Positions 1 to 64,000 of a stretch of 64,000 nt of DNA are shown here, one piece after another. How positions within the stretch are numbered: the first letter of the stretch is position 1; each line of letters begins with the position of its first letter. Origin of the DNA: Nostoc sp. JL33. GTDB lineage: Bacteria > Cyanobacteriota > Cyanobacteriia > Cyanobacteriales > Nostocaceae. Both the position numbers and the translations under genes were made by a program. Where the stretch lies: the NCBI RefSeq assembly GCF_017114985.1, contig NZ_JABXKP010000087.1:1-64000 (forward strand), written 5' to 3'. The notes beneath the pieces were generated by a model that saw nothing but the letters and a program-made list of their open reading frames with translations, was not told the DNA's origin and searched no databases.

Positions 1-409
1 AAACTTACCGAGTTTGCTTCCCTCTATTATATGTAGCTTCATATTAAATTGGTATAAGAGTATTACAAGGGACTTCCAGCACAAGAAAGATGGATATTAA
101 CCTCGTCATTAATGCGATTACCGCTTCGCTAGAACTGGCTCTGCTAAAGTATTTGCAATGATTTTACCCTTTATAATCACAAAAGTAGGACTTTGTCAAT
201 GTACAAGTCCTAAAAATTTATATTTATCAAATTACGCTCAGGCAAAAATTCAAAAATTAGAACTGTCTGCAATTTGAGAGATTTATTAAACTTGAAAAAC
301 CTTGTTTAATAGTTGCTACCTCACCTCTTACAAATACAACTTAATTAAATAAATTAGCCTCAAATACAAACCTTAGCTGCCAAAACATTGCGGTGCTAAA
401 CTTCATCCT
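1..409. other. Intergenic leader, no gene seen
   Basis: AT-rich sequence upstream of the first kinase gene. I see no coding frame, RNA gene or clear repeat. It presumably holds the promoter of the kinase, but I could not assign -10/-35 boxes with confidence. Confidence 0.5.
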
Positions 410-3400
410 ATGACATCTAATCAACCCTCTGAGCAAGTTGTATCTGAATCTACCGCTAATGAAGCGTTTGAGGTAGAGCAGCAAGACAATACAGATAGTT
501 TATTTCCCATTGTTGGCATTGCCGCCTCTGCTGGTGGATTAGAAGCATTTACACAGGTACTCAAACATTTGCTTACCGATACAGGGATGGCATTTGTGCT
601 GATTCAACATTTAGACCCTAAGCACAAGAGTCTGTTGAGCGAGATTCTGGGAAGAACAACTAAAATGCCTGTCACTGAAGTGCAAGACGGCGTGACTGTA
701 GAACCTAACCAGGTCTACGTTATTCCGCCTAACACTAAGATGATCTTATTTAATGGGGTGTTGCAACTCACGCCGCGAGAGAAAGTTGATGGTAAATATA
801 TGCCTGGTGATGCGTTCTTTACTTCCTTGGCAACAGATCGAGGGCGCAAAGCGATCGCAGTGGTTCTATCTGGGGCGGATGGAGACGGTTCACTGGGGCT
901 GAAGGCAATCAAGGCAGCCGGAGGCGTGACTTTTGCTCAGTGTGAAGACACGGCAAAATTCGATAGTATGCCTAATACTGCTGTTGCCACAGGGAATGTC
1001 GATTTTGTGCTGCCGCCTCAAAAAATCGCAGAGGAACTGGTAAACCTCAGTCGCAATGCTTTTCTTTGTGGCTCATTGCCGCTGCTCAGTGTTGAGAAAT
1101 TGCCCGAACAGGGAGATGCCCTGGCAACTATTTTTGTATTATTGCGATCGCAAACTGGCGTTGACTTCAGCCACTACAAGCCCAACACCCTTGATCGCCG
1201 AATCCAGCGCCGAATGCTGTTGTATAAACTAGAACGCTTGGAGGATTATGCCCAGTATTTGCAAGAGAATTCGGCTGAAGTCAAGGCGCTCTATGAAGAA
1301 ATTTTGATCCACGTCACCCATTTTTTCCGCGATCCCGAAGCATTTCAACTGTTGAAAGAGCGAGTCTTTCCCACTATCATGCAAAACAAGTCGGCAGCGT
1401 TGCCGATTCGGATTTGGGTAGCAGGGTGTTCGACGGGCGAAGAAGTGTATTCCATCGCTATCTCCTTGCTGGAGTTTTTGTTGGATAAAGTAACCCAGCC
1501 GCCGATCCAGATTTTTGCCACAGACATCAGCGACATGGCAATTGAAAAAGCCAGATCAGGCATTTATGCAGAGAATCAAATGGTGGAAGTCTCACCAGAG
1601 CGCCGCCGCAGATTTTTTAATGCCCTTGAGGGCGGTAAATATCAAATTAACAAAGCTGTCCGCGAACTATGTGTGTTTGCTCGACAAGACTTGGGCAGTG
1701 ACCCCCCTTTTTCCAACTTAGATTTAATTAGCTGCCGGAATGTACTGATTTACTTAGACGCTACGTTGCAAAAACGGATATTGCCCATCTTTCATTACAG
1801 TCTCAACCCGACTGGCTTTCTGCTACTAGGAACTTCAGAAAGCACAGGTAAATATTGGGACTGGTTTACTCTGATTGATAAAAACTATAAAATTTATGCC
1901 AAGAAACTAACTTCAGTTCGTCCAACTTTTTCGTTCGTTACCAGCAATTATCCGATAGTAAAAGTGGACGAACCAAAGCCGAGCAATGAGAATCCATCAG
2001 ATGAGTTGGATTTAGAGAGAAAAACTGACCAACTAATCTTGAATCGCTATGCCCCCGTGGGTGTGGTGATCAACGACAAGATGGACGTGCTGCAATTTCG
2101 GGGAGAAATCGATCTTTACCTAAAACTTGCACCTGGGAAACCGAGTCTTAACTTATTCCAAATGGTGCGCCAAGGCTTGCTCATCGAGCTACGGGCGACA
2201 ATTTATCAGGCACAACGGCAAAAAATTCTAGTTAGAAAGCAAGGGTTACGGATTGAAGAGGGCGATCTTTCCAGAATCATCAATCTTGAGGTGATTCCAT
2301 TCAAACCTGCGACTAAGGAAGAATTCTACTTTCTGGTTTTATTTGAAGAAGCCCCACCCACAGTTAGCAACCTCAGTCCGGTAAATTCTGAAAGCTCAGA
2401 GCCGGGAGATATAGAGCGTGAGATTGTTCGGCTCAGGCAGGAACTCGCAACCGCCCAGCAAGAGCGAACTGCTACTCAAGAGTATCTGCAAGCGGTGATC
2501 CAAGAGCAAGAAGACATCAATCAAGACCTGAAAGTTGCCAATGAAGAAATCCTCTCCAGCAATGAAGAGTTACAAAGCACCAATGAGGAGCTAGAAACTG
2601 CCAAAGAAGAGATTCAAGCAACCAACGAAGAACTCAACACAACTAATGAAGAACTTCGTAGTCGAAATCTGGAATTACACCAAGTTAACAACGATCTCAC
2701 CAATTTGCTTGCGAGTATCAATATTCCGATTTTGATATTGACTTTGGACTTACGGGTTCGACGTTTTACGCCAATGGCGCAGCGGCTTTTCAATTTAATT
2801 CCCGCCGATGCTGGACGACCCTTGAGTGACATCAGAGCGAATCTCGATCTTCCTGACTTAGAAACTCTAATTTTGGAGGTACTTGACACACTCGGTATCA
2901 AAGAATTAGAAGTCCAAACTCTGGAGGGACATTGGTACAACCTCCGCATCCGTCCTTATCGCACCACAGAAAACAAGATTGACGGTATAGTGTTGGTGTT
3001 AATAGATATTGATGTTCTCAAACGCAGTGCAGCAACCTTAGAACAAGCCCGGAATTACGCTGAAGCGATTGTGGAGACGGTACAAGTGCCGTTAATCGTG
3101 CTTGATTCTGATTTCCGGGTGAACAAAGCCAATCGCTCGTTTTATGAAACATTTCAGGTTTCACCATCAGAGACAGCGCAATCTCTGATTTTTGAACTAG
3201 GGAATGGTCAGTGGAACCTGCGCGGACTACAACAGATATTAGAAGACATTCTGGTTAACGATACCACTGTTCAAAACTTGGAGGTGGAGCATCGTTTTGA
3301 GCGGATTGGGAAGAAAATCATGCTGCTCAATGGCTGGAAAATTATTCAACAGGGAGATGCCGAAAGGATTTTGCTGGCGATTGAAGATATTAGCGATCGC

Positions 3401-4180
3401 AAACAGTTTGAGTTAGAGCGATCCAAGCTTCTAGCACAGGAGCAGTCAGCCCGTCAACAGGCCCAAATTGCCAACCGAGCCAAAGATGAATTCCTGTCGA
3501 ATCTCTCCCATGAACTTCGTAACCCGCTCAATACTATACTGGGCTGGGCGCAACTTTTCCGCAGCCGCGATTTAGATTCTTCAGCAGTAACTCGTGCCTG
3601 GGAAGTGGTGGAGCGGAGTGCTAAACTGCAAGCTAAATTAATCGATGATCTGCTGGATGTCTCACGGATTACGAGTAGAAAGCTTCATTTAAATACTCGT
3701 GTACTCGATCTAGTTTCAGTAGTGGATGCCGCCATTAAGTCTATAGAATTTTCCGCAGAGGCGAAAAGCATTCAAATTGTTTTACAGTTGAACTCGGCGA
3801 CAGTTGTCGGAGATTTTGATCGCTTACAGCAAGTTCTGTGGAATTTACTTTCTAACGCGATTAAGTTCACTCCACCCGATGGGCGAGTGGGAATTATGCT
3901 CGAAGCTGTAGATAGTCACGCCCAAATTCGAGTCAGCGACACAGGAATTGGCATCCGGGCAGACTTGCTGCCCTATGTTTTTGATCGCTTCCGCCAAGGA
4001 GATTCCAGCAGCAGCAAAACAACTCAGGGACTTGGATTGGGCTTGTCAATTGTCCGTGATCTGATAGAACTTCACGGTGGAACAGTTCAAGCACAAAGTC
4101 CAGGCGAGGGAAAAGGAACCACGATCACCATCAGGCTGCCTCTGCGCTCAATGCCACCGAAGATTACACGGCTAACTTAA
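410..4180 (+). CDS. CheB/CheR fusion with PAS and histidine kinase domains
   Basis: A 1256-residue multidomain signalling protein. The N-terminal ~30-215 is a CheB methylesterase domain (IAASAGGLEAF, then IQHLDPKHKS). Residues ~230-500 are a CheR methyltransferase (GCSTGEEVYSIAI for SAM binding, SCRNVLIYLD). A long heptad-like coiled coil rich in NEELQSTNEELE follows at ~670-770, then PAS-like segments, then HisKA with LSHELRNP (His near 1034) and HATPase with N box (LLSNAIKF), G1 (DTGIGI) and G2 (GLGLGLS). In this family the CheB/CheR parts are thought to act on chemoreceptor-like methylation outside classical chemotaxis operons; that role is not shown here. There is no transmembrane segment, so it is probably cytoplasmic. 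The next gene, 16 nt downstream, is a receiver protein and the likely phosphoacceptor. Confidence 0.93.
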   Translation: MTSNQPSEQVVSESTANEAFEVEQQDNTDSLFPIVGIAASAGGLEAFTQVLKHLLTDTGMAFVLIQHLDPKHKSLLSEILGRTTKMPVTEVQDGVTVEPNQVYVIPPNTKMILFNGVLQLTPREKVDGKYMPGDAFFTSLATDRGRKAIAVVLSGADGDGSLGLKAIKAAGGVTFAQCEDTAKFDSMPNTAVATGNVDFVLPPQKIAEELVNLSRNAFLCGSLPLLSVEKLPEQGDALATIFVLLRSQTGVDFSHYKPNTLDRRIQRRMLLYKLERLEDYAQYLQENSAEVKALYEEILIHVTHFFRDPEAFQLLKERVFPTIMQNKSAALPIRIWVAGCSTGEEVYSIAISLLEFLLDKVTQPPIQIFATDISDMAIEKARSGIYAENQMVEVSPERRRRFFNALEGGKYQINKAVRELCVFARQDLGSDPPFSNLDLISCRNVLIYLDATLQKRILPIFHYSLNPTGFLLLGTSESTGKYWDWFTLIDKNYKIYAKKLTSVRPTFSFVTSNYPIVKVDEPKPSNENPSDELDLERKTDQLILNRYAPVGVVINDKMDVLQFRGEIDLYLKLAPGKPSLNLFQMVRQGLLIELRATIYQAQRQKILVRKQGLRIEEGDLSRIINLEVIPFKPATKEEFYFLVLFEEAPPTVSNLSPVNSESSEPGDIEREIVRLRQELATAQQERTATQEYLQAVIQEQEDINQDLKVANEEILSSNEELQSTNEELETAKEEIQATNEELNTTNEELRSRNLELHQVNNDLTNLLASINIPILILTLDLRVRRFTPMAQRLFNLIPADAGRPLSDIRANLDLPDLETLILEVLDTLGIKELEVQTLEGHWYNLRIRPYRTTENKIDGIVLVLIDIDVLKRSAATLEQARNYAEAIVETVQVPLIVLDSDFRVNKANRSFYETFQVSPSETAQSLIFELGNGQWNLRGLQQILEDILVNDTTVQNLEVEHRFERIGKKIMLLNGWKIIQQGDAERILLAIEDISDRKQFELERSKLLAQEQSARQQAQIANRAKDEFLSNLSHELRNPLNTILGWAQLFRSRDLDSSAVTRAWEVVERSAKLQAKLIDDLLDVSRITSRKLHLNTRVLDLVSVVDAAIKSIEFSAEAKSIQIVLQLNSATVVGDFDRLQQVLWNLLSNAIKFTPPDGRVGIMLEAVDSHAQIRVSDTGIGIRADLLPYVFDRFRQGDSSSSKTTQGLGLGLSIVRDLIELHGGTVQAQSPGEGKGTTITIRLPLRSMPPKITRLT

Positions 4181-4196
4181 TTTAGAGCCGAGCGTT

Positions 4197-4640
4197 TTGT
4201 GGGAGACTCTGGACACATTAAATGGTAAGACTCAATCCCTTATCCTTGAAGGATTATGCATCTTAGCTGTAGATGATCAAGCGGACAGCCGCGATTTAAT
4301 CAAGTGGATGTTAGAAGACTTTGGGGCTGAAGTAGTGGTTGTTACATCGGCAAAAGAAGCGATCGCGGCTTTAACTGAATCTCCTGGCAAATATGATCTG
4401 CTTCTAGCAGATATTGGGATGCCAGAGGAAGATGGTTTCTCCCTGATTCGTCAGGTTAGAGAGCTTGAGGCTGAAGTTGGGGGACAAATTCCAGCAGCAG
4501 CAATCACTGCCTATGCTACCGAGCAAGAGCGGCAAAAGGCGATTGATGCTGGTTTCCAAATGCATCTAGCTAAACCGATTGATCTGACTCAATTGGTATT
4601 GGTGATTGCAAATTTGAGTGGACGAGCCACAGATGAATGA
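4197..4640 (+). CDS. Stand-alone response regulator receiver protein
   Basis: A 147-residue protein made of a single receiver domain: acidic pair in LAVDDQADSRD, phosphoacceptor Asp in LLLADIGMPEEDG, then the conserved Thr/Ala region (AITAYAT) and Lys in HLAKPID. It has no DNA-binding or enzymatic output, so it resembles CheY-like relay proteins. The only in-frame start near the N-terminus is TTG; this start is the least certain part. It begins 16 nt after the CheB/CheR kinase and is probably cotranscribed with it and phosphorylated by it. Confidence 0.88.
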   Translation: MWETLDTLNGKTQSLILEGLCILAVDDQADSRDLIKWMLEDFGAEVVVVTSAKEAIAALTESPGKYDLLLADIGMPEEDGFSLIRQVRELEAEVGGQIPAAAITAYATEQERQKAIDAGFQMHLAKPIDLTQLVLVIANLSGRATDE

Positions 4641-5164
4641 GTGCTATTTTTGAGCTGGGGGAGATGGGGCGGTGAAGAGGAGATTATATAGAGCAAAAAT
4701 ATATACTTATAAGAGCGCATCTGCTATGCACGAAAATTGGTGAAAGAGTTGACCTGGGGAACATCCGAGAGTGAAGATAAAAGGGTTAGATATCTTGTCA
4801 CAGTACTAAGCACATCTGATATCGGCTTATTTCCTTTCATTTCCCTACTTTTGGGGTAAAGAGGAAGGATAGGGGCGATACTTATTAACGCGGCAAAAAA
4901 CTTAAATAAGTACGCACGGATTGCTAAGACGTGCGGCAGTCGCTACAACGGGGAGCCACCCCCTTGCGGAGGTTCCCTCCGTTGGGGGGAGTGGCGTGGG
5001 AACCCCCCCAACGCGCTGCCTTGCCTGGACGCAGAGGGTTAAATGCGCCGTTGCACCCCGATGAAGCGTCAAGAAATAGCTGATTAAATCAAATTCAAGC
5101 GATTTAATTATATATTTTGTAGCAGATAGTTGTGGAAAAGAAAATGCTAGGTGTAAATGTTGTT
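4641..5164. other. Gene-free stretch between response regulator and ftrV
   Basis: About 520 nt without a coding frame. It contains the GC-rich dispersed element at 4931-5031, listed separately. The ~100 nt before ftrV are AT-rich and probably carry its promoter. Confidence 0.5.
4931..5031. repeat. GC-rich dispersed palindromic element
   Basis: Begins with GCGGCAGTCGCTACAACGGG and contains alternating C- and G-runs that can pair, ending near AACGCGCTGCC. A shorter relative of the same element sits inside the mazF reading frame at about 49959-49999, where GGCAGTCGCTACAACGGGG is repeated. It is GC-rich against an AT-rich background. Confidence 0.7.
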
Positions 5165-5386
5165 ATGAAAGTTGGCGATCGCGTCCGCGTTAAAGAGTCG
5201 GTAGTAGTGTATCATCATCCTGAACATCGAAATCTGCCTTTTGACATCAAAGGCACTGAAGGCGATGTAGTAGGTATTGCCACCCAATGGCGAGACAGAC
5301 CTGTAAGCGCTAATTTCCCGCTTGTAGTCCAGTTTAGTAAAAAGTTTAAAGCCCATTTACGTGAAAATGAATTAGAAGTCATCTAA
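5165..5386 (+). CDS. ftrV: Ferredoxin-thioredoxin reductase, variable chain
   Basis: A 73-residue protein starting MKVGDRVRVKESV, with the family signature VYHHPEHR and a C-terminal HLRENELEVI. It is the small SH3-like barrel subunit that stabilises the catalytic [4Fe-4S] chain of ferredoxin-thioredoxin reductase, which passes photosynthetic electrons from ferredoxin to thioredoxin. An upstream GTG at 5132 would add 11 residues, but the family's usual length (about 74) supports the ATG at 5165. The catalytic subunit gene is not in the window. Confidence 0.93.
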   Translation: MKVGDRVRVKESVVVYHHPEHRNLPFDIKGTEGDVVGIATQWRDRPVSANFPLVVQFSKKFKAHLRENELEVI

Positions 5387-5391
5387 ATCAC

Positions 5392-5613
5392 TCATCGGCG
5401 GCGAAACCACTGAAAAATATTCAGTTCGCCGCGCATTCTTTTAAGGTCTTGGCGGTTCTGTTCTGCTATTGTATAATACCATTCACAATAACGCTGATAC
5501 TCTGACCGTGACCGAACTTCGTGGTAGAACTGGTGGGTTGTTTGGTGAGCGGCAAAAGCTTCCTCAACTTGGGGTTGAGGGGATGGCATAATATAAGGTA
5601 AATTTTTAGACAT
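5392..5613 (-). CDS. Small conserved hypothetical protein
   Basis: A 73-residue soluble, charged protein, rich in His/Gln/Arg and aromatic residues (HQFYHEVRSR, YCEWYYTIAEQNR) and ending in a basic FRRR. It converges on ftrV with only 5 nt between stop codons. I recognise no domain. An internal ATG would give a start at MPSPQPQ. Real coding is suggested by its compact globular-like composition, but the function is unknown. Confidence 0.6.
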   Translation of the reverse strand: MSKNLPYIMPSPQPQVEEAFAAHQTTHQFYHEVRSRSEYQRYCEWYYTIAEQNRQDLKRMRGELNIFQWFRRR

Positions 5614-5622
5614 AAAGTTAAG

Positions 5623-5660
5623 AGTGGGGAGTGGGGAGTGGGGAGTGGGGAGTGGGGAGT
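5623..5660. repeat. Heptanucleotide tandem repeat (STRR), AGTGGGG units
   Basis: Five perfect copies of AGTGGGG plus three bases, a typical short tandemly repeated repetitive sequence of filamentous cyanobacteria. It lies upstream of the minus-strand small gene. A second, looser heptamer run of CTAACTC type follows at about 5694-5737. Confidence 0.9.
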
Positions 5661-5742
5661 TTTCAATTGAGGGAATTACCGCACTTTATAATTAATAACT
5701 CATAACTCCTAACTCCTAACTTTCTAACAACTCCTAACTTGA

Positions 5743-6531
5743 TTAAAGCCAACCGCGTAAGCGATAGATAAAAGAACCAATGTACTCTTTTAAAGCGCTG
5801 GTAAATTGGTGTAAGTTGTCGGTATCAGGTAATAAATTCAGTATAGCGGCTTTGGGCGTGCTGCCGAGTTCTTGCAAATCACGCTCACTAACCAGAAAAT
5901 CAGTCGGTGCAGGAATGGCATAAATTCCTTGACGCTGGAAAATCTGAAGCGATCGCGGCATATGCATTGCAGAAGTAACTAATAATACCTGACGAATGCC
6001 ACGCAATGACAAAATTTTTCGGACATTCACTGCATTTTGATAAGTATTCAGAGATTCAGATTCTTGGACAATCGCCTCAGATGGAATACCAATAGATGTA
6101 AGTATTGTTGCCATATCTGCCGACTCTGGTGAACCACCTCCACGCCAATCAATGCGACCTCCGCTGAGAATGATTATAGGCGCTTTTTTTTGGCGATATA
6201 GTTGTGCGGCATAAATCACGCGGTCGCCTGCTTCACTCAAATCTACAGTAGGTCTTGGGGGAAAAGCTGATTTAGTTGCGCCACCTAAAACCACAATTGC
6301 TTCTGCGACTGGTATTTGGGCGGGTGGAATTTGCCTTTCTAGCGATCGCACTAATGATTTAGCGATCCAAGCATTACTACAAAATAGCAATAAAGCTAGG
6401 GCAAAAGCAATTGCGATCGCCGCAGTGCGCGGTCGTTTCCACAACGTCACCAATGCTACTAGCAAGCTTACGCAGGCTAGTCCTAGTGGATAAAAAAATA
6501 GTGGCAGTAACTTGGATAGATATAAAAACAT
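5743..6531 (-). CDS. YdcF/ElyC (DUF218) family membrane protein
   Basis: A 262-residue protein with two N-terminal membrane segments (residues ~7-30 and ~36-56) followed by a DUF218 domain: AIVVLGGATKS, GDRVIYAAQLYRQ, IILSGGRIDW, ESLNTYQNA, VLLVTSAMHMPRS. In bacteria this family includes ElyC and SanA, which affect envelope integrity; the biochemical reaction is not settled. Length and topology fit ElyC-like members. It stands alone on the minus strand with repeats on its 3' side. Confidence 0.88.
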   Translation of the reverse strand: MFLYLSKLLPLFFYPLGLACVSLLVALVTLWKRPRTAAIAIAFALALLLFCSNAWIAKSLVRSLERQIPPAQIPVAEAIVVLGGATKSAFPPRPTVDLSEAGDRVIYAAQLYRQKKAPIIILSGGRIDWRGGGSPESADMATILTSIGIPSEAIVQESESLNTYQNAVNVRKILSLRGIRQVLLVTSAMHMPRSLQIFQRQGIYAIPAPTDFLVSERDLQELGSTPKAAILNLLPDTDNLHQFTSALKEYIGSFIYRLRGWL

Positions 6532-6638
6532 AGTGGGGAGTAAGAATTTTAAATTTTAGATTTTGGATTAAAGAATTGAAACTTAATCCAAAATCTAAAA
6601 TCTAAAATCCAAAATTGAATTGGCCAATGCCCCAATTA

Positions 6639-7151
6639 TTACTTTTCCCAAAACCTGAAATTGATAGTACTTCCAGGAGCGCGACGGTAACGGCGGCCGG
6701 CTCTTCTTGATTGCCGTTTGTTCATCCTCTCGTTTGTTGGTTCAACTTCCTCTTCGCCCTCTTCTGGTTCTTCAACTTGCAACTGAGTTCTAGTTGGTTC
6801 CTTACTTCCCCACCAAGCAGTAATCCAGCCTCCAGCTAAAGCCCCTATTCCACCTAGCAAGATACTCATGGGTGCTGGATACCCTAAATATACAAAGCCA
6901 AGCATGAAAAATAACCAATATTTCAATCCTGTATCGACACCATCAGAGGATGCTACAGTTGGAGCCTCAGTGCTATTATTGGTTACATTTGTGATCCAGC
7001 TTAAGATGAAACCACCAGTGATACCTAAGAAGATGCTCAGGGCTGGTGCAGAGCCGGTCATTATTAATATAAATATTAAAAATGCTCCAAATAAGAGCTG
7101 AGAAAAGAAACTGGGAGAAATACTAAAAAAGTCGTTCTTTTTGTCTGCCAT
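6639..7151 (-). CDS. Hypothetical membrane protein
   Basis: A 170-residue protein with four likely membrane segments in the first ~115 residues (two small Gly-rich hairpins, e.g. ILLGGIGALAGGWIT), then an acidic stretch (EEPEEGEEEVEP) and a strongly basic Arg-rich tail (RRAGRRYRR) ending NFRFWEK. I do not recognise a named family. It starts 12 nt after the stop of the upstream minus-strand APH/P-loop gene and could be cotranscribed with it. Confidence 0.7.
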   Translation of the reverse strand: MADKKNDFFSISPSFFSQLLFGAFLIFILIMTGSAPALSIFLGITGGFILSWITNVTNNSTEAPTVASSDGVDTGLKYWLFFMLGFVYLGYPAPMSILLGGIGALAGGWITAWWGSKEPTRTQLQVEEPEEGEEEVEPTNERMNKRQSRRAGRRYRRAPGSTINFRFWEK

Positions 7152-7163
7152 AGAGTAAAAAAG

Positions 7164-8708
7164 CTATTGGGGAATTACTGCTTTTAATTGTGCCTGTTGT
7201 GGTTGAGTTGTATCTAAAATTTTTACGTAGGATTGTTCTTCTTCAGTGAAAGGTTCAGCTTGTTTGATTTGTGAGGCTAATAAATCGGCGGTAGCATCAG
7301 CGATATCACCAGTGCGATTGTTCAAACGCTCTTTTAGAACTTCAAGAGGTGCTGTGCATTGGATAATCTGAAGCGGAAGTTGGTGCTTTGTAGCTTGAGC
7401 GATCGCATCTTGCCGTAACTGCTGTCTATCATACTTGGCATCCAAAATCACCGAAAAACCTTGATTAGCCAGTATAATTCCCAATTCCAACAGCCGTGTG
7501 TAAGTTTTCTCGGTCATCTCTGGTGTATACAAATCATCGCCACCCTTTTCCCACAGAGGAATTCCTCCTAGATGTTTCCGCACCGCATCCGAACGAAGGT
7601 GAATCGCCCCCAGTTGACGAGCTAAATACCGTGCTGTGGTACTTTTACCAGAACCCGACAAACCGGACATCAAAATTAGTTGTCCCAGCTTTGGTTTAGT
7701 GTAGTCCCAAGCCTGTTTGTAATAATCAGCTGCGGTTTTTGCCGCCTCTTCCTTTACCGTTGCGGGTACATTCGGATCGTCTAGCAAAAATGAATTTACT
7801 TTTGCCCGGACATAAGCCTGACGACTTAAATACAAAGGCAATACCTGTAAGCCTTCCCAATCTCCAGTTTGCTCGACGTAGGCATTCAAAAACGCATTAC
7901 CCAAGTCTTGACGTTGCCGCGCCTCTAAATCCATCACGGTGAACGCTACATCGTACATCACATCGACAAAGCGAAACGGCTCGTTAAACTCAATGCAATC
8001 AAACAGCAGGATTTTGTCGTGCCACAGTGCAATATTTCTCAGGTGTAAATCCCCGTGACATTCACGAATATAATCGTTATGAATTCTGTTAGCAAATAAT
8101 TCTGGACGTTCTACAAAAAAGTTATCTGTATATTGCTTTGTTTCTAGAAATTGCGCCTGCGTCTGAGGGCCACCAATATACTTCTCAGCTTGCTGATAAT
8201 TCTCATCAATTGCAACCCGAACTTCTGGCACTTCACCAAAACTGCGAATATAATCATTCGTCTGTGCTTCGGCATGGTATTGAGCCACCACCCGTCCTAA
8301 CTCTTCTAGGTGTGTTTCATTTAAGTTACCCTGTTCAAAAAGTGTACTTAATAGAGACTCTTGAGGAAACTGGCGCATCTTCAGCACGTATTCTACAGCC
8401 TCAGTCTTTCCCCCTAACTGATATTGCTCTCCTACCAAAGTTATGGGCAAAACTTCTAAATACAATTCACCAGCACCCCGTTGATTTAACCGTAACTCTT
8501 CCTGACAAAAATGCTGCCGCTTCTCTAAGGTGGAAAAGTCCAAAAAGCCAAAATTCACAGGTTTTTTCAACTTATAGGCATAATCCCCAGTTAACAGTAC
8601 ATAAGAAATGTGGGTTTGAATTAGTTGAATAGGTTCTGTTACCGTATGGGGATAAAATCCAGGCTGCAACATTTGCTGAATTAAAGCTGGAAGAGTTACT
8701 TCTGTCAT
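7164..8708 (-). CDS. Bifunctional APH-like phosphotransferase / P-loop kinase
   Basis: A 514-residue protein of two parts. Residues ~1-330 resemble the aminoglycoside-phosphotransferase/choline kinase fold, with the catalytic loop CHGDLHLRNI and the metal-binding LFDCIEFNE. Residues ~340-500 are a small P-loop kinase with Walker A GLSGSGKST and a following ARYLARQLGA, similar to gluconate or adenylylsulfate kinases. Proteins with this fusion are common in bacteria and usually annotated only as AAA-family/APH proteins; the substrate is unknown. A purine-rich AAAGAAAAGAG precedes the ATG. Confidence 0.85.
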   Translation of the reverse strand: MTEVTLPALIQQMLQPGFYPHTVTEPIQLIQTHISYVLLTGDYAYKLKKPVNFGFLDFSTLEKRQHFCQEELRLNQRGAGELYLEVLPITLVGEQYQLGGKTEAVEYVLKMRQFPQESLLSTLFEQGNLNETHLEELGRVVAQYHAEAQTNDYIRSFGEVPEVRVAIDENYQQAEKYIGGPQTQAQFLETKQYTDNFFVERPELFANRIHNDYIRECHGDLHLRNIALWHDKILLFDCIEFNEPFRFVDVMYDVAFTVMDLEARQRQDLGNAFLNAYVEQTGDWEGLQVLPLYLSRQAYVRAKVNSFLLDDPNVPATVKEEAAKTAADYYKQAWDYTKPKLGQLILMSGLSGSGKSTTARYLARQLGAIHLRSDAVRKHLGGIPLWEKGGDDLYTPEMTEKTYTRLLELGIILANQGFSVILDAKYDRQQLRQDAIAQATKHQLPLQIIQCTAPLEVLKERLNNRTGDIADATADLLASQIKQAEPFTEEEQSYVKILDTTQPQQAQLKAVIPQ

Positions 8709-8732
8709 CTCTTTTCTTTCTTCTCTAAATAC

Positions 8733-8757
8733 AAAAAAACCAGGAGTTCTCCCCTGG
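8733..8757 (-). terminator. Rho-independent terminator of rplY
   Basis: Read on the minus strand, a seven-pair stem (CCAGGGG with CTCCTGG, one G-U) with loop AGAA is followed directly by seven T. It lies about 35 nt after the rplY stop and upstream of the APH/P-loop gene, so the two are probably separate transcripts. Confidence 0.8.
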
Positions 8758-8790
8758 CATGATCAAGAATTATTACACAGTTTATCTAGC

Positions 8791-9390
8791 TTAAGTAACT
8801 GCTTCAGCTTCTGGCTCAATATCCTCAGCGCTGATTTGCGGCGGCAAAACGCTAACAATAAGTCGCTCTGGTTCAGCTAGAGGTGTTACACCTTCAGGAA
8901 AAACTATATCACTAATACTTAAGCTGTCTCCCATTTGCAGGTTAGTGACATCGATTTCAATTACCTCTGGGATATTTTCTGGCGCACAACTCACTTGCAA
9001 TTCAGTGATTACGGTGTCTAACACACCACCATCTTGTTTAACACCAATAGCAGTTCCCACAAAACGGAACCGAACTTCTACAGTGGTGTCACCGTGGCCC
9101 GCAACCGCGAAAAAGCTGAGATGGTAAGGCGTACCTTTTGCTGGATGGATCTGAAGTTCCCGCAGCAGGGCTTTGCCGCGCCAAGGTATATCAGTCACGT
9201 TTAAATCAATCAAAGTGTTGTTGACTGAAGCTCTTTTGAGCAAGCGCTCAACAGTTTTGGCCTCAATAGTCAAAGAAATAGACTCTGTACCCTTGTGACC
9301 GTACAAATTGGCAGGTATCAGTCCAGAACGACGCAAAGCTCTAGGCTTGCTGCCTTCTGGGCGTTTTTGAGATTCGACTGTAATAGCCAT
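8791..9390 (-). CDS. rplY: 50S ribosomal protein L25/Ctc
   Basis: A 199-residue L25 of the long Ctc/TL5 type: an N-terminal 5S rRNA-binding domain (residues ~1-90, with [22 protein letters not shown] and [12 protein letters not shown]) and a C-terminal beta domain (~95-185, ending LIVSVLPP). It binds 5S rRNA in the large ribosomal subunit. The ATG is preceded by AAAGGA at 8-nt spacing, and that Shine-Dalgarno falls inside the heptamer repeat at 9396-9453. It is downstream of purA on the same strand. Confidence 0.95.
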
Positions 9391-9395
9391 AGAAG

Positions 9396-9453
9396 TTGTC
9401 CTTTGTCATTTGTCAGTTGTCAGTTGTCATTTGTCCTTTGTCCTTTGTCATTT
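9396..9453. repeat. Heptamer tandem repeat (TTGTCNT) carrying the rplY ribosome-binding site
   Basis: Eight heptamers of the forms TTGTCCT, TTGTCAT and TTGTCAG in a row. On the minus strand the unit nearest rplY reads ACAAAGGACAA, so the repeat supplies the AGGA element in front of the rplY start. A looser run of ACTAATG-type heptamers follows toward purA. Confidence 0.85.
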
Positions 9454-9487
9454 GCTAATGACCAATGACTAATAACTAATGACTAAT

Positions 9488-11435
<1,948 letters not shown>

Positions 11436-13241
11436 ATGATCGAAAAATGGTATCGAGTCCCAAAGCTGAAAGCAATATTCCTCCTAGCATTGGCAGTTGT
11501 ATTTACTAGTGCTGTAGTCTCATATAGCAACACTGTTAATTTGATTCACAACCAGGAATGGGTGAGATACTCCTACGAAGTTGTTACCCAGCTTGAAAGT
11601 ATCCAACTTACACTCAAAGATGCTGAAACTGCACAACGTAATTATTTAATTACAGTAGATGCAGATGATTTACAAACCTATATTGCAGCTGATCAACAAA
11701 CTAATAATAATATTCAGATTCTCAGCAAGTTAATTGCTAAGAACCATCAAAAGCAGCAGTGGATTTCTTTGCTGGAGCCGAAAATTACCAACAGCCTCAA
11801 AATGCTGCAACAAGAAATTTCCCTCAGAGAAAACCAGGGATTAGAAGTAGTTCGGCAGCAAATCTTATCTGATAAAGATAAGCAAATTGGCAAAGAGATC
11901 CAACATCTGATTCACGACTCTTTAAAGGTGGAGCAAAATTTATTACAGCAGGTAATGCAGGAATCACAAGCAAGTTCCCAAAAGGCGATAGTTACATTTT
12001 TTATCGCTGCTATTGTGGGTTTGGTGCTGGTGACTTTGCTGTATGATTTCTTGTGGCGTTATATCAGGCAACTTCAGCAGACGGAACTAGCTCTACGCCA
12101 AAGCGAAAATCGTTTACGAGCCATGATAGATGCAGAACCAGAATGCATCAAGTTAATTGCCAGGGATGGCACCCTTTTAGAAATTAATGCCTATGGGCTG
12201 GCAATAATGGAAGTGGAAAGTGCTGATGTTTTGATTGGTAAACCAGTTGATGCCCTAATTGTACCAGAGTATAGAGCAGCCTTTGCCGAATTGCATAAAA
12301 GTATCTGCCAAGGTAACAAGGGGACTTTGGAGTTTGAAATCGTTGGATTTAAAGGTACTCGCCGCTACATGCAAACTCATGCCGTACCACTGCGTAACGA
12401 ATCTGATCAGACGTTCATCCATTTGGCACTGATGCGAGATATAACCCAGCAAAAACAACTAGAAGCTCAACTTTTGCGATCGCAACGTTTGCAGAGTATC
12501 GGCACTTTAGCTTCTGGTATCGCCCATGATCTCAACAATATATTATCTCCAATTTTAATGTCAGTTCAACTGTTGCAGAAGAAATTGCCTGATCAGCAGA
12601 GTCAGCAAATACTGCAAACTTTAGAAAATAATGTTAAACGCGGTGCTAATTTGCTCAAGCAAGTTTTGTGCTTTGCACGGGGCGTTGAAGGCAAACGGAC
12701 GATTTTGCAAATTCAGCCTTTGATGGTAGAAATTGAGCAAATTATCGCTCAAACATTCCCCAAAAGCATCATCTGTCAGATAGATATCCCCAAAAAACTA
12801 TGGTACGTCTGTGCAGACACAACTCAACTACATCAGGTGCTGATAAATTTAGTAGTCAACGCCCGCGACGCTATGCCCAATGGCGGTATTTTAAGGATTG
12901 CGGCGGAAAATGTGGTGATTGGTGAACATTCTGCCCAAATAAATATTGATGCCAAAGTGGGTTCTTATATTGCGATCGTGGTGACGGATACTGGTATGGG
13001 GATGTCTTCGTTAGTCCAGCAACGGATTTTTGAACCATTTTTCACTACCAAAGAGGTAGGCAAAGGTACAGGTTTAGGACTTTCTACGGCGTTGGATATT
13101 ATTAAAAATCACGGTGGTTTTGTGAATGTTTACAGTCAGGTAGGCAGAGGCACTCAATTTACAATGTACTTGCCTGCCTCAACATCTAAAGACGCACATT
13201 CACTGTCTCCAGAACTGGAATCAGTTATAGGAGATGGCTAA
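11436..13241 (+). CDS. CHASE3/PAS histidine kinase, probably lacking its receiver domain
   Basis: A ~601-residue membrane kinase. Two membrane segments (about residues 10-30 and 185-205) enclose a periplasmic CHASE3-like helical sensor. A PAS domain (~230-345), HisKA with GIAHDLNNILSPI and HATPase (LVVNARDAM, DTGMGM, GTGLGLST) follow. An upstream ATG at 11403 has no ribosome-binding site, while the ATG at 11436 follows AGAAAGGG. The frame stops after VIGDG, and directly past the stop the same frame reads LILVV before losing similarity. In the usual hybrid kinases this position begins the receiver domain, so it looks truncated by a nonsense change plus loss of the rest. Confidence 0.88.
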   Translation: MIEKWYRVPKLKAIFLLALAVVFTSAVVSYSNTVNLIHNQEWVRYSYEVVTQLESIQLTLKDAETAQRNYLITVDADDLQTYIAADQQTNNNIQILSKLIAKNHQKQQWISLLEPKITNSLKMLQQEISLRENQGLEVVRQQILSDKDKQIGKEIQHLIHDSLKVEQNLLQQVMQESQASSQKAIVTFFIAAIVGLVLVTLLYDFLWRYIRQLQQTELALRQSENRLRAMIDAEPECIKLIARDGTLLEINAYGLAIMEVESADVLIGKPVDALIVPEYRAAFAELHKSICQGNKGTLEFEIVGFKGTRRYMQTHAVPLRNESDQTFIHLALMRDITQQKQLEAQLLRSQRLQSIGTLASGIAHDLNNILSPILMSVQLLQKKLPDQQSQQILQTLENNVKRGANLLKQVLCFARGVEGKRTILQIQPLMVEIEQIIAQTFPKSIICQIDIPKKLWYVCADTTQLHQVLINLVVNARDAMPNGGILRIAAENVVIGEHSAQINIDAKVGSYIAIVVTDTGMGMSSLVQQRIFEPFFTTKEVGKGTGLGLSTALDIIKNHGGFVNVYSQVGRGTQFTMYLPASTSKDAHSLSPELESVIGDG

Positions 13242-13321
13242 TTGATTTTGGTGGTGAAAGTATCACAGACTACAAAAAATCCTATCAACCAAAACTTTCT
13301 GTCCACGTTGGAAATTGGTTC

Positions 13322-13412
13322 AGAACTTACGCAAAATACCTCTCAAACTCTTATTCCTCCGTGTTCTCTGTGCCTCTGTGGTTCGATTTTCCCTTACCTG
13401 TGCGTAAGTCCT
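13322..13412. mobile_element. MITE-like element with GGACTTACGCA ends
   Basis: A 91-bp element with terminal inverted repeats AGAACTTACGCA and TGCGTAAGTCCT. The interior (CCTCCGTGTTCTCTGTGCC) is the reverse complement of the interior of the element at 32443-32533. It lies 80 nt after the truncated kinase. Confidence 0.75.
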
Positions 13413-13435
13413 ATGGTTAATAGAAATAAAAAATA

Positions 13436-13666
13436 TTAGTTAATATGATATGCCGTTATCACTATTGTCTTATCTGGACTATATACAGACTCGACTCTTG
13501 GGTATTCGTTATGAATCCACCATACTTTTATTCTATTAGACTGTGCAGGTGCGCTACCTGAGATTGAATATCCTGCCTGAGTCATTAAGGTTTCAAAAGT
13601 ATTTGAGTCGAGAACCGTACAATTAAAAGCTGTTAGTCCCTGTATCTGATGTCTGTTTAGGGTCAT
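13436..13666 (-). CDS. Small hypothetical protein
   Basis: A 76-residue protein (begins MTLNRHQIQGLTAFN, ends TIVITAYHIN) with a mixed globular composition. Its start overlaps the end of the upstream small ORF by 44 nt in another frame. I recognise no family. It could be a separate overlapping gene or the second half of one gene broken by a frameshift; upstream of the ATG its frame is open for some distance, so the frameshift reading is possible. Confidence 0.45.
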   Translation of the reverse strand: MTLNRHQIQGLTAFNCTVLDSNTFETLMTQAGYSISGSAPAQSNRIKVWWIHNEYPRVESVYSPDKTIVITAYHIN

Positions 13667-13943
13667 AGCTACCCTGGTAAGTCGTAAAAATTCTATATCC
13701 TGGTAATACTAAAGCAATTCCAGTGTAACTGTGAATTTTACCGGGATATTTATAGGGAATATCATCTGGTACGCTCCCACCAATGCGAAAACTAAAGCCA
13801 AGTAGCCATATATACAAACCAGGTAGTAGTAAATCCATGCTATATGCAATAGCTCTCATTGCCTCATTTTCTTTGAAAGAAGCACAATTTCTGGCTATAG
13901 CGAATTTTTTGGAGATATTTTTCAGGTTTGTGGTTTCTAACAT
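13623..13943 (-). CDS. Small hypothetical protein next to the CRISPR array
   Basis: A 106-residue protein with one likely membrane stretch (SMDLLLPGLYIWLLGFSF) and a Gly/Pro-rich second half. Its ATG lies three nt from the degenerate end repeat of the CRISPR array. No family is recognised, and it is not a cas gene I know. It overlaps the 13436-13666 ORF and may belong with it. Confidence 0.45.
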   Translation of the reverse strand: MLETTNLKNISKKFAIARNCASFKENEAMRAIAYSMDLLLPGLYIWLLGFSFRIGGSVPDDIPYKYPGKIHSYTGIALVLPGYRIFTTYQGSYDPKQTSDTGTNSF

Positions 13944-13945
13944 CG

Positions 13946-14384
13946 TCTTTCAATCCCCGATAGGGATTTAGATTTAGTAAGTTTCAAGCGTTTCAATCCC
14001 TATAAGGGATAAGGTGTTTTGCAACATATACCCTCCGAGGGTATATGTCAAGTTAAAAGTTTCAATCCCTATAAGGGATAAGGTGTTTTGCAACAAAAAA
14101 TTATGACAACTAACAAGTTAATTGATTGTAGTTTCAATCCCTATAAGGGATAAGGTGTTTTGCAACTTTCAATTGGGCGAGGCAATAGGTACATTTAACC
14201 TACGTTTCAATCCCTATAAGGGATAAGGTATTTTGCAACCTTATTTGAGGGATTGTTTCAGGAATGGATGGAATAGTTTCAATCCCTATAAGGGATAAGG
14301 TATTTTGCAACATACATACACACTACATCAATCTGACTTCAGCACAGTGTTTCAATCCCTATAAGGGATAAGGTATTTTGCAAC
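13946..14384 (-). CRISPR. Six-repeat CRISPR array with a degenerate terminal repeat, no cas genes nearby
   Basis: Six 36-nt repeats at 13990-14025, 14059-14094, 14131-14166, 14204-14239, 14276-14311 and 14349-14384, beginning GTTTCAATCCCTATAAGGGA and ending TTTTGCAAC, with five unique spacers of 33-37 nt. Read on the minus strand the repeat ends in ATTGAAAC, the usual 8-nt crRNA 5' handle of many type I/III systems, so transcription is probably leftward with the leader at the right. A strongly decayed repeat at 13946-13981 marks the left end, as expected of the leader-distal side. The three left repeats have GGTGTTTT and the three right ones GGTATTTT. No cas gene is present in the window. Confidence 0.95.
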
Positions 14385-14689
14385 GGCTGATCTTTGAAAG
14401 CTTTACTGTATTTGGGTTTTAAGGTTTAGTTGCGCGTATGCGTACATAATAGCAAAGTTTTCAAGCTCTTGTAAGAATGGAAAGTCTTTAAAATACTTAT
14501 ACCGCAAGGTGCGCGACAGTTAATCGAATAGGGCTTTTGAGAGCATTTTTACCATCAGCTAAAAATTAGCGATCGCCTATTAACAATGGGAACAGCACCT
14601 TTAAACGGTTAACTTCTGCTTGTGTTTCTGTTACACTATTAAGTTTTTAAGACTTAACTTTGTTTGAGCTAACCGCAAGTGGATTAAAA
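14385..14689 (-). promoter_or_regulatory. Probable CRISPR leader
   Basis: AT-rich, gene-free sequence directly after the last intact repeat, on the side predicted to be the leader from the repeat's ATTGAAAC handle and from the decayed repeat at the other end. The leader promoter could not be assigned to specific boxes. The right part also holds the promoter of the following plus-strand gene. Confidence 0.45.
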
Positions 14690-15565
14690 GTGAGAAAAAT
14701 TAAACTACTGAGTTTGATATTAATTAGTTTGGCAATGGCGTTATGGTTTAATTTGCGTTTCTCAACACCGTCAATACCAACTGTGGCATCTTCACCACCA
14801 AAAACTATCCGCTACTTCGAGCGCACCTTGCCCCAAAGCATAGCTCATATCGTGTTAATTCCAGCTAATAGCAGATTTTTGGTAACTCCTGCACTATCAC
14901 AGAAGCTAGCCACTGTAGAGGAATTCGCCCAGAAGCATCGAGCCGTAGCTATTTTGAACGCAGGCTTTTTTGACCCAGTTAACCAAAAATCTACATCCTA
15001 TGTTGTCCGACAACGCAAGTTGGTCGCTGACCCCAAGGAAAACGATCGCTTGGTGAACAATCCCAACTTAAAATCTTACCTGGGTCAAATATTCAATCGC
15101 ACAGAATTCCGCCGCTACTTATGTGGGAAAACTATCAGCTATTCGATTACGCAACACAGTCAGTCACCACCAGCAGGTTGTCAGTTAGTCGATGCTATAG
15201 GTGCAGGCCCAAACCTATTACCAGAACTCACGTTAGCACAAGAGGGCTTTGTAGATAATGCCACCAAACGAGATGCACTTGGCAGCAACCAACCCAATGC
15301 CAGAACTGCCGTGGGTATCACCCGTGATGGCAGTGTTGTGTTAGTTATGGTGGCTCAAAAATCCTCGGCTCCCGCTAATGGGGTGTCCTTACCAGCATTA
15401 GCTGATTTTATGAAAACTCTTGGTGCTGATAAAGCGATGAACCTGGATGGAGGGAGTTCGTCTTCGCTTTATTACAATGGCAAAACCTTTTACGGTAAGA
15501 TTGATTTGGAGGGAAATTCTATCAAGCGTCGCGTGAAGTCGGTTTTGCTGGTTCAGGAAAACTAG
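14690..15565 (+). CDS. Phosphodiester glycosidase family (NAGPA-like) exported protein
   Basis: About 291 residues. A hydrophobic N-terminal segment (KLLSLILISLAMALWFNL) acts as signal or anchor; the rest carries the NAGPA/DUF2233 pattern: AILNAGFFDP, AIGAGPNLL, ARTAVGITRDGSVVLVM and MNLDGGSSSSLYYNG. The family hydrolyses glycosidic phosphodiesters or acts on exopolysaccharide-like substrates; the substrate here is unknown. GTG at 14690 puts the basic VRKIK just before the signal sequence; a TTG at 14660 would add ten residues. Confidence 0.85.
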   Translation: MRKIKLLSLILISLAMALWFNLRFSTPSIPTVASSPPKTIRYFERTLPQSIAHIVLIPANSRFLVTPALSQKLATVEEFAQKHRAVAILNAGFFDPVNQKSTSYVVRQRKLVADPKENDRLVNNPNLKSYLGQIFNRTEFRRYLCGKTISYSITQHSQSPPAGCQLVDAIGAGPNLLPELTLAQEGFVDNATKRDALGSNQPNARTAVGITRDGSVVLVMVAQKSSAPANGVSLPALADFMKTLGADKAMNLDGGSSSSLYYNGKTFYGKIDLEGNSIKRRVKSVLLVQEN

Positions 15566-15700
15566 TATTCAACACTATATATTGCAGCGATTGGGCTTTA
15601 TTGGGGCTATACCTACCCACTGGTAGATTTTTACCATAGCAGCAATCTGGCGATCGCAATTGAGTCACAATGATAAGAGACAATCATTGAAGGTGCTGTC

Positions 15701-16012
15701 ATGCCTCGTCTACCTCAAATTGTTCAGAACTTGTTCCTTCGTTTTGAAGGTTTGTTTGGTGTTTTATTCCAAAGTGTTTCTAATTTTTTCGGAAAGATAT
15801 TTGGTTTTTTTGCCCAGCTTTTCGGATTTACTAGCTCTGGTTATTTCTTGGAACCTGATGAGGCGCAAGCCATAAAGCAAGCTTCAGCAAAACAGGCAAT
15901 TGAAACGAATCAGGATAACACTGCTAAAATTCCTGCCACTAACCGCCGTAGTCCTAATGCCAAAATTGACGACTACTACCTCAACATGGCTCGTGATGTC
16001 AAAAAGAACTAA
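15701..16012 (+). CDS. Conserved hypothetical cyanobacterial small protein
   Basis: A 103-residue protein: an amphipathic Phe/Leu-rich N-terminal half (FEGLFGVLFQSVSNFFGKIF) that may lie on or in a membrane, then a polar Ala/Gln/Asn-rich half ending DDYYLNMARDVKKN. The type is familiar from cyanobacterial genomes but has no established function. It is followed by a low-confidence antisense frame. Confidence 0.65.
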   Translation: MPRLPQIVQNLFLRFEGLFGVLFQSVSNFFGKIFGFFAQLFGFTSSGYFLEPDEAQAIKQASAKQAIETNQDNTAKIPATNRRSPNAKIDDYYLNMARDVKKN

Positions 16013-16257
16013 CAAAAGCCATCAACTGGAGGGCTTGTGATTAGATATTGCCTCCGGTGAAAGCTTTGCGCCATCACACTGCCAATTTTTCCTCTCAGAA
16101 TTTTATAAATTGCTGCCGCCTGCACTGGTGTAGTGTGAGGGCGCTTTTCTTTAAAAATCATCCAGCCACAATTAATGGATTGGTATGTGCGTAGGCTAGC
16201 AAGAACCGCAGGCATCGCACCTTTAATAAAAATTAGGGCCAGTTTGAGGCTGGACAA
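16009..16257 (-). CDS. Possible small hypothetical protein
   Basis: An 82-residue frame whose middle (GWMIFKEKRPHTTPVQAAAIYKILRGK) looks protein-like while both ends do not. It may be a remnant or chance frame. Its stop overlaps the end of the plus-strand gene by 4 nt. Confidence 0.25.
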   Translation of the reverse strand: MSSLKLALIFIKGAMPAVLASLRTYQSINCGWMIFKEKRPHTTPVQAAAIYKILRGKIGSVMAQSFHRRQYLITSPPVDGFC

Positions 16258-16297
16258 TAGCTAGAGAGATTGTTGAAATTGAATATTTTCTTGATTT

Positions 16298-16507
16298 TTA
16301 ACTTACCAAATCAACCAAGGCGTTGCTCCGAAAGCGGACTATAGATGAAACTGAGCAGCCGCGATAATTTTCCGATGTGAATACTGATAGTGTGATATTA
16401 GCTTGACCGGGATCTAAAATGCGTTTTACCTTGCAGGTTTGCATTTTGTTGTTGCAGTAAGCAATAATGCGATCGCCAGCCTTGACATCCAACGCTTGAA
16501 TTTTCAA
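16298..16507 (-). CDS. Small conserved hypothetical protein
   Basis: A 69-residue protein, MKIQALDVKAGDRIIAYCNN onward, with a beta-rich composition (VKRILDPGQANITLSVFT) resembling small SH3-like or KOW-like barrels. No firm family. It stands alone, with AT-rich flanks. Confidence 0.55.
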   Translation of the reverse strand: MKIQALDVKAGDRIIAYCNNKMQTCKVKRILDPGQANITLSVFTSENYRGCSVSSIVRFRSNALVDLVS

Positions 16508-16863
16508 TTAATACCAACCTTGTCAGGAGTTTGCTTAGTTAAAGGAAAAATATATTGCTATATTTTACTTGCTCAACAATAAGAATGTCTATTCAGTGTA
16601 GCACAAAAATTAAGATCATTAATATTATCAATTTAATCTTAATAATGTCAACCTTATTTATGCTCAAAACACTATTAAATGCTGGATTTTCAGAAAATAA
16701 GCATAAAATCCCGACCTTGGCGCAACTTCTAGGTCGGAGCCTCTGTTGAAAAATCCAGATGGTGGGATGCTGGAACTTCTCTGGAGCTAAATTTTTTTGG
16801 GTACAGATTTTTCTTCCGATGTTTTTGTTACAATAATTGATATTTTTACCTAAAAATACCACT
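16508..16863. other. Gene-free AT-rich stretch before adenosine deaminase
   Basis: About 355 nt. An imperfect hairpin pairs CCGACCT with AGGTCGG at about 16713-16738. Otherwise I see nothing but AT-rich sequence and the presumed promoter of the next gene. Confidence 0.45.
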
Positions 16864-17913
16864 ATGGCTTTATATGCTGAATTACATAGACATCTGGGCG
16901 GCTCGGTCGTACCGCGAGTTTTATGGCGATATTTCGAGCGACATTCTTCGGAGTTGATTTCCCGCTTTGGTGACTATTCCGAATTTGAAGATTTTTATAC
17001 CCGCCCACGCAACACCCTAGATGAGTATCTAGAATTACACACTCTGGTAGAAAGTGTGCAAACTGTGGAGACTTTGCCTTACTTTATCTATCGCTTAGTG
17101 CGGGGTGCTTACATATTTGAAAATTTGGCTTATCTAGAACTGCGCTACACTCCCTATTTGCGGACACCTGAGCATCTGAATCAATCACAGAGAATTGACA
17201 AGATGGCAGAAATTGTGCAAGTAGTAGGACTTGCCAGCCACCAGCCAGAATATCCGATTGTTACTAGCCAAATTCTCTGTATGCACACGCGCCTACCCTA
17301 TGAGGTGAACAAGGCGATTGTTGATTTGGCGGCGCAAAATCAACAGTATGTCTGTGCAGTAGATGTAGCGGGCGGTGATAGCTATTACGCCGATCGCTTA
17401 GAAGAATGGATTAGCTTATATGATTATGCGCGATCGCTGGGCGTTAAGACCACGGGACATCTATATGAAACCACTGCCGGTTGTTACCCAGAACTGTTAC
17501 CCTATTTGATGCGGATTGGTCACGGCATTCAAATTCCCCTACTATATCCAGAGCTACTTAATGATGTGGCTAAACGCGGACAATGTTTGGAGGTTTGTCC
17601 GACAACTTACCTGAAAACTGGTACTTTGCAGGATATACGTCAACTGAAATTAGTTTTTGACCGTTGTTTTGATGCTGGGGTAGATATTGCTATTTGTACT
17701 GACAATGCTGGGTTGCACAATGTGCGTTTGCCATTTGAGTATGAGAATCTCTTGACTTACGACATTATTAATTTTGCACAACTCCAAGCTTGTCAAGATG
17801 CAGCTTTCCGCCACGCTTTCGCTTGGCCTTACAGTCAGCGTCCCGCATCCCTGTTGAACGGTTTGCTTAAACCAGAACCACCTAAAGTTTTGGCAATAAG
17901 GGATAGTAATTAA
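16864..17913 (+). CDS. Adenosine deaminase family protein
   Basis: A 349-residue metal-dependent hydrolase: N-terminal metal motif AELHRHLGGS (His-x-His), then KTTGHLYETT (metal His plus catalytic Glu region), GHGIQIP and CTDNAGLHN (metal Asp). These match the adenosine/AMP deaminase superfamily; adenosine to inosine is the likely reaction, but cyanobacterial members are often of unproven substrate. The start is taken at ATG 16864 because AELHRH should be near the N-terminus; a TTG further upstream is less likely. Confidence 0.85.
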   Translation: MALYAELHRHLGGSVVPRVLWRYFERHSSELISRFGDYSEFEDFYTRPRNTLDEYLELHTLVESVQTVETLPYFIYRLVRGAYIFENLAYLELRYTPYLRTPEHLNQSQRIDKMAEIVQVVGLASHQPEYPIVTSQILCMHTRLPYEVNKAIVDLAAQNQQYVCAVDVAGGDSYYADRLEEWISLYDYARSLGVKTTGHLYETTAGCYPELLPYLMRIGHGIQIPLLYPELLNDVAKRGQCLEVCPTTYLKTGTLQDIRQLKLVFDRCFDAGVDIAICTDNAGLHNVRLPFEYENLLTYDIINFAQLQACQDAAFRHAFAWPYSQRPASLLNGLLKPEPPKVLAIRDSN

Positions 17914-18284
17914 CGATCACCTAGAGGTAAGCAAAAAGTCAGGTAATTTAATGTTAATTAATGTTGCAATCAGTGATTTTTTTTGATGTCCTAGAGAAAG
18001 TTGTAATGGACAATAGATATTTTGCAAAAATCAGTGTTTGAGAAATTAAACCACAGATGCACGCAGATAATTCATCGGTGTTTATCTGTGGTTCCTTTTT
18101 CGCTGAGAAAGGATTTTTGCTATAAGTCTAAAAGGTTGTTTGAAAAGTCTAATTTATTACTCACCGGGCGACTGGAAGTCGCGGCTACACATACAAAACC
18201 CACCTCCGTGGGTTAAAAAACCTTAATTTTGAATTGATTTCTCTGCCGACTTCACTTGTTCCCAGAAGCTATAAACTATAATTT
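17914..18284. other. Gene-free stretch upstream of mutL
   Basis: About 370 nt. Most of it is repeat-derived: a segment related to CCACAGATGCACGCAGATAA with a complementary TTATCTGTGGTTCC (a loose hairpin at about 18050-18095), then the element at 18132-18228. The last 60 nt are the presumed mutL promoter region. Confidence 0.55.
18132..18228 (+). repeat. Dispersed hairpin element (AGGTTGTTTGAAAAGT type)
   Basis: Starts with AGGTTGTTTGAAAAGTCT, includes GCGACTGGAAGTCGC and CCCACCTCCGTGGG hairpins and ends in TTAAAAAACCTTAA. Relatives lie at 38961-39136, 57530-57600 and 63534-63765. Here only the left terminal repeat is present. Confidence 0.75.
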
Positions 18285-19994
18285 ATGGCATCTACTATTC
18301 AAGCTCTACCAACAGAAGTCGTATATCTGATTACAGCTGGTGAGGTAATCGACTCTTTAGCATCTGTGGTGCGGGAATTGGTAGAAAATTCCCTAGACGC
18401 AGGTGCAATGCGAATTGTGGTTTCTCTATGGCCGCAGCAATGGCGAATTCGTGTGGCAGATAATGGTTGTGGAATGAACTTAGATGATTTGCAACAAGCA
18501 GCCACAGCCCACAGCACCAGTAAAATTCGCTCTAGTGCCGATTTATGGAAAATTAACAGTTTAGGGTTTCGTGGCGAGGCGTTACACAGTTTGACGACTC
18601 TGGCAGATTTAGAAATTTTGAGTCGTCCTGTGGGTGGAAAATTAGGATGGCGGATTAGCTATGGGGATGGTGGGGAAGTTGTGCAAGTTGAAGCAACTGC
18701 GATCGCACCTGGTACAGTGGTTACAGTTTCCAATCTTTTCGGTAATTACTCATCTCGTCGTCAGGGATTACCCACAACAGCACAGCAAATCAAAGCCGTG
18801 CAAGCCACAATTCAACAAATTGCCCTATGTCATCCCCACGTCACCTGGCAGATTTGGCAAAATGATCGTCAATGGTTCACCATCTGTCCTGCTGTCACAA
18901 CTGGGCAACTGCTACCCCAGATTTTACCGCAGGTGCGACAAGGTGATTTGCAAGAAGTGAAACTTGAAATACCCAACCCTCCAAACTCTTGTACAGACGC
19001 GATTAATCGCGTCTCTCCAAACTCAGCACTAAATTTAGTGGTAGGATTACCCGATCGCTGTCATCGTCATCGTCCAGATTGGGTGCGTGTAGCTATTAAC
19101 GGCAGGATGGTTAAGACACCGGAACTAGAGCAAACGATATTATCAGCATTTCATAGAACATTACCACGCGATCGCTATCCAATTTGTTTCTTACATCTTG
19201 CGATTTCCCCGGATCAAATTAACTGGAATCGCAATCCCGCAAAAACAGAAATTTACCTCAACGAAATCATTTATTGGCAAGAGCAAATTACCCAAGCAAT
19301 TAATCAAGCACTCAGCATCTCTTCTACCAATTTTAAAGAAGCTGTCCATACAACACGAGTTAGTAAATTACTCAAAGCCGCAGAAGCCAAAGGCGGCTAC
19401 AATTTCAATCCTCAAAATCCCAAGCCTTGTACAGACGCGATTAATCGCGTTCCTAATTCCTTAAAAGCTGTCGCTCAAGTTAGCAACACCTATATTGTGG
19501 CGGAACATTCAGGTGGTATGTGGTTAGTGGAACAGCACATCGCCCATGAGCGAGTTTTATATGAGCAATTGTGTGATAATTGGCAACTTGTCCCTATGGA
19601 ACCGCCAATCATTCTTTATCAATTATCACCAGCGCAACTATCGCAACTAGAACGCATCGGTTTAGACATAGAACCCTTTGGCGAACAACTTTGGGCTGTC
19701 CGTAATATACCCGCACCTTTGCAGCAACGAGACGACTGTGCAGAAGCAATTTTAGAACTTAGTTGGGGGGGCGATTTACAAACAGCCCAAGTAGCTGTCG
19801 CCTGTCGCAGTGCGATTCGTAATGGTACATCGATGAATCAACAAGAAATGCAGACACTTTTAGATAATTGGCAACGCACTCGCAACCCTCGCACCTGTCC
19901 CCACGGACGTCCAATTTATCTATCCTTAGAAGAATCAGCTTTAGCTCGGTTTTTCCGGCGTAATTGGGTAATTGGTAAAAGTCATGGAATTTGA
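18285..19994 (+). CDS. mutL: DNA mismatch repair protein MutL
   Basis: A 569-residue GHKL ATPase. The N-terminal motifs are intact: AAGEVI-like TAGEVIDS, LVENSLDAGA, VADNGCGM, GFRGEALHS. The C-terminal dimerisation domain ends with CPHGRPIYLSLEE. It couples MutS mismatch recognition to downstream repair. Two insertions of the same dispersed palindrome lie in frame: at ~235-244 (reads SCTDAINRVS) in the N-terminal half and at ~381-389 (CTDAINRV) in the linker before the C-terminal domain. The linker insertion is likely tolerated; the first one is in a loop-like Pro/Asn-rich stretch. Reading frame and motifs remain complete, so the protein is probably functional. Confidence 0.95.
   Translation: MASTIQALPTEVVYLITAGEVIDSLASVVRELVENSLDAGAMRIVVSLWPQQWRIRVADNGCGMNLDDLQQAATAHSTSKIRSSADLWKINSLGFRGEALHSLTTLADLEILSRPVGGKLGWRISYGDGGEVVQVEATAIAPGTVVTVSNLFGNYSSRRQGLPTTAQQIKAVQATIQQIALCHPHVTWQIWQNDRQWFTICPAVTTGQLLPQILPQVRQGDLQEVKLEIPNPPNSCTDAINRVSPNSALNLVVGLPDRCHRHRPDWVRVAINGRMVKTPELEQTILSAFHRTLPRDRYPICFLHLAISPDQINWNRNPAKTEIYLNEIIYWQEQITQAINQALSISSTNFKEAVHTTRVSKLLKAAEAKGGYNFNPQNPKPCTDAINRVPNSLKAVAQVSNTYIVAEHSGGMWLVEQHIAHERVLYEQLCDNWQLVPMEPPIILYQLSPAQLSQLERIGLDIEPFGEQLWAVRNIPAPLQQRDDCAEAILELSWGGDLQTAQVAVACRSAIRNGTSMNQQEMQTLLDNWQRTRNPRTCPHGRPIYLSLEESALARFFRRNWVIGKSHGI
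18988..19016. repeat. Dispersed palindrome inserted in frame in mutL (copy 1)
   Basis: CTTGTACAGACGCGATTAAT continuing into CGCGTCTCT. The core AGACGCGATTAATCGCGTCT is a perfect 20-bp palindrome. Further copies lie at 19425-19450 and 59573-59601. Confidence 0.92.
19425..19450. repeat. Dispersed palindrome inserted in frame in mutL (copy 2)
   Basis: Same CTTGTACAGACGCGATTAAT start and CGCGT end as copy 1, in the same reading frame, so it encodes the same peptide CTDAINRV. Confidence 0.92.
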
Positions 19995-20023
19995 TGTTTT
20001 CAGTAAGTGTACACACAAGTCGA

Positions 20024-20224
20024 ATTACCCCCCTTAATCCCCCCTTGTAAAGGCGGGAAAAAGAAATCTATCTTGTTCCCTCCCCTTTACAAGGGGAGGG
20101 TTAGGGTGGGGTAATTCGAGGACTGGTAGTGATTCGATAACTTGTGTGTACACCGTAGCCTTTTAGGAGAGGGGTTAGGTCTATTTGCATACCCGTACCT
20201 CACCGGATTGAAAATGGCTATAGG
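20024..20224. repeat. Composite repeat region between mutL and the RM locus
   Basis: Contains paired blocks around CCCCTTAATCCCCCCTTGTA and CCTTTACAAGGGGAGGG that fold into a hairpin, then ACTTGTGTGTACACCGTAGC, and finally a 52-nt block (20173-20224) that recurs inverted at 27055-27104. Confidence 0.75.
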
Positions 20225-20941
20225 TTAATCAGTTGTTGCTGTAGTCAATCCCAACTTTTTATCTAAAAAATCTACTTCTAAGGTATTCCCGTTATCGCGT
20301 AACCAGTTTTTTGCAACTTGATAGTTAGGAACTTGAACGGCGACTATATTCCAAAATCTAGAGGTGTGATTACTTTCTAAAAGATGGGCTAATTCATGCA
20401 CAATTAAGTAATCAATCACAAATACTGGAGCTTTCATAATCCGCCAGTTAAAGTTTAAATTATTATTAGGTGTACAACTGCCCCATCGGTATTTTAAATC
20501 AGAGACAAGTATTTGATTAAATTGCACACCCAAGGATTCAGCAAAGTCTTTTACTTTCGGGGGAAGTTTAATATATGCGCGTTTGGTGTACCAATCCCGG
20601 AATAATTGAAAAGCATTCTCCTTATGACAGCGTGATATCAAAAAGCGAGAGTGAAAGCGCACATCAGGAACTAAATCATCGGTAATTTCTAAGCGGTAAT
20701 TTTTACCTAAATATAACAAAGTTTCCCCAGATACAAATTCTTTGTAGGTGGTTTTATCTGGGTATTTTTGGGTATGGTTTAGTTTTTCATAAAGCCAGAG
20801 TTTCTTAGATTCAATCGCTTGGTGAATTTTCTCTTCAGATAGCCCAATAGGAGCGCGAACTAATATTGTTTTATCTCGTTCTACTGAAAGGGTTAGGCTT
20901 TTACGTTGAGGCGAATAAATAATATGATAATCTAGCTTCAT
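20225..20941 (-). CDS. YgjP-type zinc metallopeptidase (DUF45)
   Basis: A 238-residue protein with the zinc motif VHELAHLLESNHTSRFW and the family signature KYRWGSCTPNNNLNFNWRIMKAP. It begins 3 nt past the hsdR stop on the same strand. Genes of this type are commonly found at the end of type I restriction operons; proteolytic control of HsdR or of the complex has been proposed for such associations but is not shown here. Length is normal for the family. Confidence 0.9.
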   Translation of the reverse strand: MKLDYHIIYSPQRKSLTLSVERDKTILVRAPIGLSEEKIHQAIESKKLWLYEKLNHTQKYPDKTTYKEFVSGETLLYLGKNYRLEITDDLVPDVRFHSRFLISRCHKENAFQLFRDWYTKRAYIKLPPKVKDFAESLGVQFNQILVSDLKYRWGSCTPNNNLNFNWRIMKAPVFVIDYLIVHELAHLLESNHTSRFWNIVAVQVPNYQVAKNWLRDNGNTLEVDFLDKKLGLTTATTD

Positions 20942-20944
20942 TGG

Positions 20945-23900
20945 TTATTCTCTACTCAACTTAGCATGGTTTTCTTTTGACCATTCTAGCAGACGAGAGA
21001 TAAGTTCTTTCCTTTGTTGAAAAATATTAGGATAGTCAACAAAATCAGGAGAAAGGAACAGTTGTTGTAATTCTCCTTTCAGTCGGTTTTGTGCTGGAAT
21101 TGAAGCCCAAAATCCAGCAGTTTGAACTTCTTGCTTAATCAAATTGAAGGTATGTAAAGTTAAGTTGACATTTTGGGTTATTTCATCTTCATTAAGTTCG
21201 CGGTTCTCAAATAGTTGGGCTTTAAAAATACGAAAGATTGGCATTTGAGTTTTCCGATCTAGCCCATAAGTGTTTTCCTGTTCCTTTGATTTAATCTCCT
21301 TTCTTAGTTTTTCTACTTCTTCATATATGCGTTCCCAATTATCTTGAAAATCTGTTAATATTTGTTCTAGTTTTTCCGAGAAGGAAAGGAATAATTCTGG
21401 ATCTTCGTTAAGATTTAAGTTGATGTAATTCTTAATGGCGTGTTCTACTATAGCGGCTTTAGTCTTTGTGCGGGTGTGGCTGTTGACAAAGGTTTCAAAG
21501 TTATCATCTAAAAGATAAATTGGGGCGATTTTCTGCTCAATGCCGCGAGATTTGAGAAATTCATCTGCTATATTACGCAATTTCTCAGGTATGCCTTTAA
21601 GACTAAGACGCGCATAGCCAAAGTTTTTATAAGCTAGGCTATTAATCGCAATAAAATTTTTGTAATCTTGCCAGTAATCTAGGGCTTCTTTACGTGGCAT
21701 AACTACATTAAAGGCTTTGGTTAGTTTTTTAAAGGCGAGAATATATGCAAAGCGGATATCTTCATCATAGAATAAATCATAGAAGGCATCGGCATCAGAA
21801 AAATCTGTTAAGTTGTATTGTTGTAAGAAGTTCCAGATTTCTCGATGGGCTTGCATTAAATTGTTAATTTCTTGTTGTTCGTTGCGGATTTGGCTAATGA
21901 TTTCTTGTTGTTCTTTATTTTGATAAGTATCTAAAGCTTTTTTGAGATGATGTCCAATGCCAACATAATCAACAACAAAACCTTTATCTTTGTGTTCTTC
22001 TCCTACTCTATTGACACGGGCGATCGCTTGTAATAAATTATGATCGCGAATCACTCTATCTAAATACAAAACTTGCTCGATAGGAGCATCAAAACCCACC
22101 AATAGCATATTATTGACGATAATTATCCCGACTTTGCCATTGATGGAAGTATTGCCGGCTGCTTCAGTTGAATCAAAGGATAATTTAAAGCGTTGAATGC
22201 TGGTAGTGTGATAATTAGGATTCGTGTAAGTTTTAATATGAGGCAAATCGTTATTATTGCCAGAAATAACTACAGCCGTCTCTAATTCTCGCAGTCTGGC
22301 TATATTGATATTCAGGGGATTGTTGACTGATAATTCTGTAATTTTGGCTTGAATGGCTGCATCTAAACATTGTTTATATCTACAAGCTGCTTCTCTGGAT
22401 GTAGCGACGACTTGGGCTTTAAATCCTCCAGAAAAGACATATTCAATATAATGATCTACCATATCACGGGCTTTTGCTTCGATGATGGGCATGGCTTCTA
22501 AATAAGCGTCACGAGTTCCATAACCCAAAATTTGCAAGCGTTCGTTTAAATTATATTCACTGAAAACATCGCTAAATTTAGCATCCATTCCGGCTTTATC
22601 GCTAATTTCGGCGTTGTGGGTACGTCCTTCGTAAACAATTTCTAAGGTTGTTCCGTCTGCAATCGACTCTTTCATAGTGTATTTGTCGATATAGTCGCCA
22701 AAGGTTTCTTCGGTTTTATCTATGGGAGTTCCTGTATAGGCGATTCTGGTAGCATTGGGTAAAGCACGGTCTAAATTTGTCCCCAGTTGGGTATATTGGG
22801 AACGGTGCGCTTCATCAATCATCAGTAAAACATTTGGACTTTCGTTTAATTTGGGGAAAATTATCTCTAAGTCTTTTTCTTGGAATTTTTGGATCATTGC
22901 CATGACAATATCGGGCGTATCATTGGCAAGTAGTTCGTGTAAACTTTTATTAGGTTCGTCTGGTTTGGGTTTTATCCATTCGGCTAATTTGATATTTTGC
23001 CCAATTCCTTGACTTGTCCCTTGTAATTGGTCTTGTAGTTGAGTTCTATCGGTAATAAAAACTATTTTCCAACTACTTAGTTGGGTATGTTTTCGCATTT
23101 CTCGCACCATAAACAGCATGGTTAAAGATTTGCCTGAACCTTGGGTATGCCAAATAATTCCACTGCGTTGTTTGCGATTGTTTCCGGTAATTAAGCGTTC
23201 AACTGCTAGTTTGACGGCGCGGAATTGTTGGTATCTGGCAACAATTTTGATGGTTTCGCCTTTGTCATTATTGCTAAATATCGTAAAAATTTGAATAATG
23301 CTTAAAATGTTTTCTGGGTAACACATCCCTGCAACCAATCTTTGTTGGTCGTTGGGGGATGTACCTTCTTTAATTTGAATATCACTTAATTTAAAAGGAT
23401 GGGGATCTATCCAACGAAAGAAGCGTTTTTCGCTGCGGGTGGTAATTGTGCCGAACTTCGCTTCTTGTCGGCAAGTCGTGATAATAAACTGATTATAATA
23501 AAATAGTTCTTGGTTGCCTTCGGATGTTTCGCCGCGTTGTTGACTATAGCGCATTAATTGGTCAATGGCTTCGGGAATGGCATCTTTAACTTTTGGTGAT
23601 TTACATTCAATCACTACGACCGGAAGACCGTTAATAAATAATGTGATATCAGGAATAATATGATTTTCTGTGCCTGGAATGCGGACTTTAAATTGAGAGA
23701 TGGCAATAAAGGAGTTATTTTGTAAAAAGGTTTGAGGGTTAAAGTCAATATAGCGAACGGTGGGGCTTTGTTCTTGGGTATTGTGGTTAATGGAGACGCT
23801 GGTATTTTCTAGGAGGAGGTTGAGAATATATCGATTATTTTCGATTAAGGTGCTTCTGGGAAAGGTGGTAATTTTTTGGACGACTTCGTTTATTTGTTCG

Positions 23901-24121
23901 TCTCGCAGGAATGGGTTAATTTTTTGTAAGGCTTGTTGGAGTTGGGGTAAAAGGATAACTTCGCCAAAGTTGTTACGGTAGCTATCGCTGGGTTTTTGTT
24001 GGTGCATCTCTAGGCGGATGACTGTCCAGCCTAAGCTTTGTAGTTGGTTTAATAAGGGTTCTTCAACGTGGTTTTTTTCATCCAGTCGGAGGTTTTCTCT
24101 TTGGCTTTGGGATGCACTCAT
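20945..24121 (-). CDS. hsdR: Type I restriction endonuclease, R subunit
   Basis: A 1058-residue motor/nuclease subunit. The N-terminal nuclease motif has PDITLFINGLPVVVIECKSP (D...ExK). The helicase part has HTQGSGKSLTM (Walker A), DEAHRSQ (motif II), AYTGTP (motif III) and VGFDAP..VIRDHNLLQAIARVNR (motifs V-VI). The C-terminal ~200 residues are helical, for binding the methylase. It cleaves unmethylated DNA after translocation, in complex with HsdM and HsdS. The start MSASQSQRENLR is duplicated at 24880-24944, on the far side of the toxin-antitoxin pair. No internal break is seen. Confidence 0.97.
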   Translation of the reverse strand: MSASQSQRENLRLDEKNHVEEPLLNQLQSLGWTVIRLEMHQQKPSDSYRNNFGEVILLPQLQQALQKINPFLRDEQINEVVQKITTFPRSTLIENNRYILNLLLENTSVSINHNTQEQSPTVRYIDFNPQTFLQNNSFIAISQFKVRIPGTENHIIPDITLFINGLPVVVIECKSPKVKDAIPEAIDQLMRYSQQRGETSEGNQELFYYNQFIITTCRQEAKFGTITTRSEKRFFRWIDPHPFKLSDIQIKEGTSPNDQQRLVAGMCYPENILSIIQIFTIFSNNDKGETIKIVARYQQFRAVKLAVERLITGNNRKQRSGIIWHTQGSGKSLTMLFMVREMRKHTQLSSWKIVFITDRTQLQDQLQGTSQGIGQNIKLAEWIKPKPDEPNKSLHELLANDTPDIVMAMIQKFQEKDLEIIFPKLNESPNVLLMIDEAHRSQYTQLGTNLDRALPNATRIAYTGTPIDKTEETFGDYIDKYTMKESIADGTTLEIVYEGRTHNAEISDKAGMDAKFSDVFSEYNLNERLQILGYGTRDAYLEAMPIIEAKARDMVDHYIEYVFSGGFKAQVVATSREAACRYKQCLDAAIQAKITELSVNNPLNINIARLRELETAVVISGNNNDLPHIKTYTNPNYHTTSIQRFKLSFDSTEAAGNTSINGKVGIIIVNNMLLVGFDAPIEQVLYLDRVIRDHNLLQAIARVNRVGEEHKDKGFVVDYVGIGHHLKKALDTYQNKEQQEIISQIRNEQQEINNLMQAHREIWNFLQQYNLTDFSDADAFYDLFYDEDIRFAYILAFKKLTKAFNVVMPRKEALDYWQDYKNFIAINSLAYKNFGYARLSLKGIPEKLRNIADEFLKSRGIEQKIAPIYLLDDNFETFVNSHTRTKTKAAIVEHAIKNYINLNLNEDPELFLSFSEKLEQILTDFQDNWERIYEEVEKLRKEIKSKEQENTYGLDRKTQMPIFRIFKAQLFENRELNEDEITQNVNLTLHTFNLIKQEVQTAGFWASIPAQNRLKGELQQLFLSPDFVDYPNIFQQRKELISRLLEWSKENHAKLSRE

Positions 24122-24136
24122 GATTGTTTAAGTCAG

Positions 24137-24556
24137 TTAATGAGAGTTAGTTAATTCTTCAATTAATTGGTCAGGAGTAAGAATTCGCGGTGCAACAACG
24201 GGGAAATCTTGAGGATTACGGGTAATAATCGCATCTAATTGATTGACTACCGCAGTGGAGTATTGAATGGCATCTTCAAAATCCTTAAAGTTGGTTGTGA
24301 AAGCCATTGTAATTACAGCCTGATTTACTGTAGCAATTCGACAAAAGGTAGCTATTTCTTGCAAAAACTCAATAGCTAAATCTCGACCCTTCTGTTTACG
24401 GATAAGATAGTAAAGGTCACTAATGGTTGATGCTGAAATGTAGCCTTCTATTTGTCCCTGTTCAACAAATAATAAAACTGTCTCGCTATTAGTGAAAAAA
24501 GGCTGTCGTTCGAGGGCAATATCTATAATTATGTTCGTGTCAAGCAAGACTTTCAC
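24137..24556 (-). CDS. PIN-domain toxin (VapC-like)
   Basis: A 139-residue PIN nuclease: N-terminal MKVLLDTNIIIDIALERQ with the first catalytic Asp, mid acidic residue region SASTISDLYYL, and KDFEDAIQYSTAV plus AIITRNPQDF carrying the later acidic residues. Start codon is GTG, overlapping the upstream stop as GTGA, which is typical of translationally coupled TA pairs. Expected to be an RNase blocked by the upstream antitoxin. It lies inside the RM operon, between hsdS and hsdR. Confidence 0.88.
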   Translation of the reverse strand: MKVLLDTNIIIDIALERQPFFTNSETVLLFVEQGQIEGYISASTISDLYYLIRKQKGRDLAIEFLQEIATFCRIATVNQAVITMAFTTNFKDFEDAIQYSTAVVNQLDAIITRNPQDFPVVAPRILTPDQLIEELTNSH

Positions 24557-24849
24557 AGATTATGTTTTTCCTTCAAATATTCCCATTTAGCTTGATCTGG
24601 ATCAAAATCAGGTGGTGCGGGTTGGGTTTTTTCAAACCAGTTTTGTAAAGCCTTAATTTTAGTTCGTCTTCTAGGTGTTTCTGGTGCTGTTTCACTTGCT
24701 ACGGTTGTGGTATTATCAAGCGTATCCGTAACTTGCCAAACTACAATTTCTACATCTCCGGGGGGTAAATTCAGGGGTTCGGTAATTAGCAATTTACCAG
24801 ATGGATCAATTTTGCCTTTGAGTTTGTATGCTTGCATAATATTTTTCAT
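24553..24849 (-). CDS. Antitoxin partner of the PIN toxin
   Basis: A 98-residue protein. The N-terminal MQAYKLKGKIDPSGKLLITE resembles the short beta segment of cyanobacterial PIN-associated antitoxins; the C-terminal KALQNWFEKTQPAPPDFDPDQAKWEYLKEKHNL is a charged tail that would wrap the toxin. It overlaps the toxin start by 4 nt. An internal ATG (at MQAYKL) is an equally good start. The family name is not certain; the assignment rests on the coupling and length. Confidence 0.75.
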   Translation of the reverse strand: MKNIMQAYKLKGKIDPSGKLLITEPLNLPPGDVEIVVWQVTDTLDNTTTVASETAPETPRRRTKIKALQNWFEKTQPAPPDFDPDQAKWEYLKEKHNL

Positions 24850-24866
24850 TAGACTCTATTTTTATA

Positions 24867-24944
24867 TTATCTCGCGTTAGGTTCGTCAACGTGGTTTTTT
24901 TCATCAAGTCGGAGGTTTTCTCTTTGGCTCTGGGATGCACTCAT
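24867..24944 (-). pseudogene. Duplicated 5' end of hsdR (25-codon remnant)
   Basis: Encodes MSASQSQRENLRLDEKNHV then stops after six more residues. Positions 24880-24944 match the true hsdR start (24057-24121) over 65 nt with about three mismatches. Its ATG overlaps the hsdS stop as ATGA, so this copy probably marks the original hsdS-hsdR junction, with the toxin-antitoxin pair now lying between it and the intact hsdR. Confidence 0.85.
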
Positions 24945-26260
24945 GGTTGGTTTGTTAGTAAGGGTTTAACGGAGGTTTTTCCGGTTAGGAGGTCTTGCAT
25001 TAAGCCGGTTTTTTGGACTTGTAATTTCTTTTTATAATTTTCTTCGTGTGTGAGGTACTTATCAATTTTTGTAATAATTTCAACTATGTAATTCTGTTCT
25101 TTAATTTTCGGTACAAGGATAGGGAATTTAGTAATTTCTCCAAGTGTTACAGTTTTTTGAGCATTACCTATAGCAACTTGATCAGCATACTGTTTAGATT
25201 GATTAGTATTAAGCCAAAATGTTAAATACTCAGAATTAATTTTTTTAGGATCAGGAAGAATATAAGCTATGTGTCTTTGAAAACTAAATTTCTTATCGTC
25301 TCGGACTAATGCAGCGTGTCCATAAGAACCAACAGCAGTATATAAAATCAAACCAGGTAAAGGTTCACGACCTTTTGAAATTAAAGTATATGTTTCTTCT
25401 GAAATCTTAGATGTTTCTTCCCACAAAATTTTTCCATCTCTTATACAAGAAACATATAAAAATGGAACACCATGATCTGATGTTTTTACTGACTGGTGTG
25501 AGCCATCAGTAATTTTATTGCATAAAGTATCAAGTGTTACTATATTCCACTCATCGGGAATCATCCCTAAAGGCGATCGCTTAAATTTATGAGTTTTTGG
25601 ATCGCGCAGTTGACCATTTTCATCTATCCCGCGAGTCAGGAGGTCTTGCATTAACCCGGTTTTGACTCTTTTATACTTGGCGATGAGGGTTTCTGTTTGT
25701 GCGATCGCTTTATCTACTGTGTCTAATATTCTTGTTATTTGCTGCTGTTGTGGAATAGGTGGTACGTTTATATGTAAAGACAGCAGTTCATCAATACGAA
25801 TACCTTTAACTGTTGAGCCAATTGCTAAAGATGCTAGTTTTTGACGATAAAAATTAAGTAAAACTAATAAATATGTAGAATTTATTTTATCTGAAGGATA
25901 GAGGGCTTTTAAATCTTGATTTATTGCTACAGGTACAACAGCAATAACAGCCCTACCCACTGCCATCCTAGTACAAATTAAAGGTATTCCAGCTTCTATA
26001 ATATTTGATGCACTATTTATCAAGCCATTTTTAGTTATGTATTCTTCTGTTTGATACAAAACTTGCACATCATCCTTAAAATCTTTTACAGAAGCCCAAG
26101 GTATATCACCAAACCAATAATCACTTCTAGAACGTGAAGGAGTTCCCCCACCAACTATATTATTGATAACATCTTTTAAATTACAACTTATCCAATCTTT
26201 CGGAATCATACCTAAAGCTGAATCCTTAAACTCTCGATTATCATCCAATTGATTAACCAC
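24941..26260 (-). CDS. hsdS: Type I restriction enzyme specificity subunit
   Basis: A 439-residue protein with two target-recognition domains, each starting with a typical LGMIP(K/D)-(D/E)W motif (residues ~16-190 and ~230-410), and central/terminal conserved helices (VKTGLMQDLLTRGIDENGQLRDP and VQKTGLMQDLLTGK). It gives HsdM and HsdR their DNA target. GTG start. Both halves are complete, so the specificity should be bipartite; the target sequence cannot be read from the protein. The stop overlaps the remnant hsdR start. Confidence 0.95.
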   Translation of the reverse strand: MVNQLDDNREFKDSALGMIPKDWISCNLKDVINNIVGGGTPSRSRSDYWFGDIPWASVKDFKDDVQVLYQTEEYITKNGLINSASNIIEAGIPLICTRMAVGRAVIAVVPVAINQDLKALYPSDKINSTYLLVLLNFYRQKLASLAIGSTVKGIRIDELLSLHINVPPIPQQQQITRILDTVDKAIAQTETLIAKYKRVKTGLMQDLLTRGIDENGQLRDPKTHKFKRSPLGMIPDEWNIVTLDTLCNKITDGSHQSVKTSDHGVPFLYVSCIRDGKILWEETSKISEETYTLISKGREPLPGLILYTAVGSYGHAALVRDDKKFSFQRHIAYILPDPKKINSEYLTFWLNTNQSKQYADQVAIGNAQKTVTLGEITKFPILVPKIKEQNYIVEIITKIDKYLTHEENYKKKLQVQKTGLMQDLLTGKTSVKPLLTNQP

Positions 26261-26363
26261 TACTAACCCTATAAAAAATTAAATATACTTTGTAGGTTGG
26301 TTGAGGAACGAAACCCAACAAAAATAAGGAAATGTTGGGTTTCACTGCGTTCTACCCAACCTA

Positions 26364-26984
26364 CTAGATAGTGACAGTACCACCAGCAGACAAAACTTGT
26401 TTTGCTGTTAATTGTAAATTTGGAAACAGAGAGGAAACAAGTTGAGCATCATCTTGAAACAATTGCTTTTGATACTCATCTTCTATTAACTTACAAATAG
26501 TAATCGTTGGCTGCTTGGTTTTGCCAATATATTCTCTACCACCTAGCCCCAAATAATCTATAATCCAATATTCAGGTACACCTAGTAAAGCATAATCTTC
26601 AACTTTACGAGCGTAGTCATTCTGCCAGTTAGTACTAACAACTTCCGCAATTAATTTAATTGATTTTCCTGATGTAATTACAGGTTCTTGTTGCCATAAC
26701 GGTTCATTAATTAGTTGTGTTTGATCGAGTACAATCACATCGGGGCGAAAAGCCGTACTTGTTCCCAATAGTTTAATCAAACAGCGATGGGGTGTAAAGT
26801 ATGGTAAATTATGGCGATCTATTTCTACATTCAGTTTTCGACTCGTAAAAGATGATACTTGTTCATGGGGGCCTGTTGGTTCCATCTCGATTAATTCCCC
26901 ATCAATTAGTTCATAATTATTGTTGTCACCATATTGAGTAATAAACTCATTAACATCAATTAGTTTTGGTGCTGACTGTACCAT
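26364..26984 (-). CDS. Uma2-family (DUF820) nuclease-like protein
   Basis: A 206-residue PD-(D/E)XK-like protein: YELIDGELIEMEP, FRPDVIVLD, KLIAEVVSTNWQNDYARKVEDYALLGVPEYWIIDYLG. The family is greatly expanded in cyanobacteria and of unproven function, sometimes near mobile elements. Here it sits between hsdM and hsdS, on the same strand, so it may have been inserted into the RM operon or be cotranscribed with it. Confidence 0.88.
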   Translation of the reverse strand: MVQSAPKLIDVNEFITQYGDNNNYELIDGELIEMEPTGPHEQVSSFTSRKLNVEIDRHNLPYFTPHRCLIKLLGTSTAFRPDVIVLDQTQLINEPLWQQEPVITSGKSIKLIAEVVSTNWQNDYARKVEDYALLGVPEYWIIDYLGLGGREYIGKTKQPTITICKLIEDEYQKQLFQDDAQLVSSLFPNLQLTAKQVLSAGGTVTI

Positions 26985-27054
26985 GATGATTTTTCCTCAT
27001 AATTATGTATTAAGCTGTAGGTTTAGTTTCACTGCGTTATAGCTAACCTACAAT

Positions 27055-27219
27055 TATAGTTATTTTCAATCCGGTGAGGTACAAGTATCCAAATAGACCT
27101 AACCCCCTAACCCCCTTCCCGAAGCGGGAATGGGGAACAATTCAAAGCCTCTCTCCGCTTCGGGGAGAGGTTTGGAGAGGGGTTTCTAGTATACTTTGCG
27201 ACTTTTCAAACAACCTCTA
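27055..27219. repeat. Repeat block between hsdM and Uma2 gene, inverted relative to 20.2 kb
   Basis: 27055-27104 (with TTTTCAATCCGGTGAGGTAC) is the reverse complement of 20173-20224, with a few mismatches. It continues through CTCTCCGCTTCGGGGAGAGG hairpin sequence and ends with ACTTTTCAAACAACCTCTA at 27201-27219, the complementary end of the element type seen at 18132. Confidence 0.75.
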
Positions 27220-29991
27220 AATATAATTTAGCTTACTCAAAAAATCATTTAACTCTTGTAAAGTCTCCTCCCGTTCCCGTTCCACCGTCCCAGCCGCCAC
27301 CGCATATTTATCCCAAAAATTATCAAATACAAAAATCACCGTTCTTCTAATTCCATTTAAAAATCTATCTAACTGTTCAGACACTAAATCATGATGTTTT
27401 TGCAAAATCAACTCCTTCGCTTCCTCCTCCGTAATTACACCGCCAAAACTTGCCATTAAATCCTGAATATTCACAATTCTCGCTTCTAGCTTTTTAATAT
27501 CCCCCGTCAAAGCTGCAAATTTTTTCTTTTTCTCCTTATCCTTTTTAACTTCCTCTTCCGTCCCCAACTCAACCAACTCTTTCCTAGCTTGAATTAATAA
27601 CTGTTCATGTTCATAAATCTGATCCTCAGCCCCAAACTTCTTTAATAAAATCTTTAACTCAAACTCCAGTTTTTTTTGCTTGAGAGTTGCTTTAAAATTC
27701 TTTAACTCATCCTCTGTTTTTTTAAATTGTTTCAAAACTTGCTCATATTCCTTTAACTCCGCTTTTAACTCCTTGGCATTTTCCCCAGGAAATAAAGGTA
27801 GAGCGATTTTGTCTTTACTTTTTTTAACCCTTGCCGTTAATTCATCCTTCATTAACTTTGCTGTAATCTTTTCATCTTCCTCTGCTTCATACTCTAATAA
27901 TTCTTGTGCCGTTTCCAGCAACGACTCAATCTCAGCATCCTTTTGAGCGATATCACTTTCTAACTGCTCAATTTCATCAGCTTCAGCTTGAAAAAATGCC
28001 TTAATAATATAAAAATCAGGGATTAAAGTAGGACTCCAACCATTTTGGATAATCGTTTTTAAATCATATCTAATATTGTCCCACCAATTAACAAATACAC
28101 CCGCTACTTGAAACAAATCCAACACATTTACAGGCACTAATTTCTTTTTCAAAGAATCAATCAATTCTTGTCGGACATGAGGTAATTGATTGCCATTTTT
28201 AACCTCTCGGTTTTGCCCTCTCTGATCGGGAGACGGGTGTTCGTTAGGACGGGGTAAAATAGGTGCTAAACTAGCAAAATCATCCTGAGCTTCTTGCCAC
28301 CAATCAACTAACAAACTATCCATATTATCAATAATTTGACATAAATCTTGATTGCTTTCAATCAGAGTTTTTAAATCATCTTTTCCCTGAATACGATCGT
28401 GAAAAGCATAATAATCAGCATCTTTATCTTGAAACACTAAATCAGATTTTAAACCCAACTTTGCCAGTATATGAGACTTAGCAGCCACTTCCCGTTTAGG
28501 AATACCCCCCAATAAATGCGCCCTGACATCTTCCGGTTCGGGTTCTGGGGTATTATCAACATAACGACGCACGTTAAGATTCCAATCATTCCCCTTAATT
28601 TCTGCAATATCCACCAACCGAGAATATTTGTCTATTTCTTCCTTACGGGTAAAGATATAATCAATTTTTTCAATATCTTCAGACCTTAAAAAATTACGAT
28701 TCTTCCCTTCTCCATATTCAGCATCAGCATTAATAAAAAATACCTTATTTTGTAGTGCATCTGGCTTATTTTTATTCAATACTAAAATCACCGCCGGGAT
28801 ACCAGTCCCATAAAATAATTTTTGAGGTAAGCTAATAATACCTTCAATCACTCCACCATTATCTTGTAACATTTTCTCGCGGATTTTCTTTTCATCACTG
28901 CCGCGAAATAACACCCCATGAGGCATAACTACCGCCGCCCGTCCATCCTGTTTTAAACTAGCCAGAATATGCTGCACAAACATTAAATCAGCTTTTTTTG
29001 TTTCCGGCGCAAATCCATAACTAAAACGGTTTTGATGCTGAAGTGCGGCACTATTATAATTTTGAGCAAAGGGCGGATTAGCAATGACAATATCAAACTG
29101 GTGTATCTTGCCATCTTTGACATTAGCCGGAGAAACTAAAGTATCTCCAAATTCAATATGACCTTTAAAAATATTGTGCAGAATCAAATTCATTTTACAA
29201 ATAGAAACCACCGTACCATCATTATCCTGTCCATGTAATTCCAGATTTTGCTCATTTCCCCCTTGTTCATTAACATACTGCACCGATTGAATCAACATCC
29301 CCCCAGAACCAGCAGTGGGGTCATAAATACTCATTTTTTCCTGTGGTTTTAATAACTGCACTATCAACCGCACCACAGAACCAGGAGTATAAAATTGTCC
29401 GCCTTTTTTACCCGAACTATCAGCAAAAAATTTAATCAAATACTCATAAGCTGCACCTAATAAATCAGAAAATTCAAAGTTATCATTAATTAAAACAAAT
29501 TTAGGATTATTAAAATGGTCAATCAATAAGCGTAAATCTGGGTCTTTTACAACTCGTTGATTATTGATTTCTCGATTAAAATTAATATGTTTAAGTACTC
29601 CAGAAAGTACGGAGTTTTCATCTTCTAAAGCATTTAAAGATTTATTGAGCATTTCTCCAATATTGCTCTGTAGATTCTTAATGGCGGGTTGTTTTACGCC
29701 ATTCTCATCTATAAAACTCTCGTGCCATCGGGCGCGATTGGGAACAAAAAAAGTCTCACCGTAGCTAATTTTTTCTGTTAATAACTCATTAATAGTATCT
29801 TCGGGCAGATGCCGATAATCTTTACGAATTTTAGCCCGTTTTTCATCAAAAACATCAGACATCCGTTTCAAGAACAGCATCCCAAAAATATATTCTTTAT
29901 ATTCGGATGCATCCATTTTGCCCCGCAGAATATCCGCCGCTCCCATTAAAAAGTTTTCTAACTGGGAAAGTGTAATTTTATTTGTATTCAT
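27217..29991 (-). CDS. hsdM: Type I DNA methyltransferase (M subunit) with long coiled-coil extension
   Basis: A 924-residue N6-adenine methylase. The N-terminal helical domain ([20 protein letters not shown]) leads to the SAM motif [10 protein letters not shown] at ~225 and the catalytic NPPF in [13 protein letters not shown] at ~305. The usual HsdM is about 500 residues; here a further ~400 residues follow, dominated by Glu/Lys-rich coiled coil ([19 protein letters not shown] and later) and ending [14 protein letters not shown]. It methylates host DNA and protects it from HsdR. The extension may give extra oligomerisation or combine functions; a similar long form is known in some cyanobacterial type I systems by memory only. 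Confidence 0.95.
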
Positions 29992-30075
29992 TTACGTTAA
30001 TGCTTAAATCTTTATAAGATTTAAGTAATTTATAGGTGGGATTTGAGGGAAATTCTAATTTACTCCTTTTTGGCC

Positions 30076-30176
30076 TTATAGATCCCCCCTAACTCCCTTT
30101 AAAAAGGGAGGAAATAAGAAAATCCAGCTCCCTCCCCAATATATCGGGGAGGGTTAGGGTGGGGTAAAACCCAGAT
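30076..30176. repeat. CCCTCC/GGAGGG palindromic repeat
   Basis: Two stems: CTCCCTTTAAAAAGGGAG and CTCCCCAATATATCGGGGAG, then GGGTTAGGGTGGGG. One of many such blocks in the window (20.03, 27.1, 30.93, 31.7, 46.77 and 49.42 kb). Confidence 0.75.
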
Positions 30177-30179
30177 TTA

Positions 30180-30542
30180 TCAAGCAACAGCGTCTTGCTT
30201 AAGCTTTCGCGCCGGACGCTTGCGATCGCTTCGACGAACGCCCCCCGCCATTTTGTACTCATCGCTATTCTTGCCATACTTTGCAGCTACACTAAGTAAC
30301 ATGTGTTCTGTTAGTTCCATCAGCGACTTTTCGGTAACTTCTAAGGCTTCCTGAGTCATATCCACGGTGGAAAGGCTTGAGTTATAAGCTTCCAACTTAT
30401 CTTGCGTTGTTTTGATGAGGGCTGCAAAGGAGTCAGTTGTTACCCCATTGCCTAAGTCTAAGGTGGGATTGATCGATTTCAAAGCTGCAATCCGACGCTG
30501 CGCTTTATCAATTACTTTAGACCCGCGTTTTGGACGTGACAT
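30180..30542 (-). CDS. Small coiled-coil protein with KYGKNS motif (paralogue A)
   Basis: A 120-residue, basic, helical protein: MSRPKRGSKVIDKAQRRIAA, a central coiled-coil region, and the terminal signature KYGKNSDEYKMAGGVRRSDRKR. The same architecture and signature occur in the protein at 62035-62430, so the two are paralogues. Function unknown; the basic ends suggest nucleic acid or membrane-phosphate contact, which is inference. It is upstream of hsdM on the same strand, separated by ~190 nt with a palindromic repeat. Confidence 0.75.
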   Translation of the reverse strand: MSRPKRGSKVIDKAQRRIAALKSINPTLDLGNGVTTDSFAALIKTTQDKLEAYNSSLSTVDMTQEALEVTEKSLMELTEHMLLSVAAKYGKNSDEYKMAGGVRRSDRKRPARKLKQDAVA

Positions 30543-30716
30543 AAATTACCTTTCTGTTATTAATAATGCGCCAGGATAAAAACTGACTTCTACCCTGGAC
30601 TGTACAGCACTACGATAAACAGAATTAGGGTTAATTGACAGCCGCATTATTCGGTATAAATTGATTTATTTATTACAACTATTTTAAGTCATTTTACGTA
30701 AACTCTTGTAGTTTAC

Positions 30717-30896
30717 CCGAATTCAATAAACAACTGCCCGAATTCAATAAACGACTGCCCGAATTCAATAAACGGCTGTCCGAATTCAATAAACGACTCC
30801 CCGAATTCAATAAACGACTGCCCGAATTCAATAAACGACCGCCCGAATTCAATAAACGATTGCCCGAATTCAATAAACGACTGCCCGAATTCAATA
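30717..30896. repeat. 21-bp tandem repeat array, 8.5 units
   Basis: Units of CCGAATTCAATAAACGACTG plus one base, eight complete and one partial, with scattered substitutions only at the 3' end of each unit. The EcoRI-like GAATTC core is invariant. The length is a multiple of seven, as for other repeats here. Confidence 0.95.
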
Positions 30897-30904
30897 TATA
30901 GCGC

Positions 30905-31045
30905 TTCTGGGTTGAGTTAAATACAGACCTAACCCCCAGCCCCTTCCCTGCAAGGGAAGGGGAGTATGATTCAAAGCCTCTCTCCTTTTAGGAGAGAGGA
31001 ATGGAAGTGAGGTCTAAGTATATTGCATACAACTGAGAACCGCTA
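30905..31045. repeat. Dispersed palindromic repeat block
   Basis: Contains CCCCTTCCCTGCAAGGGAAG and CTCTCTCCTTTTAGGAGAGAG stems, flanked by GACCTAACCCC and GAGGTCTAAGTATATTGCAT. Related to the block at 27080-27190. Confidence 0.7.
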
Positions 31046-31230
31046 TAGGAACTTATCGCAATCTTATTTGAGTTGTAAAAATTTTTGTTATGGTCGTCCT
31101 TGACCAGTTGTGATTACAAAGGACAAATGACAAATGACTAATAACTAATTACATCTTCACGCCTAAATCTATGTGAAAATACTTATAAAACTATTGACAA
31201 GTATAAAAATATACTATATCTTGAAATAAG

Positions 31231-31270
31231 AAAGGCGATCGCGGACTCTTGGCCGAGGGCGATCGCCTTT
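31231..31270. promoter_or_regulatory. HIP1-containing perfect hairpin upstream of small gene
   Basis: Arms AAAGGCGATCGC (31231-31242) and GCGATCGCCTTT (31259-31270) form a perfect 12-bp stem with a 16-nt loop, each arm holding one HIP1 octamer. It ends 28 nt before the ATG of the following gene, within its likely 5' leader, so it could affect transcription or translation; this is inference. Confidence 0.6.
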
Positions 31271-31298
31271 CATTTAACCCCTACAATTGGAGTCAAGT

Positions 31299-31583
31299 AT
31301 GATCATTGCACAAGAAAAAAAGTTTGCCAAATCACAACAAAAGCAGTATTTACCGACTCAAGGCAACAACGCATCGGCTCTGAATCTATCTGACCAAAAG
31401 CCATTGCCAAAGAGAGAACCGATTAAACATTTATTGATTGGTTCACCAAAAGCCGTTACCAGCACAATTCACTTGTTGCAAGTTCTCGGCTATGCCAGCG
31501 TTGGTGATTGGAGTGCGCTACTACCAACAGGTAATCCAGATGAAGTTATGAGTATTTTAAGCCGTCAGATTTTGATGCAATAA
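31299..31583 (+). CDS. Conserved hypothetical cyanobacterial protein
   Basis: About 94 residues. The conserved C-terminal half reads PIKHLLIGSPKAVTSTIHLL then QVLGYASVGDWSALLPTGNP, a pattern I recognise from Nostocales without a known function. The start is ATG 31299 because GGAG lies 7-nt upstream; a TTG at 31287 is the alternative. A perfect HIP1 hairpin precedes it and a 16-bp perfect stem follows it. Confidence 0.75.
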   Translation: MIIAQEKKFAKSQQKQYLPTQGNNASALNLSDQKPLPKREPIKHLLIGSPKAVTSTIHLLQVLGYASVGDWSALLPTGNPDEVMSILSRQILMQ

Positions 31584-31607
31584 CTCAGTCAAATACTCTC
31601 AGTGTCC

Positions 31608-31640
31608 AGATCCCCGACTTCTTTAAGAAGTCGGGGATCT
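31608..31640. repeat. Dispersed hairpin AGATCCCCGACTTCTT
   Basis: A perfect 16-bp stem (AGATCCCCGACTTCTT with AAGAAGTCGGGGATCT) with a 1-nt loop, 25 nt after the stop of the preceding gene. Degenerate copies lie at 32354-32385, 46208-46241 and 62523-62555. It could terminate transcription, although no T-run follows. Confidence 0.9.
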
Positions 31641-31674
31641 AACTTTCTATTTAGTCCCCTCCCCTTTATAAGCT

Positions 31675-31830
31675 ACGGTGTAGACACATCTGTGTACAAC
31701 AAAATAGATCCTCCTAAATCCTCCTTTTTAAGGAGGATTTTGAGAGGTCTTTGCCCCCCAATTTATCGGGGGTTGAGGGGATCAAAAAGCTGTGGAGCAA
31801 CTTTAGAAGACTTGTGTGTACACTGTAGCC
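31675..31830. mobile_element. Possible MITE with CTACGGTGTA ends
   Basis: Left end AGCTACGGTGTAGACACA and right end GTGTGTACACTGTAGCC are inverted relative to one another with a few mismatches, enclosing palindromic CCTCCTTTTTAAGGAGG sequence. The right-end sequence also occurs at about 20145 as GTGTGTACACCGTAGCC. Confidence 0.5.
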
Positions 31831-31991
31831 TTTATAAAGGGAGGGTTAGGGTGCAATACAGTTCAGTTAAGCTCACTTTCAGATTTTACGCCATAAAAAA
31901 CCCCACTAACTTATAGAAAGTGGAGCAATTAATGTTACAAATTTAGGAGTCAATCATCGGTAAAATCGCTATTTGCAGCCGACAAGCGAAA

Positions 31992-32174
31992 TTAGTCTAA
32001 AGATTTCTTAAGTTCGTCTTTAATATTTTCTACAGTGTGACCAACTTGGGCTTCAGCTTGCTTTGCTTGTCCTTCAGCTTTCTCTTGGGGATTACCGGTT
32101 ATTTCACCGACAACCTCTTGAATTTTGCCTTCAATATTTTTTGCAGTAGCTTCTACTCTTTTTTCGACACTCAT
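31992..32174 (-). CDS. CsbD family stress protein
   Basis: A 60-residue, highly charged protein: SVEKRVEATAKNIEGKIQEVVGEITGNPQEKAEGQAKQ in two pieces with the family's repeated GKIQEVVGEITG pattern. CsbD-like proteins are small general-stress proteins with unknown biochemistry. It is monocistronic on the minus strand, and a weak stem (CCACT with AGTGG followed by GGTTTTTT) at about 31896-31925 could be its terminator. It belongs to the group of stress-type genes up to 36.3 kb. Confidence 0.9.
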   Translation of the reverse strand: MSVEKRVEATAKNIEGKIQEVVGEITGNPQEKAEGQAKQAEAQVGHTVENIKDELKKSLD

Positions 32175-32353
32175 GGTTTCTATTTCCAGCTTGTAGTTGA
32201 TTCAGCTATTACATAAACTAACAGGAGCGTATTATTTTTCACTTCCATCAACGGAGAGAAGAATTTGTGAGATTATGTATCTTAAGATAGATACGGGGTG
32301 CGACGAAACACCCATCTGAAAAAATATAAAGAGATCATAAATCCGCGGTGTCC

Positions 32354-32385
32354 AGATCCCCGATTTCTTGGAGAAGTCGGATATC
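32354..32385. repeat. Degenerate copy of AGATCCCCGA hairpin
   Basis: AGATCCCCGATTTCTTGGAG then AAGTCGGATATCT: same family as 31608-31640, with mismatches in the right arm. Confidence 0.7.
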
Positions 32386-32442
32386 TAACTTTTCACGAAG
32401 GATTTAGGACTGCTATATGCATCTTCATAGAGAATTGGTATT

Positions 32443-32533
32443 AGGACTTACGCAAGAGGTACGGAATAACGAACCACAGAGGCGCAGAGAACACGGAGAA
32501 ATCAAAGGCAAAGAGATATTTTGTGTAAGTACT
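32443..32533. mobile_element. MITE-like element with GGACTTACGCA ends
   Basis: 91 bp from AGGACTTACGCA to TGTGTAAGTACT (imperfect inverted ends), with interior CCACAGAGGCGCAGAGAACA that is the reverse complement of the interior of 13322-13412. Both are 91 bp long, so they are the same element in opposite orientations. Confidence 0.8.
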
Positions 32534-32577
32534 AGGTATAAGTAAAAGCAAATTTTCAACAAAAGGAAAGTAAAGGA

Positions 32578-33465
32578 GTGACAACAAAACCTCAAAAAAA
32601 TGTATGGAGGAGTGAGATTAATGACATCATTCGGGGTGCTTGCGGAGGTTTTTTATTTGGTATACCTTTACTGTACACAATGGAGGTTTGGTGGATTGGA
32701 TCATTGGTAAAACCACAACTGATGATGATGGCGATCGCATTCATGTTTATTGTGGTTTACTTGCTCAATCAGACAGAAGGTTTTCGCAAACGCAGATATA
32801 GCTGGCTAACTGCTCAAGTGGCAATGGATACGATAGAAGCGATCGCGATCGGACTAGCTTGCTCTGCGTTTGTGTTGCTACTATTGCAAGAATTGACGCC
32901 AGAAACTTCCCTAAAGGAATCTTTAGGTAAAATCATCTTTGAAAGTGTGCCCTTTGCTCTCGGTGTGGCATTAGCTAACCAGCTTTTGGGAGATACTAGA
33001 AATGGAAATGCCAAAGCAGAAGCAACCGATCAGGTAAACAGGACAACCAAGAACAAAGAAGATGAGTTACAGGCCACCTTTGCGGATGTGGGTGGAACCC
33101 TGATTGGTGCAACCATAATTGCATTTAACATTGCTCCAACAGATGAAATTCCTATGCTTGCAGCCGCAGCCTCGCCACCTTGGCAGTTGGCAATGATCCT
33201 CACATCCTTGCTGATTTCTTATGGCATTGTATTTCAGGCAGGCTTTTCTGACCAGCAAAAGCGCAAACAGCAAAAGGGAATTTTCCAACGACCAGCGAGT
33301 GAAACCATTATGTCCTACCTAGTGTCACTACTAGCAGGCGCTTTTATGCTGTGGTTCTTTCAAAAATTAACTTTTAGCGACCCTTGGACAATGTGGTTAG
33401 ATCACACATTGATGCTGGGCTTACCTGCAACTATTGGCGGTGCAGCCGGAAGGTTAGCAATATGA
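32578..33465 (+). CDS. TIGR02587 family integral membrane protein
   Basis: A 295-residue protein with about seven membrane segments (e.g. GGFLFGIPLLYTMEVWWIG, AIAFMFIVVYLL, IGLACSAFVLLLLQ, SYLVSLLAGAFMLWFFQKL). It matches the uncharacterised TIGR02587 family as I remember it, which is regularly followed by a TIGR02588 protein, as here. GTG start with AAAGGAG immediately upstream. Its stop overlaps the next start as ATGA, so the pair is translationally coupled. Function unknown. Confidence 0.85.
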   Translation: MTTKPQKNVWRSEINDIIRGACGGFLFGIPLLYTMEVWWIGSLVKPQLMMMAIAFMFIVVYLLNQTEGFRKRRYSWLTAQVAMDTIEAIAIGLACSAFVLLLLQELTPETSLKESLGKIIFESVPFALGVALANQLLGDTRNGNAKAEATDQVNRTTKNKEDELQATFADVGGTLIGATIIAFNIAPTDEIPMLAAAASPPWQLAMILTSLLISYGIVFQAGFSDQQKRKQQKGIFQRPASETIMSYLVSLLAGAFMLWFFQKLTFSDPWTMWLDHTLMLGLPATIGGAAGRLAI

Positions 33466-33860
33466 CTAAAACAGAACAACAATCAAAGCGCTCAATAGCT
33501 GAGTGGGTAACATTTAGCGTCGCCTCACTTATCCTCGCAATCATTGTGAGTCTAGTGGGCTACACTTGGCTAAACGAAAAAAATCAACCTCCCATCCTTT
33601 CTGTTACCAAAAAACAAACAATTCGGGAAATTGATGGACAATTTTATGTTCCCTTTGAAGTTGTCAATAGTGGAGGAGATACAGCTGAGTCAGTTCAAAT
33701 TATGGCTGAGTTACTGATTAACGGCAAAGTTACAGAAACAGGAGAGCAACAGATCGACTTTTTATCTACTGGAGAAAGTGAAGAAGGCGCATTTATATTT
33801 AGCCAGAACCCACGCCAAGGTCAGTTAAATCTGCGTGTTGCTAGCTATAAATTGCCATAG
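33462..33860 (+). CDS. TIGR02588 family protein
   Basis: A 132-residue protein with one N-terminal membrane helix (WVTFSVASLILAIIVSLVGYTW) and an extracytoplasmic beta-sandwich-like domain (VPFEVVNSGGDTAESVQIMAEL). The ATG overlaps the TIGR02587 stop (ATGA). The pair likely forms a membrane complex; its role is not known. Confidence 0.85.
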   Translation: MTKTEQQSKRSIAEWVTFSVASLILAIIVSLVGYTWLNEKNQPPILSVTKKQTIREIDGQFYVPFEVVNSGGDTAESVQIMAELLINGKVTETGEQQIDFLSTGESEEGAFIFSQNPRQGQLNLRVASYKLP

Positions 33861-33908
33861 GGAAGATTTCAAACCGCAGTTAACAAATAATTTATTTCTT
33901 GAAAATCC

Positions 33909-34676
33909 TTAAGCTTTAACCTTGGCTTTTGACCAGACACCATTTTCATCTTCATCATATTGCTGGTGAACAGTCTCCCAAGCAGCTTGTTCAGCCGTAA
34001 ATTCGTCACTTTTCTCATTGAGTACAGCGTTATAGCGCTCAATGAATGTATTCTGAGCTTCATCAGAAAGATGAGCGCGAACCTCAGGCGATAAGTCCTG
34101 TGGACTGTTGCACTGTCCAGAACAAGAACGAGCCAGAGTTTTCTCAATCGTGCTAACTTCTTCAGCGCCAGCACTTTCAAGCAGCAATTGAAATTCGCCA
34201 GCGCGATCGCTCGGAACTTCTGCCATCAATAAGAACTCGCCAGCTTCTAAGCGAGTTTGGTAGATAGCCGCTTTATCTTCTGGCATGCCCAAAGTAGTTA
34301 GAACTGATACTAGACCGGCACCTGCACTACCTGCGATCGCTCCACTAGCAGCCCCCAACAGCACTGCACCAATAGGCCCTGCTGCCACGATTGGCCCGAC
34401 AAAAGGAATAAACAGTACACCTACACCCGTCAGCAAGCTGAGAAAGGAACCAAACAAGGAACCAAAAACTGCCCCTGTTCTCAAACCTCCCAGAATCACA
34501 TCTTTTTTACTGATAAAGCCAGCAATTCTGGTTTCCGACTGGAAGTTTCTCCCCAAGACCGAAATATGATCTCTAGGCACACTCCTGTCTAGTAAACGTC
34601 GAATCACATCATCAATTTGCTTCTGTTCTTTGAATACAGCAGAAATAGTCCGTTCTGCTTTATATACTTCTTGCAT
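33909..34676 (-). CDS. Stress protein with glycine-zipper middle and ChaB domain
   Basis: A 255-residue protein of three parts: an N-terminal GSP17M/DUF1269-like region ([27 protein letters not shown]), a Gly/Ala-rich pair of membrane-like segments at ~70-130 ([20 protein letters not shown]), and a C-terminal ChaB-like domain ([39 protein letters not shown]). ChaB is associated with cation transport regulation in E. coli; the present combination is of unknown role and typical of cyanobacterial stress loci. It lies next to dps on the same strand. Confidence 0.82.
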
Positions 34677-34698
34677 TTAAATACTCCTTGTTATTATC

Positions 34699-34811
34699 AG
34701 GACTTACGCAAACAATAGCTGAAAAGAATGATTTTTAGGTAGGGGCAATACCCTGCGGTCAGCTAAAGCTACATGAATTGCCCCTACCGTGTGTAGTTTT
34801 GCGTAAGTCCT
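34699..34811. mobile_element. MITE with perfect GGACTTACGCAAA ends
   Basis: 113 bp with perfect 14-bp inverted ends AGGACTTACGCAAA and TTTGCGTAAGTCCT. The interior has TAGGGGCAATACCCTGCGGT and its partial inverse ATTGCCCCTACC; the segment GCGGTCAGCTAAAGCTAC also occurs inverted near 58336. Confidence 0.88.
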
Positions 34812-34872
34812 AATTATGTTGTTTTTGGAATGAATATAGTGAATAGGTAGATGCAGGCAAATTCCTTTCACA

Positions 34873-34907
34873 CCAGTTGAGGGAGGAATCAATCCTCCCT
34901 CAACTGG
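34873..34907 (-). terminator. Strong hairpin after dps
   Basis: A perfect 14-bp stem (CCAGTTGAGGGAGG with CCTCCCTCAACTGG) and a 7-nt loop, 35 nt past the dps stop. No clear T-run follows on either strand, so it may act as an mRNA-stabilising end or a weak terminator. Confidence 0.6.
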
Positions 34908-34941
34908 TTTGACAAACAGCGTCAACTGTTAACGTTATGAG

Positions 34942-35481
34942 CTACACACCGACAGGAGTCTTGGCACCTTCTGCTGGCTGTCTACCATCTGGGCCCAGTG
35001 CTTCGCCTTCAATAAATGAACGCAGCATCCAAGCTATCTCTTCATGCTGTTCCAGCAGTGCAGTTAAAAAGTCAGCAGTTCCCTGATCGTGGAACTTTTC
35101 ACCAGACTGATCCACATGGTCTCTTAAGTTACGAATAACCTGCTCGTGATCATCCACTAGATTAGCTACCATCCCCGTTGCGGTGGGAACATTACCAGCA
35201 TGTTCCTTGAGGGTAGCAAGTTTGAGAAATCCCTCTAACGTACCAACTGGGAAACCGCCCAAAGTACGAACCCGCTCTGCCAAGGCATCAATATTTAGAG
35301 TCAGCTTTTGGTAGTGTTCTTCCCAAAGCTGGTGCAAAGAGCGGAACTGAGGCCCAACGACATCCCAGTGATACTTTTTGGTTTTCACCAACAGTAGATA
35401 GGCATCTGCCAAATCTTGATTTAACAGATTAATTACACCTTGACGCTGTTCTTCAGTCAAACCAATGTTTATCGCACGCAT
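34942..35481 (-). CDS. dpsA: Dps-family DNA-protection ferritin
   Basis: A 179-residue Dps: ferroxidase residues lie in KYHWDVVGPQFRSLHQLWEEHYQKL and NIDALAERVRTLGG, spaced as in the family. Dps dodecamers oxidise and store iron with hydrogen peroxide and protect DNA under starvation and oxidative stress. The polar C-terminal tail (GPDGRQPAEGAKTPVGV) is typical of cyanobacterial members. Its neighbours are other stress-type genes, suggesting shared conditions of expression. The symbol is by similarity only. Confidence 0.92.
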   Translation of the reverse strand: MRAINIGLTEEQRQGVINLLNQDLADAYLLLVKTKKYHWDVVGPQFRSLHQLWEEHYQKLTLNIDALAERVRTLGGFPVGTLEGFLKLATLKEHAGNVPTATGMVANLVDDHEQVIRNLRDHVDQSGEKFHDQGTADFLTALLEQHEEIAWMLRSFIEGEALGPDGRQPAEGAKTPVGV

Positions 35482-35966
35482 TGTTTTCCATCCCTAAGCA
35501 AAGTTATCTATTAACTTCTCAAATTTTAGACAGATTCCACATCAACCAAAGGAAGCATTGTTAGCTTAAATTAATTAGGCTATGATAATTATGCCTATGC
35601 CTTAATAGGTAGTATTAAACCCATAATCTAGTAATTAGCGAACTTTATTGATTTCTTCAGGTACAAAAATAAAAATATTAAATCAATCTAAATAGTTAAT
35701 CAAAACTATTTAAACCCAGTTTAACCAAAGATGCTCAGGGTGAACATAAGCTAAAACACATCCACGAAAGCATATTAAAAATTTTTCAACATCTTGTGGG
35801 GTGGGCATCTTGCCCGCCTTGACGGGAGCAACTTAAATGCTGATTAGCTTACTTTTATTTTATGCTTAATTGCAGTTGCCAGCTTTAGATTACTAATTAG
35901 TAATGGGTCACTGCTTCTACGCAATCACCCATTACTACCGAAAAATTACCAGAACTATTAATTTAG
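35482..35966. other. Gene-free AT-rich region upstream of dps
   Basis: About 485 nt, AT-rich. A stem TAATGGGT/ACCCATTA at 35901-35934 lies after the stop of the 35967 gene and may be its terminator. The remaining sequence holds the presumed dps promoter. Confidence 0.5.
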
Positions 35967-36326
35967 TTACTTACCACCTGTAACTTTCTCCAACGCATTC
36001 TTTATAGTTTCTTCCACTGAGGTTGCACTCTGGGAATTTTCTGGACTCTTCTGCTTGTCAATATCGGCAGCTCCCTGAACCTCATTTAATCCTTCGTTAG
36101 TCTCCTTTTGAGTCTTTCTCAATCCTATTGGTGGTGCTTTACCGGCTTCGTCAGTTTTGCGCTGAATGTCAAGCAGTTGTGTAGTACCTTCGGTCGTGTC
36201 ACTTTGGTAGCTATCGATCGCAAAAGCAGGAAAAACACTAGATAACAATAGTAAGGCGCAAGTAAAAGCCACAACTAGAAAACGTACTGGGCTTAAAATA
36301 GATAAAACAGAAGCAATAATTTTCAT
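35967..36326 (-). CDS. Secreted small stress-type protein
   Basis: A 119-residue protein with a signal peptide ending near SSVFPAFA-IDSY, then a polar, Gln/Thr/Lys-rich mature part without Cys (GLRKTQKETNEGLNEVQGAA, EETIKNALEKVTGGK). I recall similar proteins annotated as low-temperature-induced in cyanobacteria, but no activity is established. It is the last gene of the stress-type group. Confidence 0.75.
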   Translation of the reverse strand: MKIIASVLSILSPVRFLVVAFTCALLLLSSVFPAFAIDSYQSDTTEGTTQLLDIQRKTDEAGKAPPIGLRKTQKETNEGLNEVQGAADIDKQKSPENSQSATSVEETIKNALEKVTGGK

Positions 36327-37392
36327 TTGAAATCCTCGAGAACAGCTTTAACAACCCAGAACTTTCACTGAAAGAGCGTAAGCTCACACTTTATTTGATA
36401 AACTTGAGCAATAATAAAAACAGCAAGCTACGCTTCAATCTGGAAGTTCTTTAGAAACGAACCTTGCGAAGAAATTGTCTTTGTATTTCTGCATCGAAAC
36501 AGTAAGGGATAATAAGCAAATATCACCTTAATTCTTTAGCAAAATCATCATTACCTTTACGATTGACATTCTTCTCTCAAAGTCCCCTATTTCTACTTGT
36601 ACTTTGAAAATGCTAACGCCTGCATCAATCTATAGAATGAAATTTTATATATCTATAGTTGGAATAAAATCAGTCTCTAGGTAGATCGACTTAATCTAGT
36701 TTTGGCAGGTTAATCGCTCTATTATTTATGTTCAGTTAGCTTGCTTTATCCAATCAAAGCACTTTCAGGAATATGCACCTTAGAGGATATTTGTAAAGTA
36801 TCAAGTTCTATAAATATCCCCTTTAACGTGTCGCCCAAGTCCCCACCTTCTCTGCGAGACGCTAACGCGAACAATGTACTCTAATGCTAGGTATAGGGAG
36901 CGGGGGTGTTCGCGAACAGCGTCACAAAGTGAGTAGGGCATAGGCGTGTTGTTTTTTTGCGTCAGCAAAAACAAATACGCTTATGGATGACGAATCCTGC
37001 TTGTTTTTCTGATAGAATTAATTGGTGTTGACCCTCCGGGTTCAAAATCCATAAGAGGGAAACCCTCAAGACCGCGTTTTTCACCATCAATGCCATAAGC
37101 GAAAACCAAGCCAACAGGTATATGTTGCAAGAGAAAGATTTGGGTCTTGGGAACCACGACTCCTGATAAGAGGAGGGAATGTCAGACTTTCTAGAACTAC
37201 GGAGTTCTGGAGGCTATTCCCGATGAATTGGGAAGCTCCGTCCGTCTTACGGCGGAGTACTTCACCCCACGCTACTTGCTCCAGTTGCAGAGAAGTCGGA
37301 GGGGTGGCTTCCGCCGTTGCCATCTGAACTTCAGGGGAGATCCTAAGACCGCAGTGGCTCCCTTTAAAAACGGCGGTAAATAAATCTTTCCT
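36327..37392. other. Long gene-free region with repeat remnants
   Basis: About 1.07 kb. The left part is AT-rich. At about 36850 TGCGAGACGCTAACGCGAAC is a fragment of a repeat also seen at about 63578 (GGGGAGACGCTGCGCGAACA). From ~37021 to 37382 the sequence becomes GC-richer with several stem-loops (see the separate entry). Confidence 0.55.
37021..37382 (+). other. Structured region, possible tnpB 3' end/omegaRNA-like remnant
   Basis: Successive stems can be drawn: AGAACT-ACGG-AGTTCT (37192-37207), TTCCC-GATGAA-TTGGGAA region (37217-37234), and CTCCGTCCG-TCTTA-CGGCGGAG (37236-37257), followed by TACTTCACC. That order, ending in a strong stem and a short TTCAC-type tail, resembles the 3' ends of IS200/IS605-type tnpB genes in cyanobacteria as I remember them. 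No tnpB coding sequence remains. A minus-strand frame of 78 residues here is probably not real. Confidence 0.3.
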
Positions 37393-38493
37393 TTAAAATT
37401 GATAAGTCTGGCTTATTACCTCTTCTATTGAACCTACGCAATGGAACATTTCTATTAGTTCATGGGATCTTGTTTTTCGCTTCGCCAGCAGTACTTTTAA
37501 CGGCGTTAAATAATCAACATCTGGATCATTTCCCAAGGCAATTTCGGCTGCTTGCAAGACTTTTGTCGCATTGGCGAAAATATCCTCGTTGTCAAAGCCT
37601 TCTTTTGCAGAAAGTTGGTGTAATGCTGCATCAGGTACAGTTGCTCTACCCAGCAAGGTTTCATCTAACACCAAACCTTTCAATAATGTCAGCAAAGCTG
37701 CATAGATAAAAAAATCATCACAACTATCACAAGCCTTAAATTCGATGCGTCCTACTTCAGCCGGAATGCGGGCGATTTTTGTTAAGGAAGGTAGGCTATT
37801 AATCAGTTGTTCCTGTTTTTGAACAAAAACCAGGGCAGCTGGTCTTTTTCCGGTTCTGATAAATGTTCGTACCGATAGCCCATCCCATAAACCTCCCTTA
37901 TAAAAAGGGGAACTATAACTAAAAGGGACGATATAGGGACTGTAATAAGTTAACTTTCTGCCAATATCAATCACACCTTCAGTAGATAAATCTGCCACTG
38001 AAATATTTAAATCTGGCCCGTATGACACCATGTGAATATTAGCAGTTTGCTCGTCAGGATAAGCCTCTAGCTGTTTGATTTCATAATCGTTTAATGGGGG
38101 TTGAGGTTCAAAAAGCGGATTGTAGGGATTAAAACTAACTAAAACTGGTGATAAACCAAAGTTAGCAGCAACCTCACGTAGTAAGCGAAAACTTTCTGAT
38201 AATTCAGTAATAGCGCCTTGAATATTAGCATGTATAGTTGTTCTAATTTCGATACCTTTAGCATGGCAGTCTATCACCTTATCGGAATCTGCAAATCTTT
38301 CAAATCCCTCAATGTACCATCTTTTCATCTTAATACCCGCATCCCCAACCCGTAGTTGAGGATAGTCACTGGGGTATGTAGGTAGCCTTTCAATAATTTG
38401 ATTGAAATCAGCAAACTTTGTGTGGGAAAAGTCAGCAAACTTTCCTTCTTTGTTTAGGAAAGCGACTTCATGCTCAATGCCAAATAAAAACAT
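37393..38493 (-). CDS. Glutamate-cysteine ligase-like protein
   Basis: A 366-residue protein with the glutamine synthetase-like fold pattern of GCS2-type ligases: FLFGIEHEVAFL at the N-terminus, IEIRTTIHANIQGAI, and VGRIEFKACDSCDD carrying the metal-binding Glu. The family makes gamma-glutamyl bonds, but members differ in substrate, so glutathione synthesis is not established; a canonical gshA-type enzyme is usually encoded elsewhere. The ATG start is well supported by GIEHE near the N-terminus. Confidence 0.75.
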   Translation of the reverse strand: MFLFGIEHEVAFLNKEGKFADFSHTKFADFNQIIERLPTYPSDYPQLRVGDAGIKMKRWYIEGFERFADSDKVIDCHAKGIEIRTTIHANIQGAITELSESFRLLREVAANFGLSPVLVSFNPYNPLFEPQPPLNDYEIKQLEAYPDEQTANIHMVSYGPDLNISVADLSTEGVIDIGRKLTYYSPYIVPFSYSSPFYKGGLWDGLSVRTFIRTGKRPAALVFVQKQEQLINSLPSLTKIARIPAEVGRIEFKACDSCDDFFIYAALLTLLKGLVLDETLLGRATVPDAALHQLSAKEGFDNEDIFANATKVLQAAEIALGNDPDVDYLTPLKVLLAKRKTRSHELIEMFHCVGSIEEVISQTYQF

Positions 38494-39525
38494 TATGTAT
38501 ACCTTTATTGTTTATTGAAGTAAGTGCATACCGAGTTGTCGAGGATAGTTTCTCGTAAACAACAGCCTATCTGATAAAATTTCGTAGTAGTAAGTTGATA
38601 AAATTTGTAATCGATCGCTGTAATAATCTCAGATGATTTAGGCTCTACTATAATTGGATCTGCTGTCTGAAACTCAAAAATTCCAGCCCAGAGGGGAATT
38701 AGCAGTGTTTCTTAAATATGACGCTGAGGTTAACTTTAGTTTTATTCATGAATACCTCCACAACACGATGAAATCTTGCTTTTCACTTTAAGTAGAAAAG
38801 ATTCTCAAGATTACTCCCAGATGGATTTTACCTCAAGACCGACTGTTGCGATTTGAAAACTTCTCTGGTTTATCGTAAATTAAAGGGTTTAAGTCCCGCA
38901 ACGTTAACACGTAGCTCAAAGGCAGAGAGGCTCCGACTTTGCTCAGTTTCAGTCGAGGTAAGAGGATGTTTGAAAAGTCTAATTTATTACTAGCTCTAGC
39001 GATTATAAATCGCGGCTACACAGGTAAAACCCAGTTCCGTGGGTTAAAAACCTTGATTTATCGTTAGTCCACGCAGGTGGACGAGAGTTTGCGTAGTAGC
39101 GAATTTTATTCGCCCAATACTTTTCAAACATCCTCTAAGAGTCTCCTTATCTCAGAACTTGCACCAGTCCCCACGACCGCCTCAGAATGAATTCACCAGG
39201 CTTATAGCTAAAGTCTTTTAAAGAAGACTAAGTAAGGGTTGTAGTCCACTAAGCGTGGACTTGAGCTATAAGAAAAGAGAATAAATTTTTAGGCGGGATA
39301 GGCAGGTGCAAGATATAACTTATGTAACTCTCTTCTCTACAAGACGCGCAAGGGAGAATGCGTGAATGTGTGAATGCATAAATTGTTAAGTCTGTATGGA
39401 GCGATGCCCACGCCTGGCTACGCCGGAGCACTTTCTTGATTTTTCTGGGCTGCCCCTCCTATCTTCATAGTCACTAGGTAGGATAGCTTAGTATTGACTG
39501 AGGAAAGCTTGAGACGTAACGTTTT
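38494..39525. other. Long gene-free region with MITE
   Basis: About 1.03 kb without a believable coding frame. It contains the MITE at 38961-39136, paired sequences around AAGTCTTTTAAAGAAGACTA and TAGTCCACTAAGCGTGGACT at about 39208-39262 (the same hairpin type as in 61670-61790), and a CGATGCCCACGCCTGGCTAC repeat at about 39402. The final 45 nt form the leader of the next gene. Confidence 0.6.
38961..39136. mobile_element. MITE with perfect 18-bp inverted ends
   Basis: 176 bp between AGAGGATGTTTGAAAAGT (38961-38978) and ACTTTTCAAACATCCTCT (39119-39136). The interior includes CCCAGTTCCGTGGGTTAAAA and AGTCCACGCAGGTGGAC hairpins and TTGCGTAGTAGCGAATTTTA. Relatives without both ends are at 18132, 57530 and 63534. 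Confidence 0.9.
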
Positions 39526-40203
39526 ATGACAAGTACCGTTCAATCCCCCTACAGCAGCGAACAAATTGCCGCTTGGTTGCGTGGACTGCTCACCATTGCT
39601 TGGGCAGATGGTAATTTTGATGCCCAAGAACAGGAATTAATTACCAGCATCACAAAAGATGAATTAGCTTTTGGGATTAAATGGGACTCACTAGAGGTAA
39701 TTACGCCAGAGGAATTAGCCGCAGCGTTGGCTAAAGGTACGCCAGCATCGGAAAATTTCTTAAGGACAGCAGTGATGGTAGCGATCGCAGATGGTATCTA
39801 TTCTGATTGCGAAGATCAGGTTATGCAACAATTCTGCCAAGCCTTAGAACAGCCGGAGAATTTACTGGAAGCCTTGCGCCACACCCTGGAACACCCACAG
39901 CAAATTAACTTAACAATCCCTAGCCCTAGGCTTACGAAGCGTCAAATTAATGCACTACACCCCCTGCGTGAGTGGCTGGATGGGCTAGATATCCAAGACC
40001 CCAGAGTAGCCCGCTTTTTGTGTAAAATGATTCCCTCCCAGTGTCCCTTTGAGCGGGATGTCACCCTATTTGGACGCAAGATTGTCCACATCCCGCCGAT
40101 GTGTAAAATTAACCCGTTGTATGAGCAACTGGTGGGCTTACGTTTTCGCGCCCTCTGCTATCTGGCAGATAAATGCGGTGAAGATATTTCATCATATATT
40201 TAG
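39526..40203 (+). CDS. TerB-like / Mo-dependent nitrogenase C-terminal domain protein
   Basis: A 225-residue protein. The N-terminal ~110 residues resemble the TerB tellurite-resistance fold (LRGLLTIAWADGNFDAQEQE, AVMVAIADGIYSDCEDQ). The C-terminal ~85 residues match the Mo-nitro_C domain (RLTKRQINALHPLREWLDG, MIPSQCPFERDVTLFGRK, IPPMCKINPLYEQL). This combination is common in cyanobacteria and not restricted to nif clusters; despite the domain name no nitrogenase role is shown. It lies 75 nt upstream of obgE and may be cotranscribed. Confidence 0.88.
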   Translation: MTSTVQSPYSSEQIAAWLRGLLTIAWADGNFDAQEQELITSITKDELAFGIKWDSLEVITPEELAAALAKGTPASENFLRTAVMVAIADGIYSDCEDQVMQQFCQALEQPENLLEALRHTLEHPQQINLTIPSPRLTKRQINALHPLREWLDGLDIQDPRVARFLCKMIPSQCPFERDVTLFGRKIVHIPPMCKINPLYEQLVGLRFRALCYLADKCGEDISSYI

Positions 40204-40278
40204 TTAAAGTGATATAGTGAGAGGTTATAATTTTTAACTCCTAATTCCTAACTCCTCACTTTTCACTATTATTTAAGT

Positions 40279-41307
40279 ATGCAATTTATCGACCAAGCAG
40301 AAGTTGAAGTTGAAGCCGGTAAGGGCGGCGATGGTATTGTCGCCTTCCGGCGAGAGAAGTACGTGCCGACTGGTGGCCCCTCTGGTGGTAATGGGGGACG
40401 AGGTGGTTCGGTATTTTTCGTTGCCGACGAAAACCTGCAAACCTTGTTGGACTTCAGATACAACCATCGCTTTCAGGCAGAAAAGGGTACTCGTGGTGGG
40501 CCAAATAACTGCACTGGAGCAGCAGGAAAGGATTTGATCATCGAAGTTCCCTGTGGTACAACTATTTATGATGCTGAAACTGGCGAATTGCTGGGGGATT
40601 TAATTGAGCCTAAGCAGATTTTGCGGATTGCCCAAGGTGGTAAAGGCGGACTGGGAAATCAGCATTTCTTGAGTAACCGCAACCGCGCTCCAGAATACGC
40701 CCTCCCAGGATTACCAGGGGAAATAAAGCAGCTGCGCCTGGAGTTAAAACTTTTGGCAGAAGTGGGGATTATTGGCTTACCAAATGCTGGTAAATCCACT
40801 CTAATTTCATCTTTATCTGCGGCACGTCCAAAAATCGCAGACTACCCATTCACTACCCTGATCCCCAACTTGGGTGTAGTGCGGAAACCTACTGGCGATG
40901 GTACTGTTTTCGCCGACATTCCCGGACTAATTGAGGGAGCAGCCCACGGGGCAGGGCTGGGACATGATTTCTTGCGCCATATCGAGCGCACGCGGGTACT
41001 ACTTCACCTAATTGATGCCACTAGTGATGATGTGGTTAGAGACTATAACATAATTAAGCAAGAATTACAAGCTTATGGACAGGGTTTAGCAGAACGTCCG
41101 CAAATTTTGGCGCTGAACAAAATTGATGCAGTTGATCGGGAAACTGTGAATTTGGAGGCGTTAGCTACCCAACTTAATCATCTCTCCTACGCACCAGTGT
41201 TTGTGATTTCAGCCGTTACTCGCACCGGCTTAGAGCCAATGTTACAAGAAATTTGGGGAATTCTCGACCAAATGAAGGTTGCCCAAGAAGTGGAGGTATT
41301 TAGCTGA
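40279..41307 (+). CDS. obgE: Obg-family ribosome-associated GTPase
   Basis: A 342-residue GTPase: Gly-rich Obg domain (residues ~1-158, [19 protein letters not shown]), then G1 [10 protein letters not shown]3 DIPGL, G4 NKID and G5 SAVTRTG. Obg/CgtA acts in 50S ribosome assembly and the stringent response and is usually essential. Like other cyanobacterial members it lacks the C-terminal OCT domain. Short repeat (CCTAATTCCTAACTCCTCAC) lies just before it. Confidence 0.97.
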
Positions 41308-41337
41308 CGAAATAATCAGGAATTATCTTCAGGTGTC

Positions 41338-43986
41338 CTAGACCAGGGGAATCTTAATTACAAACTCAGCGCCTTGTCCTGGCTGCGAAATACATTCTAA
41401 GGAACCACCATGTCTTTCTGTAATGATCTGGTAGCTGATGGCAAGCCCCATCCCGGTACCTTTGCCGATGGGCTTGGTGGTAAAGAAGGGGTCAAATAGT
41501 TGATTTTTAACATCTTCTGGGATTCCGAATCCATTGTCGGCAATCCTAATTATTAGCTGATTTAGCTCCAGTAGTTGGGTGCAAATGCGAATTGTCGGAA
41601 TTGGGAATTGGGCATTGGGCATTGGGCATTGGTTATCCCCATTATCTCCCTTGCCTCCCTCATCCCCCTCATCCCTTATCCCCACTCCCTCTTCTAAAGC
41701 ATCGATCGCATTTGACAAAATATTCATGAATACTTGGTTTAGCTGGCCAGCGTAACATTCAACCGGCGGTAGTTTGCCGTATTCTTTGATTATTTGAATT
41801 GTCGCGCGCTGGTCATTAGTCTTGAAGCGGCTTTGCAAAATCATCAGAGTACTGTCGATTCCCTCATGGATATCAACAGCTTTCATTTCGGCTTCATCTA
41901 AGCGCGAAAAAGTTCGCAGGGAAAGCACAATCTCTCGAATGCGGACTGCACCAACTTTCATTGAGTTTAGTAATTGTGGCAAGTCAGACTTCAAAAAGTC
42001 CAGTTCGATTAGCTCTGCAAAATCCTCAATTTCTGGCACAGGTTGAGGATAATGACTTTGGTAGAGTTGCAAAAGTGAAAGTAAATCTTGGGTGTATTCC
42101 TTGGCAGGAGTGAGGTTGCCATAGATAAAATTCACCGGGTTGTTAATTTCGTGTGCGACTCCTGCGACTAGTTGACCCAAGCTGGACATTTTTTCGCTTT
42201 GAATTAACTGAGTCTGGGTGCGTTGAAGTTCGCGGAGTGTTTCTCTGAGGTCTTGGGCTTGTTGTCGTAGTTGCGCTTCCGATTTTAGCAGGGCTTCCTT
42301 GGCTTGTTTAGGTTCTGTGATGTCCCTAGCAATAGCTACCTGACAGAAAGGCTCTCCTGTTTCAGGATGTTTAACCATAAACATGCTGCAATCAGTGGGA
42401 ATTTCTATACCTGTTTGAAAATGTCTATGGCGAAACTCGCCTTGCCAAAAACCATGTTGAGATATCAAAGGAATAATTTGTTGCTGAAACTCTGCAAAAG
42501 CTTTTGGTGAATGAAAATCAATTATTGACTTGGTTTTGGCTGCTTCCAGGCTACTAATTCCCACCATCTTGAGTCCGGCGGGGTTCACATGGAGAATTTG
42601 CCCTTCCATTGAAGCAATGCCAATAAAGTCGCTGCTGTTTTCAATCAACGCTACAAATTTTTGCTGTTCCTCTTCAGCTCGTTTGCGTTCTGTGATGTCC
42701 AGCACCATTGAGGCAACGCCAATCACCTGGCCATCAGGAGCCACTAACGGGTTGTTATACCACTCACAGACCATCGTCCTGCCATCTTTAGTAACGTTCT
42801 CGTTGACACTAAAACTTCCTCCACGTTGGGTTAACAGGGCGGTGATAATCTCATTTACGTGCTTTCTAACGTTTTCAGGTACTATGATCTCAAAAGAATT
42901 CCCCAGCATTTCCTCTGTGGTGTATCCAAAGATTCTTTCTGCTGCCCGATTCCATGTCTGAATCTCAAAGTTGGTATTCCATTCAATAATGGCTAAAGGT
43001 GTTTGTTCAACCAGCAACGCCAGCCTTTGCTGTGAAGCCCTGAGTTCTGCCTCTGCTTGCTTGTATTCGGTAATGTCGCGATAATACCAAATCCTACCGT
43101 AATAGTCTCCTAAAAATGATGTGTCACCACAAACTCCTTGGTGTTTACGCACGGGTGCAGAATAGCGGTCAAAAATCTTTCCAGATTTCAGGAAAATTTC
43201 ATCACGGCTGCTTTCCTCTACATGCTGGGAAAGATACTCCACCTTAGCCAGAAATTCGTCTGGATTAATTAGTTGGTCTAGTACCCATCCCAGGAGTTGG
43301 CGATCGTCCCGCGTTTGGAGCACTACCGCAGGAATTTGCCATAGCTGGGAGAATTTCTGATTAAATGATGTAACTTGACGATTTTCATCAATAATCAGAA
43401 TTCCGTCGATAGAAGCTTCTTGTTGAGCTTGCAGTAAAGCATTAATCCGGTGTAAGTCTGACTCTGCTTGCCGGTCTGGTTTTTCCAGGGTTTCCGGAAG
43501 TGCCTCGCTCTTTTGCATGAGTTTAGTAAGCTCAGTAACTCTGCCAGTCACATCCAGAACATTCCCGGCTTCATTCTGTAAAATGATGTCTCGAATACTA
43601 CCTACCAGAAATTTATTACCAGTCTCATCCTGAAAGCAAGACTTTTTTGTAGAGATGAGATGGGTTATACCCTGAGCATCGGTAAAAAGATCCTGGTTCT
43701 CATTAGTAATATTTGCGGTGAAAACCAGTTCATCTTTTTGCCGGAACACATCAGCTTCTGCTTGAGGAAAAAAATCATAGTCTGACTTGCCAATTAATTC
43801 TTCTCGGCTATGACCGACGAAATCACAGTAGGTATCGTTAAGTAATACCCAGCGATGTTGACGGTCTTTGACAAAAATTGGGTCAGATATGCCATTGATC
43901 ATCTGATGTAGAAACGCCAGGGAGAAATTTTGCTGCTGCGTGTTTTGTTTTTGCGCGGGGTTATCTAAGAATCTAGGATGGTTCAT
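41338..43986 (-). CDS. Multi-PAS sensor histidine kinase
   Basis: An 882-residue soluble kinase with about four PAS domains (starts near 22, 185, 325 and 450; e.g. GISDPIFVKDRQHRWVLLND, IIEWNTNFEIQTWNRAAER), a coiled-coil linker, HisKA with VAGVAHEINNPVNF and HATPase (MNILSNAIDALEEG, IRIADNGFGIPE, GTGMGLAISY). A low-complexity insert at ~766-797, encoded by heptamer tandem repeats, separates the N box from the next strand; it is in frame, so the protein may still fold. No partner regulator is adjacent. Confidence 0.93.
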   Translation of the reverse strand: MNHPRFLDNPAQKQNTQQQNFSLAFLHQMINGISDPIFVKDRQHRWVLLNDTYCDFVGHSREELIGKSDYDFFPQAEADVFRQKDELVFTANITNENQDLFTDAQGITHLISTKKSCFQDETGNKFLVGSIRDIILQNEAGNVLDVTGRVTELTKLMQKSEALPETLEKPDRQAESDLHRINALLQAQQEASIDGILIIDENRQVTSFNQKFSQLWQIPAVVLQTRDDRQLLGWVLDQLINPDEFLAKVEYLSQHVEESSRDEIFLKSGKIFDRYSAPVRKHQGVCGDTSFLGDYYGRIWYYRDITEYKQAEAELRASQQRLALLVEQTPLAIIEWNTNFEIQTWNRAAERIFGYTTEEMLGNSFEIIVPENVRKHVNEIITALLTQRGGSFSVNENVTKDGRTMVCEWYNNPLVAPDGQVIGVASMVLDITERKRAEEEQQKFVALIENSSDFIGIASMEGQILHVNPAGLKMVGISSLEAAKTKSIIDFHSPKAFAEFQQQIIPLISQHGFWQGEFRHRHFQTGIEIPTDCSMFMVKHPETGEPFCQVAIARDITEPKQAKEALLKSEAQLRQQAQDLRETLRELQRTQTQLIQSEKMSSLGQLVAGVAHEINNPVNFIYGNLTPAKEYTQDLLSLLQLYQSHYPQPVPEIEDFAELIELDFLKSDLPQLLNSMKVGAVRIREIVLSLRTFSRLDEAEMKAVDIHEGIDSTLMILQSRFKTNDQRATIQIIKEYGKLPPVECYAGQLNQVFMNILSNAIDALEEGVGIRDEGDEGGKGDNGDNQCPMPNAQFPIPTIRICTQLLELNQLIIRIADNGFGIPEDVKNQLFDPFFTTKPIGKGTGMGLAISYQIITERHGGSLECISQPGQGAEFVIKIPLV
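41597..41690. repeat. Heptamer repeats inside the kinase ATPase domain
   Basis: On the plus strand GGAATTG twice and GGCATTG three times (41597-41631), followed by CATCCCC/CATCCCT-like units to ~41690. In the minus-strand protein this reads NQCPMPNAQFPIP preceded by Asp/Gly-rich residues. Confidence 0.85.
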
Positions 43987-44433
43987 ACCCGAATTTATCT
44001 CTAAAATTGAGCAATAAAGAAACCTCTAAGAAGGTTTTACTACGCAAAACCGTCCCTCTCCGACTCGGAGAGGGACAGACTTGAACGAAAGTTCAAGACA
44101 GGGAGAGGTTTGTCGAACTCACGTTTATTTAGCTCCCTGTGTATCAGCATGAGTAGTATTTATTATTCCCAGATTAAATACGGATGCAACAACCAAACCA
44201 ATCTCTAACTTTTAGTGTTTGCACGGGATTGGGGACTAGGGACTAGGAAGATTTTATTCTCTACGGGCACAAAGACAGACTAGCGATGCCTGCTTTGGGC
44301 TATGCCAACGCATTGATCAACTGTGGCGTGGCTTTTTTGATTAGCATGATTGATACAAATGCTTAAAAGCCTTGCTTGCTGGTAAAAAAACGGAGTTAGA
44401 CTAGAACCACAGGGTAACAATCAGAGGAATATT
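43987..44433. other. Gene-free region with twin hairpins
   Basis: About 450 nt between the divergent kinase and vWA genes. It holds a perfect 12-bp stem GTCCCTCTCCGA/TCGGAGAGGGAC (44052-44076), then CTTGAAC-GAAA-GTTCAAG (44080-44097). The rest is AT-rich with the presumed vWA promoter. Confidence 0.65.
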
Positions 44434-45039
44434 ATGATGAGCGATCGCGACTATACACTAATCATTGATAAAAGCGGTAGTATGTCCACACCCGACCAAG
44501 TGGGTGGTAGAAGTAGATGGGAGATCGCCCAAGAGTCTACTCTCGCCTTGGCAAGAAAGGCCGAACAGTTTGACCCCGATGGCATCACCGTTTACGTGTT
44601 TTCCGGTAGATTTAAACGCTACGATGATGTCACCTCAGCCAAAGTCGCCCAGATATTTCTCGAAAATGACCCTGCTGGGACAACAAACTTAGCAGGTGTA
44701 CTTCAGGATGCACTTAATAACTACTTTCAACGCAAAGCAGCCGGCAAAGCGAAGCCAAACGGAGAGACAATTTTAGTGATCACCGATGGTGAACCAGACG
44801 ATCGCAAGGCTGTGTTTGAAGTCATCATTCATGCGACTCGCCAAATGGAACGTGATGAAGAATTAGCAATTTCGATCATTCAAGTAGGTTCAGATGCTCA
44901 AGCAACTAAGTTCCTCAAAGCTTTGGATGACCAGTTGCAAAGTGTCGGTGCTAAATTTGATATTTGCGATACCGTCACTTTAGACGACTTAGAAGAAATG
45001 AGTCTTGTAGATGTATTGAGCAACGCAATAACTGATTAA
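44434..45039 (+). CDS. vWA domain protein (first of a tandem pair)
   Basis: A 201-residue single-domain von Willebrand A protein with a full MIDAS: DKSGSM, the Thr of AGTTNLAG, and the ITDGEPDD Asp. It has no signal or membrane segment, so it is cytoplasmic. It is about 75 percent identical by eye to the next protein, a recent tandem duplication. AGAGGA precedes ATG. In bacteria, small intracellular vWA proteins bind partner proteins through a metal-bridged acidic residue; the likely local partner is the coiled-coil protein at 45719. Confidence 0.88.
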   Translation: MMSDRDYTLIIDKSGSMSTPDQVGGRSRWEIAQESTLALARKAEQFDPDGITVYVFSGRFKRYDDVTSAKVAQIFLENDPAGTTNLAGVLQDALNNYFQRKAAGKAKPNGETILVITDGEPDDRKAVFEVIIHATRQMERDEELAISIIQVGSDAQATKFLKALDDQLQSVGAKFDICDTVTLDDLEEMSLVDVLSNAITD

Positions 45040-45086
45040 TGCGTTGATCGCCGCAGTCTAGTAAATATTAACTGGAGAATTGAAGA

Positions 45087-45692
45087 ATGCTAGAAAATCG
45101 TGACTATACCTTGATTATCGACAAAAGCGGCAGCATGGCCACCCAAGATCAAAAGGGTGGTAGAAGTAGATGGCTTGCAGCCCAGGAATCTACTTTAGCT
45201 TTAGCTAGTAAGTGTGAGCAATTTGACCCAGATGGCATCACTATTTATGTATTTTCTGGTAGATTTAAGCGATACGAAAATGTGACATCCAGCATAGTAC
45301 CGCAAATTTTTCGAGAAAATGACCCCTCTGGTACAACTGATTTGGCAGGTGTGTTAAAACACGCAACTGATGATTACTTACAACGCAAAGCAGCCGGTCA
45401 AACAAAGCCAAATGGTGAAACAATTTTAGTGGTTACTGATGGTGAACCGGACGATCGCAAAGCAGTAATGAAGGTGATTATTGAAGCTTCTCGGCGCATC
45501 GATCGAGACGAAGAACTAGCTATTTCCTTCATTCAAGTCGGCACAGATCCGCAAGCTACCCGCTTCCTCAAAGTCTTAGACGATGAACTTCAAGGTGCTG
45601 GTGCTAAGTTTGATATTTGTGACACAATTACTATGGAAGATATGGAAGATTTGAGTCTATCGGAAGTGTTGCTCAATGCCATTAATGACTAG
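45087..45692 (+). CDS. vWA domain protein (second of a tandem pair)
   Basis: A 201-residue paralogue of the upstream protein with the same length and MIDAS residues (DKSGSM, SGTTDLAG, VTDGEPDD). Differences cluster in surface positions (e.g. MATQDQKG for MSTPDQVG). GGAG lies upstream of ATG. The 47-nt spacing and the following gene 26 nt downstream indicate a three-gene operon. Confidence 0.88.
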   Translation: MLENRDYTLIIDKSGSMATQDQKGGRSRWLAAQESTLALASKCEQFDPDGITIYVFSGRFKRYENVTSSIVPQIFRENDPSGTTDLAGVLKHATDDYLQRKAAGQTKPNGETILVVTDGEPDDRKAVMKVIIEASRRIDRDEELAISFIQVGTDPQATRFLKVLDDELQGAGAKFDICDTITMEDMEDLSLSEVLLNAIND

Positions 45693-45718
45693 CTCTACTA
45701 TTTATAGGAATTGCAAAA

Positions 45719-46111
45719 ATGGATTCCATTGATAAGCTGTTAGCTCAACTCCAAACTGAATACAAAGAAGTACAACCAGAACAGCAGTCAAAATCAGCCA
45801 CAGCCAAATCCTTTATCCCACCATCGCCAAAGTCGGCATCTTTAATGGATAATCTTTTGGCAGAACTTAAGGCTGATTTTGCAGAAGAAGATGCTGCTAT
45901 TGAGTTAAAAAGACACCAAGAACTAGAACAAGAACGAATTCGACAAGAACAACTCAAAGCCAAACAACTAGAGGTTTTGCAAGTGCAGGCAAAAGAATGG
46001 TTAGCCAAAGTAGATCCACTTTCATCCGAAGGACTTTGGTTTGAAAGGTTTGCTGAAAGTTATTCCTCAAAATTAGAGGCAGCGATTGAATATTTAAGAA
46101 GCAATGATTAA
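45719..46111 (+). CDS. Coiled-coil protein downstream of the vWA pair
   Basis: A 130-residue protein with two short similar motifs, SIDKLLAQLQTEYKE at the N-terminus and LMDNLLAELKADFAE near residue 42, then a Glu/Gln/Arg-rich coiled coil (HQELEQERIRQEQLKAKQ) and a C-terminal helical part (SSEGLWFERFAESYSSKLE). I recognise no named family. The two LLA-L acidic motifs could each dock one vWA protein, which is inference. Operon position supports a shared function. Confidence 0.7.
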   Translation: MDSIDKLLAQLQTEYKEVQPEQQSKSATAKSFIPPSPKSASLMDNLLAELKADFAEEDAAIELKRHQELEQERIRQEQLKAKQLEVLQVQAKEWLAKVDPLSSEGLWFERFAESYSSKLEAAIEYLRSND

Positions 46112-46207
46112 AATAATTCGTAATTCGGATAAATCTGCTAGCTAAAATTTCAAGTTAGCAATTATTATTTATTACTTCTAGCAATCCTAAATAAGTTACG
46201 AACAAAA

Positions 46208-46241
46208 AGATCCCCGACAACTTTTACGAAGTCGGGGATTT
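46208..46241. repeat. AGATCCCCGAC hairpin after the vWA operon
   Basis: Stem AGATCCCCGAC with GTCGGGGATTT, ~12-nt loop; a copy of the hairpin family at 31608. It lies 97 nt after the operon's last stop. Confidence 0.75.
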
Positions 46242-46284
46242 GAGCCTGTTGGTGGAGAGCAAATAAAATATGATCGCTATATGC

Positions 46285-46632
46285 TCAATATTGATGGTGA
46301 TTTCTTTGAGCGAAATGTTGAACAGCCCATTCATGCATCGCATAGAGAATTGGTTGCAAAGCCTCTCCTAAAGGCGTTAGAGAATATTCTACCTTGGGTG
46401 GAATTTGGGGATAAACTTCTCGATGAATAATGCCGTCTTCCTCCATTTCTCTGAGTTGCTGAGTCAGCATCTTTTGCGTAACTCCAGGTAAAGCCCGTTG
46501 CAACTGACCAAACCGTTTTACGCCAGTCATTAATTCTCTAATAATCAAAACTTTCCAGCGTCCGCCAATCACCTTTAGGGTAGTTTCTACCTCACAAGTC
46601 AGCCTGAGATGGTTTTCTGCTTCAGCTTTCAT
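46285..46632 (-). CDS. HxlR-family winged-helix regulator
   Basis: A 115-residue MarR/HxlR-type regulator: [21 protein letters not shown] with the usual Cys near the N-terminus, [20 protein letters not shown], and the wing [16 protein letters not shown]. HxlR proteins bind DNA as dimers and several sense redox or aldehyde signals through the N-terminal Cys. A TTG upstream at 46659 would add nine residues; ATG 46632 fits the family length. The target genes are unknown; divergence from its neighbours is not informative here. Confidence 0.9.
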
Positions 46633-46759
46633 AGTTTTTTGTGGGAAGTACAGAGGCAAGACTTCCTGCCTTTCAAGCTAGATGTTGAATGTTCTCAACT
46701 TTTTTAACATTAGATACTCAAGGATATCTATAATTCAATACACTTGGGCTAGTGATATT

Positions 46760-46892
46760 TTACCCCGGAAGATCCCCCCAACCCCCCTTAAAAAGGGGGG
46801 CTTAATCCTTATTTTTTAAGGCTTGCTCTAATATCCCTCCTTTTTAAGGCTTGCTCTAATTCCCTCCTTTTTAAGGAGGGTTAGGGAGGATC
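46760..46892. repeat. Palindromic repeat block with a short tandem duplication
   Basis: Contains CCCCCTTAAAAAGGGGG, then two nearly identical ~29-nt units of TTTTTAAGGCTTGCTCTAAT followed by CCTCC, and a closing CTCCTTTTTAAGGAGGG stem. The duplication looks like slipped copying of a single repeat. Confidence 0.75.
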
Positions 46893-46922
46893 AAGCCTTA
46901 ACTAAACCGTATTGATCTATCA

Positions 46923-47666
46923 TTACGTAGCTACCAACTCAGAATCGATTTCCGACGGCGCACTATCCTGGACTAGCGATCGCGTTTCACCGTTACGCTG
47001 GAGAATACCGCCAACCATTGCCAACAAGGCGTTTACCTTGCGGGTTCGCCACATATCTACAAGTTTTTGCACTTTAGTAGCAGACATCCGTCGCATCATC
47101 GCTTCGTAAAGATAAGCAGCATGTCCAGTTTCATCTTGGGCAATAGAAAGCATTCCTAACTTTAAGTTATGAGCGGTTGGCTCGTTATCAGGTAATACTT
47201 TCGCCATCCGTGCAAAGTCTTTACTAGCATCTAACTCCAGAATGTATGTGCTAGCCATAAATACATCCCAATCAATCACAGCAGGTTTTAGCTGTTCTTG
47301 AGTGTAGCCTTCAAAGAATGCTGCGAAAAAGGGACTACGCTGTTGTGATTTTTTTGGGGATGGAGTTTGGGGTTGACGCTTGAAATCTATAACTTGTTTA
47401 TTCACCTGTTGTAAGGCGTGGGCAAAAATTTGACCATGCCTAGTTTCATCTGATGCATGTTTTGCTAGTTTTTCGGCTAGCCATGTATCGCCTTCAGCAG
47501 CTGCGCGATCGCTAAGTGCAGATAAAAACGGTACAGAGCCAGATTCGGCCAACTGAAACCCCGCAAGGATGTTGGGGCGGGTTTTAGAATCACGAATTTG
47601 AGCAGCAGAGTAATAGGCAAAGACACCTGAACCAGCTAAATGCAGAACGTGAGTCAAGAAGTTCAT
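46923..47666 (-). CDS. Ferritin-like di-iron protein
   Basis: A 247-residue helical protein with paired carboxylate/His motifs: QLAESGSVPFLSAL, KHASDETRHGQIFAH, YILELDASKDFARM and IAQDETGHAAYLY. The two DETxH motifs on separate helices are typical of the ferritin/rubrerythrin-like superfamily. Reaction unknown; oxidase or oxygenase roles are possible. The last residues are polar. It is followed by the HxlR gene but separated from it by a repeat block. Confidence 0.8.
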   Translation of the reverse strand: MNFLTHVLHLAGSGVFAYYSAAQIRDSKTRPNILAGFQLAESGSVPFLSALSDRAAAEGDTWLAEKLAKHASDETRHGQIFAHALQQVNKQVIDFKRQPQTPSPKKSQQRSPFFAAFFEGYTQEQLKPAVIDWDVFMASTYILELDASKDFARMAKVLPDNEPTAHNLKLGMLSIAQDETGHAAYLYEAMMRRMSATKVQKLVDMWRTRKVNALLAMVGGILQRNGETRSLVQDSAPSEIDSELVAT

Positions 47667-47780
47667 CAGAAATTCCCACTGGCAATTGGAAGGTTACAAT
47701 TCTTATTATCTCAACGGTTAACAAATATATCTTTTCATTTTGCTAGTATCATCCCACAGAGGTAATGCAGGTAACTTTGA

Positions 47781-48347
47781 ATGGAGAAATTAATTAAACC
47801 AGTGCGATATTGGTTTTGTGCAACTATCATAATTTTGGGTTTGATAGGCTGCGATCGCTTTACCGCTACTTCTGGAGAACCGGTTGAGCGAGTGAGTGAT
47901 GGCGATACTATAGTAGTTAAAGATACCAACGGCAAAAATTTTAGTGTGCGCTTTGCTTGTGTAGATGCGCCAGAGATAGCTCATACTAACAAAGAAAAGC
48001 AGAGTAAACGCATTAGCGATCGCAATCAATTTAGTTGGGGTGTAAAAGCCCAAAAACGCGTCGAAGAACTAGTGCAACAAGGAGGCGATCGCGTGACTTT
48101 GAATATCACCGATAGCGATCGCTATCAGCGCAAAATTGCCGAAGTCCGGTTAAAAAATGGCACTTTTGTACAACAGGTATTGTTGCAAGAAGGTTTAGCA
48201 AAAGTGTATCGTCCCTATTTAAATAAGTGTCCTAGTAGAGACTTAGTTGAACAAGCCGAAGCTAAGGCGAAGGAACAACGGCTTGGCGTTTGGAGTGATA
48301 CTAAATTTGTGAATCCTTGGGAATATCGCAGCTTATATAAAAAGTAA
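47781..48347 (+). CDS. Thermonuclease-family lipoprotein
   Basis: A 188-residue staphylococcal-nuclease-like protein. The N-terminus is a lipoprotein signal (YWFCATIIILGLIGCDR, lipobox LIGC). The nuclease domain has ERVSDGDTIVV, VRFACVDAPE (metal Asp and catalytic Arg region), GVKAQKRVEEL and VLLQEGLAKVYRPY. It probably degrades nucleic acid outside the plasma membrane. It overlaps no neighbour; the ABC permease gene converges on it. Confidence 0.9.
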   Translation: MEKLIKPVRYWFCATIIILGLIGCDRFTATSGEPVERVSDGDTIVVKDTNGKNFSVRFACVDAPEIAHTNKEKQSKRISDRNQFSWGVKAQKRVEELVQQGGDRVTLNITDSDRYQRKIAEVRLKNGTFVQQVLLQEGLAKVYRPYLNKCPSRDLVEQAEAKAKEQRLGVWSDTKFVNPWEYRSLYKK

Positions 48348-48361
48348 AAACTTCAAAACTC

Positions 48362-49243
48362 CTACTCCTCCCCCCAAGTTTGCAGTTGCAAATAAACTAG
48401 TACCAGCGTCACAGCTAGTAACACCGTCGCTGCTGCTGCTGCATAACCAAAATCAAACTGAGCAAAAGCCTCTTGGTAAATGTAGTAAACCAGCAAATTA
48501 GTCGAATTCAGTGGCCCACCTCCAGTCATCACATAAACTTGCTCAAAACTCCGCAATGTAAAAATCGCGGTAGTGATGATTGCAAATATCACAGTCGGGC
48601 GCAATCCAGGCAGAGTAATATACCAAAATTGTTGCCAAGCATTTGCTCCATCTAAATCTGCTGCTTCATAACGACTGGGAGGAATTGCTTGCAACCCGGC
48701 TAAAAAAACTACCATATTGAAACCTAATTGTTTCCAAATACTCATTAGAATAAGTACTGGCATTGCCCAAAATGTGTCTCCTAGCCAGGGTATGGTTGGA
48801 ATGCCAAAAAAATCTAAAAGTCCGTTAACTGGCCCTGATGTTTGAAACAGCCAGCGAAATCCCAAACCGGCTGCCACAAGTGAGATAATTGAAGGGATAA
48901 AATAGGCACTTCGCAGGGTTCCCCGCAAGGGAATGGAACGGTTTAATAACACTGCTAATCCCAAAGAGATAACTAAGCTGGGAATGATCGTGGCAACAGT
49001 AAAATAAAAGGTGTTACCCAAAACTTGCCAAAAATCGGGGTTGAGTAGCAAGCGCGTATAGTTTTTTAAGCCTATCCAATAAGTACCTTTTAAAGTGAAA
49101 CTACCAGCAGTGAAGCTGAGGTAAAACAAATAGGCGATCGGCCAAATGATAAAAACGCCCAGCAAAATTAGTGCTGGTGTGAGAAAAATCCAAGCAGCTA
49201 CTGTATCATTATCCAACCACGACTTAGTATATATTTTTGACAT
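48362..49243 (-). CDS. Carbohydrate ABC transporter permease (MalF/UgpA type)
   Basis: A 293-residue permease with six membrane segments and the EAA loop EAADLDGANAWQQFWYITLPGLRP. It would pair with a second permease, a binding protein and an ATPase, none of which is in the window, so the operon may be split or dispersed in the genome. The first 16 codons (MSKIYTKSWLDND) are duplicated at 53355-53401, upstream of the intact purN. Confidence 0.92.
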   Translation of the reverse strand: MSKIYTKSWLDNDTVAAWIFLTPALILLGVFIIWPIAYLFYLSFTAGSFTLKGTYWIGLKNYTRLLLNPDFWQVLGNTFYFTVATIIPSLVISLGLAVLLNRSIPLRGTLRSAYFIPSIISLVAAGLGFRWLFQTSGPVNGLLDFFGIPTIPWLGDTFWAMPVLILMSIWKQLGFNMVVFLAGLQAIPPSRYEAADLDGANAWQQFWYITLPGLRPTVIFAIITTAIFTLRSFEQVYVMTGGGPLNSTNLLVYYIYQEAFAQFDFGYAAAAATVLLAVTLVLVYLQLQTWGEE

Positions 49244-49264
49244 CTATAATCCCTCTTAGCTGTT

Positions 49265-49413
49265 ATGACCCTTCGCCCTGATTCTACCCTTAGCTTAGTT
49301 TCTCCTAGCATTAGCGATCGCCAACAAATCCGCCCAATCCAATATTGATGCAAGCCGCAGTATCAGTAATGCCGGATGATACACTAGAAACATTCCACGC
49401 GCGGATTTAAATT
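49265..49413 (+). pseudogene. Internally deleted copy of purN
   Basis: 49265-49325 matches the first ~61 nt of the intact purN at 53423 (ATGACCCTTCGCCCTGATTC) and 49339-49413 matches 53933-54007 (CCAATATTGATGCAAGCCGC). About 450 nt between these are missing, and the frame is lost. The upstream sequence 49197-49264 is also shared with 53355-53422, so the whole block is a degraded duplicate. Confidence 0.93.
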
Positions 49414-49486
49414 ATTACCCCCCTTAATCCCCCCTTATCAAGGGGGGAAACAAGAAAATACGGTTCCCTCCCCTTTATAAGGGGAG

Positions 49487-49600
49487 GAACGAAAAGACTT
49501 GTGTTGTGAACGAAAAGACTTGTGTTGTGAACGAAAAGACTTGTGTTGTGAACGAAAAGGCTTGTGTTGTGAACGAAAAGGCTTGTGTTGTGAACGAAAC
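49487..49600. repeat. 21-bp tandem array (GAACGAAAAG)
   Basis: Five full units of GAACGAAAAGACTTGTGTTG plus one base, plus a partial sixth; units 4 and 5 differ by one base (GGCTTG for GACTTG). A plus-strand frame of NEKTCVV repeats across it is an artefact. Confidence 0.93.
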
Positions 49601-49617
49601 GCTATTTTTCTGCAAAC

Positions 49618-50013
49618 TCAAACCAATCCCAAATGCAATTTCAACGCCGCATCAATTAGTACCATCATCTCTTCGTTTAAACTACCTAATACTTCAGCAG
49701 TAATTCGTTGCTTAGAAATTGTTCGCACTTGCTGCGCCTGTACTTTAGAAAGCTTCGTTAAACCACTAACCTCTGGATTAAGCAAAACTTCAAAGGGATA
49801 AACACGGCTCACATTAGAAGTAATCGGTAAAATTGTAATAGTGGTAGCAGCACTATTATTTATATCATTACTGACAATTAGCACTGGACGACGTTTACCC
49901 ATTTCTGAACCCATGACCGGACTAAGATTTGCGTAATAAATATCACCCTTACGGGTTCGGCAGTCGCTACAACGGGGGGAACCCCCGCAACGCGGTGCCT
50001 CACCACGTTTCAT
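49618..50013 (-). CDS. MazF/PemK-type endoribonuclease toxin with in-frame repeat insert
   Basis: A 131-residue toxin: RKGDIYYANLSPVMGSEMGK, RPVLIVSND, ATTITILPITSN and AQQVRTISKQRI are the normal MazF/PemK core (RNA cleavage). After MKRG, 19 residues (EAPRCGGSPRCSDC then RTRKG) interrupt the usual MKRGDIYYANL start. That insert is encoded by a GC-rich dispersed repeat, in frame, and brings three Cys. Start overlaps the antitoxin stop by 14 nt. Activity with the insert is unknown; it lies before the first core strand. Confidence 0.9.
   Translation of the reverse strand: MKRGEAPRCGGSPRCSDCRTRKGDIYYANLSPVMGSEMGKRRPVLIVSNDINNSAATTITILPITSNVSRVYPFEVLLNPEVSGLTKLSKVQAQQVRTISKQRITAEVLGSLNEEMMVLIDAALKLHLGLV
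49959..49999. repeat. GC-rich dispersed element inside mazF
   Basis: GGCAGTCGCTACAACGGGGG followed by GAACCCCCGCAACGCGGTGC; the first part is shared with the intergenic copy at 4931. The inserted length deduced from the protein is 57 nt. Confidence 0.85.
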
Positions 50014-50224
50014 CTGTTAAACCATCTGCCACTGTCACATCCCAATCGTTATCAACTTCAGCAGACGCTTCTCGGTAAGCTGCCTCTAATTCTCGGTTTC
50101 GCAGTAATTCTAATGCTTCTTCAATTACTTGAGAACGAGATTTACATCCTTTATCCGGCTTGTAATTTTCGACAAACTCCACTAAAGACGGTGGCAAGAA
50201 AATAAAGAGTTTTTCTACATTCAT
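50000..50224 (-). CDS. Ribbon-helix-helix antitoxin partner of MazF
   Basis: A 74-residue protein: MNVEKLFIFLPPSLVEFVEN and KSRSQVIEEALELLRNRE make a CopG/MazE-like ribbon-helix-helix; the acidic tail (AEVDNDWDVTVADGLTDETW) is the toxin-blocking part. It overlaps the toxin start. The ATG at 50224 fits the family; a TTG at 50245 is the alternative. Confidence 0.85.
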   Translation of the reverse strand: MNVEKLFIFLPPSLVEFVENYKPDKGCKSRSQVIEEALELLRNRELEAAYREASAEVDNDWDVTVADGLTDETW

Positions 50225-50508
50225 CTTCCTACCAACTAGTAGCAAAAATAATTCGTACTAATATTCTAGCTTACTAAAGCGATCGCACTTTCCCACAGGC
50301 GATCGCTTGGGTAAGCCCTTGGCTCATAATTATCTCTATATAGCAATACGGTTCAGTTAGCGATAATTGTAGGTTGGGTTGAGGAACGAAACCCAAACAA
50401 GCCTTGATGATGTTGGGTAACACTAAAGTTCAACCCAACCTACACAAATTCTTTCCCACTGCTGTAAGTCTATTTATAGCTGCCTACTCACTTTGATTTT
50501 TGTTAGCT
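50225..50508. other. Spacer between MazEF pair and orthocaspase gene
   Basis: 284 nt. Two HIP1-containing blocks (GCGATCGCACTTTCCCACAG and GGCGATCGCTTGG) start it, followed by the paired TTGTAGGTTGGGTTGAGGAA and TTCAACCCAACCTACAC, a loose palindrome seen also at about 26291 and 26350 near the Uma2 gene. Confidence 0.6.
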
Positions 50509-53121
50509 TTATCGATTTGTTGGTGGAGCAACAACAGCTTTCACAACTACAGCTTTGACACCTTTAATTTCCTTCGACAAACGTTCAATTTTAGCAAGTT
50601 GATCTTGATTGTTTACGGTTCCGCCTACAGTAACAGTCCCATCTTCTGCTGCATCAACTGTTATTAGACCATTAGGTATATTAGCTTCTAATTTGGAGCG
50701 AACTTCACTTGCTAGGTCTTTTAGGTCTCTCTGTGTATCACCACCAGTAGCATTATTACGTTGTTCGCGAGCGCGAATATCTTCATTGAGCTGTCTTCTA
50801 CGGGCTTCACTTTGTGCATCTTTTTGAGAAGCTTGTGTTGTTTGAACAGTAGGTGCTTGTGAAGAAATAAACTCTGGGCTAGACAAGGGAGTAGACTGTG
50901 GATTGTTACTACTAAAAATTGCACCCGCTAGCACTGCTATCACTAAGCCTGCTCCTCCTAGTCCTACCCATAAAAACTTTTGTCGGGTTATTCGCTCTTG
51001 AGCCGATTGAGTGGGTTGAGCAGAGCTTGACTGCTGAATCGGAGATTTAATTAATTCTTGGCGATATTCTGCTTCCTGTGGCTGGGGTTGTTTCTCTACC
51101 TGCTGCTTTAGTTGTACAACTTCTTGTTGTTTTTCTGCCTCTTTTTGCTGCCTGATGCTCTGTTGCTGTTTCCGGGATTCTACTTGTGAAGATGATTGAA
51201 TAATAATTGCTTCGATCGCAGATGTTTCTGCATCATTTAGTTCTAAAATTCGTTGAAAGCGCTGTAGTTCTTCACGAGTAACATCGCTAAGAGGATATTC
51301 AAACTGAATTGACTCTCTAAACACCTGTTCATACTGTTGCAGCTTTTGCTGATGTTCCTCGATCGCAGCAATAATTGGATTTTCAATTGCAGTCACATTC
51401 CGAGCAGTCAGATTCAACGCTTGATGACGTTGGGTTAATTGAGAGCGTTTAAAAGCACTGAGCGGATATTCTTGCTGAATAGCCTCTGTAAACTCCTGCT
51501 CATATTGCCTCAAGTTTGCTTGATGCGTTTCAATCTCCGCATTAATCCGCCTCTCGATCGCTCCCACATCCCCTTTACTCAACCCCAATGTCTGCCACGT
51601 TTGCTGCAACTGCTTCCGCGTCACCTCATCTGGATAATGCTGGCGCTGCGTCGCCTTCACAAACGCCTGTTCGTACTGCTGGAGTTTTTGATGATAGCTT
51701 TCAATCTGTGTTGTGATTTGCGCTTCAATTGGTGCAACATCTACATCCGTCAATCCCAAGCGCTGCTGCTGTTGGCGTAAGTCAGTCCGGGTTGCCGCAC
51801 TGAGAGGATATTCTCGCTTCGTGGCAGTCAAAAATAGCCGTTGGTAATCCTGGAGTTTCTGGTGATATGCCTCTACCTCAGCCGTAATCTGAGATTCAAT
51901 CGCGGCAATATCTCTATCCGCCAGTTCTAATTGCTGCTGGGTTTGCCGTAAGCGATCGCGGCTTGCTGCACTCAGGGGAAACTCCTGCCGCAGTGCCGTT
52001 GTAAAGGCTTGCTGATACGTTTCCAAGTTTTGCTGATGCGTCTTAAAGCGTGCAGTCACTAGTGCCTCAATCGGCATCGTGTCTTCATTTCGCAGCCCCA
52101 AAGTTTGCTGGAGAATTTGCAGATCGTGGCGATCGCTATCGGTAATTGTCTCGTCTCGCTCCAGTAGTTCAGTAAACACCTGCTGATACTGCTGGAGTTT
52201 TTCGCCAAACTCCTTGCGATACGGTTCCAACACCTCATCTTCGATCGCCTTCGCCTCATCTGTCTCCAATCCCAAGCGAGTCCTCTGATAATCCAATGTG
52301 CGACGACCAACAAGAGAAATTTCGCCTCGGTGAATAAATCGCGCTACCTCTTTACGATATCGCTGTCTTGGATCGCCCGGAGCCACCTTTGTCAGCCGAA
52401 TTTTAAAGCCTTCTCGAATTGCATAGATTTCCGGCTTCATCGCAGGTTGAAGTTCTCGCACCTTCTGACTGGCGTACTCATGGAGTTCATCAATTGAGAT
52501 AAACTCATCTTGATCGCGATCGGCTTCGCCCGACTTGATCCCTTCAACCAAAAAACGAGTGTAAATCGATAAATCTTGCCCTTGCTCCTCAAAGGAATAT
52601 TGAGTCGAAGTAGAAGAAGTCAACACGGCTCGTCCTTCACCACCTAACTGCTCCCGGATGTCAATCGTGCCGTCATCTTTGGCAGACATCCCCTCAGCAA
52701 ACGCGCCACTAAAGCAACTATCCAGTATTATCACCTGCCGCCGGGAGCGGCTTTCGCTCATGCGATCGTGAATAAAATTGGCAGACACCGACGTTGAGCG
52801 AATCAATTCGCCCTGCCGCGTCTTACTGGTGTTGCGAGTCGCCAGATACAGCCTACCGCGATCGTCTTTGATGCCGTGTCCCGAAAAGTATAGCAGCAGC
52901 AAATCATCCTTGTGCCGCCCAGAGAATAGCGTTTCGATCGCCATTTCTACAACTTGTCGTTCAGGATTTTTTAGCAGGGTAATATCTGACGCGGAAAACC
53001 CGCCCATCTCGCTATGCAGCAGTACACCATACACTGCTTCCACATCTCTAACTGCACTGGGCAATGGGTTCAGCCCTGGCTCATACTCACTGACCCCAAT
53101 CAGCAACGCTACCTTTGCCAT
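50509..53121 (-). CDS. Orthocaspase with EF-hand loop, helical repeats, membrane segment and BON domain
   Basis: An 870-residue caspase-family protein. The p20-like domain has catalytic H82 in YFSGHG and C136 in ILDSCFSG. A canonical EF-hand loop DRDQDEFISIDE lies at 201-212. From ~290 to ~645 six to seven helical repeats of about 60-70 residues follow, each with a QYEQAF-like start and a (EY)PLSA middle. A Gln-rich stretch, a membrane segment at ~715-738 (FLWVGLGGAGLVIAVLAGAIF) and a C-terminal BON domain (~795-865, GTVTVGGTVNNQDQLAKIER) complete it. The C-terminal part probably faces outward, leaving the protease in the cytoplasm. Cyanobacterial orthocaspases cleave after Arg and are linked to cell death and stress; this form is not characterised to my knowledge. 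Confidence 0.93.
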   Translation of the reverse strand: MAKVALLIGVSEYEPGLNPLPSAVRDVEAVYGVLLHSEMGGFSASDITLLKNPERQVVEMAIETLFSGRHKDDLLLLYFSGHGIKDDRGRLYLATRNTSKTRQGELIRSTSVSANFIHDRMSESRSRRQVIILDSCFSGAFAEGMSAKDDGTIDIREQLGGEGRAVLTSSTSTQYSFEEQGQDLSIYTRFLVEGIKSGEADRDQDEFISIDELHEYASQKVRELQPAMKPEIYAIREGFKIRLTKVAPGDPRQRYRKEVARFIHRGEISLVGRRTLDYQRTRLGLETDEAKAIEDEVLEPYRKEFGEKLQQYQQVFTELLERDETITDSDRHDLQILQQTLGLRNEDTMPIEALVTARFKTHQQNLETYQQAFTTALRQEFPLSAASRDRLRQTQQQLELADRDIAAIESQITAEVEAYHQKLQDYQRLFLTATKREYPLSAATRTDLRQQQQRLGLTDVDVAPIEAQITTQIESYHQKLQQYEQAFVKATQRQHYPDEVTRKQLQQTWQTLGLSKGDVGAIERRINAEIETHQANLRQYEQEFTEAIQQEYPLSAFKRSQLTQRHQALNLTARNVTAIENPIIAAIEEHQQKLQQYEQVFRESIQFEYPLSDVTREELQRFQRILELNDAETSAIEAIIIQSSSQVESRKQQQSIRQQKEAEKQQEVVQLKQQVEKQPQPQEAEYRQELIKSPIQQSSSAQPTQSAQERITRQKFLWVGLGGAGLVIAVLAGAIFSSNNPQSTPLSSPEFISSQAPTVQTTQASQKDAQSEARRRQLNEDIRAREQRNNATGGDTQRDLKDLASEVRSKLEANIPNGLITVDAAEDGTVTVGGTVNNQDQLAKIERLSKEIKGVKAVVVKAVVAPPTNR

Positions 53122-53422
53122 TTAACTCACCTATACCGCAATCAAATCTTCTGCTGCTTTAATCTCTGTGTTGTTCTCTTGATACCAAGTATTAGAATAT
53201 CACTTATATCAATTGGACGAGTTATGAGCTAAATCTTTACAGCAAAATTTAATCAAGCGTAGGCGTAGCCCGTCGTAGACATCGCAACATGAAAGTAGAC
53301 ATTGCCGAATCAAAGGATGAAATTTTACTTATTTATGTGATAAAAATCTAGGCGGCTACTGTACCATTATCCAACCACGACTTAGTATATATTTTTGACA
53401 TCTATAATCCTTCTTAGCTGTT
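53122..53422. other. Right junction of the accessory island
   Basis: 301 nt. The left half is AT-rich with CGTAGGCGTAGCCCGTCGTA (a short dispersed repeat also at about 60464). From 53355 it is the duplicate of the permease N-terminal codons (MSKIYTKSWLDN, now stopping after 17 codons) and the permease-purN intergenic sequence. Confidence 0.75.
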
Positions 53423-54082
53423 ATGACCCTCCGCCCTGATTCTACCCTTAGCTTAGTTTCTCCCAGCATTAGCGATCGCCAACTAGTCGCCCCTTTAAAA
53501 CTGGGAATTATGGCTTCTGGGAACGGCAGCAATTTTGATGTAGTTGCTCAAGCCATCCAAGATGGGCAGCTAAATGCTCAAATTAAAGTTTTAATTTACA
53601 ATAACCCCTCAGCTAAAGCAGCCGTCAGAGCAACCAATAGAGGCGTAGAAGCTGTTTTATTGAATCACCGCAACTATAAAAATCGAGAAGAGTTTGATCA
53701 GAAAATTGTGCAGACATTGCAGCACTATGATGTAGAATGGGTGATTTTGGCAGGTTGGATGCGACTATTAACATCAGTTTTCATCGATGCCTTTCCTGAG
53801 AGGATTATTAATATCCATCCTAGTTTGTTACCTAGTTTTAAAGGAATCCATGCTGTAGAACAAGCTTTGGCATCTGGGGTAAAAATCACTGGTTGTACAG
53901 CGCATATAGCTTGTTTAGAAATGGACAGTGGGCCAATATTGATGCAAGCCGCAGTACCAGTACTGCCGGATGATACAGCAGAAACACTCCACGCCAGGAT
54001 TCAAATTCAGGAACATCGGATTTTGCCACTTGCGATCGCTCTGGCAGCTTCTTCGTCAAAAGTTACACTAAGCGTAACGTAA
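53423..54082 (+). CDS. purN: Phosphoribosylglycinamide formyltransferase
   Basis: A 219-residue enzyme transferring formyl from 10-formyl-THF to GAR in purine synthesis. Motifs: LGIMASGNGSNFD (GAR/phosphate binding), INIHPSLLPSFKGIHA (catalytic Asn-His) and TGCTAHIACLEMDSGPILMQ (catalytic Asp region). The first ~25 residues (TLRPDSTLSLVSPSISDR) are an N-terminal extension common in cyanobacterial members. It is the intact copy of the gene broken at 49265. Confidence 0.96.
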   Translation: MTLRPDSTLSLVSPSISDRQLVAPLKLGIMASGNGSNFDVVAQAIQDGQLNAQIKVLIYNNPSAKAAVRATNRGVEAVLLNHRNYKNREEFDQKIVQTLQHYDVEWVILAGWMRLLTSVFIDAFPERIINIHPSLLPSFKGIHAVEQALASGVKITGCTAHIACLEMDSGPILMQAAVPVLPDDTAETLHARIQIQEHRILPLAIALAASSSKVTLSVT

Positions 54083-54098
54083 AAATACACATAGCGTT

Positions 54099-54533
54099 AG
54101 GACTTAGGCACTGTACAAATGCATCGTGATGTGCAATAAATTCTATTGAGGAAGTTTTCAGGCTTTTCTTAATTATCCTGCGATGCCTACGGCGGTAAAC
54201 TACGCAAATAGATCATGCTGTAGGGGCACAGCAATGCTCATGGGTGTCAACTTAAGGTGAAAGCTAGCCTAGAATCGGCTTTTAGAGATTGTCTGGTTGT
54301 TGTCTGGTTGTCTCGTTCCCAGTCTCCGACTGGGAATGCCTAATGGGAGGCGGAGCCTCCCTGACTTGCGGCAGAGCCGCAATTGAAGAGCATTTCCAGC
54401 CAGAGGCTAGAAACGAGGTTTTAAAAGGGTTTGGGCTTAAGTTGACACCAATGAGCTTTTTCTGTGCCCTTACGAAAGATATGGTTTTTAACCTTGATTC
54501 ATATTTGGTATTTCTTGTTAATGCGTAAGTCCT
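54099..54533. mobile_element. Outer MITE with GGACTTACGCA-type ends, containing another element
   Basis: Left AGGACTTAGGCA and right TGCGTAAGTCCT are inverted with one mismatch. The 435-bp size is far larger than the 91-113 bp of the other copies because the element at 54220-54473 lies inside it. Confidence 0.7.
54220..54473. mobile_element. Inner MITE with GTAGGGGCACAGC ends
   Basis: 254 bp between GTAGGGGCACAGCAATGCTC... and ...GAGCTTTTTCTGTGCCCTTAC, an imperfect inverted pair of about 38 nt that includes GTGTCAACTTAAG/CTTAAGTTGACAC. The interior holds CCCAGTCTCCGACTGGGA and GGAGGCGGAGCCTCC hairpins. A second member with the same ends but different interior is at 61618-61859. Confidence 0.85.
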
Positions 54534-54537
54534 ACAA

Positions 54538-54658
54538 TAGACCTCTTGCAAAAGTCCCTAACACCCTACGCCCAACCCCTCCCCGCTCTTCGGGAGGGGA
54601 GACAAAGCGTAGCTTTGGCGGGGTGGGGTTCTTATTTTTTATTTATACAAGAGGTCTA
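54538..54658. mobile_element. Small MITE with TAGACCTCTTG ends
   Basis: 121 bp with perfect 11-bp inverted ends TAGACCTCTTG and CAAGAGGTCTA, and a CTCCCCGCTCTTCGGGAGGG-type hairpin inside. Confidence 0.8.
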
Positions 54659-54702
54659 ATAGACAGATGTACGCCCTTACTTTTTGCTCTCCCACAAACC
54701 TA

Positions 54703-57279
54703 TTAATTAGAGTTAGCTTCAGTAGCTTGATACGCTTGTAAAAGCCTAGCATGATCGAGAGTAAATCCTACTTGCATCGCTATCTGGGCAAATAAATCAA
54801 TCTCAGGCTGTTGCCAATCGCGGGGGCCAGAACACTGATGTGCAATTAACAAACCAAATAGCTGGTCATCTTTGATAATCGGTGCTACTAAATTTGCTTT
54901 CACAGCAAAGGATTCGAGCAGTTTAATGTGACAATCAGCCAAACTTGACTCATAAATATTGTTGACTGCGACAACGCGACCAGACTGGTACTTTTCTACA
55001 TAGCCTTGAGTGAAACAGGGGTCTTCAATCTTAGACCGCAAAACTTTGGGATAACCTGAAACCACCGATTCGGCAATTATAATTCCCAACGAATTAGCAT
55101 AAAAGCTATAAACCAATACTCGGTCAGTACCCAGTGCTTTGCGAACCTCTTCCACAGTGGTTTTGATAACATCCTCTTCGTTAAGCGATTGGCGAATCTT
55201 GCGGATAATATCCACTAGTAACTGACTTCGCATACTTTCTGCTTCAATTCGTTGCAGCAGCCTAGCATGGTCGAGAGCAAATCCCACTTGTACGGCTATC
55301 TGGCCAAATAAATCAATCTCAGATTGTTGCCAATTACGGGGCTTGGAGCATTGATGTGCAATTAACAAGCCAAATAGCTGTTCATCTTTAATAATCGGGG
55401 CTACTAAATTTGCTTTCACAGCAAAGGATTCGAGCAGCTGAATGTGACAATCAGCCAAACCGACTTCATAAATGTTGTTTATAGCTAGAATGCGACCACG
55501 CTGATACTGTTCTACATAGCCTTGACCGAAACATGGGTCTTGGATTTCAGATTGCAAAACTTTTGGGTAGGTGAGAACAACTGATTCGGCAATCACAATT
55601 CCAGACCAATCAGCGTTAAAGCTATAAATCAGTACTCGGTCAGCACTCAGTACTTTACGAACCTCTTCTACAGTGGTTTTGAGGACATCCTCTTCATTGA
55701 GCGATTGGCGAATGCTGCCGATAGTATCCGCCAGCAACCGACTTTGCACACCTTCAGCATCGATTCGTTGCAGCAGCCTGGCATGGTCGAGAGCAAATCC
55801 CACTTGCATCGCTATCTGGGCAAATAAATCAATCTCAGGCTGTTGCCAATTACGGGGTCTGGAGCATTGATGTGCAATTAATAAGCCAAATAGCTGTTGA
55901 TCTTTGAGAATCGGAGCGACTAAATTTGCTTTCACAGCAAAGGATTCGAGCAAGCTAACGTGACAATCAAGCAAATCGGCTTCATAAATGTTGTTTGTAG
56001 CTTGAACGCGACCAGACTGATACTTTTCTACATAACCCTGAACAAAGCATGGGTCTTCGATTTCAGACCGCAAAACTTTGGGATAACCTGGAACCACTGA
56101 TTCGGCAATTATAATTCCAGACCAATTAGCGTTAAAGCTATAAACCAGAACTCGGTCAGTACTCAGTGCTTTCCGAACTTCTTCTACAGTCGTTTTGATC
56201 ACATCCTCTTCGTTGAGCGATTGGCGAATGCTGCGGGTAATTTCTATAAATACCTGAGCTTTATCTGCCTTCGTATCTACCTGTTCTAGAAGCTTGGCGT
56301 AGTCAAGGGCAAATCCTACTTGCATCGCTATCTGAGCGAACAAATCAATTTCAGACTGCTGCCAAAAACGAAGCCTAGAACACTGATGTGCAATCAATAA
56401 ACCGAATAGCTGTTTGCTTTTGAAAATTGGTGCTACTAAATTAGATTTGACACCAAATTGCTTCAGCAACTCAATATCACCATCACTGAGATCGGCTTGA
56501 TGGATATCATCAATAGCACGGATGCAATCATTCTGGTATTTTTCTATATACCCTGCCTCGAATCCAGGGTCAGAGACTGTAAACCCTAAAATCTTTGGTA
56601 AACCAGGTGCTACTGATTCCGCGATAAAGGTTCCATTAGAGTTGGAGCTAAAACAAAAGATGCTTACGCGATCAATGCTTAGAGCTTTACGAATTTCTTC
56701 TGAGGTAGTTTTGAGAACATCTTCTTTATTGAATGATTCTCGAACCCATCGGGTAATTTTTATTAATACTTGAGAGTAATCAGCTTCCGCTTCTTTCTCC
56801 TGTATCAAAACTGAAAGTAGCTCAGTGAATAAGTTGATGTTTCTCTCTAACATCACTAATTCATCTTCGCTAGAGATGAAAATTTGAGTATAATCACTGT
56901 CTGGACGTAGCTTATTTTTTATAACATTAGAAATTGCCGCAGCGTTGCTGACTCGATTAATAGCTCGATTTGTCACAGAAACAGCGATCGCACCTGCCAA
57001 AATTGCTGTTACCCCCATACCAGTTAACAAGAGTGACAGTTCTTCCTCTAGAGCTTCAGTTTTTGTTGAACGTTTCGGACTCTCTTCTCTGACTCGCGGA
57101 ATTTGTTTGGTAATTAAATTAATGCCGTAGTAGTAAGTAGCTGTTCCAATTGCAACCACAGGAAGGACACTGATGCTTAGTGCCCAAACTATTGCTTTAG
57201 TCTTTAAACTCCATTTTTGTTGCCACAGCCTTTGTTGACGATTCTGTCTTGCTTGGTTTTGAGAAAAAGACTGACTCAT
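54703..57279 (-). CDS. Membrane protein with four GAF domains, three cyanobacteriochrome-like (DXCF), no output domain
   Basis: An 858-residue protein. Two membrane segments (~30-52 and ~82-104) with an intervening short loop are followed by a HAMP-like region and then four GAF domains at ~170-330, 350-505, 525-680 and 700-850. GAF2-4 each have the DXCF motif as DPCF (Cys 411, 583, 755) and the canonical Cys-His (DCH; Cys 439, 611, 783), so each can in principle bind a bilin through two Cys. GAF1 has DPGF and DGDI, so it lost both. The protein ends right after GAF4 (LLQAYQATEANSN). The N-terminus (QQRLWQQKWSLKTKAIVWAL) is like PixJ-type phototaxis receptors, but the methyl-accepting domain is absent. 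Confidence 0.92.
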   Translation of the reverse strand: MSQSFSQNQARQNRQQRLWQQKWSLKTKAIVWALSISVLPVVAIGTATYYYGINLITKQIPRVREESPKRSTKTEALEEELSLLLTGMGVTAILAGAIAVSVTNRAINRVSNAAAISNVIKNKLRPDSDYTQIFISSEDELVMLERNINLFTELLSVLIQEKEAEADYSQVLIKITRWVRESFNKEDVLKTTSEEIRKALSIDRVSIFCFSSNSNGTFIAESVAPGLPKILGFTVSDPGFEAGYIEKYQNDCIRAIDDIHQADLSDGDIELLKQFGVKSNLVAPIFKSKQLFGLLIAHQCSRLRFWQQSEIDLFAQIAMQVGFALDYAKLLEQVDTKADKAQVFIEITRSIRQSLNEEDVIKTTVEEVRKALSTDRVLVYSFNANWSGIIIAESVVPGYPKVLRSEIEDPCFVQGYVEKYQSGRVQATNNIYEADLLDCHVSLLESFAVKANLVAPILKDQQLFGLLIAHQCSRPRNWQQPEIDLFAQIAMQVGFALDHARLLQRIDAEGVQSRLLADTIGSIRQSLNEEDVLKTTVEEVRKVLSADRVLIYSFNADWSGIVIAESVVLTYPKVLQSEIQDPCFGQGYVEQYQRGRILAINNIYEVGLADCHIQLLESFAVKANLVAPIIKDEQLFGLLIAHQCSKPRNWQQSEIDLFGQIAVQVGFALDHARLLQRIEAESMRSQLLVDIIRKIRQSLNEEDVIKTTVEEVRKALGTDRVLVYSFYANSLGIIIAESVVSGYPKVLRSKIEDPCFTQGYVEKYQSGRVVAVNNIYESSLADCHIKLLESFAVKANLVAPIIKDDQLFGLLIAHQCSGPRDWQQPEIDLFAQIAMQVGFTLDHARLLQAYQATEANSN

Positions 57280-57438
57280 AAATCAAACCTGGATTGCTGC
57301 AATTTAGAATCAAGTAAATAACCTCACCACCAAATTCTACACAAAACTTACTAGTTTACGAAAACGGCAAAATAGCCAAGGAAAATTAATCGAATCGTTA
57401 TAAAAATTGAAGCTGTCATTATGAACACGAAAGCTGTT

Positions 57439-57484
57439 ATAAGTAAAGTTAAAGCTGTGTGTTCACAGCTTTAACTTTACTTAT
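57439..57484. repeat. Perfect 21-bp inverted repeat
   Basis: Arms ATAAGTAAAGTTAAAGCTGT+G (57439-57459) and C+ACAGCTTTAACTTTACTTAT (57464-57484) separated by TGTT. The perfect stem suggests a recent or selected structure, such as an inverted repeat unit of an array or a transcript end. Confidence 0.93.
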
Positions 57485-57529
57485 GAATGATCCGATTGTG
57501 GTTATAACAACCTAATTTGTTATAAGTGA

Positions 57530-57630
57530 AATTGGCGGTTAGAAACCGCGTCTACACAAGGCAAAACCCACCTCCGTGGGTTAAAAAACCTTAATTTTTT
57601 TTGACTTCCGCCTTGCGGTACTAGCCTATG
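57530..57630. repeat. Dispersed element fragment (CCCACCTCCGTGGG type)
   Basis: GGCGGTTAGAAACCGCGTCT, then CCCACCTCCGTGGGTTAAAA, then TTGACTTCCGCCTTGCGGTA: two repeat families joined. Related to 18132 and 63534. Confidence 0.75.
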
Positions 57631-57643
57631 CACTAATCCCTAC

Positions 57644-58246
57644 TCAAAATTTATTTTTTAATTGCCGCAATTGCCACATTTTCCAGAAATAGCTAGAAAT
57701 CCAATTGGTAATAATGTGAGCGACAATTGGCACTAATAAGTTGCCTGTGAGTAGGGCGCTATATGCCAATATCATCCCGACAATTGTTGCCCAAATCACA
57801 TAAGGCCATTGTTCCGAACCGCTAAAATGCAAGATGCCAAAGCAAAGACTGGATACAACTACAGCTATAAGATCAGAGCCTAAAGCTGGCAGCATCACAC
57901 CTCTAAATAATAATTCTTCACTTAACCCTGGTAGTAACCCCAGCCAAATTAAGTCTGGTAAAGCTAAAGGCTTCAGTACCATTTCTAGGTAATAATCTGC
58001 ACTTTTACGATAGGCAGCCCAAAGGCGATAAGTTAAGCCACTTAACGCGGTGATGACCAACCCCAACCCTACAGCCAACAGCAACTCTCTTTGGTTCAAG
58101 TCCCAAGAAAATAGGGAAAAGTTACCAAAGTGCAACGACAGTTTGGCGACTATCAACAAAATGATTGCAGTCACTCCCATCGCCCCAAGTACTTGGATGC
58201 GGGTCAAGTATGGAATTTCTGGCTCTTGTTTGTGTTGTTCAACCAC
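57644..58246 (-). CDS. CPBP-family intramembrane protease
   Basis: A 200-residue protein with about six membrane helices. Motif 1 is LSEELLFRG (EExxxR) and later motifs are FGILHFSGSEQWPYVIWA and VPIVAHIITNW. This is the CAAX/Abi protease superfamily, with functions from prenyl-protein processing to immunity to self-made bacteriocins; here unassigned. GTG start. Confidence 0.9.
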   Translation of the reverse strand: MVEQHKQEPEIPYLTRIQVLGAMGVTAIILLIVAKLSLHFGNFSLFSWDLNQRELLLAVGLGLVITALSGLTYRLWAAYRKSADYYLEMVLKPLALPDLIWLGLLPGLSEELLFRGVMLPALGSDLIAVVVSSLCFGILHFSGSEQWPYVIWATIVGMILAYSALLTGNLLVPIVAHIITNWISSYFWKMWQLRQLKNKF

Positions 58247-58442
58247 GGGTTTATAAAAAAAGGGGGAGAAATCAATTCACGCATTCACGCATTGTTCGCC
58301 TTGGTCTGGTAGAGAAGAAAAAGACTAGGACAGACGTAGCTTTAGCTGACCGCAGGGTGTGAAATAAGGGCGCAGGAGGATGAGGGCAAATCCTTTTCAT
58401 CAGGGAAGAACTACAGGTTTCAAGATAGACGTGGTTTAACTC

Positions 58443-59510
58443 CTAACTCCTGGCTACTGACTGCAAAGGTAATAATTTGGGACGGAGAGCGGAGGGATTA
58501 ATGCCTGCTTTGTGTGCTACTAATACACCCACTGCTTCTAAATATGAGTTTACCTGTATAGCTTTGATCCCCAACGCTTGGGGAGAAACTTTTATCAGAG
58601 TTTTATTTTCTTCTACTGTAATGATTTGGCATTGTTTTTGGCTTAAACTCAGTAAAGCACTGCTACCACAAGCAGTTGCAGGTGCGATCGCAGCATCCAC
58701 TTGATCTACCCAAATATCCTCTTGCTGTGATCCAATCAGTCTTTTCTCTACTATAAACTGTGGGGCACAACTTAATCCTACAAGGACGCACGGCAAAAAG
58801 GTATAGCCTAATTCTTCGGCGGCGGAACGCGGAGATAAATCAGGTTGTGGAGGTTCGCTCAAAAGGGCGGGAGAATGAGCGCAAGGAATTTGAAAGGTTC
58901 GCACTAGCAAATGGCTAATTACGGCTTCTGCACCCGCTAAAGGATCAACACCTTCACCCTGACGGTATTTTTGTACTGCTTCTGAGTCCATATCATCAGG
59001 GAAACGAGCAACAACTGCGATCGCTTCTGCACCCGCTTTTTTTATTAATATCTCAGCTGCGCGTAACAAAGTATCTGGGTTGCCAATTGTTCCCCAACTA
59101 GCTCCCGATGCTGTAGTCCGTAATTCTACATTTAATGGTGCATCTGTAATTACATAATCTGTTAGCGTCAATCCCAGAGTTGCTCTGACTGCATCTGCTG
59201 CTTGTATATGTCGTAGTCGCAACTCTGGCTCAATGCCTTGGTCTAAAAGCAAACCTACTTTGTTGGTTCTGACTGGACGCAAACCCCAACATCCAGAGGC
59301 GAATTTGTCAAGTCCGTAACCTTCAACATAGAAAGCGTTTGGGAGATTCCAATACAAAGAAGCGCCATTAAGGACATTGGGGTGAGTAATGAGGCGATCG
59401 CAAACCTGTGCTATAACTTTGGCAACAGGCAAAGCATCTCCTGCATAACCCCCAATGGCAGCCCCAACGCCAGTTGGTACGATTAAGATAGCGGTGTATG
59501 GACGATTCAT
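58443..59510 (-). CDS. DUF3326 family protein
   Basis: A 355-residue soluble protein: PTGVGAAIGGYAGDALPVAKV, HPNVLNGASLYWN, TASGASWGTIGNPD, EGVDPLAGAEAVISH and AIAPATACGSSALLS. This is the cyanobacterial/plastid DUF3326 family as I remember it; function unproven. The pattern of Gly-rich loops suggests a nucleotide- or phosphate-binding fold. The small gene at 59621 and ferredoxin at 59947 precede it on the same strand, with a repeat between. Confidence 0.88.
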   Translation of the reverse strand: MNRPYTAILIVPTGVGAAIGGYAGDALPVAKVIAQVCDRLITHPNVLNGASLYWNLPNAFYVEGYGLDKFASGCWGLRPVRTNKVGLLLDQGIEPELRLRHIQAADAVRATLGLTLTDYVITDAPLNVELRTTASGASWGTIGNPDTLLRAAEILIKKAGAEAIAVVARFPDDMDSEAVQKYRQGEGVDPLAGAEAVISHLLVRTFQIPCAHSPALLSEPPQPDLSPRSAAEELGYTFLPCVLVGLSCAPQFIVEKRLIGSQQEDIWVDQVDAAIAPATACGSSALLSLSQKQCQIITVEENKTLIKVSPQALGIKAIQVNSYLEAVGVLVAHKAGINPSALRPKLLPLQSVARS

Positions 59511-59572
59511 CTTAAGTTAAGAGTGCTTTATGAGTGATGAGTTTATGAATCACAAGCCATCAAATCCTAACT

Positions 59573-59616
59573 CTTGTACAGACGCGATTAATCGCGTCTC
59601 TCTTAATCGCGTCTCT
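59573..59616. repeat. Dispersed palindrome copy with partial tandem duplication
   Basis: CTTGTACAGACGCGATTAAT with CGCGTCTCT, then CTTAATCGCGTCTCTT repeating its right half. Same family as the two copies inside mutL. Here it is intergenic. Confidence 0.92.
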
Positions 59617-59620
59617 TTTC

Positions 59621-59800
59621 CTAACTCTTAACTGTCGTAACAACAGCTTCAACTGTAGCTTTTTGTTCGTCAGTATCCACAGAAGTAACTGCCCAACGCA
59701 GAGGTTCGCCTTGTTTCTTTAACTCTGTTTCAATTACTTCTAATAATTCTGCGGGAGTTTCTTGTAAATCAATTTCTGCGGTAATAAAATGAGTCCTCAT
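59621..59800 (-). CDS. Small conserved protein (59 residues)
   Basis: MRTHFITAEIDLQETPAELL then EVIETELKKQGEPLRWAVTS and VDTDEQKATVEAVVTTVKS. It has a regular alternating helix-strand character (one amphipathic helix, then a beta hairpin) and reads cleanly from ATG to stop. I recognise this kind of small protein from cyanobacteria, with no known function. It lies between the ferredoxin gene and the DUF3326 gene on the same strand. Confidence 0.7.
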   Translation of the reverse strand: MRTHFITAEIDLQETPAELLEVIETELKKQGEPLRWAVTSVDTDEQKATVEAVVTTVKS

Positions 59801-59946
59801 CTTGGTAAATCCTGTTGATTTGTAGTTTCTAGAATAGCTGACTTCATCTGCGATGAAATACTTGTGTAATTTATCAGATTTGGTAATTTCAGTAAACAGT
59901 TATTCAGTTATGATAATCATCTGATATCCTGATAACTGTTGGCTGA

Positions 59947-60267
59947 TTATTTGCCTTTGCCAAATTGTAACTGATAAACTACATCTTCCTTTTCCGTCTG
60001 AATTTTCAAATCAGAAAGGGGTTTGGCAATACAAAGCAATACGTAACCTTGCTTTTGCAAATCTGGACTAACGCCCATACCATCAGTTTGATCCACAGTT
60101 CCCTCGCTTATTTGACCGGCGCAAGTTGTGCAAACACCTGCATTACAAGAACTCGGCAGTTCCAAACCAGCAGCATCGGCAACTGATAAGATCGTTTCAT
60201 TTTCAGGAACTTGCAAGGTATGAATTTTGCCTTGGTGATCAATTTCTACGGTGTAAGTTTTGGGCAT
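59947..60267 (-). CDS. Plant-type 2Fe-2S ferredoxin
   Basis: A 106-residue ferredoxin with the cluster loop SSCNAGVCTTCA and the fourth Cys in VLLCIAKP. The other family features (GLELPSSCN, the C-terminal Gln/Val-rich end) fit plant-type ferredoxins, though it lacks a clear AYK-type motif and is not the major petF by appearance. It carries single electrons between photosystem I or other donors and reductases. ATG 60267 is chosen; a TTG two codons upstream is possible. Confidence 0.9.
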   Translation of the reverse strand: MPKTYTVEIDHQGKIHTLQVPENETILSVADAAGLELPSSCNAGVCTTCAGQISEGTVDQTDGMGVSPDLQKQGYVLLCIAKPLSDLKIQTEKEDVVYQLQFGKGK

Positions 60268-60463
60268 ATACAAAATAAGCGTGATGCAACGGACAAATGT
60301 ATTAGTTTATCTGAATTAGTTAAAAATATCCAGATGTTACTATAAAAATTTAGGTAAAAGATTGATGATTATAGCAACTAATTCTGAACATTTTGTAGGT
60401 TAGTAACATTATTTACTATACAATACACAAATAAATTAGTTAAATTTGCTTACTATAAATATG

Positions 60464-60778
60464 CGCGTAGGCGTAGCCCAACCTAGGCATCGCGTTTCGT
60501 TAGAGACTGTATCTGTAAGTCTGCCTTTTGGCATTGGTTCGATGTCTTGGAAAGTTGACACCACACAAAAGAAGGCGGCTTGGTCGCTTTATGTGGAATT
60601 GGTGACGCGCATTGCTGTACAACCTTTGGAAGTTGACCAGGGTTTGGTACGAGAAGCGATGAACTCTCTTTATAGTTTATTTGGTACAACCCGCGAAGTT
60701 CTCAAAGCCGCTGGGCCGGATGTGGGTGCTTCTGGTGATTCAGTGGGGGGAATTGCGATCGCTGCTGCGGGGTTATAA
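60464..60778 (+). pseudogene. Fragment of a conserved cyanobacterial protein, 5' end replaced by a repeat
   Basis: The part SLPFGIGSMSWKVDTTQKKA..LVTRIAVQPLEVDQGLVREA, ..GTTREVLKAAGPDVG belongs to a protein family I know from cyanobacteria with a longer N- and C-terminus. Here the N-terminal end is a GCGTAGGCGTAGCCCAACCT repeat sequence, and the C-terminal end stops after IAIAAAGL, short of the usual continuation. It is probably inactive, but a truncated product cannot be excluded. Confidence 0.6.
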
Positions 60779-60928
60779 CAGTTTGCCTGAATAAACTTTT
60801 CTGCTACCTCATGCACCTCAGTATCCTCAGTTACCCTTTGCTTATCCCAAGGTAAACTCATCTGTCCCGGTGACTTCTTCTTACCTTTATTCTTCAAAGA
60901 AGGCAAAAATAAACTTGAGCAAAAATCG

Positions 60929-61222
60929 TCATTTTTGATTTAATCTAGCTTTAATCGCTGGATGGACTAATTCATCAGGGACATGATTACGCTCGATATA
61001 TTCATTAATTTCTGCTTGATTATCTAAGTAAAAACTCAAAGCATCAAAGACTTGCGCTAAAGTTAAATGAGGTAAGTGTAGCGGAATTTCTTCTGGTCTA
61101 ATACCTAAACGCCAATTTTCAACAATTGCTCTCACAGGCGTTCTAGTTCCCTTAATAATCGGTTCACCTGATAAAATATCAGGCTGTCGGGTAACATAAC
61201 GAGAGTTTGTAGTAGTTGTCAT
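60929..61222 (-). CDS. DUF433 antitoxin-like protein without a partner
   Basis: A 97-residue DUF433 protein: YVTRQPDILSGEPIIKGTRTPVRAIVEN, LPHLTLAQVFDALSFYLDNQAEI. Such proteins usually act as antitoxins to a DUF5615 (PIN-like) toxin encoded immediately downstream. Downstream here (60929 to 60779) I find no such frame, only short open stretches, so it appears orphaned. Confidence 0.85.
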   Translation of the reverse strand: MTTTTNSRYVTRQPDILSGEPIIKGTRTPVRAIVENWRLGIRPEEIPLHLPHLTLAQVFDALSFYLDNQAEINEYIERNHVPDELVHPAIKARLNQK

Positions 61223-61438
61223 ACTAATAAAATTTTTGGCAGTATCTCTGTTAATGTATCACCGACTAATAGCCTACGCGGAAGTCAAAAGGCTTATAGA
61301 ATAAGCTTTTCATTTTTATTGAAATTTTTTCCAACTCTGCGATCGCTGTAAATCAACAATATACATTATGTAGCGATGATTGCACTCACCAACAAACTTT
61401 AGTCATCAATGTTACAATGTTGACTCTTAAAGTTACAG

Positions 61439-61585
61439 CATAAAGCCTTAGAGCTAGAACATAAAGCCTTAAGGTGATAACATTAAGGCTTCAGGTTATA
61501 ACATTAAGGCTTCAGGTTATAACATTAAGGCTTAGAGCTAGAACATAAAGCCTTAGAGCTAGAACATTAAGGCTTAAAGTTAAAG
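61439..61585. repeat. 21-bp tandem array of seven units
   Basis: Seven exact-length units; type 1 CATAAAGCCTTAGAGCTAGA+A and type 2 CATTAAGGCTTCAGGTTATA+A. The cores AAGCCTTA and TAAGGCTT are reverse complements, so successive units alternate in orientation of the core (order: 1,1,2,2,2,1,2 by core). Confidence 0.95.
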
Positions 61586-61617
61586 CGATCGCTGTTGACA
61601 TAGAATACAAACGATTT

Positions 61618-61859
61618 GTAGGGACACAGCAATGCTCATAAGTGTCAACTTAACGTAAAAGTCATGTCCCACAAGGAACTGAAGTTCCTTGCTAATAGCG
61701 AAAGTCATCTAAAGATGACTAAATAATCCGAAAAATCTTTAGTCTACTGAAGTAGACTTTAGCTAAAAGCCAAAGAACTTTAGTTCCAGGCGGGTGAGTC
61801 AGCTAACAGTTAACCTACTTTTGCTTATTTGGACACCAATGAGCAATGCTGTGCCCTAT
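61618..61859. mobile_element. MITE with GTAGGGACACAGC ends, second member
   Basis: 242 bp between GTAGGGACACAGCAATGCTC... and ...GAGCAATGCTGTGCCCTAT, with the same ends as 54220-54473. The interior differs: three hairpins GGAACTGAAGTTCC, AGTCATCTAAAGATGACT and AGTCTACTGAAGTAGACT. Confidence 0.88.
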
Positions 61860-62034
61860 TGTGTATTGCTTAAACATAATATTATTTTGCTGAAAATCAA
61901 CCTTTGATGATTAAATTCCGAGAAATCACGGACATAAATAAAAACTTTTACTAAAAAAATGCGCTTTTTACTGAACCAGAATCCAGGTTAATTGAGACAA
62001 AATAGCTCTGTAAAGCTTTTAAAAGTGTAAAATT

Positions 62035-62430
62035 ATGACTCGAAGAAAACGTAGTTCCCGGATTCTAGAAAAAGCTGAGTTTAGAGTTGCCGGGTTGAAA
62101 GCTATCGATCCAAAGATCAATTTTGATGATACTCACAACTTGCAAAACCTGACTCAATTAATAGACAATTTTCACAATATACTTGATGATTATAACGCTG
62201 CTATAGCTATGATTGACTCTTCTAGAAAAAAGCTGGATGAGATGGAAAAAAACTTAAGTCAGGTTTCAGACAAAATGTTGATGGGGGTTGGTTTCAAGTA
62301 CGGCAAAAACAGCAATGAATATGAACTTGCAGGTGGCGTTAGAGACAGCGAACGTATCCGTAAAAGCAGATTGACACGCTTGAAATCTAACACAGATAAA
62401 ACATCACATGAAAATGCAATAACCGCCTAG
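62035..62430 (+). CDS. Small coiled-coil protein with KYGKNS motif (paralogue B)
   Basis: A 131-residue basic helical protein, MTRRKRSSRILEKAEFRVAG onward, with KYGKNSNEYELAGGVRDSER near the C-terminus. It aligns over its length with the protein at 30180-30542. The Lys/Arg-rich ends and central coiled coil are shared. Its stop codon lies inside a CCGCCTAG/CTAGGCGG hairpin repeat. Function unknown. Confidence 0.75.
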   Translation: MTRRKRSSRILEKAEFRVAGLKAIDPKINFDDTHNLQNLTQLIDNFHNILDDYNAAIAMIDSSRKKLDEMEKNLSQVSDKMLMGVGFKYGKNSNEYELAGGVRDSERIRKSRLTRLKSNTDKTSHENAITA

Positions 62431-62443
62431 TACCGCTAGGCGG
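62423..62443. repeat. CCGCCTAG hairpin overlapping a stop codon
   Basis: Perfect 8-bp stem CCGCCTAG-TACCG-CTAGGCGG, continuing as AAGTCAAAAGTCAAAAGGCT, part of the GACTTCCGCC repeat family. The TAG in the left arm is the stop of paralogue B. Confidence 0.85.
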
Positions 62444-62522
62444 AAGTCAAAAGTCAAAAGGCTTATAGAATCTACTTTTAACTTTTTTAGAATAGTATCT
62501 GTGAAAATTAAAGGTGTCCAGC

Positions 62523-62555
62523 AGATCCCCGGCTTATCAAAGAAGTCGGGGATCT
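62523..62555. repeat. AGATCCCCGGC hairpin
   Basis: AGATCCCCGGCTTATCAAAG then AAGTCGGGGATCT: another copy of the 31608 hairpin family, upstream of the next gene. Confidence 0.85.
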
Positions 62556-62633
62556 ATTTTATTACGAATGATTCAGGACTGCTATATAATTAGACTTTGC
62601 ATTAACCCAGAACTTCCTAAATCTTAAAATTGA

Positions 62634-63518
62634 ATGACCAGGTTTATACATGATAAATTCGCCAAAGACTATCTAGAAGAACTACTAAAAGATTACGGAG
62701 AAGTCAAGGCATCAGAAAAAGTCTCAGGAGAGATTAAAGAAATAGATGTTTTATTCACTCCTGCTAAACAGCAAAGTTCTAATATACAAATACTGGGTTT
62801 GTTAGGAAGATTTACTGAACAGCCTGCAATTATAGAACCATACCGCAATCCAGCTTCTACCGATGAAATATGCGACTGTATTCTCAAATTATTAGAAATC
62901 AAGGCTCTTGTGCGACGAGAAGCTAAAGCCAATAAAACCAAACTTCAGGACTCAGAAATTCCCAAATTGTGGGTTCTTACACCAACCATATCTGAAACTA
63001 GATTGTTTAGCTTTGGAACTATGCAAAAAGCAGGTTGGTTATCGGGAGTGCATTTTCTGCCAGATGCGTTGCGAACAGCAATTATAGCGATACACCAACT
63101 ACCTCAAACACCGGAAACGTTATGGTTGAGGCTTTTAGGTAGGGGGAATGTGCAGTCACAAGCGATTATCGAGTTGCAAGCGTTACCATTAGATCATCCA
63201 TACCAGAAACAAACTCTTGAATTAGTTTACAACTTGCGCGAAAACTTGAGAGTAAATCAAGAATTAGAAGCAGATGATAGGGAGTTAATTATGCGATTAG
63301 AGCCACTTTATCAAAGAGACAGAGAACAAGCTGTACAGTCAGGAGAACAACGTCTAGTTATACGTCAACTCAATCGCCGTATTGGTGAGATTGATACATC
63401 ATTAATCGAGCGAATTCAAGGTTTATCGATTGAACAATTAGAAAATTTAGGAGAAGCATTGCTAGACTTTTCTAGTGTTGCTGATTTAGAAACTTGGTTA
63501 AACCAACAATCAATCTAA
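62634..63518 (+). CDS. PD-(D/E)XK nuclease-like protein with DUF4351 C-terminus
   Basis: A 294-residue protein. The N-terminal part (MTRFIHDKFAKDYLEELLKD, GEIKEIDVLFTPAKQQS) resembles cyanobacterial Rpn/DUF4351 proteins, which are related to recombination-promoting nucleases. The C-terminal 45 residues (LVIRQLNRRIGEIDTSLIER, LSIEQLENLGEALLDFSSV) match DUF4351. The family is thought to be nuclease-derived; the Asp in EIDVLF is present, but the full D-ExK set is not obvious in my reading. It follows paralogue B on the same strand, as Uma2 and RM genes follow paralogue A. Confidence 0.8.
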   Translation: MTRFIHDKFAKDYLEELLKDYGEVKASEKVSGEIKEIDVLFTPAKQQSSNIQILGLLGRFTEQPAIIEPYRNPASTDEICDCILKLLEIKALVRREAKANKTKLQDSEIPKLWVLTPTISETRLFSFGTMQKAGWLSGVHFLPDALRTAIIAIHQLPQTPETLWLRLLGRGNVQSQAIIELQALPLDHPYQKQTLELVYNLRENLRVNQELEADDRELIMRLEPLYQRDREQAVQSGEQRLVIRQLNRRIGEIDTSLIERIQGLSIEQLENLGEALLDFSSVADLETWLNQQSI

Positions 63519-63895
63519 TTCATTATTACTACACCTGGCGACTAGAAGTCGCACGCCAGTTGCTTCTCCCAAGGGGAGACGCTGCGCGAACAAGTCGGCG
63601 GAGCCGCCCAACGCACTGGCTTGACTATACAGACAAAACCCACCTCCGTGGGTTAAAAATTCTTGATTTACTCTTAGTCCACGGAGGTGGCCTACCCTGC
63701 GGGAACGCCAAGGGCGAATGTTTGTGTAGTAGCGAATTCTCTTCGCCTCATACTTTCCTTTCAGTATAAAAAAGTTGCTAATAACCGATTACCAGTAAGG
63801 CTTTCATCATAAAAGTAAGCTAAACTTTTATAGCCGAGTATTGCCTAAAAATATTTCATAATTAAAGATAGAACATCCCAATGGAGAAGATAAAA
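63519..63895. other. Gene-free region upstream of acnB
   Basis: About 377 nt; most is the composite element at 63534-63765. The last ~110 nt are AT-rich and contain the presumed acnB promoter and its GGAG ribosome-binding site. Confidence 0.65.
63534..63765. repeat. Composite nested dispersed element
   Basis: The outer unit matches the 18132/38961 type (GCGACTAGAAGTCGC, CCCACCTCCGTGGGTTAAAA, AGTCCACGGAGGTGG, GTGTAGTAGCGAATT). Two other repeats interrupt it: ACGCCAGTTGCTTCTCCCAA through GCACTGGC after AAGTCGC, and CCTACCCTGCGGGAACGCCA after GGAGGTGG. Confidence 0.8.
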
Positions 63896-64000
63896 ATGCT
63901 GGAATCATATCGTAAACACGTTGCCGAAAGAGCAGCACTCGGTATTCCCCCTTTACCATTGGATGCGAAGCAAACATCAGAATTATGTGAATTACTGAAA
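63896..64000 (+). CDS. acnB: Aconitate hydratase B, N-terminal part (runs off the window)
   Basis: MLESYRKHVAERAALGIPPL and PLDAKQTSELCELLK match the start of bifunctional aconitase B (citrate-isocitrate, also 2-methylisocitrate dehydratase). Only the first 35 codons are visible. The start is ATG 63896, which follows GGAG with ~9 nt; an in-frame ATG at 63881 would add five residues not usual in the family. Confidence 0.93.
   Translation, partial: MLESYRKHVAERAALGIPPLPLDAKQTSELCELLK

Follow-up and report, generated by a model that had tools for sequence, protein, structure and literature searches.

The window analysed here is a stretch of 64,000 nt from Nostoc sp. JL33 (contig NZ_JABXKP010000087.1; the genome, G000, is 7.1 Mb). 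Within it, two unequal copies of a host gene pair, an ABC-type permease gene and purN, enclose a small accessory island. The features of the locus are as follows (coordinates in the window, strand where applicable):

48362-49243, minus strand: intact ABC-type permease of the left copy, 293 aa (BPD_transp_1, Pfam)
49178-49338, plus strand: left repeat copy, comprising permease codons 22 to 1, a 21-nt gap and about the first 25 purN codons (158 nt, 92% identical to 53336-53493)
49339-49413, plus strand: left purN relic, codons ~170-193, preceded by a deletion of ~436 nt (89% identical to 53933-54007)
49414-49490: dispersed repeat that terminates the left purN relic, with ~20 more places in the genome
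49487-49599: 21-bp tandem array, found by repeat comparison
49618-50013, minus strand: mazF (PemK/MazF toxin), 131 aa (PF02452, E 3e-29)
50000-50245, minus strand: mazE-like antitoxin, 81 aa, assigned from its position beside mazF
50509-53121, minus strand: orthocaspase, 870 aa, with a C14 caspase domain, repeats and a BON tail (PF00656, E 7e-19)
53131-53169, minus strand: relic of an upstream gene, its last ~12 codons, read by eye; the gene is complete (125 aa) in locus L082
53336-53493, plus strand: right repeat copy, with a 22-codon permease stub, the gap and the purN start (repeat match)
53423-54082, plus strand: intact purN (formyl transferase) of the right copy, full length at 219 aa (ORF, Pfam)

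Two blocks of direct repeats relate the copies: 49178-49335 matches 53336-53493 over 158 nt without gaps (92%), and 49339-49413 matches 53933-54007 over 75 nt (89%). When 49178-49500 was compared with the whole genome, the two repeat partners (E 1.7e-61 and 1.8e-21) ranked second and third, behind only the query, showing that the repeats did not arise by chance. An earlier reading made from the sequence alone (hereafter, the sequence-only reading) had reported a 129-nt repeat with four mismatches and no indels, extended by the second block. Both were recovered, the former lying inside the ungapped block of 158 nt, which is the actual extent of the repeat. The same reading correctly placed an intact permease and a gapped purN on the left, a permease stub and an intact purN on the right, and MazEF, the 21-bp array and the orthocaspase between them. 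The stub likewise required correction, its homology running to permease codon 22 (edge at 49178/53336) and not to 17 codons; the left purN lacks ~436 nt. An assembly artefact is an unlikely source of the duplicated structure, because the identical structure was found in other assemblies, including G007 (1 contig) and G059 (6 contigs). The permease itself had best matches with 90-98% amino acid identity in 33 of 34 same-genus relatives, the exception being G014, which lacked a close one.

Within the island, a gene with a MazF/PemK domain adjoins a small antitoxin gene, as in type II MazEF systems; the 81-aa mazE-like protein had no Pfam match at 0.001. The orthocaspase contains SGHG at position 80 and DSCFSG at position 134, the His-Cys dyad motifs of the C14 caspase domain. 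PADLOC called it only as 'caspase' and called nothing for mazF or mazE. We also observed an in-frame insert of 57 nt in mazF (~49948-50004; 131 aa vs 112 aa in the relatives compared), part of which matches two places in the locus of G022. From these matches it looks like a dispersed element.

Occupied, empty and mirror-image loci

We searched 53 congeneric genomes and classified them by locus structure. The island or its remnants occurred in 28, of which 26 had both left and right copies and the other two were G024 and G014. Permease and purN were adjacent without an island in 19 genomes, four were otherwise rearranged (G005, G008 and G026, whose genes are separated by >1 kb of unrelated sequence, and G067, with a decayed permease), and two gave no match (G063 and G060, the latter 72% complete). 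In addition, 80 named loci were considered, 32 of which belong to genomes already classified. The 48 further loci included 22 tight pairs (gap ≤30 nt) without an island, 21 with larger gaps and no island matches, four with no purN in range, and a single one with the island (L179). Thus, the uninterrupted pair that the sequence-only reading had proposed to look for in relatives does exist, both within the genus and among the further loci, and the tight pairs in 22 of the 48 further loci suggest that the empty state is probably ancestral. Two marks of a Campbell-type insertion, direct duplication of the target (26 strains with left and right copies) and an uninterrupted target in relatives, are present.

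The two copies were 557 to 6446 nt apart (median 3754; 22 strains measured). They lay on different contigs in two of the 26 two-copy strains, G018 and G061, the latter a 10.8-Mb assembly with 4% contamination whose two contigs may not belong together. In two other strains the copies are far apart on one contig (~0.9 Mb in G068, L088/L089; >1 Mb in G020, L052/L099), and the locus there is split by chromosomal rearrangement.

The island edge at permease codon 22 is one and the same junction in the 20 strains whose edges could be displayed. It is preceded by TTA in 18 of these, and by CTGG in the seven left or empty copies shown. Over the 10 nt outside the edge, right copies agreed with one another at 7.9/10 and with the seven left or empty copies at 2.9/10. 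The longest exact block common to the left and right copies had a median of 30 nt (15-77, 26 strains). In several strains we judge this to be little homology for RecA to recombine efficiently.

Decay of the two copies is complementary. On the left, 25 of the 26 strains have an open permease of 293-294 aa (275 aa, beside assembly N, in G003); on the right, all but one have an open purN of 211-223 aa (203 aa and frameshifted in G020). One redundant gene has decayed on each side. The left purN relics, found by tblastn, cover the first 18 to 41 codons, with codons 170-193 also retained in the window and only codons 178-205 in G004. From these differences in extent, the left copy must originally have stretched to codon 205 or beyond, and its decay took more than one course. 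No island gene was found to the right of the right purN in any of the 26 strains (tblastn, E 1e-4) within the 86-8820 bases present there, <150 bases in G009 and G065. This result bears on the sequence-only reading, which had offered Campbell-type integration or tandem duplication followed by decay: the duplication does bracket extra DNA with one spare gene decayed on each side, while a tandem duplication carrying the cargo with it is disfavoured, since it predicts such genes on the right.

Several minor features of the copies were seen as well. Seven left purN relics could be aligned up to the octamer GCGATCGC (column 144) and six up to column 141; examples of relic ends are L047 3024, L049 10298, L051 9908 and L086 8620. 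The octamer is HIP1, and in G017, G023, G030 and G066 other island sequence starts within the same 8 nt. The positions of these ends suggest left purN deletions at HIP1 sites, and an indel near columns 141-144 may set some of them. In six strains the right repeat copy carries an insertion of ~225-275 nt made of short imperfect ACAATGCCAATGCATCGG-like repeats (L039 7124-7392, L047, L053, L084, L085 and L090).

Two members of the genus set, G024 and G014, and one locus outside it, L179, had other gene orders. G024 is the earliest ingroup branch on an rpoB-rpoC tree (support 0.988; 9384 columns, 51 genomes, rooted on the deep clade). Its permease and purN are both open, with the caspase immediately 3' of them; to the left of mazEF are two permease relics in the same orientation, a 3' end and an internal piece, each short (~50 nt; best E 7e-15 and 6e-16). 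G024 thus shows mirror-image decay, in which the permease was lost on the left and both genes remained open on the right. Locus L179, from Aff. Roholtiella sp. LEGE 12411, has the order mazEF-caspase-permease-purN. Its permease and purN are both open, and immediately 3' of them are placed mazEF, relics of toxin-antitoxin genes and a caspase of the BON type. The nucleotide identity of L179 to the window is 95% for mazF, 98% for mazE and 92% for the caspase vs 87% for the permease and 85% for purN. The left side of L179 is cut by a contig end, beyond which a left copy may lie. The deep-clade genome G014 has mazEF and the caspase bordered by purN on one side and by the native left flank on the other, the latter being 93-94% identical to that of its sister G067 as far as the permease end; neither a permease nor a left relic was found at this locus. 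Judged by gene order, L179 and G014 have arrangements that a donor could have, and if an L179-like donor underwent one crossover with an empty recipient, the structure of the window would result. The spacers between caspase and permease differ among L179/G014, G024 and the common type. In 14 comparisons of seven spacers, those of L179 or G014 with the common type mostly fell within shuffles, and only G014-G000 had 0/300 shuffles.

Cargo of the island

Linkage between the orthocaspase and mazEF is loose, as several strains have one without the other. Across the islands (14 scanned, Pfam on selected proteins), five toxin-antitoxin-like pairs were found: MazEF; a PIN protein with a small partner that has no Pfam match; DUF3368/UPF0175, both below Pfam cut-offs; BrnT/BrnA; and a Gp49-like protein with an HTH_37 partner. 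No integrase was found when the ORFs of 75 aa or more were examined in 14 of the 28 islands (similarity to known island proteins, inspection by eye and Pfam on a selection); one transposase-like ORF was present in the G076 island.

The orthocaspase occurs with two forms of tail, BON or FGE-sulfatase, on a conserved front part (example loci: the window, L179, L079 and L061). The FGE-sulfatase tail was found in 11 strains, by Pfam in G059 and G024 and by similarity in nine more, and the caspases of G007 and G028 matched none of the FGE queries. The BON tail is at 50509-51000 in the window; L179 (1407-4146) aligns over it, and its last codons are also present in G034. Cyanobacterial orthocaspases with FGE-sulfatase tails are known, 39 being given in Table 1 of PMC8283722.

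The closest caspase found outside the site is on contig C703 of G061 (L082), with 86% amino acid identity over 540 residues. L082 encodes a MobA/VirD2-like relaxase, a MobC/NikA-like protein, a ParA-like ATPase and a tyrosine recombinase, as in a plasmid-like contig, and has two neighbouring orthocaspases, one of them the 86% relative. This caspase is preceded by a complete 125-aa gene without a Pfam match, and the homology to the island runs ~43 nt past the caspase start. Read by eye, the same upstream-gene relic stands before the caspase in several islands, including those of G024 and G014. In the plasmid collection, only caspases with <60% identity were found, none covering 80% of the query, and there was no island-bearing plasmid. 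Beyond the genus, no island-type mazE above 76% was found in 243 genomes (the two matches above this level were the window's own genome and G066), L179 being the one known exception.

Two-gene EACC1-caspase conflict systems have been described (PMC7159879, PMC8195603). The likeness is that a small gene precedes the L082 caspase and encodes a hydrophobic segment rich in glycine (by eye), and that caspase tails vary (FGE-sulfatase, BON); the 125-aa gene is a candidate for the EACC1 component (PMC7159879). In contrast to the systems as presented there, the small gene in the window is cut to ~12 codons (by eye), and no intact upstream gene precedes the caspase.

Age, horizontal exchange and selection

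The mean distance between left and right copies within strains was 0.094 (25 of the 26 strains usable), equal to that between left copies of different strains (0.094) and close to that between right copies (0.090). The duplication is therefore about as old as the genus, and a recent, strain-specific duplication, local to this genome, can be ruled out. The sequence-only reading would have been contradicted by purN copies more distant from each other than from those of other strains. In G000 the two copies are indeed not mutually closest, the right ranking 8th of 70 for the left and the left 3rd of 70 for the right; we read this as excluding recent duplication only. We also considered whether the copies within a strain had been strongly homogenised and rejected this, as only a weak signal appeared (190 of 5000 permutations at or below the observed value).

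The distribution of the island was compared with three trees. On the rpo tree with 47 classified tips, occupancy required 11 changes (shuffled mean 15.1; as few in 40/2000). With the 43 ingroup tips, occupancy clustered on the purN tree (9 changes, 31/2000), weakly on the rpo tree (10 changes, 99/2000), and not on the permease tree (12 changes, 652/2000). On the rpo tree these tips imply 10 losses if the island is basal, or 15 gains if it was never lost. Six empty strains that occupy four places on the rpo tree form one group on the purN tree, so the ten losses may partly represent import of empty alleles. A search for left/right diagnostic bases that would mark empty sites as excision products yielded only two weak columns.

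Caspase identities followed those of purN (Mantel 0.60, 0/2000; partial given rpo 0.60, 0/2000), and not those of rpo (0.21, p 0.13) or the left permease (0.23, p 0.10), all in 17 strains. Since the caspase tracks the adjacent purN and not the species (rpo) tree, and since empty strains group on the purN tree, we read occupied and empty alleles as both having been exchanged horizontally. Between G014 and the window, identity was 91.6% for the caspase and 85.3% for purN. In the seven strains of the dN/dS set that carry mazEF, dS was 0.12 for both mazF and mazE, 0.33 for the caspase, 0.41 for the permease (6 strains) and 0.52 for purN. The spread of mazEF is thus more recent than the divergence of the flanks (0.12 vs 0.41-0.52). 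The orthocaspase is under purifying selection, with a dN/dS of 0.12 (14 sequences, first 506 codons), similar values being obtained for purN (0.11, 14 sequences) and the permease (0.08, 13 sequences); mazF and mazE gave 0.25 and 0.18, respectively (7 sequences each).

Proposed history and related systems

On balance, we favour a history in which a recombinase-free accessory island used the host pair permease-purN as homology arms, entered by an ancient additive single-crossover integration and was followed by reciprocal decay. First, island DNA with orthocaspase and toxin-antitoxin genes would have become seated beside permease-purN in a donor lineage, a step suggested by such an order in L179 and by the position beside purN in G014. 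Donor DNA of the form island-permease-purN would then have joined an empty recipient by one homologous crossover within the pair, giving permease-purN, island, permease-purN, a structure that is itself seen. The redundant genes would next have decayed, usually the right permease and the left purN, with the mirror image shown by G024. Finally, recombination between the repeats, or DNA from another strain, may eliminate or exchange the island, with both genes intact afterwards, as the empty sites and the signs of horizontal exchange would suggest.

Addition of linear donor DNA is rather unlikely in our estimation. In this case, purN or permease would pair on one side with illegitimate joining on the other, or transformation would stimulate an unequal crossover, and the same product as that of a single crossover would be obtained with no circle needed. 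No circle was seen, nor any integrase in the 14 islands scanned, in agreement with this possibility, as is the precedent of transformation-made merodiploids bordered by repeats in pneumococcus (PMC3784515). The observations suit the linear and the circular route alike, although the orthocaspase relative on a plasmid-like contig leans slightly toward a circle. We consider it improbable that the permease-purN pair was first duplicated in tandem and that toxin-antitoxin and caspase genes were inserted separately later between the copies. Cargo does vary greatly among strains, which shows that genes enter and leave between the copies, but no strain was noticed with directly adjoining copies. The closest pair, G023, is 557 nt apart and retains 57 nt matching the island of the window, and L179 and G014 carry the island with no second copy seen. 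Direct repeats at a fixed site would be accounted for by an island or ICE-type element that used an integrase and had its attachment sites where the permease begins, but this is very improbable considering that the ORFs of 14 islands include no integrase and that the repeats are host coding sequence, once extending at least from the permease start to purN codon 205, and not short att sites. Many independent insertions into a hotspot would fit the patchy distribution and the 15 gains needed if the island was never lost, but scarcely the identical codon 22 junction in 20 strains and the shared upstream-gene relic before the caspase, and deserve almost no credence.

The integration history that we favour may be extended, tentatively, to a mobile recombinase-free island for which the host pair serves as the attachment site. 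Because one intact gene lies on each side, host recombination could allow clean exit, and re-entry in any strain with the pair, and the island might have spread in this way across species and at least two genera, with the toxin-antitoxin array and the partnerless orthocaspase penalising its loss. We speculate that the toxin-antitoxin genes plausibly impose such a penalty and, by analogy with MaOC1 of Microcystis, that the orthocaspase may act on antitoxins by cleaving them.

The structure resembles Campbell-type insertions and merodiploids in that the target pair is directly duplicated around added DNA and that one crossover rebuilds one intact copy of each gene. Unlike these, the island is ancient, reciprocally decayed and found in natural strains, and its donor-like state would be represented by other lineages. 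The closest precedent that we found for a repeat-bordered island without a recombinase is the microcin H47 island of E. coli, reported in PMC5426353 as small, devoid of a recombinase, bordered by two imperfect direct repeats (148 and 144 bp) and excised as detected by PCR. Compared with that account, the repeats in Nostoc are the ends of two host genes, the cargo is toxin-antitoxin and orthocaspase genes, and the island is known from sequence data. As reported in PMC7935541, MaOC1 adjoins a ParE/ParD-like pair, two identical 152-bp repeats flank that pair only, and MaOC1 provides the precedent for an orthocaspase that cleaves antitoxins. Both loci combine direct repeats with an orthocaspase that neighbours type II toxin-antitoxin genes; in Nostoc, however, host genes form the repeats, which enclose the entire island, and the toxin families differ. 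No description of the island was found among the papers listed by our literature searches, mostly of openly available work, as judged from titles and abstract openings.

The natural series of empty, donor-like, duplicated, mirror-image and decayed loci offers a view of how a small integrase-free island enters, persists and leaves via host recombination. In addition, many Nostoc genomes have an orthocaspase together with toxin-antitoxin genes at this single fixed site, which makes testable both the proposed link between orthocaspases and antitoxin cleavage and the retention of the island by addiction.

Other internal similarities were noted elsewhere in the window. An 858-aa protein with repeated GAF domains is encoded at 54703-57279, where four 300-nt blocks occur at a spacing of 516 nt, the other three being 68-84% identical to the first. 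Two adjoining, similar genes for 201-aa vWA (TerF-like) proteins are located at 44434-45692.
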